This document shows, in pieces, positions 1 to 64,000 of a stretch of 64,000 bases of DNA. Source of the DNA: Branchiostoma floridae (lineage: Eukaryota; Chordata; Leptocardii; Amphioxiformes; Branchiostomatidae); assembly GCF_000003815.2 (NCBI RefSeq), contig NC_049981.1, forward strand, positions 20,579,015 to 20,643,014. The letters are read 5' to 3'. Below the pieces are notes generated by a model, which saw only the letters and a list, made by a program, of their open reading frames with translations, was not told the DNA's origin and did no database searches. Numbering within the stretch: position 1 is the first letter of the stretch; each line of letters opens with the position of its first letter. A program made the translations under genes and the position numbers.

Positions 1-546
1 ATCTCCAGTTGAGATCTGTCTTTCTGAAGTGATTGAAATCATAAATTATTCTATAGTATATCTACATGTATTCTTATTTCACTGGGTCTATAAGTGTGTT
101 TCAGATTACCTGACGGACCCTAGCAGAAACCTGCCAACCCTAGCCTTTTTTTCTGGTCCACCACTGACAAAGCGTAGAAAAATTTCAACCCAACATCTAA
201 ATCAGTCTTTCTGTATTTCAGTTTTACATTGCATTTGTTGGATCACTTCGGCTGAGATAAAATAAGAATAATCATTATAGAAACAAAATATGAGTATCTC
301 TGCCAACCAACCCAAATGTTTTCTGTACCGAAAACACAACATTTTTGCTTGCAGGCCTGACGGAGACGTTACAAATCAAACTACATGTAATGGGATTTCT
401 GGTTGGTTATGGCTGAGGAAAAATTTAGGGGAACAGCAGCTGAGAATTGCATACAAATGGACCAATGTTTTTTTTCAATGTGAGATCCAACAGCAATATT
501 ATGAACAAAAGGTTCACCAAAGAGGACAATAGCAGAAAAATCCTCA

Positions 547-12600
<12,054 letters not shown>

Positions 12601-13775
12601 TTGTGAACAAGGGTTGTGAGGAAAGAACTAATCTACAAAAGCAGTATGGCAAAAACAACAAAAATATATCTCATAGCTCCCCAAATCTAATATAACGTTA
12701 GATGTATCACAGGACGTTGAGGCTATCCAACGTTAAGTGTGGAGCGACGCCTTGCGTTCACAATTCAAAGTACAGCTACCGTGTTCTGGAAATCAAAACC
12801 AACGTCGAAAATCATCGTCCTGGGCTTATCTTTAAACCTTTGACACAGAAAATAAAGATAATTAGTATCATTTTGAAATAGCGTGGGCAATATTCAAACT
12901 TTTTGAGAAGAAATTATTGTCCCAATTACTATAAACGTTAGAAAGTCTAGTAACGTATAGCAGGTCATCATATTTGTCACCGAGCAATATTTCAACCTTA
13001 CCACTTCCCGTGCGCAAACCGAACAGAATAACTGTTAACTCTTTCACTCTTTATCGTCATTGACAAATTGTCAAACTTTCGCCTAAAACCAGTTTGCGGT
13101 CGCTATCAAAAACTACCTGTAACGTCACAGTGTAACGTAAGGTCTCGGGACGCTTGCACATAAGAAACGGGGGGAGAAGCAGTTACGGTAAGGGCTGCAC
13201 GGCGTACAGGCCGTCCCACCATCACGTGTTCACCTGTCTCGTCTTTCCCTCAGGTGTGAACTGTACTAACGGGGTCAGTTCACATCCATGTGGCTTAACG
13301 TCAAGAAACTTAACTCTCAGACCCTCAAAACGTCTGCAGTCCTCTGGATAACAAGACTAGCTAACAGGTTATGATGTACGGTTGGCTACTTGTGTTTTGG
13401 TTTGCACATCCAGGTTGGTATCAAAGACAGGTGCAGTAGCGAAAGACTATGTAAACTTTGTTTAGAAGGGTGTCCTCATTTACACGTCTTGCTGCAGCTA
13501 CAACTGCTAACGTTAGTACTTACAATGTATTGGCACTTGTACATTGGAATTGTAGGTAGCAAAGTCATCCATGGCAGAAATGATATCTACCTTTCGTAAA
13601 ATTGCCTTAACGCTATCTGTTGCTTTGAATGTTGTTGTTTCGTTAAGGATGTGGTTACCAAAGAAAACAAATGAAGGTGTCAAAAAACACAACAGTCGTT
13701 GCGTCATAACCTGTAAACAATATCTACCCTATCCTGCCTACACCGCATTTACAATTTCCCAGTAGCCACTAAAGT

Positions 13776-13917
13776 TACCTGGCTCTATCCTGAGTATCAG
13801 CTTAACCGCCACCTTCCCCGGTTAGTTCACCGTGAGGGGGGTGGGGGGTGGGGGAGGGTGTGTGTGTGTGTGTATGGAAGCTCACGGTTAACTAGCCAGG
13901 CTGATACTCGGGCTAAG
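13776..13917. repeat. Imperfect inverted repeat flanking G-rich and (GT)n tracts
   Basis: CCTGAGTATCAG (13,789) pairs with CTGATACTCGGG (13,901) with one mismatch, and TAGTTCACCGTGAG (13,823) pairs with CTCACGGTTAACTA (13,881) with one mismatch. The loop is a run of G followed by (GT)n. It looks like a small foldback element. Confidence 0.65.
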
Positions 13918-14162
13918 TTAAAGCTCCACATGTCGCTGGAAATTGTGCCAAATGGACAGATAACACACATTTATTAGAGGAGTTGGTCTGCCCAAAACTA
14001 CAGTTTGCGACACCCCTATATCTATTTGGTCAATTTCTACTGGCGATATGTCTAATTTCATAGACCCCCCAAGGAGGAAAGAAAATGAAACTATTTTTAC
14101 ATTTATTTCACATTATGATGTCGTTACAGCTGGGTTGTAACTAGGGGTTTTAATGTGTTTTT

Positions 14163-14291
14163 ACACTGTTTTTCTTTATTTCTTTCGTTTCCATATTGTT
14201 CTCCTCCTTACCCAATTTGGTGGACGACCGTAACCCGAACACTGTTTTTCTTTATTTTTTTCGTTTCCATATTGTTCTCCTCCCTTACCCT
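14163..14291. repeat. Direct duplication of a ~50-bp T-rich unit
   Basis: A unit beginning CACTGTTTTTCTTTATT and running through CATATTGTTCTCCTCC occurs at about 14,164 and again at about 14,239 with few differences. Confidence 0.8.
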
Positions 14292-15064
14292 AGCTAACGT
14301 TACTCGGTGTCTCTTTTTTTTTAATTTTCTTCTTACCGAAGTCAATTTTACAAATGCCTCATAAATGCACATATACAATGCAAACAGAATTATTTGTCGG
14401 CAACTCCAACAGGGCAACGGAATAGACAAATCTGGCAATCTTTTTTTTTGTTTCTTTTATTATAGTAGCAAGATTTATTCTTGTAAACGGGAACGTTCCT
14501 CAGTCCGAGTGGTATATCTACATGCTCCCATACGATTAACAATAGAACCCTGTAGATACAGAACTGACCGTTAGACGTCCCCACTATAAGGTGAAGAGTG
14601 AAGGTGGCATCGTCTTTCTGTGTTATTTACAAGCGATGGAAAAGTTACTCTGCTACTATCACCATAGATTTTCTGCAATCTGTTAGTCATCCCTGTCTAT
14701 TCACCCAGAACAAATAAACAATAAAAAGGTACTGCCGTTTGAATTGAAGCGGGAGACCCAAATTCCGACGTATTTGTCCAGTTTACAACAAGAAAACCAT
14801 AGTGTTCATATCTACTGCGATCCAAGCGTAACATCTTTGTACAATAAACATGAACGAACGCTAGGAGCACATCGTCATGACGTCCATACGACTGTCAACT
14901 GTGCTGACAAAGAGCTATAGCCCGGAACACACAACTCGACGTTCTTAAAAGTTTGTCGGGTCAGACGAAGGCCTTTGCGTAAACTCTTGGGGTCAGGTGG
15001 TAATAATAAGTGACTTATGGCGGCTAAACATGTATAGTGAGTAAACTAACGACCACAGACAACC

Positions 15065-15157
15065 ATGGCTACGAGCGGGAAAGTGCCGCACGATGGCGGG
15101 AGCCTGCCCAAGGCAACTAGTGTCGAGCTGCTGCAGGGATCCGGTGGAAACCCTCAG
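15065..15157 (+). CDS. MFSD4B: Transporter exon 1: cytoplasmic N-terminus
   Basis: The ATG at 15065 sits in CAACCATGG, a good Kozak context. The 31 codons encode a soluble tail ending NPQ at donor GTAAAA, phase 0. Stops lie in frame upstream. Confidence 0.8.
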
Positions 15158-18100
15158 GTAAAAATGAAATGGGTATCACTTCACTTCTAGGTACCCGCTA
15201 GTTATAGCAATGGAGGTTAGGGAAGAGACAACACTCCCAATTGCAACGTACTTTGCTGACAGAAAAATAAAGATTAGCGTTGTTTACTCTGTGTGGGTAT
15301 TGGATAATACACTTAGTCTAATAGAAATTAAGTACTCTGCGCCGTATGTTCATTACTCGATTGCTGCGATTGGGAGAAGCAACCCGTAACCTTCACATAC
15401 GACGTACCTTGATTAAAACCACTCGATCTATATCTTGTATGTTTCCAGCAAAATAACTATTCGTAGTACCGATCACGAAAAGCTAGGCTCTGGACAGTAT
15501 CAGAATGTTTATAGTGTTACGTTGTATATGCTTGCCAGCACTAGCTTTATGCCATATCGACATGTGTTCTGTACTGAGTATGCACATATGTTATCTCATA
15601 TACGAGGGGCGTGCAATTAGTAATGGTCCTGACCCATTTCCCATAGCAGGAGATTAACGAAACTTGGCACAGTTATTAGTCTTTCTCTTCATAGGAATCA
15701 CCCAGAGTTATGCATTTCTCCCATCGTTTGATGCAGCTCTGGACACCGATTTTGTAGGACACCCCAGGTTGGTCCTCCAACTGATGCCTCATCAATGGCA
15801 CAAGAGGGACGACCAGGTCTGGGAGCTGTTTCCACAGACTTCCAGCCACGTTTGAATTCAGGATGCCAGCGTTTTACAAGGTCATATGATGGGGCATCAT
15901 CACCATAAGTTTCATTTATTTCATCAAAAGTCTTCTTTGGTGTGCGTCCTTTCAAATACAAAAACCGGATCACTGCGCGACACTCAACTGGTTCCATTTC
16001 ACACCTGGTCCATTTCGCACCTGACTAAGTTCAAACACCAGTAAATCAGAAACCACAATTAGTTCAGAGCTGTCTTTTGCAACATAACCCATAGAGATAT
16101 GAATTATTACACATACAAAATTTCATTTAGATCAGACAACTGGAAGTGGGTCAGGACCATTACTTATTGCACGCCCCTCGTATTTCCCTTCTATGACTTT
16201 TGCCCTACAAAGGAAGAGACAATCCCCAATTAACGTATATAGGACTATAGATGCCCTATATAATGTCCTTGACCCTACAAAAAAGTGACATATTCGTAAA
16301 CAGATCTTTTTCAACCTTTATTTAACCTTGAAAATACATTGGCTAAGGCCTTGAAGACTTAAAGGGCGGAGGACGTCAGGAGTCTTTTGTTCAAGATATT
16401 AGACACAATTGTTTACAACGATATATTCAATACAAAAATGTATTTCATAATCATATCCGTAAAATAAAGATAGATCGTCCATATTTCATTGTCAGTCCGT
16501 ACACTATGTATAGTCACTCGTCGCAACATGTTTTTGAACGTTATAAGTGACGTGTAACGTAAGGAGCCGTTCTCAACGTTTGGTCTTAAACTATTCCACG
16601 GCACAGTGCCTGAGTAGGAGATGGATCTTCTAAATTTATATACTTTACAACGGACCATTGGTAAATTGATTTAGTTAGAGCAGCTTTGGCGGGTTATTCT
16701 AGCTGCCCTGTCTCTACAGAAGGGAAACATTTGTCGTATGTAGACGTTTTTGCCTGTTTATGCCTAGTTTGTGTGATTTGGTGTCTGAAAATAGCATGAC
16801 TCAAGAATGCCTTAGCAGATTGCGTTGATATTTGGCATTCTTGGTGAAAGCTAAAATGATTAGATTTTGGGCGCCCTAGCGGTTTGTTGTGGTACCGCAG
16901 AGGAACTTTCTGGAACTTCCGGGTTTTGTAGTCTTTAGTATCTGAAGATGTAGAGTCTTCAGTTTGGAGTGGTAAATAGATCTTTGGTTGACAAAAGAAG
17001 TGACAGGGGTTTGGGTTTCCTAGCAGCTTCATATGGAAGTGCAGGGGCGTTGTTTCTGAGGCAATGGGCAATAAAAACGTGTCCTCTGAGACATTTCAAA
17101 TCTTTTACCACCACAGAGCAAAGTTCAATCGAGAATCCAGAGGATCCTGGGTCTAAAGAAGTACGCAAAGGACTACCGAGTCATCAAAACTGGCTGTCTG
17201 GTCCTGGCATGGATAGCTATGGTGAGAACTATAGGGTAACGCTAGTTCATCTTTATCCGTGGAATAACATATATCAGTTGTTAAAAAAAGCCCAGGGTAT
17301 TTAGAGTCGATGGACGCTGGTTACATTTTCATTATATATATTAAAAAAAAAAAAACATGAGAAACATTGCAGTTTGAAACCACCGTTCGTCGACGTGATA
17401 CCCCTACATGCGCGAACTGGATAGAACTATTCTGTACAACAAACCAACGAGGAATGAATCGATTTCCAACAATACGGATTCTTAGATGACCTATGGTAGT
17501 AATCGGTCAGAATAGGGCAAATGGTTTGGTGGCCAGAAAAGGTCCTGATATTTGGTGCAATTTCAGCCATTACTTATCCCCGAGAATCCGGATCACGTCT
17601 GATGCAGTAATTTTTCAATGTTGCACGCCTTCCTTGTCATCTATAATACAGCCAGCATTGTTGTCTTTTGAATTCTCACCGTTGAAAGGGACTGTACCAT
17701 CGCATGGTGGCGCCCACCCTGATCGACCTGAAGGACCGTCTAGGGGTGAACTACGAGGAAATCTCACGAGCTTTGCTGTGCCACACCATTGGGTACTTCC
17801 TCTCCAACATGGCAGGGGGCGTCGTTGTTGACTTATACCCAGGTAACACTAATTCACCTTTATGCGCGGGGTAACCTATTTCCATTGTCAAGCTGCAATC
17901 TTTTTCAAATATTGGAGTAACTTACATCGGTTAAACACAGTGAACAGTGGACATTCCTAAGGTTGTGACACTTACCGGTAACGTACATGTCAGGTGACTG
18001 GCAAAAGAGCCGGGATTCGAACTGACGGCTTCTTGGTACAGATACAGATCGAGGCAAGGTCACTAACTAATAGACGTCACACACTACGTAAAAGTTTGAT

Positions 18101-20121
18101 AAGCATAAGCTTAAGCTCGACTGAGGTGTGTTTCCATTGTCCGTTACTTGTCTGCTCCAGGCCTGGTGGACATGGTGATCGCATCCTCCCTCCTGGCGGC
18201 AGGTGTCGGCTCTATCGGCACGCCTTGGTCCCGCTCTCTGGCGCTCACCGGCTTCTGTAAGCTGCTCACCGGGTTTGGGCACGGAGCCACGGACGCAGGT
18301 ACGTCACACTGAATCCCTGTAATGTCAGGTTTATCACATCTAAGGATAATCGTCGACGTACGGTAAAACTTGAGTGAGATTTTTTTGTTCAATGCAAGGA
18401 TTTAGCTGTCCTCTTCTGAGTCGATGGGATGGAATATACATGGAATTATCATGTGCAAGGAGATAGCGGTGAACAATAGTTTTGAAGGCTTGAAGACTAC
18501 ATACAGGAGGGAAACAGTTTTCATCGAGAGATTTCCATAGTTTGCAGGACTTTAAACTTGAGACTGGTAATGAAACAGTATAGTGATGTGGGGTAGAGAC
18601 TAGTGTTACGCCAGTGAAAGGCTGTCATTGGAGGGAGAAGTAGTGTAACATCATCAGAGCAATGACCATGAAAGTACCGAAAAGAGACAGGGAGGTAACG
18701 GTGTCACCTGTGAGTGAGGGGGTCCAGCTTAGATGCCAATGTTGGTAACATTTTCATTTGAATAGATTTGACGAGCTGTCAACAAAAGTTGTGAGGTCCC
18801 TGTTAACCGTATGGAAAATTCGCAATATTACTCAAGCAGCTTGATAATTTGGTAAGATGGAAACTCATCTGAACTTTCGGAAGACTCCCAATTGGCTTAA
18901 TTCACCGTGCTTGTCAATTGGTATGCCCATATTGTCTTGAATGACATTTTGAACATTTTATATCCCTATTTATACGTTTTTTGTACTGTTTTTGCTCTTA
19001 CAGCCGGTACTGTGACGGTGATCCAGCTTTGGGGTGACAACTCGGCGCCAGCTCTCCACATCATCCACATGGGGTACCCGTTCATCGCGCTCTTTGTCCC
19101 GTTCATGGCACAGCCTTTCCTCTCACGCCGTCCAGAAGTCAACGGAACGGCCACCCCTCCCCCTCTCACCGTGGAGGAAGCCTGGAGGACGTCCAAAATC
19201 GAACAAGCCTACCTCATCCCCACCTTCGTGTCCGCTGCCGTCTGTGTCATCTTCTTGGCTTTCCACTTTTACTTCTCCCCGAAGTACCAACCGGATCTTC
19301 CTCGTCCGGATTTCTTGGCCTGCTTCAAATCGAAGAAGAAAACTGATCCGGATGCTTCCGATCCGGATCCGGAAGCACAGCCGTTTTGCAGACGCTTCGT
19401 CTCGTGTTGGAGTTCGAAGTTGTGTCGCTCCTTCCAGGGCGAGGGGCTGTTCTCCCCTGGCAGGTGCGTGAAGGGAGAACCTGTTCTCGGGTCTTTCTAC
19501 GTTGTCCTGTTGTTTCTTTTCTACCTGGTGTATCTGTCCGGGGAGGTGAGTCTGTTTGAGTACCTGTTCGCCTACAGTGTGGAGAGCGGGCTCTTCGATA
19601 AAGACGGCGCCTCTCTGGTGTACTCGTTCTTCTTTCTTTTCTTCCTCTTGGGGCGAGGATTTGGCGGGTTCGGGTCCCACTGGGTGCCGGCGGGCCTGAT
19701 TATCGGGGTCTCCATCTTCCTGCTGCAGGTCGTCGGGATCGAGTACTCGGTCTGGGGAGTGAACGACAGCACGGTGTTCTGGGTGCTGACGTGTGTGGCC
19801 GGGTTTTGCTGCGGCCCGGTGTTCCCCGCCTGCTCTGCCTGGGCGAACCACTACCTGGACCTCACCGGTGTCCTGGTGGTGGTCATGTTCGTCGGGGCGT
19901 CTTTCGGCAACATGATCGGTACCTACGCCACGGGGTACTTCTTCGAATATGCCGGGATAGATTCCATGTTTCACGGCCACATCGGCTACATGGCGATCAC
20001 CATCGTGGTGTTCTTCATGATGCAGTTTTCCATGTCTGTCCTGTTCAAGGACAGGATGCAGAAAGCGGGAGGAGAAGACGAGGAACCAGAACCAGAAGTT
20101 GAGGCAATCACTAAGGTCTAG
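15065..20121 (+). CDS. MFSD4B: MFSD4B/NaGLT1-like major facilitator transporter (5 exons, complete)
   Basis: Exons 15065-15157, 17117-17221, 17689-17842, 18161-18298 and 19004-20121 join in frame to 535 residues. The product is a 12-helix-type membrane transporter of the major facilitator superfamily. Family features visible: the first helix KTGCLVLAWIAM followed by VAPTLIDL, helix 2 with CHTIGYFLSNMAGG, the block GFGHGATDA across the exon 4/5 junction, then LWGDNSAPALHIIHMGYPF. These resemble sodium-dependent glucose transporter 1 and MFSD4. NaGLT1 was described as a Na+-coupled glucose/fructose carrier; substrate here is inferred only. A long charged, cysteine-containing cytoplasmic loop in exon 5 (about residues 255-325) precedes the second six helices. 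The C-terminus is acidic. A polyadenylation signal AATAAA lies at 20,417. Confidence 0.85.
15603..16180 (-). mobile_element. Internally deleted mariner element (578 bp) in transporter intron 1
   Basis: 39-bp terminal inverted repeats (CGAGGGGCGTGCAA at the ends, two mismatches) are flanked by TA on both sides, the Tc1/mariner target duplication. The minus strand encodes only the transposase N-terminus (15,997-15,698): RFLYLKGRTPKKTFDEINETYG... then RPGRP, the helix-turn-helix and linker of mariner transposases. The sequence after RPGRP loses similarity and the catalytic DDD region is absent, so the copy is non-autonomous. Confidence 0.92.
15698..15997 (-). pseudogene. Mariner transposase N-terminal fragment
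   Basis: The 99-residue open frame carries the DNA-binding half of a mariner transposase (family length about 345). Homology stops near residue 68 at an internal deletion. The original catalytic core is missing, so it cannot catalyse transposition. Confidence 0.85.
16413..16658 (-). pseudogene. C-terminal tail of a LINE reverse transcriptase (fragment)
   Basis: The minus-strand frame includes RRSISYSGTVPWNSLRPN followed by SLITFKNMLRR. This SFSYRG-xxxWNSLP...FKxxL signature is the usual C-terminus of CR1/L2/RTE-like LINE ORF2 proteins. No upstream polymerase domain was found, so this is a 5'-truncated copy. Confidence 0.6.
17117..17221 (+). CDS. MFSD4B: Transporter exon 2: start of helix 1
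   Basis: After acceptor CCACAG, 35 codons encode a basic stretch (LGLKKYAKDYR) and then the hydrophobic KTGCLVLAWIAM; donor GTGAGA, phase 0. Confidence 0.82.
17689..17842 (+). CDS. MFSD4B: Transporter exon 3: VAPTLIDL motif and helix 2
   Basis: The 154-nt exon (acceptor GAAAG, donor GTAACA, phase 1 exit) encodes MVAPTLIDLKDRLGV, then CHTIGYFLSNMAGGVVVD. The PTL-DL block after helix 1 is characteristic of the MFSD4/NaGLT1 branch. Confidence 0.88.
17998..18072 (-). repeat. tRNA-derived SINE-like segment
   Basis: On the minus strand a B-box GTTCGAATCCC follows a D-arm-like TTAGTGACCTTGCCTC by tRNA-like spacing, with ACCAAGAAGC between them. The same ACCAAGAAGC linker occurs in the segment at 52,698, suggesting one family. 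Confidence 0.5.
18161..18298 (+). CDS. MFSD4B: Transporter exon 4: helices 3-4
   Basis: The 138-nt exon begins at a strong CTGCTCCAG acceptor, encodes GLVDMVIASSLLAAGVGSIG and ends in GFGHGATDA with donor GTACGT. Confidence 0.9.
18299..19003 (+). other. Transporter intron 4
   Basis: No recognisable element or extra exon; the open frame that starts at 18,907 is intronic read-through into exon 5. Confidence 0.6.
19004..20121 (+). CDS. MFSD4B: Transporter exon 5: helices 4-12 and stop
   Basis: The acceptor TCTTACAG at 18,996-19,003 restores the frame from exon 4; the open frame upstream of it (from 18,907) is intron read-through. The exon holds about eight hydrophobic segments, a central hydrophilic loop, a phenylalanine-rich helix (SFFFLFFLLGRGFGGF) and stop TAG at 20,119. 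Confidence 0.92.
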
Positions 20122-20416
20122 ATCGACAGATAGAAAAAAAAAACCTCATGGCATTCGGAGGGCATTCACTGTGTGTTTAAAATGCTCACGTTGTATTCCA
20201 GTATACGTAAATTCATGCACCTTGCCAGTTTTTTTTTTTTTAGATTATTGGGAGTAGTGAGCGCTGAAGTAAGAAACAGGACTGTCGATAACAGGGCTGC
20301 CAAGAGAGGAATTGCATTGCATTGATAATTCTTTTTGGGTACCTTCGAGTGCTGTGAGAGGCTTCTTCCGAACCCCTCTGCCTACGCGCATGTATATTGC
20401 ACCTTGAAGGCTAATC

Positions 20417-20422
20417 AATAAA
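20417..20422 (+). terminator. Polyadenylation signal AATAAA (transporter gene)
   Basis: A canonical hexamer lies 296 bp downstream of the transporter stop codon and is followed by T/GT-rich sequence. Confidence 0.55.
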
Positions 20423-20424
20423 GT

Positions 20425-21340
20425 CGTTTTTCCTGATAAATCACACATCGTCCGAAAAATGCAATGGCAGACGGAACTTGCGGACAACAGTCTATAGCTG
20501 TGTGGTTGTCTCAATATTTAGTATCACCTTGTACGTTTGGTATGTTACATCATGCCACTATATGCCACTCAGGAATAAAGCAGGGACAGGGTGGAGAACA
20601 TGAAAATGATCGTTGTGTATTAGGAGCACATATGGATGTCGCAATGTGAGATAACATGAAGATCTATAATACTGGCCATAGGTGCCTGAATAGCTAGTTA
20701 GCGATACGGCCTAGCGCCTATACCTAACATTGTGTATCCCGTTTTTGTCTTTCCCTTTGTTCCAAGTAGCAGATTAAAGTATGTGCCGTTACATCGTGTT
20801 CTGTGTGTTCAGTTAATGTTGCAAGGGTTTACGCCAGGGTTCAATCTTTTTTAAGGTTTTTTTTTTCCCGTTCTCCATAAACTTGATTTGGGGTCACCAG
20901 CGATTGATATACAACGCAAACCACCATAAGGAGAGTACCTAGAGGATAGCGACGCCTCAAGGCGTCAAAGAAACCACTCACTGCATCCCGATGTGAGTGA
21001 ATGAAATAGATCTGTCCCGATATACAGCTTGTACTGTCCAGTACCAACCAGCTGGTGTGTTAACGTTTACACCGTTTTTAAACCACGATATCACAGAACA
21101 ACGGTGAGTATAGGATGAGGCCCAAGCGTCTTACACCTTACAATAGAAGATAAGAGTGGTTTATAACGCTACAACTTTTATAATGATAACTTCCTGTCTA
21201 ACTTTTAGTTTAATAGGGACTTCAAACAAAAGTAAAGACATGTACACCCAACGTCTTCTGTCTGTTCAACCTGCTTTCTGTAAATAATCCTGCAGTTTGT
21301 ACTAGTTTCGCAAGGTAGCGCTGTGTACAGGTCACGCCCA
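20425..21340. other. Intergenic region between transporter and MZB1
   Basis: About 0.9 kb without a recognised gene, RNA or transposon. Confidence 0.5.
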
Positions 21341-21346
21341 TGCGAA

Positions 21347-21355
21347 TGACGCAAT
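21347..21355 (+). promoter_or_regulatory. C/EBP-ATF-like site (TGACGCAAT) upstream of MZB1
   Basis: TGACGCAAT differs by one base from the CHOP-type amino-acid/ER-stress response element TGATGCAAT. It lies five bases from the ERSE at 21,360. Function is inferred. Confidence 0.4.
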
Positions 21356-21359
21356 AGAA

Positions 21360-21378
21360 CGTGGGCTTCCGGGATTGG
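21360..21378 (-). promoter_or_regulatory. Perfect ER stress response element (ERSE), reverse orientation
   Basis: CGTGG, nine bases, ATTGG is the exact reverse complement of the ERSE consensus CCAAT-N9-CCACG, bound in animals by NF-Y together with ATF6 (and XBP1). The spacer GCTTCCGGG is GC-rich, as in mammalian ERSEs. It sits 147 bp upstream of the MZB1 start codon, a typical promoter distance. Confidence 0.75.
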
Positions 21379-21524
21379 TCCACTTGGCCAGCTGGTACCA
21401 AACGCCGTGATGAAAATTTAATTTCAAACGCATTGTTCCCGTCTAGAAGTATTGGCGGTAGATTTCACAGACAGCTAGACCCTCGACACTTAACGTTCTG
21501 CGAGCAGATTTCTGATTATTCGGG

Positions 21525-21734
21525 ATGGCAGCTACGGTTGACTGTAGTGCGCTGTCAGTGTTGCACGTGTTGTTTGTTTTGGTGTTGTTGTTTACAACCT
21601 GTGCACGCGCACAAAAAGAGCAAAAGCTCGGCAGTATCAAGTTTTCCGGGCCAGACGTGAACAGTGAGGAGTCCGAGTCTTTACACATGCCGGACTACCT
21701 GAAGTGTGACGCCTGTAGAATCATAGCTTACAAG
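21525..21734 (+). CDS. MZB1: MZB1 exon 1: signal peptide and CDAC motif
   Basis: The start at 21525 (GGGATGG) is the first ATG giving a hydrophobic leader. Seventy codons end at IIAYK; donor GTGAGG, phase 0. Confidence 0.88.
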
Positions 21735-24386
21735 GTGAGGACAGGTGTGGTGGACAGGTGTGTAGTCAAGAGGTGTGTTGTACCAAGTAGGTGTGGTATA
21801 CAGGTGTGTGGCCAAGTGTGTTGTACACTTGTGTTATACAATGCACTTGGTGGGTATATCAAATGTATTATACAGGTGTGTTGTACAGGTGTGCCAAACA
21901 GGTGTATCGTCATGCATGTTGTATAAGTGTGTTGTATGGGTGGGTTTTTCAGGTGGTGGTCAGGTGTGCTGTAGTTACAGGTGTGCTATGCAGGTTTGTG
22001 GTCAAGTGTGCATGTGTATTGTACTGGTGGGTGTATCAAGTGTGTTGGTTAGGTGTGTTGTACAGTGACCACGGTGCCAGATGTATTGAATGTACTGAAA
22101 AATGTCCTTGCTACAACCAGGATATGATGTTATCTGTACATGATAAAGGATGTGTCAGCTGTCACAACTTGTTTGGCTTATGATGTTCTTTCTTCAGTTC
22201 ACAGAAACTCTGGAGAAAGTTACCAAGAAGAAAACCAAAGCCCTGAGTGAGTCTGAGATCATCGACACATTCGAGGAGGTGTGCGAAGGTTCCTGGGACG
22301 AGTGAGTAGAGCTGTGTATAACTGTGGGACAGTTAATGTACTTGTATTACTAAATATTTAGGGCCAAAGGGCCGTGTGGATATGCTCACAGACATTAGAT
22401 GAAGAGGCCAAAAGTTTGATTCCTGGAATTCCTGTTTATAGACGTTGCTTCCCACCCCTTCTCCACCAGTTTTGAACAGACCTTTAACTAAATAAATTCG
22501 AATTTATGATGTTTTCCCCAGGTCATTTTGCATAAAATAACCTGGGTTTACACTGTCATTGTCTCTATAAACTTGTGAATTGCCTGCTGCAAATTATAAA
22601 AATTACTGAGAACTGGTAGAAGAAATCAGGCAAAACCAGTTATACAAGTCAAAGTCACTAACTCAAAAGGATTGTATGCAAATGCCACTGTTAATATGTA
22701 AATCATGTTAAGACAATTTCTTTGTTTCATGTTTAGACAACTTCAAGACAACAACAATGTGTTGTTTGGCTTATGATGTTCTTTCTTCAGTTCACAGAAA
22801 CTCTGGAGAAAGTTACCAAGAAGAAAACCAAAGCCCTGAGTGAGTCTGAGATCATCGACACATTCGAGGAGGTGTGCGAAGGTTCCTGGGACGAGTGAGT
22901 AGAGCTGTGTATAACTGTGGGACAGTTAATGTACTTGTATTACTAAATATTTAGGGCCAAAGGGCCGTGTGGATATGCTCACAGACATTAGATGAAGAGG
23001 CCAAAAGTTTGATTCCTGGAATTCCTGGTTTATAGACGTTGCTTCCTTGGGAAAAGCACTTTCCTTGCTCAACCCAGGTGTAGAAATGGGTACCTGACTT
23101 TGGTCAAGGAGGTAAAAGGTAGTGGGCTCAGCCTTCAAATGCTGTGCCATTACATTAGGAATAGTGTATAACAAACAACCCACTGCCCCTAAGGCCTCAA
23201 AAAGTCTAAGGGATTACCCTTACCTTTTATTGCTATTACTACAAATAGACAAACAATAGCTCAAAACAATTTTCTACCTTGGTCATGGTATTAAAAAATG
23301 GCTGTAGCTCATTACGAAGTCAATCTTCTTGGATGAAACTCAAGTGTTTTGTATTTCTTCCTCAGCTATGGTATCAAGGAGGTTGATGGTTTGAAGAGAC
23401 TGTCTGGTCCTGGTTTAGAGACTAAAGATGTACCTGGAGTCATGCAGGGAGGAGGAAAATGGCCTTTCAGGTAAGGAAACTCAAACTCAACCAGGGTCTT
23501 CCCAATTCCCTGATTCAAAGTTTCTTAGTCTCTATGCAGACCTTTTAGCTTTAGCCCACTCCCACTGATCACTGAGGATCTCTTTTCTGTAAGGCTTAGG
23601 CAGCCTATTTTGATTTCCCACAATTTGTGGGGAACAACATTTTGCTTTGTCTGAATTTAGCGTATGCCATATGGGGGAAGCTCATGCTTGCTTGCTTGCT
23701 TGCTTACTTGCTTATGTCGAGTCTATCCGGTCTTGAGTTGTGATGGCAGCCCATGCTTCCCTGTCAATCATGCAGCTCATGCAGTCACTATATCTTGCTA
23801 ACAAGGCTAAGAACTTCTTCCCTCACCTAATAGCAAACCAAAGTTCCATGTGATTTATCCCATAACTATATCTTCACGCTAATCTGTTTAATCTGTTTTT
23901 CATATCAGACATGCTAATCTCAGCTGTCAAGATGATGGAATGGCAATGAGATTCTGTAAATGACAGAATGCTGGATGCTTTAGAAAACTCTCAGGCTGAT
24001 CTCTAGATACCTCTGATACAAAATTAACAGCCACCCAATGCTGTAGAATACAGCAGCAATCAGTACACATGAGCAATTATAGACCATTACATAATCAGAA
24101 AAATGGTACATGTAATTAAAATGCCTGCTTTGAAAATTGCTGTGGAAGATCACGTACACTATGACACAGTGTCATGTTTTGCAATTAAAAGTGGAAATTC
24201 TCAAATCTTTTTAGGTTGAAGGAGATGTGCTTCAACTATGTTGGAAATGAGGGTGAGGAAGAGCTGTACGGCATCTTTAAGAGCAAGATGACTCTGGAGA
24301 AGTTCTTGTGTAAGGAGAAAAACGGACCCTGTCACCCCAAGAACAAGAAAGTCAAGAAAGTAGAGGAAGAAAAGGAAGAACTGTGA
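21525..24386 (+). CDS. MZB1: MZB1 (pERp1) orthologue, ER-resident folding cofactor (4 exons)
   Basis: Exons 21525-21734, 22198-22301 (or its copy 22791-22894), 23366-23470 and 24215-24386 join to 196 residues; human MZB1 has 189. Residues 1-29 form a signal peptide with an A-R-A cleavage site. Then come HMPDYLKCDACRIIAYK, DYGIKEVDGLKRLSGPGL and a lysine/glutamate tail ending KEEL, a KDEL-type ER-retention signal (human REEL). Cysteines at 61, 64, 99, 145, 172 and 179 match the six-cysteine saposin-like/canopy pattern. In vertebrates MZB1 works in the ER lumen with GRP94 and helps immunoglobulin (IgM) assembly in B lineage cells. An animal without antibodies must use it for other clients, which is inference. 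Neighbouring promoter elements suggest UPR control. Confidence 0.9.
21735..22075 (+). repeat. Degenerate minisatellite in MZB1 intron 1
   Basis: Many imperfect copies of a 14-20 bp unit built on CAGGTGTGTTGTA begin right after the exon 1 donor. The open frames across it are repeat artefacts. Confidence 0.85.
22169..22452 (+). repeat. Tandem duplication, copy A (contains MZB1 exon 2)
   Basis: About 284 bp starting TTGTTTGGCTTATG recur from 22,762 at an offset of 593 bp with essentially one single-base indel. The copy includes the acceptor, the 104-nt exon 2, the donor and about 150 bp of following intron. Confidence 0.95.
22198..22301 (+). CDS. MZB1: MZB1 exon 2, copy A
   Basis: The acceptor TTCTTCAG leads into FTETLEKVTKKKTKALSE, then EEVCEGSWD; donor GTGAGT, exit phase 2. 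It encodes residues 71-104 and conserved C99. Its length, 104 nt, is not a multiple of three. Confidence 0.85.
22762..23046 (+). repeat. Tandem duplication, copy B (contains MZB1 exon 2 copy)
   Basis: The second copy of the unit at 22,169. Just beyond its right end, copy B is followed by a SINE-like segment, whereas copy A is followed by unrelated intron. Confidence 0.95.
22791..22894 (+). CDS. MZB1: MZB1 exon 2, copy B (identical alternative)
   Basis: The 104 nt and both splice sites are the same as copy A, so either can supply residues 71-104. If both were included, the frame entering copy B would hit TGA after 16 codons. Use must therefore be mutually exclusive, or this is an assembly duplicate. 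Confidence 0.8.
23047..23225 (+). repeat. SINE-like dispersed repeat in MZB1 intron 2
   Basis: A segment with GGGAAAAGCACTTTCCTTG, then AAATGGGTACCTGAC and CACTGCCCCTAAGGCCTC resembles a dispersed SINE body I recall from marine invertebrate genomes. The identification is from memory only; the left edge abuts the exon 2 duplication. Confidence 0.4.
23366..23470 (+). CDS. MZB1: MZB1 exon 3: DYGIKEVDGLKRLSGPGL block
   Basis: The 105-nt exon completes an aspartate codon from exon 2 and encodes the most conserved MZB1 block; donor GTAAGG, exit phase 2. Confidence 0.92.
23680..23712. repeat. (GCTT)n microsatellite
   Basis: Seven or so CTTG units in MZB1 intron 3. Confidence 0.9.
24215..24386 (+). 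CDS. MZB1: MZB1 exon 4: last three cysteines and KEEL terminus
   Basis: The acceptor TTTTTAG restores frame; residues 140-196 include C145, C172 and C179, a lysine/glutamate-rich tail and KEEL before TGA. Confidence 0.92.
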
Positions 24387-24462
24387 CAACATCTACATCA
24401 TTAGCCTGTGTTACATGATCTCTTGGGGGCTGATTGTGCTTCCTCCAGGAGAGGAGGGGTCT

Positions 24463-24580
24463 GACCAGTACTTATGATTAATTATGTTAATTTACACATT
24501 AACACATGGTGTTACACTTTGGTGACCAGTACTTATGATTAATTATGTTAATTTACACATTAACACATGGTGTTACTTTT
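24463..24580 (+). repeat. 60-bp tandem duplication in MZB1 3' UTR
   Basis: A unit starting GACCAGTACTTATG occurs twice head to tail (24,463 and 24,523), nearly identical. Confidence 0.93.
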
Positions 24581-25496
24581 TTGTACAGAAATGAATTGCC
24601 CAACACTCCATTTTTTCCACCGAAAAAAAGAGATTGTTAAAATTTCTTATTGTACAATCATTTAGATTTACTTGAGGCGTGGTAAATCATGTGTCATACT
24701 CAGATTTTAAAAAGATTAATGTTACATCATTATAGCAGCTTGTAAGTGTAGTTATTAACAAGGGCTTGTGACTGTTCTAGCTGAATTTTGTGGAGGAGAG
24801 CAAAATTAGAATATTTTTTATCAGAGAAAGTTGATATATGTTGGTGATAGGAAAATGATGTTAGAGACTGAAATAAATGGGTCACAGGATAAATACTAAT
24901 TTTGATGCAAGCACGGTGAGATGGGTATTCAAAAGCAGTTGTGTCAAAAGTGTCAAATAGTGGAAATCAGTAAATTTGAAATATTGGTTATACAACGTGC
25001 TTAGTAACAAATGGAGGGAGATTCAAAATGTGCAATCAACTAGGTAAAAATTATTGACACCTTATGTTTGCTTTTTGAGGGGAGGATTGTCCATAAATGT
25101 CTTGAATGGAATTACCCTGGAATATTGTTACAGTAGCATTTACATGTTTACCGATGCATCAATCTGCAATAAGTTTGGCACATAATAATGTCTATGGAAT
25201 GTATGCGTATACCGTATAGGGTTATCCGCTTTACTGTTGCCTTCATCAATTTTTCAATGTAATACAAGTAGTTTGATTTTTGTATGAGAGCTATATGGAA
25301 ATGCATGTGTGAACCACTGAATTGTGTGTGTGGCAAATTTTTGACACTGTCTTATCACCAAACGAAACTATTCCTAAGGTTATGTCTGTTTTGGTGTTTT
25401 ATGGTATCTATTATAATATTACGTTTCTTCAAGGACATTAAATGGTTTGTGAAGTGGGCAGGTGTTAACATTATATGTTCTATTATAGTATCTTCA

Positions 25497-25502
25497 AATA
25501 AA
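25497..25502 (+). terminator. Candidate MZB1 polyadenylation signal AATAAA
   Basis: The hexamer lies 1.1 kb after the stop codon; an earlier AATAAA near 24,872 is an alternative. The intervening AT-rich sequence is probably 3' UTR. Confidence 0.4.
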
Positions 25503-25519
25503 AGCAGAGATAGCTTTTA

Positions 25520-26180
25520 AGTTTTTGTTTCTTACTGAAAAAACAAACTGGTAGGCTACCCATGTGATATTTTCTTACATTAACTATGTTCTAGCATATT
25601 GAACATGTAAAGTTATCTGTTAGACGTTAGAAGGAGAAATGCTGACCATAGCAAAAACCTGAAGACTATAAGTTACCTTTTTTTGGTTTGCAACAGGCAT
25701 CTGGGTGAATGAATGAATGAATGAATGAACGGACTCAATAGTTGTACCTGGTGTAGTGAACTGCAACAATAACAAAGTAATCAACACGATCATACTCTTC
25801 TCTTCTGAAAAAAATGATTACGAGAATGTGGACGGAATGAGGAATTGAACTGAAATGTTGCATTCATTTATTAAACGTTATAATGTTACGGTTTATCTTT
25901 TTTTAAAGCGCTGCGAATGTATTGGTGGTGAAATTAGAAAAAAAACTTAAGAAATTTCGCACCCTAATTTTTCAGCTTTGTAATCTGAAACACAGAATTA
26001 ATCTAGCTAGGCCTTGTAATTGTATGAATCTGGAAGAACAGCGTCAACACTGCCAAAGTCACTTTCCCATCCCGCCGCTGGGTGGCGCTGTGCAGTAAAC
26101 AAAGACTCCCGCAACAGTTGGGATTTTAGCCTGGGAACGAGAACGCACACTTGCTCAAACCAATCAATCCTTCATCACGT
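25520..26180. other. Intergenic region after MZB1
   Basis: No gene recognised; a short GAAT repeat lies near 25,707-25,728. Confidence 0.5.
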
Positions 26181-26482
26181 GACCAGGGAGTATCATGGAG
26201 GACCCGAGTCGGGTTGGGGTGTTTGGATTTGTCTGATTTGTTTGGTGACTTTCAGGCAAATTAGCGCCTTCTAGAGTAATCATTAGGTAGAATCGGGTAG
26301 GGGAAGGCTGTCGAAAGTTCAGGTAGAAGTTTTGATTGCTTGGAGTGCGGCATAAGTCCGGGAGAGGCGTTTTTCCCGGGTAGGACACAGTCCAAACGTC
26401 CAGTTCCGGCTGATCATCATAAACAGCACCGAAAATTTTGGCGTCGGAACCGGTCGCATCGATCGCATGTTTCCGACTCAAG
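26181..26482 (+). promoter_or_regulatory. Possible promoter/noncoding first exon of the downstream gene
   Basis: A GC-richer segment ends in CAAG followed by the strong donor GTATGT at 26,483. It precedes the 39,801 exon, so it could be a 5' UTR exon joined across the transposon nest. Transcript data would be needed; this is weak inference. Confidence 0.25.
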
Positions 26483-26914
26483 GTATGTAAATATTTGTAT
26501 TTTCTGTGTGAGAGGCAACATAGGCCCACGTGAGAATGTTATCCTGAAAAGAAGTTTGCCGATCTTTAGTCACGAGGAAACGTTTTGTACGTTACGGTTT
26601 GAGACCGCTAACAGTGTAGCCGACTCCCTTGAGTGACAACCGTACAAACTGTCGACTGCTGCCGCCCCGTGTCGCACGACAAGGGCGGACTTCAGGAGAC
26701 CTTTTCAACGCTTTCCAGCCAAGACCTTTGATCTAAGAACTCCAACCACACACCCGATGTCCCTCCTTCTAGGAAATATGATCCCTCTGAGCTAAACTTT
26801 GCTACAAGGCTTGTCCAGGAGCCAGTGACCAGTGTTTCGCAGAGCTTGTACCCGAGCTGTCAAACTGTCGTCTGCAGCGGTGAAAAATGTCGCCAGCTGA
26901 AAATGTCGGGTCAA

Positions 26915-26937
26915 AAATGATAGTTATCTACCTACCT
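26915..26937. repeat. DIRS downstream terminal repeat, outer 23 bp (left of the LINE)
   Basis: The 23 bases from AAATGATAG to CTACCT are the exact reverse complement of 33,127-33,149 in the internal complementary region, which proves they are the outer end of the DIRS element. Confidence 0.9.
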
Positions 26938-27092
26938 TGTTGTTGTTGTTGTTGTTGTCCTCGTTTAACGTCTATTATTTCGCTAGACGTGGTCTCTTGG
27001 TGCTGAGTAACACATGGTTCGCTTTTGAGTCAATAGTCTCTCTTGGTATTTAACTCTTGGTTCCTTGTGCTTGAGAGTTGCTGGAGGAGTTT

Positions 27093-30000
27093 CTAGGAGA
27101 GTACGTCGAAACGGTGTGTACTCTCAATGTACTGGGAGAAGGCCATGTACATCTGTTTGTTGATTCCTTCTGAAAGGTCTTCTCTCATTCCAGCTAGCGT
27201 GGTGATGTCCGTGTCTCTGCTGTCTTCTGCTGTGTTGTATGTCTCATATATATTCTCCACTTCTAGCAGCATATGTTGTCTTTCCTTTTCATAGCGAGGG
27301 CAGTGGTACAGGAAGTGGTTGGTGGTCTCCACAGCACCGCAGTTAGTGCAGCTAGGTGAGATTTCAGGGTTCATCCAGTTTTGATAGGAGTTGAGTCTGG
27401 TGTGGCCACTCACTAGCTGGTTGATGATGACTTGTGTGCTTCTTCTTCCAAGTGTTTGTCCCTTCTTCTTCATGTTGGTGGCTATCTTCTGCATGTGTTC
27501 ACTTCTTGTGTTCAGCTTGGTCCTTCTGTTCCATCTCTCGTGTGCTTGTGCTTCAATGTGTTTCATGGCTTGCTGTTTTGTCCAAGATGTGTAGTTCTGG
27601 CAGTTTCTTGCTTCCTCTGCTGCCAGCTTAGCTTCTTTGTCTGCAATTTCATTTCCAGGAATTCCCATGTGTCCCGGGCACCAGGTGATCTGTATGGTGT
27701 AGCCTTTAGATTTGAGTGTGCTGAGTTTGCTTCTGAGTGTGTTTATCAGGCTGTTGTATGCTTCCACTTGTTGTACCCCTGTGACTGTCTCTATTGCAGC
27801 TTTGCAGTCGCAGAGGAGGAGAATCTTGTTCGATGTGGTCGGTCTTCTGTTGATGGTGTCTATGGCTAGGTGTAGTCCCTCGAGTTCCCCTTCGTAGTTA
27901 TTTGATTTGTTGGCCACCGGTTTGCGTACAGCGAAAGGCTCCGTGGTTCCCCACTTTTCGTACACAACTGCAGCACAACCGGTGGGCCCAGGGTTTCCAA
28001 GGGCCGAGCCGTCAGTGAAGATGACTGTGGTGGGTATGTTATTGCCTGTGATATCTTGAAGTATGGTCAGGATTTCTTCTCGTGCCCTGTCTTTTCCCCC
28101 CGTGGTGATTGTTGTAGCTGTAAAGGACCCAGTGATGCTGCCCATGGTGAAGGGAGGAAGTCTGGAGTCGTAGTATGGCTCCTTGTCAATCATGCATTCT
28201 TCCATCTCGCCCTTCATTTCGTTGAGTCTGGTCTGTAGCAGATGTAGCGGAGTTCCGATCTGGATGTCTGACTTGTGTGAGTTCATGTTTGTGATGGTAT
28301 CAAAGATGGGGTTTCCAGTGTGCTTGGACTTCATTCTGAGGTAGCTCTGGGCTTGTCTACAAGTGAGATGGATGTCAATAGGTGGGATGGCGGCTATCGA
28401 TTCCAGGGCCTCGGTGCTTGTTCTCTCGAGGCATCCAGTTGCAGTGAGCAGTGCCTGTCTCTGTATAGGAGAGTAAGCCTTCTCCAGTCTGTCTTTGGCA
28501 GTGATGGTGCATTCGGCAGCGTAGTCTAGGATGGGTCTGACGAGAGTTGTGTACAGCAGGATGTGGGCTTGTTGAGAGGGATTCTTCTTAGCTTGTGTAA
28601 CCTTGCTTACAGCTTTCAGGGCTCTGAAAGCCTTCGCCTTTGTCGTCGTGATGTGTTTGTCATAGGTGAGTTGTTGGTCTAGTGTGACTCCTACAAGCTT
28701 GAAGTTGTCAACCACTTCTATGCACTTGTTGTCAACTGTCAAGTTCTGTATTTCCATGTCGTCTGCATCTGCTTGTGGAGGGGGAAATATCATGGCTTGA
28801 GTTTTGCCCTGTTGGATCTTCATGTTCCAGAGTGGGCACCAGTTGAGGATGACTTTGGAGATGCCAGCCTCTACCTCTTCTTTCACTGATTGGATATCTT
28901 CCCCAGACGACCAGCCTGCTCCGTCATCTGCGTACTGGAAGTTATCAAGGTTGGTGTCCGTGTATGCGTCAGCTGTGTATATGTTGCAGAGTGTTGTGGA
29001 AAGTACCGCGCCTTGGGGGATGCCGACTTTGTTCTGTTGTGGGGGTGTTGTTATCGAGTTGATCCTGTAGCTGGCTTCTCTGTCTTTGAGGAAGGAGCTT
29101 AGATAACACAGCATCCTTCCTTTGATGCCTCTGGAGATGAGCTTGTACAGCAGGCCCTCCTGCCAGACCCGATCAAAGCAAGCTTCGTAGTCGGCAAAGA
29201 CAGCTATTGTTGTTCTGTTTTGCCTCCAGCCCTCTGTGATATCCTGAGTGAGTCTGAGTACGCCATGTGAAGCAGTCCTGTGTCTTCTGTAGGCTTCTGG
29301 GGTGTGGGAGAAGTGATTGTTGACTTCAGCCCACCAAGTCAGTCGGTTATTGATTGCTCTTTCCATGATTTTTCCTATTACACTGGATAGGGTGATGGGA
29401 CGGTAGGACTTGATCAGGTTGTAGTTCTCTTTGCCGGGCTTGCGTATAAGGACTTTGGTGTCTTGCTTCATTTGTGTAGGTAGTTCGCCGTGTCTCCATA
29501 TGCATTGTAGCAAGAAATGTAGTGCTTCTGTGAGTGCCGCCCCTCCTTTCTTAATCATGACAGGGAGGATGCCTTCGATGGGGCTTGGAGCCGAGTTACA
29601 ATTCATCTTCCCAATTGCTGCTTGCACCTCTTCCAGTTCTAGGTCATAGTTCAGGGGGTCTTCTTGATCGTCATCTTCTTTGACTGCTTCTGTCTGGTGT
29701 TTGATGGCTGCTTCCACTGCATGTGAGACGTTGTGTTTCCAGTGTGACAGGTCAGCGTTCATTTCTACCTCAGACGGGGCGAAGGTGTCAGTAGCGACCT
29801 GTGCAATCTCTTGGTCAGATGTGGCAACATCACCATTGGGTAGTTTCAGTGGCTGTACGACGGATTTTGCGTTATTGTTCAGGTGTGTTTTGATGGTTTT
29901 CCAGAAAGATTGAGGTTTTCTTGGGTCCATGCTCTTTAGTTGTGCCTCCCAGTGTTTGCTTTGTGCGTCTTCATCCATCTGTTCAAGGGTTTCTTTTTCT

Positions 30001-31106
30001 TTCAGGTACTTGTTGAGGTTGTGCATATCCCGTCTTCTGCGGAATTTTCTCAAGGCAGTTTTTGTGACCTTCATTTGTTCCTCAAGTGCTGGTGTCCAAT
30101 GCCCTTTACTATGTTTGGTTATGGTCTTCTTGTTGATGATTCCTTCTGTGCATTTGTTGAGAGTGATCTTAAAACTGTCGTACAAGTCAGATACATTGAT
30201 GTCTGCAGGTACTGTCTTCTTGTCATTGTCTTCAAGCCAAATCTGGAATTGCTCGTTTGTGGTTTCCTCCCATTTCTCCCAATCCACATTTCTGAGGTCG
30301 TATCGTTCAACCTTTTCAACTGGGGTCTTAGTTCCGACTTCCATTGTGATCAGGTGATGGTCTGTTTTCAGTTGGACTTCAGGTTGCACCCTCCATCTTT
30401 CGACTAGTTTCATTGCTTGTGAGTTAGTGATGGTGAGATCTATGACGCTGTTCTCTCTTGTTGGTCTGAAGTCGTTGATGGGATGGAGGTTGTGTGTTAG
30501 CAGGAAGTTGTTGAGTTGGTGCCCAAGTTGATTGTCTTTTTCATCCCCCCATGCTGGGTGACGGGCATTGAGGTCGCCACATAGGATTAATGGTCTCTTG
30601 GTGGATAGGAGGGATTTTACTGCATGTGTTAGTTCTTCCATTCCTTCTTTGTTATCGGGTGGGACATAAGCTGAGATGAGTGTGAAGTTTGCTGTGTCCG
30701 TGTAGATGTTCACGGCTGCGATGTCTGCATGTGTGGTGTTGTCCAAGTTTATCTCCATCATTTTGACATGTTCTTTGGTAGCAATGGCTACCCCTCCTCC
30801 TCTTTTTGTGGGTCTGCTTTTGAAGATCCAGTTCCAGGTTTTCAGGCATTGGGGTCTGTCTGTTTTGTTCCATACCTCTGAGAGACAGAGTATGTCTATG
30901 TTCTGCTTTTTGCACATGTGTTCAACAAGTGAAGATGATGTGTTGATAGACCGAATGTTGACTTGGGCGATTTTCATGTTGTCGGTTGTAGAAGTCTTTT
31001 CTCGTGAGTTGATAGGTAGAGTTGTTGATGATATTGCCTCAAATGTGTAGTCGTGAGTAGATAGAATCAGGCATGCAAGCGTTGCTAGGATAATGTACTT
31101 CTTCAT
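27093..31106 (-). CDS. LINE ORF2: endonuclease, reverse transcriptase, RNase H
   Basis: The frame is open from 31,268, but I prefer the ATG at 31,106, seven bases after the ORF1 stop, giving about 1,337 residues. In order: a hydrophobic leader-like N-terminus (MKKYIILATLACLILS); an AP-like endonuclease (AQVNIRSIN, LSEVW, CGDLNARH, KTDHHL) over about residues 42-250; the reverse transcriptase with SYRPITLSS, FADYEACFD, GIPQGAVLS and catalytic YADD near residue 722; RNase H with FTDGSALGNPG, YEGELEGLHLA and CPGHMGIPGNEIAD; and a C-terminal CTNCG...HFLYHC zinc motif. No stop or frameshift interrupts it, so the copy may be young. It copies its RNA into DNA at a nicked target. Confidence 0.93.
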   Translation of the reverse strand: MKKYIILATLACLILSTHDYTFEAISSTTLPINSREKTSTTDNMKIAQVNIRSINTSSSLVEHMCKKQNIDILCLSEVWNKTDRPQCLKTWNWIFKSRPTKRGGGVAIATKEHVKMMEINLDNTTHADIAAVNIYTDTANFTLISAYVPPDNKEGMEELTHAVKSLLSTKRPLILCGDLNARHPAWGDEKDNQLGHQLNNFLLTHNLHPINDFRPTRENSVIDLTITNSQAMKLVERWRVQPEVQLKTDHHLITMEVGTKTPVEKVERYDLRNVDWEKWEETTNEQFQIWLEDNDKKTVPADINVSDLYDSFKITLNKCTEGIINKKTITKHSKGHWTPALEEQMKVTKTALRKFRRRRDMHNLNKYLKEKETLEQMDEDAQSKHWEAQLKSMDPRKPQSFWKTIKTHLNNNAKSVVQPLKLPNGDVATSDQEIAQVATDTFAPSEVEMNADLSHWKHNVSHAVEAAIKHQTEAVKEDDDQEDPLNYDLELEEVQAAIGKMNCNSAPSPIEGILPVMIKKGGAALTEALHFLLQCIWRHGELPTQMKQDTKVLIRKPGKENYNLIKSYRPITLSSVIGKIMERAINNRLTWWAEVNNHFSHTPEAYRRHRTASHGVLRLTQDITEGWRQNRTTIAVFADYEACFDRVWQEGLLYKLISRGIKGRMLCYLSSFLKDREASYRINSITTPPQQNKVGIPQGAVLSTTLCNIYTADAYTDTNLDNFQYADDGAGWSSGEDIQSVKEEVEAGISKVILNWCPLWNMKIQQGKTQAMIFPPPQADADDMEIQNLTVDNKCIEVVDNFKLVGVTLDQQLTYDKHITTTKAKAFRALKAVSKVTQAKKNPSQQAHILLYTTLVRPILDYAAECTITAKDRLEKAYSPIQRQALLTATGCLERTSTEALESIAAIPPIDIHLTCRQAQSYLRMKSKHTGNPIFDTITNMNSHKSDIQIGTPLHLLQTRLNEMKGEMEECMIDKEPYYDSRLPPFTMGSITGSFTATTITTGGKDRAREEILTILQDITGNNIPTTVIFTDGSALGNPGPTGCAAVVYEKWGTTEPFAVRKPVANKSNNYEGELEGLHLAIDTINRRPTTSNKILLLCDCKAAIETVTGVQQVEAYNSLINTLRSKLSTLKSKGYTIQITWCPGHMGIPGNEIADKEAKLAAEEARNCQNYTSWTKQQAMKHIEAQAHERWNRRTKLNTRSEHMQKIATNMKKKGQTLGRRSTQVIINQLVSGHTRLNSYQNWMNPEISPSCTNCGAVETTNHFLYHCPRYEKERQHMLLEVENIYETYNTAEDSRDTDITTLAGMREDLSEGINKQMYMAFSQYIESTHRFDVLS

Positions 31107-31113
31107 GCCTTGG

Positions 31114-32493
31114 TTACCGATGATGCCTGAGGTGCCGTTCTTCCAGCCTCTGCTTGATTGCCTGGAATTCGCGACACCTTGGGTCGTTGGCAGAGTGTGT
31201 GCCACTGCAGTTGACACACTTCGGTTTGCAAGGATCGGGGTGTGCTTTGTGCCCTCCGCACCTGACACAGCTGGGTTCCTCTTTGCACAGTCTGGCTATG
31301 TGTCCAAGCTTGTGGCAATTGTAGCACCTGATCGGGGTGGTCCTCTTGCTTCGGTAGGTTTCAACTGTTATAGTATCCCCTCTTATTGTCAGGGTTTGTA
31401 GGAAGAGATTGTTAAGTTGCCCAAGTGTAGCATCAACTCTTACAACCCTTAGTGGTTTGCCAGTGTCCTGATAGTGGTATCTGTGTGCCTTGACTTGGAT
31501 GCTAGTTTGTTTGAGTATGGTTTGTTCAATTTCTTCTTCTGTTGCTTCAGGAGTAATGTTCTTGAGGATTGCCCTTTTTCCGTATGATTGGTCTGCTTTA
31601 TGGCTTGATAGTTGTTCGCTATTGGCGTTAAAGGCACCGTCTTGCCAGGGTTGCAGTAGGTCCTCTGTGACTTTAGAGTTTTTGCAGTGAACAGCTATAC
31701 CCCCTCTAGGGAGTAGGTATGCGAGGTCGATGTTGTGGGCACAGTGTGGTTTGTTTCTGGCAATCTCTGCAATGATCTTCCCGCTGTTTTTGTACTGCTC
31801 AGGTTGGGGTATCCCATCAATCAGCACAATGTGATTAGAGGGATCTTGGATTTGGCTATCTTTAGCTGTGCCTTGAGTATTCACTTCTTTGTGTGGAATT
31901 TCGATAGGGTGGTATGGCTTGTCATTCAGCTCTTGTGTGATACAGTGTGCACAGTGGAATGGTTCTTTGTTTTTTGTAAGGAAGTCACATACCTTGTAGG
32001 ATAACTTGGCACATGTGTTATGCCACCATTTGTCACAAGAGTCGCAACAGATCCAACGCCCTCCTTCTGGGTGGTCACATCCACATACACAGTCTTCCTC
32101 GTCAGCCTCAACTTCTTCTACTGGTGCTAGTTTTTCTACTTTCTTAGTTGATGTTGTTGATTTGCGTGGCACTGTGTTGCTTCTTTGAGTTGGTTTGCGT
32201 TTTTCAGCAGTCTGATCTTGGCTATCTGATTGCTTCTTACTCCTATCTCTGAGTGTCCTGTGGTCTCCTGGCTTTCCCTGAATGTTGCGTTTTTCTTGGT
32301 CACTGTTTGCAAGGTCAAGATCTATAGGGTCTATGCTTTGCTTTCCTTCGTTTTCTTGTTTCTTTTTCTGAGCTCTTGTATACATGCCAGACCAAGGAAA
32401 ACCAAGATGGTGTCTGCTTGGCCTGGGTTGGCTTGGGTTTGTTGTTATGGTAATTTCAAAATGGCGCCCTCCCCATTTTGACTCAGCTTCCAC
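31114..32493 (-). CDS. LINE ORF1: PHD finger and zinc-knuckle nucleic-acid-binding protein
   Basis: The 459-residue product has a basic, low-complexity N-terminus (about 40-120), a PHD-type zinc finger at 135-184 (CVCGC...WICCDSCDKWWHNTC...FHCAHC), an RRM-like region near 300-375 and CCHC-type knuckles from about 390 (CYNCHKLGHIARLC, then CVRCGG and CVNCSGTH). ORF1 proteins bind the element RNA to form the transposition particle; a PHD finger, which in other proteins reads histone tails, is unusual among ORF1 proteins but known in some families. It ends HHR-TAA immediately before the ORF2 ATG. Confidence 0.9.
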   Translation of the reverse strand: MEAESKWGGRHFEITITTNPSQPRPSRHHLGFPWSGMYTRAQKKKQENEGKQSIDPIDLDLANSDQEKRNIQGKPGDHRTLRDRSKKQSDSQDQTAEKRKPTQRSNTVPRKSTTSTKKVEKLAPVEEVEADEEDCVCGCDHPEGGRWICCDSCDKWWHNTCAKLSYKVCDFLTKNKEPFHCAHCITQELNDKPYHPIEIPHKEVNTQGTAKDSQIQDPSNHIVLIDGIPQPEQYKNSGKIIAEIARNKPHCAHNIDLAYLLPRGGIAVHCKNSKVTEDLLQPWQDGAFNANSEQLSSHKADQSYGKRAILKNITPEATEEEIEQTILKQTSIQVKAHRYHYQDTGKPLRVVRVDATLGQLNNLFLQTLTIRGDTITVETYRSKRTTPIRCYNCHKLGHIARLCKEEPSCVRCGGHKAHPDPCKPKCVNCSGTHSANDPRCREFQAIKQRLEERHLRHHR

Positions 32494-32885
32494 AAATATG
32501 TAGCTATTGCTGACTAAAATAGGTAAGCCTTACTGTGGTCAGGTCCTACTGTAGCTCCGGGGATTCTGTGGCCAGTCCGTCCTGCTCGGCAGAGGAAAAT
32601 GAACTTTGGTATGGTAGCTTGGTGGATACGGAGGGTTGGCTTGGGTAGTTTCGAAGATGGCGCCCTCCCCCACTTGGTCCGGCGTCAGAAGGATTGCACT
32701 GTAGACTGTAAAAAATGTCCTCTTCTCTTTCGTCAAAGACCCCACTGTGGCTCTGATGTGTTGTTGATGCGAGTACACTTATTTAGTGAGAGAGAAAACC
32801 GTTCAAAAAGCCTTCTTTACGCGGTAAAAGGCTTCGAAAACGGGAGCTCTCCAAACAACGTCCGCACGTGAGAATGTCGTCGCCT
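32494..32885 (-). other. LINE 5' UTR and probable internal promoter
   Basis: About 390 bp upstream of ORF1. A GGTTGGCTTGGG ... ATGGCGCCCTCCCC block near 32,633-32,672 recurs in diverged form inside the start of ORF1 (32,427-32,476), so the 5' end seems partly built of a repeated unit. Confidence 0.55.
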
Positions 32886-33042
32886 GGCTTAGATAACTAC
32901 AGTTATCCAAGCAATCGTAGAAACATATGGCGTTCCTAACGCGCTCGCTAGATGGCAGCTATTTACAGCAAAGAAAAACATCCGGGTGACCACACGTCAC
33001 ATCCGGATCCTCCTCTTCCTAACAGCTCGCTTGAGAGGTAAG
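32886..33042. repeat. DIRS downstream inverted terminal repeat (inner part)
   Basis: The stretch from 32,921 (AACATATGGCG) to about 33,015 is the near-perfect reverse complement of 38,715-38,812, and looser pairing continues to about 33,042. Its outer 44 bp (32,886-32,929) are also the exact reverse complement of 33,083-33,126. Confidence 0.92.
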
Positions 33043-33082
33043 ACCTCAGCGAACACTGGGATGGGAAGAGTTAGGGGTGGGA

Positions 33083-33178
33083 CATATGTTTCTACGATTG
33101 CTTGGATAACTGTAGTTATCTAAGCCAGGTAGGTAGATAACTATCATTTATCCGTCGCAATCTCCGAAACATATGGCG
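33083..33178. repeat. DIRS internal complementary region (circle-junction template)
   Basis: 33,083-33,126 complements 32,886-32,929; 33,127-33,149 complements 26,915-26,937; 33,148-33,178 complements 38,802-38,832. It thus joins the complements of both outer ends, the diagnostic feature of DIRS elements. The two ends overlap by two bases (TT here, AA at the ends). It contains GATAACT-GT-AGTTATC, an inverted pair resembling recombinase-binding arms. Confidence 0.92.
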
Positions 33179-33415
33179 ATTTTGAAGAAAGTGAGCTGAG
33201 GCTAAAAGAATTAGCAAAGGAAAGAAAGAAGCTCACCATGTGAGGATATGGTCAGGGTAGAGTCCTAGGTTGTGTCTGCTCACACCCAAGGCATCCCCAC
33301 TTTGAAGTCTCGAGGAAGATTCTCTCTCATGTGAAGTTGAGATCTGTGGTCGGTCGTTGTACTCCGATGTCTGGAGACGGGGTGTCAGTTGTTGACACCG
33401 TCCCCTGGCCTCCCG

Positions 33416-34384
33416 TTATTGTTGGGAAGTCAGGATGGCTCGTCCTAGATCCGAGTCGGCTTCTGGACGATAATAAAAGGTTTGAAAGGTCGCAGCTCTA
33501 GACCAGTCAGCCAACTTGAGCAGTTCTGGGAGCGATAAGCCTTTCCTGAACGCTGCGGAGGCAGCGGCCCCCCTGTGCGAGTGGGGCTTGAATATCGAGA
33601 CATCTATTCCTGCTAGGGACATAATCTCTTTCAGCCACCTCGCAATGGTCGATGAGGTGACTGATTTTTTAGTCCGAAAGGACATGAAGAGTTTCCTCTC
33701 CAGGCGTAAGTCCTTTGTTCTCTGGATATATGCCCGGATATAGGAGACTACAGAGAGGCTTTCTTGACCTCCATAATGTTGGAGGACTATCTCCCTGTAA
33801 GGCCGGCCTGGCCTATCTGTTTTTGTCAGATTAGCAGGTACGAACGTTACTTTTGTTGTTGACATGGCCATGAGGTCAAGTGACAGAGAAGACAGGGTAG
33901 CTGACCTGTCTGCTGAAGTTAATGCCATAAGTGTGGCAGTCTTGAGAGTCAACATCTTTAGGGACAGATTGTCAGGGGGATGTAGTGTCTTCAAATACTG
34001 TAAGACTTTGTCTACGTCCCAAGTTACCAGGTATCTTGGGCGGGGAGGTCTCAGGTTAAAGATACCCATCATAAAGCTGGATACCATCCAGTGTTGTCCA
34101 ATACGTACGCCCTCGATCGGAAGTCTAGTGGACGAAATGGCCGATCGGTATACATTAAGGGACCTGTATGCCAAGCCTTCTGAGTATAAGGAATGGAGAA
34201 AGTCCACTACTCTAGGGATGGGAGCTGTTGTAGGGTCTAGCAACCTGGCCCTACACCAGGAAGCATAGCGATTCCAGGCGCTCTGATATTGCTTGTTTGT
34301 TGACTTCCTGGTAGCCGCTGTGAGTACCGAAGTTGCCTCTTTGGAGACCCCAAGAGCGGCTAACGCCTGCCCGATACAGCCCAT
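33416..34384 (-). CDS. DIRS tyrosine recombinase
   Basis: The frame stays open far upstream (to 37,204), but recognisable recombinase starts near the methionine at 34,384, just before the RT/RNase H stop, giving about 322 residues. An N-terminal SAM-like core-binding part (NKQYQSAWNRYASWC) is followed by the catalytic domain: the box A arginine in SADRSATL, HxxR in HSHRGAAAS and the nucleophile tyrosine in FQTFYYRPEA. It would join the circular DNA copy to the target without a staggered cut. All catalytic positions I can recognise are intact. The product may arise by frameshift, reinitiation or splicing; the sequence does not say which. Confidence 0.9.
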   Translation of the reverse strand: MGCIGQALAALGVSKEATSVLTAATRKSTNKQYQSAWNRYASWCRARLLDPTTAPIPRVVDFLHSLYSEGLAYRSLNVYRSAISSTRLPIEGVRIGQHWMVSSFMMGIFNLRPPRPRYLVTWDVDKVLQYLKTLHPPDNLSLKMLTLKTATLMALTSADRSATLSSLSLDLMAMSTTKVTFVPANLTKTDRPGRPYREIVLQHYGGQESLSVVSYIRAYIQRTKDLRLERKLFMSFRTKKSVTSSTIARWLKEIMSLAGIDVSIFKPHSHRGAAASAAFRKGLSLPELLKLADWSRAATFQTFYYRPEADSDLGRAILTSQQ

Positions 34385-37116
34385 GCGGTCAGTTTTAGGG
34401 TCTTCCACAGCGGGTGTGTTTCTGTCCGACTGCCCGGAAGGCTGAGGGAGTACTTGTCTACCGGCAGAGGAAATGGTTCGTCTGTGGCTAGCTCTTTGAG
34501 AAGCGGGAACCATGGTTGGCTGGGCCAAAATGGTGCGATTACCATCGCCTGAGCCTTGTCTTGCCGCACCTTGGCTAGGCAGCGGGACAGGAGGCATACT
34601 GGGGGAAATATGTACACTTTCATTCCGTTCCAGGGCCATGTGAACGCATCTACTTTCCAGGCTAGAGGATCGGGTTTCCAGGAGCAAAACTTCGGCAGTT
34701 TGGTGTTGAGTCTGGACGCAAATAGGTCCACCTCTGGGTGGAAGTTGAGTTGACGGCTGGCTAGACGGAAGAGGTCGGGATGTAGAGACCACTCTGTCGT
34801 GTCCTGGAAGACCCTGGAGGCTGTGTCTGCCTCCTCGTTTTGAACTCCTGGAATGTGCTCTGCTGAAATGGTGAGACCCCTTGCTAGGGACCATTTCCAC
34901 AGATTCAGTGCAGTCTTGCACAGTGTCAGGGACTTGCATCCTCCCTGATGATTGATATAGGCTACCGCTGAGGTGTTGTCTATCCTCAGATGTACATGGA
35001 TGTTCTTCCTGGTGGCAGCGAAACATTGGAGAGCGAAGAATGCCGCCTTCAGCTCCAGTTCGTTTATGTGGAGCTTGCTCTCTGACAGGGACCAGCGGCC
35101 CCCTGTTTGATTGTTCTCGCATGTGGCTCCCCACCCTTGGAGGGAGGCGTCCGAGGTAATGGTCAGTATCGGACCTTGAGGGTTCACGAAGACTTTGCCG
35201 TTCCACTGGCTCAGACATTGAGACCAGACAAGAAGCTCTTGCCTGGCCTCCTGTGGAAGGGTTACCTTGTCCTCCCAAGACAGGCCTTGTGTCCGGGAGT
35301 CGTTTAGCAAGGTTTGCAAAGCCCTGTAGTACAGCGGAGCTGGTAAAACCGCTAGTACTGACGCGGTCATCTTGCCTAGCACCCTGGCAAGTTGTCTTAG
35401 GGAGATCTGCTGCGATCCTTGCAAGGAGGAGCAGGTCTGAACCAGATTCATCACTTTCTCCTCTGGAAGGGAGAAGGTAAGGAGCAGGGAGTCGATCACC
35501 ATGCCCAGGAAGGTTATCTTCTGGGTGGGTATCAACTGTGATTTCTCCACATTCAGGAGAAATCCTAGAGAAGTCAGGAGATCGATGACAAACTTCAGAT
35601 TGTCCCTGCATTCTTGGGCTGACGTGCCCATGATGAGGATGTCGTCCAGGTAAATGATTATGCGAATCCCCCTGGATCTGATCACTGCTATGATNNNNNN
35701 NNNNNNNNNNNNNNNNNNNNNNNNNNNNNNNNNNNNNNNNNNNNNNNNNNNNNNNNNNNNNNNNNNNNNNNNNNNNNNNNNNNNNNNNNNNNNNNNNNNN
35801 NNNNNNNNNNNNNNNNNNNNNNNNNNNNNNNNNNNNNNNNNNNNNNNNNNNNNNNNNNNNNNNNNNNNNNNNNNNNNNNNNNNNNNNNNNNNNNNNNNNN
35901 NNNNNNNNNNNNNNNNNNNNNNNNNNNNNNNNNNNNNNNNNNNNNNNNNNNNNNNNNNNNNNNNNNNNNNNNNNNNNNNNNNNNNNNNNNNNNNNNNNNN
36001 NNNNNNNNNNNNNNNNNNNNNNNNNNNNNNNNNNNNNNNNNNNNNNNNNNNNNNNNNNNNNNNNNNNNNNNNNNNNNNNNNNNNNNNNNNNNNNNNNNNN
36101 NNNNNNNNNNNNNNNNNNNNNNNNNNNNNNNNNNNNNNNNNNNNNNNNNNNNNNNNNNNNNNNNNNNNNNNNNNNNNNNNNNNNNNNNNNNNNNNNNNNN
36201 NNNNNNNNNNNNNNNNNNNNNNNNNNNNNNNNNNNNNNNNNNNNNNNNNNNNNTTGCAGGAGGAGCAGGTCTGAACCAGATTCATCACTTTCTCCTCTGT
36301 AAGGGAGAAGGTAAGGAGCAGGGAGTCGATCACCATGCCCATGAAGGTTATCTTCTGGGTGGGTATCAACTGTGATTTCTCCCAATTCAGGAGAAATCCT
36401 AGAGAAGTCAGGAGATCGATGACAAACTTCAGATTGTCCCTGCATTCTTGGGCTGACGTGCCCAGGATGAGGATGTCGTCCAGGTAAATGATTATGCGAA
36501 TCCCCTGGGATCTGATCACTGCTATGATGGGTTTGGTGATCTTTGTGAAGGCTCTGGGTATGCAATTCAGCCCGAAAGGGCAGACTTGGAACTCCCACAG
36601 GCGAGATTGGAACTGAAACCTGAGGAGTTTGCGAAAGGATGGGTGTATGGGAATGTGGAAGTAAGCATCCTGGATATCCAGGGATGCCATCCAGTCTCCG
36701 GGACGTATGAGAGATTTGAGGTCTTGTAGTCCCTCCATCTTGAAATGTGGGGCCAACACATACTGATTGAGAGGTTTCAGATTTACGACCGGGCGCCAGC
36801 CGCCCGACTTCTTTGGAACCAGGAAGAGGCTGGCTACAAACTCTCCCGGTGTAGGCAGAACTTCCGTTATCGCCCCCTTCTGCAGAAGTGACTGAATCTC
36901 CTTTGAAATTAAGTCTGTCTCCTCTGTGGAACGATTCTGTTCTCGTGGTGCTACGCGTTGTATTGGTCGTCCTGTGAGCTGCGGCTTCAGACCCTGGATC
37001 GCCTGAAGGACCCAGGCGTCCGACGTAATGGCCTGCCACTGTGGCAGGAAGTGTTGTAGCCGGCCAGCTACTTGGGTAAGAGGCTGCAGCGCAGGGGGCG
37101 ACCGGGGTGATACCAC
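34360..37116 (-). CDS. DIRS reverse transcriptase-RNase H (contains the N gap)
   Basis: Reverse transcriptase motifs in order: FLVPKKSGGWRPVVNLKPLN, DWMASLDIQDAYFHIPI, FQVCPFGLNCIPRAF and IIIYLDDILI. RNase H follows with ITSDASLQGWGA, HINELELKAAFFAL, IDNTSAVAYIN and IPGVQNEEADTASR. The YLDD region appears twice because sequence on either side of the 559-bp gap (35,695-36,253) is duplicated; a genuine protein should have one. The enzyme makes the DNA copy of the element RNA. Start taken at 37,116, but in-frame sequence continues a little upstream, so the true start could differ. Confidence 0.88.
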   Translation of the reverse strand: MVSPRSPPALQPLTQVAGRLQHFLPQWQAITSDAWVLQAIQGLKPQLTGRPIQRVAPREQNRSTEETDLISKEIQSLLQKGAITEVLPTPGEFVASLFLVPKKSGGWRPVVNLKPLNQYVLAPHFKMEGLQDLKSLIRPGDWMASLDIQDAYFHIPIHPSFRKLLRFQFQSRLWEFQVCPFGLNCIPRAFTKITKPIIAVIRSQGIRIIIYLDDILILGTSAQECRDNLKFVIDLLTSLGFLLNWEKSQLIPTQKITFMGMVIDSLLLTFSLTEEKVMNLVQTCSSCXXXXXXXXXXXXXXXXXXXXXXXXXXXXXXXXXXXXXXXXXXXXXXXXXXXXXXXXXXXXXXXXXXXXXXXXXXXXXXXXXXXXXXXXXXXXXXXXXXXXXXXXXXXXXXXXXXXXXXXXXXXXXXXXXXXXXXXXXXXXXXXXXXXXXXXXXXXXXXXXXXXXXXXXXXXXXXXXXXXXXXXXXXXIIAVIRSRGIRIIIYLDDILIMGTSAQECRDNLKFVIDLLTSLGFLLNVEKSQLIPTQKITFLGMVIDSLLLTFSLPEEKVMNLVQTCSSLQGSQQISLRQLARVLGKMTASVLAVLPAPLYYRALQTLLNDSRTQGLSWEDKVTLPQEARQELLVWSQCLSQWNGKVFVNPQGPILTITSDASLQGWGATCENNQTGGRWSLSESKLHINELELKAAFFALQCFAATRKNIHVHLRIDNTSAVAYINHQGGCKSLTLCKTALNLWKWSLARGLTISAEHIPGVQNEEADTASRVFQDTTEWSLHPDLFRLASRQLNFHPEVDLFASRLNTKLPKFCSWKPDPLAWKVDAFTWPWNGMKVYIFPPVCLLSRCLAKVRQDKAQAMVIAPFWPSQPWFPLLKELATDEPFPLPVDKYSLSLPGSRTETHPLWKTLKLTAWAVSGRR
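35420..35694 (-). repeat. Gap-flanking duplicate, left copy
   Basis: This 275-bp stretch repeats at 36,254-36,528 with roughly seven differences, at an offset of 834 bp (a multiple of three). Confidence 0.92.
35695..36253. other. Assembly gap (559 N)
   Basis: Run of unresolved bases in the DIRS reverse transcriptase; open frames drawn across it are meaningless. Confidence 0.99.
36254..36528 (-). repeat. Gap-flanking duplicate, right copy
   Basis: Partner of 35,420-35,694. The sequence to its right continues normally into the upstream reverse transcriptase. Confidence 0.92.
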
Positions 37117-37139
37117 CAGGGAGGGGTGAGGTGTAACCT

Positions 37140-38645
37140 CTAGTTTTTTGTCTGGCGCTTCCCCTTGTGGAAGTTCTTTGAGCCCTGGGGTTTGTGTGAG
37201 TCACGAAAGGAGCGGTTAGATTGACCGTGGTGACGTCCTCCCCTGGAGCGGTGCCTCCCCCCAGGAAGGTTGGTACCAGAAGACTGTTGAGTCTTCGGTG
37301 ATGCCGGTTTGTTGTAGAGAGGGGCCGGCTTGTTGGCAGCGAAACCTGAGCTGTTTAGCCTGGCCACTGTCTTTTCCGTTTTCTCACAGTCCTCAATGTT
37401 CTTGATGATATCCTCTCCCAGGAGCCACTTACATGTGGCATTGGTAAGGCGTCCATCGACATTCTGGGACTTCCCAGGCACCTTTTGCTTGTCGTGGACC
37501 AAGCATTTGAACCTTGGGTCCACCCACTCGTGGACCAGGCGGCGCCTCACTCCTGTGATTTCATTACAGACACTGCCCAGGAGTTGGCCCGTAACCTTCA
37601 GGTTGGTCACAAGTGTGTTAGCTAGTTCCGATAACTCCTTGTTATCGGACACAGTAAGGGGTACTATCGTGTCAAGAGACACTAGTAAGGGCTGTACTGC
37701 GCGCAGTACGTGCTCCTGGATTTTCTTGATAGAGTCATCGTGTTTGACCGCTTGGACCGAGTGTTTGATCCCCTCCCACTTCTCCCTCAAGAGAGGTTGT
37801 AGGTTTGGGGCCGAGACAGCTTCCAACTGGCTCTGGTCCAGTAAGTAAGGTTTGACGGTGGTGTCAAAAGTCTGCTGAGAAAACAACAGACACCTTTCAT
37901 TTTTGAACCAGTTGAGTAGCTTGTCTGAAACAAGTACCCCTGTTTCCTTAGGTTCAATGGAAGTGAGGAGGTCGTAAGGGTCTGGAGGGGGGGACGTGGT
38001 CACCTCCTCCTCCTTCTGGTCAGGGATGAGTTCCTGTTCAACTTCAAGGTTCCGCTCCCGCTCATGAAGCTCTGATTCGGAGGGAGCAAGGACACTAATG
38101 TCGTCCCGAACCTGAGATGCCGACGGGCTGGTCGGGCGGTGACTCCTAGAACGGGACCGAGAGCGGGACGAGTAGCGACTCACGTCATCCCTTTGGCGGT
38201 GCAGGGGGGACCTGGACCGCTCATGGCGCCTGTGCCGACGATAGCGAGCATCGTCCTCGTCTTCCGAGCCGCTGCCGCTGGAAAAGCTTGAGAAGCGGCT
38301 CCTGGACCGACTGTTGCGGTCCGAAAAGGCCCGCATCGAACCAGACACTGCCTCAGCCACCATTTGTTGGAGGCCCTGCACAAACGCTGGATCTTGAAAG
38401 ATCTGCGATCCGACTGACAGAACTTCGGTTCCCGCCAAATCGTGGGGGGAGCCGCCGTGTGCATGGTATGTGTGGTCCCCCGGCACCTCAGAGGTGGCGG
38501 GCGGGCCATGTGCGCTTGGCGCGATCGACTGATTTTGACCGTTTCCCGGCGCTGGAGCGGCAGGAAGGGTCCCCGGCGAATCCTGCTGGGTACCATCGGC
38601 TCGCTGGGAGGCGATGTAGCCGGGGGGAACTTGATTAGAAGACAT
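37140..38645 (-). CDS. DIRS gag-like ORF1 protein
   Basis: The 501-residue product starts at MSSNQVPPGYIAS. It has a proline/glycine-rich N-terminus, an arginine-serine-rich tract at about 110-175, an acidic segment, a helical middle (about 220-400) and a basic, glycine-rich C-terminus (GGRHRSRGGRHHG...KGKRQTKN). That layout fits a gag-like RNA-binding capsid-type protein of DIRS elements, judged from position and composition; no zinc knuckle is visible. It ends 24 bp before the RT methionine at 37,116. Confidence 0.75.
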   Translation of the reverse strand: MSSNQVPPGYIASQRADGTQQDSPGTLPAAPAPGNGQNQSIAPSAHGPPATSEVPGDHTYHAHGGSPHDLAGTEVLSVGSQIFQDPAFVQGLQQMVAEAVSGSMRAFSDRNSRSRSRFSSFSSGSGSEDEDDARYRRHRRHERSRSPLHRQRDDVSRYSSRSRSRSRSHRPTSPSASQVRDDISVLAPSESELHERERNLEVEQELIPDQKEEEVTTSPPPDPYDLLTSIEPKETGVLVSDKLLNWFKNERCLLFSQQTFDTTVKPYLLDQSQLEAVSAPNLQPLLREKWEGIKHSVQAVKHDDSIKKIQEHVLRAVQPLLVSLDTIVPLTVSDNKELSELANTLVTNLKVTGQLLGSVCNEITGVRRRLVHEWVDPRFKCLVHDKQKVPGKSQNVDGRLTNATCKWLLGEDIIKNIEDCEKTEKTVARLNSSGFAANKPAPLYNKPASPKTQQSSGTNLPGGRHRSRGGRHHGQSNRSFRDSHKPQGSKNFHKGKRQTKN

Positions 38646-38690
38646 ATTGAGCTGAAAAACGCGCTGCCGAGTGGGTAATGAAAAATATCT

Positions 38691-38832
38691 TACCTCGCTC
38701 AGTCGAGCTAAGTTAGAAGAGGAGGATCCGGATGTGACGTGTGGTCACCCGGATGTTTTTCTTTGCTGTAAATAGCTGCCATCTAGCGAGCGCGTTAGGA
38801 ACGCCATATGTTTCGGAGATTGCGACGGATAA
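38691..38832. repeat. DIRS upstream inverted terminal repeat
   Basis: Reverse-complement partner of 32,886-33,042; the two share about 100 bp of near identity but differ at their outer ends, as is usual in DIRS. The outer end GCGACGGATAA matches the complement at 33,148-33,158. Confidence 0.92.
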
Positions 38833-39800
38833 CTCTGCCAGAGCCGGACAGAGTACAGTGTGTTCAAAGGATCTAAGCTCGCACGAGCTCCATACACTTT
38901 ACAGACTGAGTCTGTCTGCAAATAAAACCCCACGGGATCAGGTTTTTGATGAGGGATGTTTTGCCCCGCATGCAGTGGTTCTATTCCACCCACTTGTGCG
39001 ACGATACGTGTTGCCCCAGGCTCTTGCTTACCTGCGTCCTGGCGAGTTTGACGATCTGTAGCAGATAACCCTTCAAATTGTACGTGACAAATTTGTAGGA
39101 TCATAATTGACACCAGAATTACTTGTATACAAACAAAGCTGTGTTGTAAATGTGCATGTGTTGTTGTAGATTATGTTGTTGTTGTGTGTGGGGCAGGTGT
39201 GGTCTTTTTTGGATTGATCAGAATTTGATCTTATAATTACTTTAACATCGGTTGAGTGAAGAAAGTAATATACAGGTTGGTTAAGTCTCTTTTGATCGAT
39301 GAACACACACACATTATTGGTCAATGAAAGATTGGCCTACATGAAATGCAAGAAGAGAGTAGAACAGTCTCCTAGTCCTAGCTTCAGGGATTCGAGCCCT
39401 GGACCAGCTTACAAGGACAAATTATGCACTAACTGCTAAGGTCCAGACCTTTTAATCTAGCGGTTAGTGCATTAGTGAATTTACCTGAATTAGTAAGAAA
39501 ACAAATGATTTCGATTTTATTTCTGTGAACTCTTAAACACTTTTGTTAAGTGTAAAGGTATGATTTCCAGAATAGTCACCTTAAAGTTTACTGTTACGAT
39601 GATGTGATAGTTTGTTTGTGCCTTTATTTTTATCTATAGTTGATCCCATCCTTGCCCTGACAACCACCCAACACTTGTCTTGTAATTATAACCTACTCTA
39701 GGTGAATTTAGTGTTTAAGGTCTTCTCTTTAATTTGTAGACATTGGGCAATCTATCGACCCCAGGTGACATCTCACTAAATCTTACTCTCTTCTTTACAG
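38833..39800. other. Region between the DIRS element and the next exon
   Basis: No gene recognised. A tRNA-like segment and hairpin lie at 39,381-39,478. Confidence 0.5.
39381..39478 (-). repeat. tRNA-like SINE head with adjoining hairpin
   Basis: On the minus strand TAGCAGTTAGTGCATAA (A-box-like) is followed at tRNA spacing by GGGCTCGAATCCCTGA (B-box-like). The adjacent plus-strand TAGCGGTTAGTGCATTA forms an inverted partner of the A-box side. Confidence 0.45.
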
Positions 39801-40203
39801 GTGCTCTGAATGGACATTGACAGAAGTAGGCCAGGGAAACCATCTACAGTATAGACCCAAGTCTTCCCTGCGGATACGGTACGCCGGAGAGTTGTGCTCC
39901 CATCGGCGTTTCCCTCCGACCAATCAAGTTAAAACTTTAATGATCAGAATGGGAGGGGAGCCAAGTCTACGAGCTCCTGCTATCGATCGCTGTCTGGATT
40001 TTATTCCCTGTTGGATATCCTAGGAGATCGCCAGCTTCGCTGCAGAGCGGTCATCAGCATTAACTCCTGCTCCAGAGTACTCCTCTAGAGGGTATTGATT
40101 GGTTCTGAAGAGCCGTCGCCAGCAGGTGATCGTCATGGCGTCTTACGTTGACAGGCAGCTGCGGAAGAGCCTTATGACTCCACCCAATGAGAGGACTCCC
40201 CAG
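39801..40203 (+). CDS. First coding exon of an unrecognised gene (CDS 40,135-40,203)
   Basis: A TTCTTTACAG acceptor at 39,791-39,800 opens an exon whose first 334 nt look untranslated. The ATG at 40,135 (CGTCATGGC) then encodes 23 residues beginning MASYVDRQLRKS and ending ERTPQ, followed by donor GTACTA (phase 0). The basic, serine/threonine-rich N-terminus is not one I can assign to a family. The probable exon at 59,458 would continue it in frame. If 26,181-26,482 is its 5' exon, the DIRS/LINE nest lies in its first intron. Confidence 0.5.
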
Positions 40204-43200
40204 GTACTAAACAGTTGTTACTTTCAAGTTGAATTAATCCTTTGTCTTTCTTGGGTGGTAAGCAGACTGTAAAAGAATCGTACTGCTCTGCTATACTACT
40301 GAACTGGTACTACTACTAGGTCATCCCTGATAGATCTATGCAGATTTTTAAATTTACTAGTAGGGTGTTTAATCCCAAATGTCTGGATTATTTTGCTAAA
40401 ATTTTAAGTAGGCGACTACTTAGAGGATCCACTTAACTTTCATATTCACGGTACTGTTACATTTTTGATCATCATAGTCTACTAATTCATCCCTTGTACA
40501 GATAGAATCTCCTTATCAATGTATACTGACTTGTCCTGTTTACTATTACATTTCTGTACCCATCTTTTATTTTCATGTTTGCTGACATGTCTTTTTAATA
40601 TTATTTTGTTTGGTATTTATGTTTTCAGGACAGTGCTCACATAAGACATTGTGCTCTCTGCCCAATGTGAATAAAATGAAATGAAATTCATATAGAAATT
40701 GTGCACCCTCCTACACTTAAGGACCATTGTAATAAATTTTTGGAGAGTACCCTGGTAACAGAGGTGATGTAAGGTCATGCTCTCAGTCTCTGGTCAGGGA
40801 CAGTGGAGGAGAAGGTTAGGAGGATGATAATTACCTGGCTAGATGAGACACACCTGTTGTAGTCTCACACAGACCTGCAGTAATTTGTGAACTGATGGCA
40901 CAGATCAGCTCAAATGACATCCTGGGTTCATTGGAATTTGAGCTGTAGTTAGGGACAGGTGGTTGATAATTCCACTGCTGGATCAGTTGGGGTTTGAGTC
41001 CTGCCCTTAACCCTTTGGTCAATTGGTGGGGCTCTGAACCATGGTACACACAATCAGAGTCAGGGCTGTCTCCGGCTTCAAATGATTTTGCATTATACTC
41101 ATTGTTAGGGAGGTCTTTGTTAGATCTGTCATTTAGAAAATATATTTTTGCCTAAGTCACACACAGATTTTTTTTGACAAATGGGGTGAAATTTTTGTTC
41201 ATCCTAATAGCCAAATTTCTGTACTTGGAAACAACTTACAAATCAATAAGATAACTAAAGAAGTATTGAAATGCTAGAACTCAGCAGCTTGCTTGGGGGC
41301 ATTCCAAGACTCTCCTTTATGTAAGAAGGAAAATAAACAGCCCACCCATGACTTCACTCTAACCTTGGAACTTGACCCTCTCAGCAAGATTACACTGTGA
41401 TGTATCATCAAGAGTACACTCCTACTTTGTTTCCAAGGACTGAAACAGATTGGCTTTTTGTCAAGGTTCATGAAGAAAGACACAGGGAAGTCAATATTGC
41501 CGCCAAGGCAAGCCCCAAAGCTATATACTGTACACAGTAATGGGTTTGGTAATCTGAAAAATAAATGTTTGCCCGTACATTAGGGGATGTGGTGCTCTTG
41601 GCAGGTGGAAGTCTTTCTAAAGCGTGGCATCTATCGCTAAGTTAGGTTCATAGGAGGTGAGCCTAACAAGAACCGTTGAACTAGCCTGAAGTCACTTCTA
41701 AAGAATGTCTCCTTGATCCCTTAATCGTTTGTCTTGCTGATCCACATCCATCTTTTCTTTCTTTTATAGTGTAGGGTTCTTGCCAGGGCAGTTGAGCGCA
41801 GTTGACCCCTATGGCTTTGATATGACCTCCTCTATGTTGTGTTTAAATTAAAAAATTGAAAAAAAAAACAACAACATCAGGGTGGGCCCGGTAGTAATTG
41901 TATGGCACCCAGGCTATGTTTTAATCAGTGCAGGAAGGGCTTTTGTATTGCCTTGTGACAATGGTAGAAGAATGTTGGCTTTATTTTATATTAGTAAGAT
42001 TTTGTGTGCAAAATGCAGGAAATGTAGTTACCCCCAAACCGTTAAGTGCCACCTCTGTATCACTTGCAACATGGTTTCGTCAGTGACAAGATGCCCCCTG
42101 TGGCTGTGCTATGGAAAGTCCTGGTGTGAACCCTAGCTACAGTGATTACTGATAGATGTTGAAGGAAGGCTGTTATGGTCAGTGAAATGTAGACCCTATG
42201 ACAAGTTGTGGCCAGAAGATGCTCTCTGAGATATCTAGTGGCTGTAAGCTCTTAGATTACAGGAGGATGTTGTGTTTATTTGAAAGGTCTTGTAGGGTTA
42301 CATAGATCAGGCCACTGAGAGGTATAAACAGATACCAGAATGGATGGACTACCGACTACTGCTTGTAACAGAATTAGATAGCTCAGAGCTCCAAATTCAC
42401 TTCTGGAAATAGGTGACACAAACTAGATGCAATCCAGGGCTGTAAATAGCCCCTCCCTGGCCGGAGGTTGTCTGGGTTGCTATAAGTATAAGTTCATGAG
42501 TCAATCAGGCTTGGTGCACAGGCAACTATCCGAAAAAATAAAGGTGCACAGAAATATACTGATTGCACAACGATAATGATATTTGATAAGTACAACAAAG
42601 GCTTTATTACCACAAATTCATGAAATTATGTACCTGTACATTGTGTAAGGATGACAGTTTGATTTGGTAGCCAAAATGTGCAGGTATGTAACAATTGAGA
42701 GGGTATAGAATTACACCAGGTAAGGTACCAGACAGACAACTGTTCCAAATAACTTGCATATAATTGTCCTGTAACTGTACACCATTGGTTGGTTTTCCCG
42801 CCATTTGGTGTGTTTTTGTTTAGGGTTGCCTGAAGGCTGTTGCAGAGGTCAGTTGGAAAGGTCATGGAACCCCACAAGTGAAAGGTAGATGCTACAAAAA
42901 GGGGTTATATTCCCATGGCCTGCTATTCAGGAACAAAAACACATCCTTTGAAATACAGGCCGTTAACAAAAGTAATGATAGCTTTTCCTTATATCGTCAT
43001 GTGTTATCTTCTCGTCTGGTATCTGTAATGTGCAAAAAATTACAGGGAAGATATTGAGTTATAATCCCTTTTTTAGAAGCACACAGTAGCCCTCTCTGTT
43101 CTTGGTGGTATTAGTAGCTCTAATGATATTACTGGTCCTAGGAAGGAAAAGATGAAAGGGACCTGAAAAAGCAATCTTCATCTGATTGCAGCAATTGCCA

Positions 43201-43596
43201 GGCATATAAGACAAATTGTATTTCCTTATCTTGGTATATCTACTATGATAACAGACCCTGCACATTATGATTATCAAGCACTTTGAATATTTTCAGCTAG
43301 AATTTTTTGCTGATTACGTTATTTTCCAGACATTTTTCATAATCATTTGTTAGATTTACATTTTGTAATACATGTAATGGAATAGAAATATTACAATAAG
43401 ATATCGTCATGTTTGACTTCCTTTGAAAATTTGTGCCAAACAAAGAAAACTCAGCTCAAACATTGCCATTGTATCCAAACACATTCAGTGACCCATTTAA
43501 AAACTGGTGTTAAAAAATTTATGAGCCAGAAAAGTGGTGTCCAGTGTGAGTAGATTTGTCTGTAGGTGTGAAGTGGACCATCGTAAATCACCTGAT

Positions 43597-43626
43597 GTCT
43601 GTATGTGTATGTGTATGTGTGTGTCA
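43597..43626. repeat. (GTAT/GT)n microsatellite
   Basis: Short run of GTATGT units passing into GT. Confidence 0.85.
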
Positions 43627-45454
43627 GGTGGTTGCTCGTCCAGCGTAACGAGTTCTCCTGTGGAAAGCCTTTTTGGTTTGATTAGGTTAGTAGTTGTCCA
43701 GCAGTCTGGAGTGAGCTCACATTCCAAGTTTACTCTAAAAGGGGTTGTTGCAGGGTTGTAGTAATGGAAAGGGAAATCGAGTGACGTTGGCTAGTATTAA
43801 TGCTATGTTGTATGTAGCTTTTCTACTGCTCCTGTACATGTACACTCAGCCAAGCATACCAGGGCACTTCTCTTCTTCTCAATGTGTTGGGTTCTTGCAG
43901 AGGTTAGATGCCATAAGCTCCCTCATACACAAGGCTGACGGCTTCATGTCACCATCCGAAATGGTGATGCAACCCTTTTCCAGTCAAGGGTTGTTGAACT
44001 TGAAGGGTTTCTTTCAAATGATCAATAGATAATTGCTGTTTTGCAGTCTTCCTAAATTATGATAGATACTCACTGCTACAATTGACCAGCTCTAGTATAG
44101 AAATGGTTACTCCTGGGACATATCTTTGTTTCTTAGCACTGATTGTCATGCAAAGGAAATTCCATTTACAGCAGATACCCAGTACATCAAATGTGTCTAC
44201 TTCCTTGCTTATGAATAGGATAAGACATCTTTTGTGTGTTATTGAGCAAATATCCCCAGTGTGGGACCACAACTGGTTCAATAGATGACAGAGAATTTCC
44301 GGTCAGGTTTCTGAATGAATGCCATAGAAAATCTAGCTCCCAGCTGTTTCCAGTGCCCAGGTATTGTTATGCAGTTTCATTCATGACCCAGCTCCCTGGT
44401 ATTGACTGTCTATGGGTCAGCCTTGCCCTCTTTCTGAGGACATAACAAATCCCAGACTCCAGTTTTGGCCACCAGCATATAGCATTTCATTTTTTTGGGC
44501 CTTATTGCCTCTGCCCGGGATGAAGAATATTTACTGGTCAGGTGTTCAGCTTCCCTCTAACAGCTTCCTTTCAAATTGTTAGATGTACAAAATGTAGTAA
44601 TGCTATGATGTTATATTAGAAGTAGGGAAGTACTGTCAAAGCACTCTCATTGCCATGTGAACTTCTATCTATAGATTACTGAAGTTCGGGCCAGGTCACA
44701 TATGTCGCACGGTTGTCGTACAATCACAAAAGTTGTGGGCATTCTCGGGACAGCCTTGCATGTGTCATACAAAATTCAGCTGTTTTGTTATGGAAAATGC
44801 AGCCTATTGAAGTTACATCTTTGTCTGTAGACTGTTCTGTCATAGCCTGAACAAAGTTCTAAATTACAACAAATTATGCACAATATTTCTACAGGGTTAT
44901 ATGCCGCTGAGGCAAATGTACTGTGAACTATAAATTATGGTTTTACCAAATGGTATTGGCACATACTTGCGTGTAGGCTCATTACTGATTCTACCTCATA
45001 ATCACTTCCATCCTTTGGCCTTTATCAAAGTTTACGGTAGAAACTAGAATGTTTCAAAAGACGAGAGATGACTTGATAAGATGGCATTTATTGCGGTGCT
45101 AGTATATTTCCTACTATTACAGGTAAAATGACACATCCTTTTTCATAGTACATCTAACTAATGTTTGTAAAATGATGACATACACTATCAATTAAAATAC
45201 ATGTACAGTATTTACATTTTACTGGACAAAAGTAGATTATTGATTTGTTCAGATACTGCGTAGACATGGCCTATGTATTAGACAGTTTTCAATCTAAAGC
45301 TAGTTTTTAGGGGTGAAAAGGTTGCTTGTGAAAAATACTAAGCAGAGGCGGCGGCAGCAAATTTCGCATGGGGGGGCGAACTTTACTGACAGAACTTTGC
45401 AGCGCGCTACCCGTCCCGTCACCCGGAGGCGCGACCATCCTAGAAATCTTGAAA

Positions 45455-46215
45455 TCCTTGAAATCTTGACCCTCTAAAACGCCGTTTCCTTCGTTTTGAC
45501 GGGCAAATTTTGCTGCCAGACTAAGCTAAATTTGAAGGCAATTCTGTAAGAAAGACACATGGTTTTTAATAGCGAGGCCGATGCCCCAAAAATATTTTCA
45601 TGATTTCGAGTACCGAAGGTGCAAGCTGTCGCAAGGTTGGTCTGGGGAAATTTCGAAATCTGCACCCTCTGAAATGCCATTTTCTGTATTTTTAGGGACA
45701 AATTTTGCTTGCAGACTATGCTAAATCTAATGGCATTTTTGTCATAGAAAGAAATTGAGGGCGATGACCCACACAAATTTTCACCATTTTATCTGATAAA
45801 AGCTCCTTGGTCGTTGTGAGCGCCCGAGGCGCAAGTTATCGCTAGGGAGTTACGGAGAAAATTTTGAAATCTTGACCGTCTGAAACTTCATTTCCTGCAT
45901 TTGGGGGCCACATTCTGCTTGTAAACTAAGCTAAGTACGATAGTTAAATTCAGTTTAAAATATTTTTGAGAGCGACACTCCCGCAACATATTGTCCTTCG
46001 CCGAAGACGCGGGCCGTCACAAGGGAGGTCTGGCAAAATTTTGAAATCGGGACTCTCTGAAACGCCATTTCTTGCATTTCGGGGGTAAATTTTGCCGTTA
46101 GACTAGCTTGATTTAATGAAATTTCCATCATCAAAAAAATACACAAGGTTTCAGCTTGCTTTTCTGGGGGGGCGACGCCCCCCAACATATTTTCCGGGGG
46201 CGCTGCCCCCCTGGT
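45455..46215. repeat. Diverged tandem array, unit about 180-210 bp, four copies
   Basis: Units beginning GAAATCTTGACCCTCT-like occur near 45,460, 45,655, 45,865 and 46,042, each followed by CATTT...GGGCAAATTTTGCT and a line similar to GACTAAGCTAAAT. On the minus strand two units translate to similar peptides (MAFQRVQISKF and MAFQRVPISKF). The array ends in a G/C-rich inverted stretch (GGGGGGGCGACGCCCCCC). Confidence 0.75.
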
Positions 46216-47025
46216 ATACACACATGTACATTTAGATTTGTGCTCACGCTACTTTGAATGAGGAAGTGACCTTTGAATCTTCTGTCTCCCTTTGAGTCTT
46301 TTTGTTCCTTTTGTTATGTAAACAATTCTGTCTGACCAGAGCAGAAACAGCTGAATGTATTTGTCACTGTTTAAATCACAGTGGAGAAAGACTTCCCCAA
46401 CAAAAGAGAGATTAGTTCTCTCAGCATCATGGGATAATTATAAAGCCTTGTTATAATCACCCCCGACAATGGTAAGATTGTTATTGTGTGAGGTAACTAG
46501 TAAAATGCTAGTTCTAACTTCCAACAGCATCGGCATTGATTTTTTTAAACAATGGGTTGTGAGTTTATTACCTTCATGAAAAATGAAGGTATTGTTTTTG
46601 GTGTGTGTCTGTGTTTTTGTTTCCCTATATTTGTTGTTATCATGATTCAAGAATGGCTGGATGGATTATCATGACACAAGACGAGGGCCATGGTTGATTT
46701 TTGGCCCCCTGGCATGTGATTTTGGTATTGCAGCAGACCTCTCTGTTATTTTTGTCTTTTGTCTTTGACATGTTGTGGTCTTTTTTTCTGAATATTCATA
46801 CATGCAGATGCCCCCAACACATAGGTTGCACGATAATCTAAAATCTTGGTAGAGTGCTCTCACTCAGTCCATGATGGATGAAATATGTCCTAATTTTTCA
46901 TATGGCTGTTTCACCAAAATGTTGTATTTACGTAACACACGATGAAGACGAAATTAAGTTTTTTTAAAGAATGTAAGGAGATAATCATTTTTCACTTTTC
47001 GATTTTTGCTGCACTTAGGCCCACT

Positions 47026-47735
47026 TCAAACAGACAACACTTATATAGTCGTGCGACTGTTATTGACTATTCGTTGTGGGCAACGGTTGTCTTTAGACAT
47101 GCGTTCAGAGTATTGCGGGACATCCGCGGCGCAGGATTCTACTGCGGTGCGTGCGTGACCCACAGTGACCTCTTGCTTGCAAATTAAAAATGGCGGGAGA
47201 ATTCGTAATTTTCGTCATGCAGCAGATTACTATTCTTTTGCTTGCAAACAAACATTGTCCCCAACAAAGAATGACACAGGGACGGGAAAATCTGGAATTA
47301 AACCTGGCGTTTGCGGCCGCCGGTGGTATTACAGATTACTACTAGTATCATGAAGGATGTAGCCACTGGTGGCGGGGCATTGCGCTGGAACAGGCAGTTT
47401 CTGATGACAAAAATACGTTTCCATCACTGACTGCATGTATATTTACGGAGAAAAATGCCCTTTCAAATAGAAAAAAACATGCTGCATGCGCAGGCTTATT
47501 AGCATATGATCCAGTCCCGTCGCCGGCAACGATTTTTCTTTAGACATGTGAGGAATAGCCGCGGACCCCCCGCTGAAGGGTCGCGCGACTTGGTCCGAGG
47601 TGGTGGCACGATGATTCCATAAAAACCCTCGCACGACTATTTTGATCCTCTTTAGACAGCCTAAAAATATTGTCGCCGGCAACGTTGTCGACAACAACAG
47701 TCGCATGACTATGAAAGTGTTGTCTGTCTAAAGTC
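47026..47735. mobile_element. Inverted-repeat (MITE-like) element, about 0.7 kb
   Basis: ACAGACAACACTT...GTCGTGCGACTGTT at the left pairs with AACAGTCGCATGACTATG...AGTGTTGTCTGT at the right. A second inner block (GGCAACG...CTTTAGACATG) is present near both ends. No coding capacity; boundaries approximate. Confidence 0.6.
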
Positions 47736-48162
47736 TGATAAAAAGATGATATCACAATTTTTTTGTGCTTTGATGAACATTTTAACAGAACTATTTTCAA
47801 TTCAGCCTTTCAAATTTACTAATTTCACATGATAAAATTATGATTTGCTTTGATGAACATTAAGAAAGAAATATTTCCAGCCCTCTAATTTTGCCGTACA
47901 GTTTTAATGCACAGAATGACATCATGATGAAATCTAACAAGGTAGACGTCCATTAGCAGTGCACATAATTTGAACTCCGTCGGAATCTGAGAGATGGCAG
48001 ATGGGGAAAATGACATTAGTGCTTTGGCATTCCTTCTTCATTTCCTCCCAAACCAAATTAAGCTGGAGGTTAGCAGTACTTAACAATCATTTATCAGGCT
48101 TCAAACTTGGCTTCTATACTGACAGTGACACCATGAATTCTAAGTGGGTAAGGAACATTGTC

Positions 48163-48251
48163 TCTGTGGCTCAACTGTTAGCAGCTCTCACTTTTGACTC
48201 CTGCTTCTAATGAGTTGATAACTAAGAGACCCTGGTTCAAGTCCATGGGTC
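48163..48251 (+). repeat. tRNA-derived SINE-like segment
   Basis: GTGGCTCAACTGTTAGCAGC (A-box-like) precedes GGTTCAAGTCC (B-box) at tRNA-like spacing. It does not fold as a complete tRNA by eye. Confidence 0.45.
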
Positions 48252-48494
48252 ATCACTCATGACATCTCGTCTTCCTAAATCAGACAAAGTCTTTCAACTC
48301 TTCAAGAGCTGAGAAAATTTTCATCTGTGTTAGAAGGGACATGTAGTGTGTGTATTCAGGGAAGGGAGAATCTAAGCAATTGACATGATGAACTTCTTCC
48401 ATTTATATAGTTTTATGCCAAATGATTCTGTGCATGTATGTGTTATAAGTGTGTATGGGATAGGGTTGGGTGGCATGCACCTCTGCGTAGGTTC

Positions 48495-48785
48495 AGGGCA
48501 TCCCTAGCAAGAAAAAATTGTCAAAGGACATAATTCCTCTGGTAGAAATGCTGGTCTGAAGGTGATTAGCGAATATGTTAATGATGCCAGATGTAAAGGT
48601 AGCAGTCAGACTCAATTAGGTATCAAACCCTTACTTTTACGCTCTCTGAGTACTAGTAAGTTCAGGTCGTCCCTTGCTAGAGAAGGATGTCAAACTCTGT
48701 TCCTTTGGCAGAAATGCTGGTTTGAAGGTGATTAGCCTGAATGTTAATGAGGCCAGGTATAAAGGTAGTGTTCAGACTGAAGCCA
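48495..48785. repeat. Imperfect direct repeat, offset about 166 bp
   Basis: The segment around GAAATGCTGGTCTGAAGGTGA (48,545) recurs at 48,711 with matching flanks (GTTAATGATGCCAG and GTTAATGAGGCCAG). Confidence 0.85.
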
Positions 48786-51700
48786 ACGATTATTTACTCT
48801 TTTACACATTCCTAAGGTAACCAATGCCTGTGTTTATGGTCTATTGTGCAGTGGTATGTTTATGGGCCTTGTGTACATAAGAATTGCATAGGTAGGATGG
48901 GAAGTTCCAAACCAGACCCTGTAGGTGCTAATGCTGGACGTCGCTGGTTTATGTGGATATCCTGATAGTTTTGACTCATCAAGTTGGTATGTAGAACACT
49001 TGTATCCAACCATCAGTTTCAAACCCTGACTTTTACGATAGCCCATAAGTTATAAGCTTGGGGATCGTCCTTGTTTCCCATACCAATCTGTTGTGCCAAA
49101 ACTGCCCAACATCACTCTACTTGAAATGGCAGAAAATTGAAGATATCATCGTAAGAAGGAAATCATTTCTCTAAAAGAGATTAAGATTGAGGTCATGGTA
49201 CTTGTGACTGCTAGGGCGAAAATCTAAAGGCATGTATGTTTGGTCAAAAGGTATATAAAGAATGATAGAACTTGATGACCTTTTCCTTTGGTAAGGACAA
49301 GGTGCCATAAGATTAATAGATTTCCTGTATTGCATCTTGACATTGATGTATACATGCAGGCTAATAAAACATATTGATATTTGAAGATGGAAGACTTGAA
49401 TTTAAGTTTAGAACCTGTCTTTGGCAGAATGTAGCTTAGCAAATATTTTTGTTACCATGTAGATACATCCGCTGTAGAGTACGTGTCTGACGTACATGTA
49501 AATTGTGACCTTTGACCTCCTCACAACAAAGAATTCATTTGGTCTAACTGCTCGTAAAAGTGTACCTCTGCTGTCAACTTTATGTAATGTTATGCTTATG
49601 GAGTAAATGTTTAAAAAAAGCAACATTGAGCCCCCTGTCCTCCAAACAGTATGGCAACCATATTTGTCCATAGCGTTGTAGGTAAGGTCAAGAATCTCTT
49701 GTTTGTCTTTATAGGTAACCTTAAAACCAAACTTACATACCTGTGGAAGGAAACTTGTGATATAATCTAGGTCAAAGTGACCTGGTAGGTTAAATGCACA
49801 TTGGGCTTAATTTACTTTGTCAAGTTTCATCACTAAAAAAATACATTAAAAGATTCATAATCCCAAATTTGGAAGTGATATTTCGGAAGATTTTGTTCTA
49901 TTTACTTTACACAAAGTAAAAACATACATAGGGATTTCTAAACAAAATACTGTTTTGTATTACATGTATGTGAATTGTGCTGGGGAAGAAGGAGACAAAT
50001 ATGGTCCTTTCCCACATTTCTTAGAATTTACATTTTGATGTCAATTGTCAAACATTTTAATGCTTTTTCATATTTCTTATATTATGAAAAAATATGTACT
50101 GCAGATTTTTTGCTCCCCTTTAACAAAGAAAATGTCAGTAGGTCTTCCCTATTGCTATGTTTTGTGCAAAGATAAAAGATAATTAGACTTAATGGCTGTT
50201 GATTTTCTCTTTTTCTCTGTTGTGCTTGCTGTCTTAAATAGAAAGACTGGTGTGTAACCTTCAGTTCTAACACAGGTCAGCCTGTTAAGTCCAATGGGAC
50301 ATGCTAGATTCCCATGATGCATGACACAAGGAATTGTAGAAAACGGGGAAATGGTCGCTTGGATGTAATGTTGCAACTGAAAGAAAATAGAGTGCTTTGA
50401 TTGATTTTAAGTTAAAGGTTGAAAGTAGGGTTTTACTAATAAAAGGGGAAAGTTTGTGGTTTTAAATTCTAAGTTGATATGTCACCATGAAAAATGTGAA
50501 TATAAAACCACTTCAAACATTTCCCCATTTACAGTATGCAGCCTGCTTGCATAATGTAATTTTACCTGTGCTCTATAGACCACCTGTCACATGCATGAAA
50601 TTAAGTCATAAACTGTCAGATAATTTTTCTGTCAATATTTTCCAAATATGTTTTGCCTAAGCCACACAGTCACATTGAAAATCAATCTATCAAGAGAGAA
50701 ACAATGCAGTGACCATGCAGTGAGATGTGAGGGGTGTCCAGATGGTCAATTGATCGACCTGGATAATCATATCTACTGTTCTGAATATGAAAGACACTAC
50801 ATGATACAGCATCTGTTCCTCCTGTGTTACATGCTTTGTCTAGCAGCATGCTATCTTAATCTAGTTATGTTCTCATCTTAATCTAGCTATAGTCTCATGT
50901 AGATAACTGCTGCTCTTTTCCTGTTCCTCTCTCTCAGCAGACAAGACTGACAAGAGGGTTTGCATGGGTGGGGGGAAGGGGTGACTTCTGTCAACGCATG
51001 CATTTATGCTGAATTCTGAACAAAACCCTACATATTAATAAAAAAATATGCTAAAATCAAGGTCGCCTTGCTACAAATTACATGAATAAAACGGCTTTCC
51101 CTATAAATTACATGATGAAAGCAAAATAGGCTGCCTATGCCGTATGCCTTACTGAAAAAAGCATGCAGACCCTTCTACAGGTACAGGTAAAACAACCTGC
51201 GTATCTGCCACAACCCTTACTGTAACTCCTTTTGACTTTCGCTGTGGTTTTATTTTGTGGTCGGATTGGAGTTAAAAGTACTCTTTGGCTGTGTTTTGAA
51301 TTTGTGGTTGAAACAATTTTGTAGTTCAGTAGTAATACATTGGAAACATATTTTCGGGATGTCATGATTTTCTGGCGGAGAGCCTGATTACAAAAGAAAT
51401 GTGAGCACGTTTTTCCCTTGGCGGAATTAATGAATTTGGTGCCATTCTTTCCTGTGCATGTTTGCACTTGGAAGTGACATAAGCCTCAGCACGAGACCCA
51501 GACATTGTATGATTTGCATGTAAGAATCAGAGACAGGTGGTACCAGTCTACTAATGAGGAACAGTGTGGAAAGGGCACGCTCCAACACTTGGGAGTGAGG
51601 ACAACCTGAGAGCTAGAGTTCAAGCCTGGGCTGTTTACATGTCAGTTATACAAAGTGTAGCGTAAGTGATGGCACGTACTCTTGGTTGCCTAAAGATTTG

Positions 51701-52697
51701 TTCAATTAGTAAGCACTTGTTAGCATGGAAGTTGTAAAGTTTAGTCTGAAAAAAAAAAAAGAAGAATTTTCTATGACATTTTAGTTGTGAGTAATCAAAA
51801 CCAGGACTGTCGACTGGCTTTGATTCTCTTCCGTCACTCCCATTGTCACTTAATGTCATGAAGTTCAGATTTATTGGATGGATTTGGATAGAATAAAGTT
51901 TTTTTAGGCTCATTAGCATATAACGCCATTTGGAAAATCGCGCTATATGTTTATGACTGCAAGCGCCATGGGTGTCCGGCCCCCTATGTTCTAGATCCCT
52001 CCCGACATCTCCACAGATATCGGTAAAAACTGTGTGTAGATTGGGCCTTAGTCTTCACATTTAGATCTAAAAGACAGCTATCTTCATAGATTGTTCAAAG
52101 GTCTGAGAATAAGCTCCACTTCTTTTGTCATAGGACTACTTCTAGTAATAATCAAACTTACCTTGACTGCTTGATTTGAATTTCTGACAATAGATAAAAA
52201 TCTGTAGTAACAGTGGTTATGATGCAAGATCTGGGATATATATTTTATACAGTATATATATACATACACATAATCAAACAAGGATAGTGAGTGAGTGACA
52301 CACACACACCTTGTGCCCCATCAAGACTTGTTACCATAAGATCTGTCAAACAGTTGAAAGTGTTATGTCTACTGTGTCACAGGTTGGATATGTTCTACTA
52401 TGATCGTACTCATATGTTGGTCTGGTACTACTTTTAATTGAAATGGATGGGGATTTCCGTTTTGTTGATTGTTTTATTACTGGATTTTATGGTAGGTACA
52501 TCAGCTCACTGAAGAGCTACTGTTCCACTGACTATGACAGAGAAGACAGACATTATACTATTTATAGGTTTACCGGTATAATTGTACTTGGGAAATTCTA
52601 GTTCTTTTGGAGAACCATGATGAACAGTGGACCACTGATTAACGTTCTGTCTTAAGTGCTGCAACCACTTCCTGTAATGTGCATCTTGGGTGAGTGA

Positions 52698-52771
52698 TGC
52701 AGCCGAAATTCAAACTTCCTGCTTCTTGGTCCTGCACTCCAGATGCAGGGCCACTAACCACTGGACTCCAC
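52698..52771 (-). repeat. tRNA-derived SINE-like segment
   Basis: On the minus strand CCAGTGGTTAGTGGCCCTG (A-box region) and GTTTGAATTTC (B-box) are in tRNA order, with CTGGAGTGCAG as anticodon-arm-like stem and the ACCAAGAAGC linker shared with 17,998. Confidence 0.55.
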
Positions 52772-54477
52772 ACATTAGAATAGATGGCAATCAATCAATA
52801 ATCGAGGAGAGCTTCAAGTACCTTCAATCAAAATTGCTCCATCTATTGCTAATGAAGCACAGGACTTGAGATAACATCAAACATGTTAAAGGTTCAGGTA
52901 TTTCTGCAGTATTTCTGACGAACCTCTCAACCTTTGCATGGATCCAGATGTGTCAAAACAACAAAGTTAGTGAAGAACACTGGAGCCTTTCCGGAGGTAG
53001 TACAGACAAGCTATGTAGCACTTAGCTGCAACTTTGTAAGACATCATTCAGAAAGAAAGATAAAAGACTAGTTATATACGCGAGCCACATTGTGGTATGT
53101 AGTGGTTTATGCACTGAAGACTTGTTTCAAAGAGACGTGTGTTGTTTTCACATGCTATTCCAAGGCCCCAGCAATTTCATTTCTTGGTTGTTTGATTATT
53201 TCAGGAAGGTGATATAGCAGGCAGGTGAAATGAAGCAAGCAAGCAAACAAAAAGCAACTTAAAGATGAACATGGTGCAAGAAGCAAAGAGCTTGCATTTT
53301 TTTTAAATGAACATTAATCCTCTTTTTGCTGGTCTTTGTTACACTTACAGAGAATTAAAAGTTACATACAAAAGCTGCAGTCCTTAAAACCTCTCAAGTC
53401 AATATTTGTCCCCTTGTTGAAGTGAAGGCCCACTTCTGGACATGTAGAATGGGTAGTGGTCAGGTGTTGGGCATTAGCTGCCTTTGTTTTATCTTCTACA
53501 GTAGCAGCTTGGATCTCAAGAGCAGATACTGCCACAAATCAATTTGGACAAAACTGGCTTGCTCTTAATAATAGACTATCAGTAATAGAAGGTAGAAAAC
53601 TCTACAATTCTCACCCCGACATCTGCTTGGAGATTGATTATACATTAATTCTATTATTGGTGAGATCAATTGTCTAGACTACGCTTTTGTCCCGGCAAAA
53701 CGCCAGTCCTGCTGCCATGCTGTAGGCAATAAGATCGCTATGTCTATAACCCACATACAGCAAACACTGAGGATTAATTAACGAGCCCAAATGGTGGTTG
53801 AAAGAACATTTGGTAAATGGTGTGTTGCTGTCACATAGGCACGTTGTTATCACATCAGCCATATTTAATTATTGAATGGATATGTATTTCCATTTTTATT
53901 TGATGTAAGCAGCCTGGTTTTATTTACAGAAATGAATTGGCGGCTTCTGTTGACAGTAAATTGCTTTCTGCGTGTGGGCCCTCACCATGTTAATGTTATT
54001 AGTGGTCTTTTCAGTTATTAATATTACAAGTGGATTGGGATAAAAGCGAGCACATTGTTGAGTGGACAAAGTATTTTTGAATGCGTTCAGCATTATTCTG
54101 TGGTTGAAAGGGGCAGGGTTGTGGTTAGGGAGAAAACGATGATCTGGGAATGTGGAAATGATGCAAATAGAAGACACATCCATGTGTTTGTATGTTTTGC
54201 CTAACTCTGCAATCTCAAAATTAATGTATTTGCTGGCATATTTGCTGGTGTCTGGATTTGTATTTAGTTTAATGCAAATTAAAGTATTCCCCCAGGATCT
54301 TAAATGCAATTACAGTAATTGGACAAAGGATATTTCATTTTTTCTAGTAAGTATGTCGCATCAAGTTGTCTGCCAAATTGTGCAGGCGTCCACAATATCG
54401 CTAAATCTTTGGCTCCTAATAACAATTTCATACATGTTGTCGGTATTATACCTTTACACAGGCAGTTATCGGCTTAT

Positions 54478-54956
54478 GGTCTCATTGATGAGTTTCTTCT
54501 TTCCATAGACTTCTATGTTATAATTCGTGGTTTAAATGGGCGCGTTCATAATGAAGCTGCGTGAAATTTCAGCAGATTTTTCATTCTATGTCGAGCACAT
54601 TTACCCTATATCGTGGGAAAAAATTGCCAATGTAAACTATACGTAGGAACTTTTTTTATAGCAATTACAAACTACGATTAGTCAATCCCCACAAAAGGCA
54701 CTTTTTCGCTGCTATTGTACAACCGCACCACTCAGAACCCACGACTGTGTACCTCCGACCTAGCGCGCGGCTGCAAAACTTTACCTGCTAATTTCTTCAG
54801 TTACAAATAAGCTTTCACCAATCTAACTTTTGAGATCAGTTCCGCTGGCTAAAAGGGAATTTCTCACCGCTAAAAACATGCGTCCGTGCAGCCGTTCATT
54901 TTTGGCTCGGATCTCTTTTAGGGTGTCCACTCGCGGAGTAATACATCAATGAGACC
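54478..54956. repeat. Composite unit, copy 1 (479 bp)
   Basis: 13-bp perfect terminal inverted repeats; left flank TTAT, right flank TTAA. Confidence 0.93.
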
Positions 54957-55834
54957 TTAAGTTTAATGTATTATTGAAAAAATCTATCAAAGGAAAGAAT
55001 GTCGTTTTCTTCATCATCTCTGAAAGTTTGGGTGTCTTACGTTAATGAATTAGCCTCTGGGAGGTAATTAAGTACGAGATCATGATAGGCATGAAAGCGC
55101 CACCTAGCGGCGGACAAAGGCCAATGTTCAGGACAAAGTGCAAAGGCGTCGAGACTGACGCTTTTGACGTGTCGCAAAGACTCATTAGATCAGTCTGTGT
55201 ATGAGTTTGACTGAGTAGTGTTCTCTTTGTGACTTTGTCTTTGTTTAATTGGAATATATCTCAGAGAATAGTCGTGTAAGGGATATCAGCACGACAGGCA
55301 CGACGAGATTCATCCGGATCTTTCTACGTAAAATAAACGGTTCTATAGAGGATCGGGTGAAGGTACTATAGCTCATAAAGTCAAAACAGAGCTTAACGAC
55401 TAGAAATTGATGTTAGCTGCGTTTCAAGCTCCCTTATACCAGAGGCGGGCAAGCCGAACTGAGCCTTTCTGATTGGCCTTTTATAGGTGTCGCCTAGCCC
55501 GGGGTTTGGGGGGGGGGGTGTTGGAGGGGCGTTCGAGAGAAGGCAGCGATTGCAGAAAATAACTTGGATGCAGTTTGCATCAAAAAAGATAGCTTTAGAA
55601 CCTTAGTCCTCTTTCAAATAGCTTCTATGTCCAGTAGAGTGTGATACAAGAAAAATAACAATAGTAACGCCCCTTGGAAATGTAGACCCGTCCGTTACCA
55701 TGGTTACGGAAATAGGTACACGGCGTAATCTGCAGCCAAGAAATGCGGGGTGGCGCCCGGTTATAAACCCTTTTCAAATTTTTGCTCCAGTGCTATTCCT
55801 TGATTTTTTATGAATATTTTTCATTTTTATTTAA

Positions 55835-56319
55835 GGTCTCATTGATGAGTTTCTTCTTTCCATAGACTTCTATGTTATAATTCGTGGTTTAAATGGGCGC
55901 GTTCATAATGAAGCTGCGTGAAATTTCAGCAGATTTTTCATTCTATGTCGAGCACATTTACCCTATATCGTGGGAAAAAATTGCCAATGTAAACTATACG
56001 TAGGAACTTTTTTTATAGCAATTACAAACTACGATTAGTCAATCCCCAAAAAAAAAAAAGGCACTTTTTCGCTGCTATTGTACAACCGCACCACTCAGAA
56101 CCCACGACTGTGTACCTCCGACCTAGCGCGCGGCTGCAAAACTTTACCTGCTAATTTCTTCAGTTACAAATAAGCTTTCACCAATCTAACTTTTGAGATC
56201 AGTTCCGCTGGCTAAAAGGGAATTTCTCACCGCTAAAAACATGCGTCCGTGCAGCCGTTCATTTTTGGCTCGGATCTCTTTTAGGGTGTCCACTCGCGGA
56301 GTAATACATCAATGAGACC
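55835..56319. repeat. Composite unit, copy 2 (485 bp)
   Basis: Same orientation as copy 1; longer A-run near 56,047; left flank TTAA, right flank TTAT. Confidence 0.93.
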
Positions 56320-58266
56320 TTATTTGTACCATGTATGCAGATATTTAGCACACATTCTCTGGCTTCTGCTGTACAAAGCAAAGATCAACAGTTAGTGATC
56401 CCAGAAACTGCAATGCTTACTTTTGCAGCTAGGGGGAGCTGCAGTATTGCCTTGCATTGTTCCAAATTCTATGTGACCATTGCTTTGTCAAGAAAAAATG
56501 AGTAAGCACTAAAGCAGTAATGTAAGGAAATGCATTTTGAATAAGTGTTGAGTTAATTTGCTCCAAGATTAGTGCATTGAATAGATTAATTGTTATATGG
56601 CCATCAACTTATATAAGTAGACAAAATGAAATTGTGAAAAAAATAGTTTTAACTTTTATGACTTGTATGTGCAGAACTTTAAAATGATCTAATTTAATGT
56701 CCCTGCCTTAAAAATGGCTGTCTCTATCCTTATCCCTCACCTTCTGCATTTATCTCCTTTGTTATCACCTACCAGTTTTAATTAATCCATTAATCTCACC
56801 CAACAAGACCTCTTGAGAGCCATTGAGCCTCCACCATTGATCATGGAAATGCTGTACTCCACTGATAGGGTATCAGCCAGACTGGACTGTTATGTTTCCC
56901 TGTACTGCATAGTCATTTGCATATAGATAGATCAAATCTCTCTGCTGATGAAAAACTATAAATAATACTACATTGAAAGGGGGGAATATAAAGATATGGT
57001 ATTGCTTTTTTTATACAACTTGTACTTTTTGGTGGTATGTAGCTTTTTGACTTCGCAATTGATCGATTTTTCTTTGATAGTCTTTTTTTTGCAACTATTC
57101 TTGCTAGTTGGCAATGTCCAGTGTGTTTGTATGGTAGCAGAGACTGTGAAATCGCTAATGGCAGTAATGCAGCATGCATGCATAATGAGCTGTAGTCCTG
57201 CCACCTTCTGTGCTCAGATCCATTGATCTCCTGTTTGCCTAGCAAGTCAAGCGTGCTTGTAGCTCTCTGGTGCTGGGAGATTTCCTGCTTTTCTTTTCTC
57301 TGCTACTCTCCATCTCCAAGGATTTTAGAGAGAGGACACTAGCCTTGACCTCATTTTGAAGGAGCCCGTGTGTGAGGAAGAAAGATAACAGCCATCTTGC
57401 AGGTCTAGGTTGGTGATCTAAGAGCAGTTGGATAAGTTGTAAACCTCTGCTTGTCTTAAAAATGTACCCTAGTTACCACGACTGTACTACGTTTACATTA
57501 TGTAAAATATCTGTGTGAATTTCTTGTTTGTGAGTAAATGTAGGCGTAGGATGATATTATATCCGTAGGCCAATAACCACAAACATATTATATAGATGTA
57601 GGATGTTGGTCCAGGCTTCCCCAATTCCATCACCAGCTATTTTATTTTGTCAACAGTATGTGGACTAGTGGCCCTAGAATTCAGTAGAGGTAACGTGCTG
57701 ATATTTACCACAACAGACATGGTGGTTACGGTATAAGATGAAATATTATATTATCAGCCGCAAATTTCTTCAGCTCAGCTCTATTTGTAGCGTATATAGT
57801 TGCATCATATACTGGGTTCCAATTTGCCAACAAAACCCTGGCATTATTTTACAACCATGGGTAGCCCTTTGATGTTCCACAACCATCTATTAGTTACAGG
57901 GAGTCTGTATGCCATTAGGACCCGGAACCGTGGGCATAATCATAGGTTCGTAGGTTTAAAAGGATACAGTGTGTTTTGTATACCTGTACTCTTTAATGAG
58001 AAAGTGTTAGGGGTCGGATAAGGTAGATTTATGAGGCTTGTTTGTGTTAGCATAGTAATTTCACAGTTTTTAGGCAAGAAGCCATATTACACAGGATGTG
58101 TATTCAATCTTTGTATGAAAACACGTTGATGGTTGTCTCGATGATTTGTCTCGATGATTTTTCAGTCGAAATAACTTGAATATGTTTCTTTAACTTGAAT
58201 ATGTTTCTTCCTAGATAAGATTTCCCCAGGACCTTGAAGCATTTGAGTAGGGTTGTTCCTCTTTGT
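56320..58266. other. Intron sequence without recognised features
   Basis: About 1.9 kb, AT-rich; no repeat boundary or coding similarity seen. Confidence 0.4.
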
Positions 58267-58895
58267 CAGGGGTGCCTTAGCATTTGCACGAAGAACCCTA
58301 TGAAATTCGTACAAATATTATGTGATACGCATGAATCACTATGCGAAAACGCACGAATCGTATGAAAATTGCACAAATCACTATGCGAAAACATACAAAC
58401 CTTATGTGACACGCACAAATCACTACATGACATGCACGAATGCGATTTGCACAAAACTTATACGAAATTGGCCAACCACTGCCGTGGTCATGTGACAGAC
58501 GTTGAGTTTTAGTTGAGACGTAGCAGGATTTTCAAGATGGCGGCTTCAATCTTCGGCGCGGAAAAATACGATGTAATACGCTGAAATGAAGCAAAACAGT
58601 AGCTCGCAGGCTATCAAATACGTCTTCGTGGCGGCATATGTCCATTCCATGCCTTGAAATATAAATATCACGGGTATAAACACTCTAAATAATGCCTTCT
58701 CCTCGGCCACCGTTTTGCATAAGGTTTGTACAAACCTCATAAGGTTTGTGCATATCACATAAGATTTGTGCATTTCGCATATGAGTGATTCGTGCGATTT
58801 TCATAAGATTTGTGTGTCTTCGCATGTGATTCGTGTGTATCACATAATATTCATACGAATTTCATAGGGTTTGTGCAAAAGCTTAGGCACCCCTG
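58267..58895. mobile_element. Foldback element with hAT-like ends (629 bp)
   Basis: CAGGGGTGCCTTAGC at the left pairs with GCTTAGGCACCCCTG at the right, and TTGT flanks both ends. The arms (about 200 bp each) are filled with repeated motifs related to GCACGAATCACTATGCGAAAA in opposing orientations. The unique centre, about 58,470-58,715, differs in composition and includes AAGATGGCGGC. Confidence 0.8.
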
Positions 58896-59457
58896 TTGTG
58901 TTTCTGTGAGATCCCCCAATGATCCTTATGCCATCAAACTCGCATTCATCATGTTCTTTTATTCTTGAGGGTTTAGACTTGATGCACTTGTGATGACTTC
59001 CAAAGTCAATGTTGATTGGCTTGAGTAACGCCAGGGCTCTAGCCAGGATTTTATTTGAGCGTAACGGCAATGGCGAGGTAGCAAAGCCTTCGTGACCAAT
59101 CGGGGTGATAGCGTGGAGATTTTGAAAATGTTAGAAAGTTGGCATTTTAGGGTACCCTTGAGTTGACATGTAATTTGAAGGATTTTTTTGGTTTGCAGTG
59201 TCATATCAACAATTTTCATATTTCATCATACATGTATGTACTATAATATTGTTTTGCTAGTAAATAGTAGCAAAAGTACCACTACGCTAGTTGAAATTTA
59301 GCATAGTGGTCCTCACCCTCAGTGTTGTGGTTGCAAATTATATTGTGCTGGCCCGTTATGCTAAAAATGCACTGGCTAGAGCCCTTAACGGGACACTAAG
59401 AAAGGCTTTCCAGGTAATTACAGAATACTCATGTTTTTTCTCCGTTCTGCCTCCCAG

Positions 59458-59528
59458 GACCAACAGATCATCCACTCCAATCTCCATGGGATCGAGGCCT
59501 TTGCTTCGCTGCGAGAGTCGGCCCTGAG
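59458..59528 (+). CDS. Probable internal exon of the unrecognised gene
   Basis: A textbook acceptor (TCTCCGTTCTGCCTCCCAG) and donor (GAG then GTGAGC) enclose 71 nt that read DQQIIHSNLHGIEAFASLRE... in the phase left by the 40,203 donor; one other frame contains a stop. No family recognised. Exit phase 2; the next exon would lie right of the window. Confidence 0.5.
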
Positions 59529-60005
59529 GTGAGCACACAAAACACTCGTGACATTTGCCGTTTTTAAAAGCTACACAAGCTACAAGCTGAGACTCACTCT
59601 AGGCTACACCAGAAACCAGGCAAACCTTGGGAATAGATAATCTCGAACCAGATTCACGGTGCGTAATGTATAGTATCAAACTCCCTTGGCCGGCTACACT
59701 CCTTGACCAGCTTTGATACTATCTTATGGCACCGTAGGATCTGCTTGGAGATTAGGGAATGGATAGAGAGACTGCATGTAGAGGATAAATGCTATAAAGT
59801 TGCACACAAAGTGAAATTCAATCATCTGAACCAGTGAATAGGAAGATTGAGAATTTCTGCACAGCTCAGCTGGCAGCATACAGGGCAGGTAATATTCAGG
59901 ACCCAGGGCTAAAAATAATGTACAAATGAGAACTGAATTTGAACAAACAAAAGGTTGCAATATACCCTATGTAGGTAATAATGTGCCATTTTTTCACATA
60001 CATAT

Positions 60006-60889
60006 GTCACAGGGGAGATTGGAATCTAGGGGGATTCGGAATCCTCCTAGGGGAGATTGGAATTCCAAATTCCCCTAGGGGAGATTGGAATTCCATTCTC
60101 TCCTAGGGGAATCTGGAATCCTCCTAGGGGAGATTAGAATTCCGATCTCCCCTAGGAGGATTCCGAATCCCCCTAGGGGAGATTGGAATTCTTCTGGAGT
60201 TCTACTGGAATTCCAATCTCTCCTAGGAGAATCTGGAATCCTCCTAGGAGAGATTGGAATTTTACTACTAGGACAATCTTTGAATGTACCAGGAGTGGCT
60301 TCATAGTTTCAAACAATGCAACAAAGGATTTGTAATTATTTCTAAGAATAAATCATATTATCTTATGCTTCATATCTAACACTTATAATTTTTCTGACAA
60401 TTTAAGGTTAAGAATACTTCTCTATAGTGTACAATATCATCTTATCCTATACTATAGCCTGTTAAATATTATATTTTCAAACATTTAGTAATAGAGGAGA
60501 ATCCGGAATTCTACCAGGACAATCTTTGATTTTACGAGAAATTCAGATTAGATGAAATTGTTTTGGAAAACAGACAAGTTACATTCTATCTACTCAATTT
60601 CACACAAAGAAGCTGGCAGAAGAAACAAGGCCAAATGCAAGGATGCTAAAAAAAATAATGCAACATAGTTAAATGGAAAAACGGTTGAGAACATTGAGTC
60701 ACTAACTCATTATGGTCTCCGTAAGAATTCCAATCTCTCCTAGGGGAGATTGGAATTCCAATCTCCCCTAGGAGGATTCCAGATTCCCCTAGGGGAGACT
60801 GGAATTCCAATCTCCCCTAGGGGAAATTGGAATTCCAATCTCCCCTAGGAGGATTCCGAATCCCCCTGGATTCCAATCTCCCCTGTGAC
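60006..60889. mobile_element. Palindromic element built from repeated CCTAGGGGAGATTGGAATTCC-like units (884 bp)
   Basis: GTCACAGGGGAGATTGG at the left pairs with CCAATCTCCCCTGTGAC at the right, and ACATAT flanks both ends as a possible 6-bp target duplication. Both arms (to about 60,270 and from about 60,730) consist of short alternating direct and inverted units around GGGGAGATTGGAATTCC. The centre is AT-rich and non-coding. Confidence 0.78.
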
Positions 60890-63800
60890 ACATATATGTA
60901 ACCCAAAATATGTTTAAGAAGACCAAACTTCATTTTAGAACAAAGTTACATGAAACATCTGACTGTTTCCAAAATGATATCCTGTTGCTTGGGTAACTGT
61001 TTTTTGGTGAAACTTACATGGCAAGGGGATACACATTCCAGGTGCTAAATGGAGTTAATTTGCTGAACATAGCAGGAGTTCTAGATCACATTCACCAATT
61101 TGTTATCACAAGGCCAAGGAATTGTCTGTATGAAAGACATGTCAAGTTGAATTTCATCCTTCCTACATTCCTGTCTTTTTGATTCAGTCAAGGTTAAATT
61201 TGACAAAGGGTCTTGACCATGGCTTTTTACAGCTGAAAGGAAAATCTTTACATTGAGTTACAGTTGACATTTTTGTACATTCCATACATTTATGTTGAAT
61301 CAGCAAATACACAAAACTGAAGATGCTACAAATAGATATCGTTATGGTGAAATCTTCACAGTAGTTAAATTTTAGCATTTTCTCAGCATAAATGTTTCTT
61401 ACATCTTCTGCCTGTATACCCCAATGGTTGAACCGCAAATTTAAAGCATCGCTGCGAAATAAAATCACTGTGAGCTTAAAGGCATTTATCTTTCTTTCGA
61501 ATGCAAAATCAACTGAAGACATTGAATTTGTACTTTCAGTTCAATTTCTGGTAAAGGATGGATATATCAAGTCAGTAAAGGTTCCAGACCTTTGTCCACC
61601 TGGAATGTGGTAGTCTTCAGAGGTTTGTTTCCAAGTCCCTTTGGCAATTTCCGTTCAGCCTGTACATGAACTCAGGTCAGGCTCCTGATTTAGATGCCTG
61701 GTTGTCATGGTTGGAAATGTGATTACAGTACGCTGAGTTGGATTGGGCCTGGACGCAAAGAAATAAGATAATCTGATGATTACCGAGAACTGAGTTACAG
61801 TTGGAAGACCATGTCTTACATAATTTTAGACATACTGTAATTCTTGGGATTTTTACAAAATGTTCCTGTTTTTTTTTGCAATGATTGCTTCAATTACCAC
61901 ATCTACCACATCATACCATACCAATTACAAATGTTTCCATATACAGCATGAAGAGCTATATGAACCACCGTAAACACTCTGTTTTCTCCTCTTTCTGAAA
62001 TGAAATCACTGCAAACATTAAGGCATTTACAGTACCTATGAAATGTACTTTTAAAGTGCTTGGCACCAAAATTTTTCGAACATGAAAAACATCAAAAGTT
62101 TGCGTTATCTTTGAGTAAGAAGATGTAATTGCAAGTACGGGGCGTTTTCTATTGCCATAACATCTTTCTCTGGCTGACATGTTACCATCATCATCATCAT
62201 ATTGATTTGTACATTGTCCAAAATTCCTGAAAAAGTAAAAACAAGGTAGAAAACGAGATGTCCTGCTGATAGACCAAATCAAGTACCAAGGAAAGTCACC
62301 AGGGAACCCAAAGTGTTATTATTGGAAATTTTGATAGGACAAAACCTAACCACATCATACCAAATTCCATGACATTCTGTGTTCCCATAAAGATATATAA
62401 TATTATATATTACTACTTTTACCACCTCCCTAATGACAGCTCTGTCTTTTTCCACGTCTGTCAAATCTGGACAATTTCCAAGCGAAAGCAATTTAATCAA
62501 AACCCTCATCTCCCCTGAGATGCATTTTCATCATTGGATCTTCTACATTCGGCCCACCTGGGTTGTTATAAAATATGCAGTTACCCTTTTGCTCGTTTTT
62601 CATCATTGGTAGTATTGGGAATTGTTATACTAGTTAATATTCCACACAGTGGTATGCATGCCAGTAGTAGACCCCAAATCGTTCCCATTGACAGGTGGAA
62701 TAATGGATGTGGTGTCAGAAGGTAGAAGTAGTGGGTACCGCCTACTGTAGAGCATGGTCGCTTTTTTGGCTCATGCTGAATCGATTGCTCAAAACCATAC
62801 TGACAGATGTTAAGATAGAGGTGGGAGGTATGCAATCATCAAAAGTCAATGAGCAGTATGCATCAAATCAGAGATACGAAGGTATATGGAATTCTTCTAC
62901 ATTTGTAGAGCCATGTTTTTCATTGCCACGATGCGAGCTCCTTTAGCTTTTAGTATGCTCTTTCTGTGGTTCCCGACCCAAGAGACTCTGTCTTAGAAAG
63001 CCTACTAAATCTAAAGGTTGACGTCCAGGCTGGAGCAAAACTTGATGATACTCAGTAACTACCATTACCGGAAATGCTAAATCCATGATGAAGGGAAACC
63101 TTTTTGAGACATTTCATAAAGGTCACAGTGCTGCATTGACGTCAGTACGTACTAGAGTCGTCTGTGCAGGTGCTGTTATCAGGTTTCTGACTACAGAGGA
63201 TGTGCAGTGCAGTACACTTTGACAAGTAGTTTAGAGTGGCATTACATTTCTGACCCTTATTTTTTTAAACTACATTTTCTGTATGTTGAACCTACAGAAA
63301 TTCACATGGTACGTTCGACATAATTTCTATGTAACATGGGCAAAACTTGTTGTGACGAAATATATTGGACGTTTAGAGATTGAAGTGAAGGAGTCTGCTT
63401 TAAAAGATTTTCAGAGATGCAGAAAACAGGTTCATACAATGCTAAAAAATCCTAAACCTTGAACCAAAAATATACAGTCACGTAGTATGGCTACCCATGT
63501 TGCATTTATTCCTACCCTGCTTGAAAGTAAAGTGGTCCCACCAAATAGCCCTCTCCACATGTGTTCCCTGATACTATCATCCACTTACTTCTGACAAAAT
63601 TGTCTGCAGTAAATTGTTCTGCATTCCTTTGCATCTCTCCCTCGCCATTACCACTACCACAGGCAGCAGCAATTGTTTTGGTGCAACTGCTGAGTCAATA
63701 TGCCTGGGCCTAATTAGCACTGTAATTAGCTTGGTATACTGGCCATTAATTAGGATTGATACGTTATTCTATCAAATTACCAGACTTCCTTTTTTCTTCA

Positions 63801-64000
63801 TTTGTCTAATTGATGACTGATATTATTTTTGCAGCAGCAATTGTCAGGTTTTCAAACTCTTAAATGTTAAAAGAATACTTAATGTTACATACCTAGTAGA
63901 ATTTTCAGGGTCTACTGATTAAGTGATCCTTTGACAGCGGTTTGCGATATGTACACTGTACTGGTGTGATTGGAGCTGGCAGGAGATAGCCCCAGCTCAT
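60890..64000. other. Intron or intergenic sequence to the window end
   Basis: No exon, RNA gene or element boundary could be supported. A short (ATC)n run lies near 62,186-62,201. Confidence 0.4.

Follow-up and report, generated by a model that had tools for sequence, protein, structure and literature searches.

A candidate ER-stress element in front of an MZB1 gene of the lancelet Branchiostoma floridae

Known ER-stress elements and the lancelet site

Vertebrate MZB1 is a helper in antibody folding and, to our knowledge, has been described almost exclusively as a factor in antibody assembly. Its mammalian form, also named pERp1 or CNPY5, is orthologous to the lancelet gene considered here. 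One section of PMC3893805 ('pERp1/MZB1: An Assembly Switch?') describes MZB1 as an interactor of GRP94. In excerpts of two further papers, MZB1 appears among the genes that human plasma cells induce along with XBP1 (PMC13307996), and spleen MZB1 of lupus-prone mice is reported to peak 48 h after tunicamycin (PMC5791339), a whole-tissue rise that may reflect cell numbers. Among the literature matches listed, none reports an ER-stress element (ERSE) on MZB1, vertebrate genes included, or an amphioxus MZB1, and an earlier description is possible. The closest described elements are the mammalian ERSE-I sites of Hspa5, Hsp90b1 and Calr, as presented in passages of PMC8301375; the exact CCAAT-N9-CCACG and the GC-rich spacer recur at the lancelet site, which would also lie close to the start of a gene with an ER product. 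The same passages name GRP94 and calreticulin as ERSE genes in mammals and state that ATF6 needs NF-Y on CCAAT in order to bind the CCACG half, and that XBP1s can bind alone.

The analysed stretch of lancelet DNA (64,000 nucleotides, hereafter the window) contains a single exact ERSE, reading CGTGGGCTTCCGGGATTGG on the plus strand and therefore CCAATCCCGGAAGCCCACG on the minus strand, and only one other place, at 35011, matches with a single mismatch (Table 1). The spacer is GC-rich (7/9), and the exact, reverse-oriented element of the preliminary description is confirmed. It is followed, after 146 bases, by the ATG of a gene whose product has a signal-peptide-like start and a KEEL end. The 200 bases 5' of this ATG are CpG-rich (observed/expected 1.17, a value reached by 5.7% of 630 windows) and could be part of a promoter. 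Unlike the mammalian ERSE-I genes, lancelet MZB1 has one site only, with a CCAATCCC flank and without the GGC that mammalian spacers carry. AACGTG is also present at the site. The ATF-like TGACGCAAT, previously placed five bases from the ERSE, is four bases away; it fits the C/EBP-ATF (CARE) consensus, but since this consensus is found at 20 places in the window, TGACGCAAT on its own carries little meaning.

Table 1. Positions of the exons and promoter motifs of the lancelet MZB1 gene in the window
Feature	Position	Strand	Basis or remark
TGACGCAAT, ATF/CARE-like site	21347..21355	+	four bases from ERSE; fits CARE consensus
Exact ERSE, CCAAT-N9-CCACG (CCAATCCCGGAAGCCCACG)	21360..21378	-	pattern search, zero mismatches
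CCGGAAG, ETS-like core inside ERSE spacer	21366..21372	-	motif reading; spacer 3/9 against C14 gene
Second block common to C14 MZB1 promoter, ATGAAAATTTAATTTCAAAC (16/20), on ERSE diagonal	21410..21429	+	promoter alignment
MZB1 exon 1, signal peptide judged by eye	21525..21734	+	gene model; donor GTGAGG
MZB1 exon 2, copy A, 104 nt	22198..22301	+	gene model
MZB1 exon 2, copy B, identical to copy A	22791..22894	+	joint use with copy A breaks frame
MZB1 exon 3	23366..23470	+	gene model
MZB1 exon 4 with stop; protein end KEEL, a KDEL-like ER-retention end	24215..24386	+	gene model

Could such a match arise by chance, with no regulatory role at all? From local composition, 0.00033 exact ERSEs are expected in the 200-base stretch that precedes the ATG and 0.07 over the whole window, and from the genomic density (366 exact places in 513,431,437 bases) the figure is 0.00014 per 200 bases. 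The value of roughly 0.0004 given at first is thus about right, with the limit that it ignores how many motifs a reader could have chosen. Over an assumed 27,000 genes, the computed rates would still give roughly 4 to 9 genes with such a site, and this freedom of choice also speaks for chance. Against it stands the matching element at the homologous position of a second MZB1 gene, a placement that random sequence of the window rarely produces (14 of 39,037 cases, see below), and we consider pure chance very unlikely.

The MZB1 gene and its surroundings

The spliced product of the four exons has 196 residues and carries a DUF3456 domain (PF11938, 32.3 bits against a cut-off of 21.1). When it was searched against the PDB, the sole match at E values up to 10 was MZB1 (7aah, E 4.5e-30), with 40% identity over 152 residues. 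The same genome contains separate CNPY2-like (C16) and CNPY3/4-like (C15) genes, named by our own reading. The CNPY2-like protein gave no MZB1 match in the PDB search, and BLAST aligned it with the window protein in short fragments only. Given the PDB match of the window protein and its lack in the CNPY2-like one, the window gene is, by similarity, an MZB1 orthologue that lies closer to vertebrate MZB1 than to the canopy proteins, and not a generic canopy gene; the identification as an invertebrate MZB1 made in the preliminary description is borne out.

Two stretches of 269 bases (22169-22437 and 22762-23030, 593 bases apart) are 100% identical, and each holds the whole of exon 2. The splice sites of both exon copies are intact, and using both breaks the frame. 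The repeat is either a recent tandem duplication or an assembly artefact.

The neighbouring frames are of other kinds. An MFS transporter frame (PF07690, E 1.8e-10) at 18901-20121 lies upstream on the same strand, with about 1.4 kb between its end and the MZB1 ATG, so the two do not share a promoter head to head. On the 3' side of MZB1, on the opposite strand, a 1400-codon open frame of LINE type at 27093-31295 encodes endonuclease, reverse transcriptase and RNase H. Farther along, at 33416-38744, reverse transcriptase and tyrosine-recombinase-like ORFs form what we read as a DIRS-type element, broken by a run of N. An Rfam search of the window gave no match.

A second MZB1 gene and its promoter

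When the window promoter and first exon were used as a DNA query, a relative of exon 1 came up on C14, where a second, diverged MZB1 gene occupies C14:12651056-12653404 on the minus strand, with four exons and an NDEL end. A protein search of the genome found matches at these two loci only, C3 (the window gene, 5 places) and C14 (3 places). The two products share 109 of 183 residues; the lancelet copies are 57 to 62% alike, and each is 39 to 40% identical to the PDB MZB1. With an NG86 dS of 2.2-2.5 and agreement at just 18 of 41 fourfold sites, neutral sites are saturated and have lost memory of the common origin. By these sequence distances the C3 and C14 genes are old duplicates, and we rejected a recent duplication as the source of any likeness between their promoters, given the saturated synonymous sites.

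The C14 promoter carries CCAAT-N9-ACACG at -149 to -131, in the same orientation as the window ERSE at -165 to -147. On a common offset, which was picked after both promoters had been inspected, the half-sites agree at 9 of 10 bases (binomial P of at least 9/10, 0.0003) and the spacer at 3 of 9, while the remainder of -200 to -60 agrees at 40 of 121 positions, which is background. The four bases that follow CCAAT (TCCA), noticed afterwards, agree at 4/4. An ERSE with at most one mismatch, so placed and oriented, occurred in 14 of 39,037 random 300-mers of the window; these served as the null, the alternative pool of loci being biased because most of them hold an ERSE. Half-sites that are kept around a free spacer are the pattern expected of an ERSE.

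The likeness is not confined to the element. When 16,200 five-gap-five frames were compared at 81 offsets, 6 of them reached at least 9/10, all on the ERSE offset (starts at -180, -165, -164, -163, -115 and -114); besides the ERSE, the frames at -180 and at -115/-114 also reach 9 or 10 of 10. The two promoters are thus collinear and have about three spots in common, the ERSE among them. The second shared block of Table 1 is perhaps the core promoter.

Neither TGACGCAAT, nor the ETS-like core, nor ACGTG is common to the C14 promoter at the matching place, and no CARE was found in the 1000 bases upstream of the C14 gene. CARE and ETS were therefore rejected as conserved promoter parts; TGACGCAAT fits the CARE consensus and is not conserved, and for the adjacent ATF-like site of the preliminary description the second gene gives no support. 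The same result bears on the view that this is a general stress promoter and not an ERSE, with ACGTG serving another bZIP or bHLH-PAS factor (CREB, HIF) and TGACGCAAT serving ATF4-C/EBP. AACGTG and TGACGCAAT are indeed there, but both motifs are short and frequent, and the corresponding place on C14 has neither ACGTG nor the CARE consensus; we hold this to be the least credible of the explanations considered.

The changed half of the C14 site (ACACG for CCACG) invites a stricter reading, namely that both genes have an NF-Y site in common, with CGTG nearby. In its full form, this would be a constitutive NF-Y promoter, perhaps with ETS, in which CCACG at nine bases is coincidental and the two copies share an NF-Y site and a core promoter. 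It would account for the fact that CCAAT and the next four bases are fully common to both genes and CCACG is not, for the further shared promoter spots, and for the ETS-like core in the spacer. It fits less well with CGTG being kept too, at exactly nine bases, when the spacer with its ETS core was not kept (3/9). Moreover, at any fixed distance from CCAAT an exact CCACG is expected about once in 1000 (four to the fifth power), and MZB1 is an ER chaperone gene, the class predicted for an ERSE. A plain NF-Y promoter is therefore unlikely in our judgement, although it deserves more weight than chance.

ERSE use in the genome and a probable role of the MZB1 site

In the 513 Mb genome, CCAATCAG-N6-CCACG, with its nine-base gap, occurs at 33 places, compared with 6 for a gap one base shorter and 2 for one base longer; the reversed-pattern controls gave 7, 4 and 2. 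At the level of sequence, these counts show that this invertebrate chordate genome uses the mammalian ERSE code down to its nine-base gap. GRP94 (C5) has two exact ERSEs, 120 and 204 bases before its ATG, with an endoplasmin match (E 8e-4) and, further downstream along that strand, HSP90 exons. Calreticulin has one, 155 bases before the ATG (downstream exon match, E 1.6e-7), a SDF2/SDF2L1-like MIR gene has one 13 bases before its ATG (second exon matching MIR, E 1e-7), and VKOR has one at 17 bases (E 1.5e-9). A further exact ERSE lies 558 bases before the ATG of a probable CRELD gene, identified by our reading of the protein; the PDB search with its exon gave no match, and Pfam gave none for the short exons of calreticulin, the CRELD-like gene, GRP94 and the first exon of the SDF2-like gene. 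The GRP94, calreticulin, SDF2-like and VKOR sites have the same ten fixed bases and gap as the window site and lie 13 to 204 bases upstream of the ATG, and the SDF2-like site also has CCCACGTTC in common with it. In contrast to the window site, all of them carry CCAATCAG, and GRP94 has two.

These ER genes account for 6 of the 64 ERSE places that were read, in 63 loci. The 64 places comprise 8 and 29 from pattern listings, 19 (in 18 loci) picked by flank and 8 picked by GC-rich spacer, so that 26 of the 63 loci were our own choice; CCAATSR fits 49 places, including the 22 with CCAATCAG, and 6 places are CCAATCC. We recognised ER genes by eye, from the three most hydrophobic ATG ORFs per place or from longer ORFs, and some may therefore have been missed. 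The 33 CCAATCAG places divide into 22 among the 64, one in locus L077 and 10 unread. Locus L077 (C16), which is outside the 64, has a CCAATCAG and a CCAATCC ERSE 131 bases apart and no recognisable gene, and no recognisable ER gene was seen at the eight places with a GC-rich spacer and no CAG flank.

Several observations count against a working element at MZB1. All six ER-gene ERSEs carry CCAATCAG (6 of 22 such places, 0 of the 42 others; Fisher 0.001, in a sample that leans to good flanks), and the window site, with CCAATCCC, lacks this NF-Y-type flank, which is no part of the published ERSE consensus. The CCAATCC class shows no enrichment (23 places against 26 for the reversed control; with a ten-base gap, 15 against 25), which also favours the plain NF-Y promoter. 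The exact CCAAT-N9-CCACG pattern as a whole, at 366 places, is less frequent than its reversed control, at 495, the control being imperfect since the reversed pattern has no CpG. Another is the ACACG of the C14 copy, and the shared promoter spots besides the ERSE, the single copy and the spacer without GGC count in the same direction. Given these counterpoints, we regard 21360-21378 as probably, but not securely, a functional ERSE of a lancelet-type MZB1 gene, and the plain NF-Y promoter keeps the standing given above.

Other members of the two gene families also weigh against a working site. Within the 9.9 kb searched of each, neither the CNPY2-like nor the CNPY3/4-like gene has an exact ERSE, and an ERSE common to the whole canopy family was rejected for this reason; the first intron of the CNPY3/4-like gene, by our reading, has two one-mismatch forms (CCACA). 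A second GRP94/HSP90-like gene at C2:34447134-34453466 has exon matches parallel to those of the C5 gene and, unlike that gene with its two, no exact ERSE before it among the matches listed.

Some exact ERSE-like sequences belong to repeats. Within 3 Mb of C8 (351238-3341530), 19 copies of CCAATGRGCGAGCGCCACG form a local repeat that contains one. CCAATACTTGAATACCACG is found at at least 12 exact ERSE places on contigs C1 to C5 and is probably a dispersed repeat with the motif.

If the window site acts as in mammals, NF-Y would occupy its CCAAT. As unfolded proteins accumulate, cleaved ATF6, which needs NF-Y, and spliced XBP1 would bind CCACG, and MZB1 transcription would go up jointly with that of its partner chaperone GRP94, which has two ERSEs in the same genome. 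Factor binding and ER-stress inducibility of lancelet MZB1 are in this way predicted from the mammalian case. The C14 gene is a natural test of which half of the ERSE matters, since its ACACG predicts weaker or lost induction of that copy.

The earlier proposal that MZB1 was already a target of the unfolded protein response before antibodies existed thus stands in part. It gains from the MZB1 identity, from the ERSE code at known ER-stress genes of this genome and from the one-mismatch ERSE of the C14 promoter. An ERSE that is partly kept in the second copy suggests that lancelet MZB1 responded to protein-folding stress in the absence of antibodies. With two MZB1 copies in one lineage, we infer that the ERSE is older than the C3/C14 duplication within the lancelet line; inheritance by vertebrates is not implied by this. 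One possible history, put forward tentatively, is that the invertebrate chordate line, ahead of antibodies, already had MZB1 and GRP94 as a pair induced by ER stress, and that vertebrate plasma cells took over this wiring on adopting XBP1. Lancelet MZB1 would then have doubled, one copy keeping the stress input and the other losing the bZIP half. An ER-stress element on the MZB1 orthologue of an animal that has no antibodies points to an older, general role of MZB1 in protein folding, together with GRP94.
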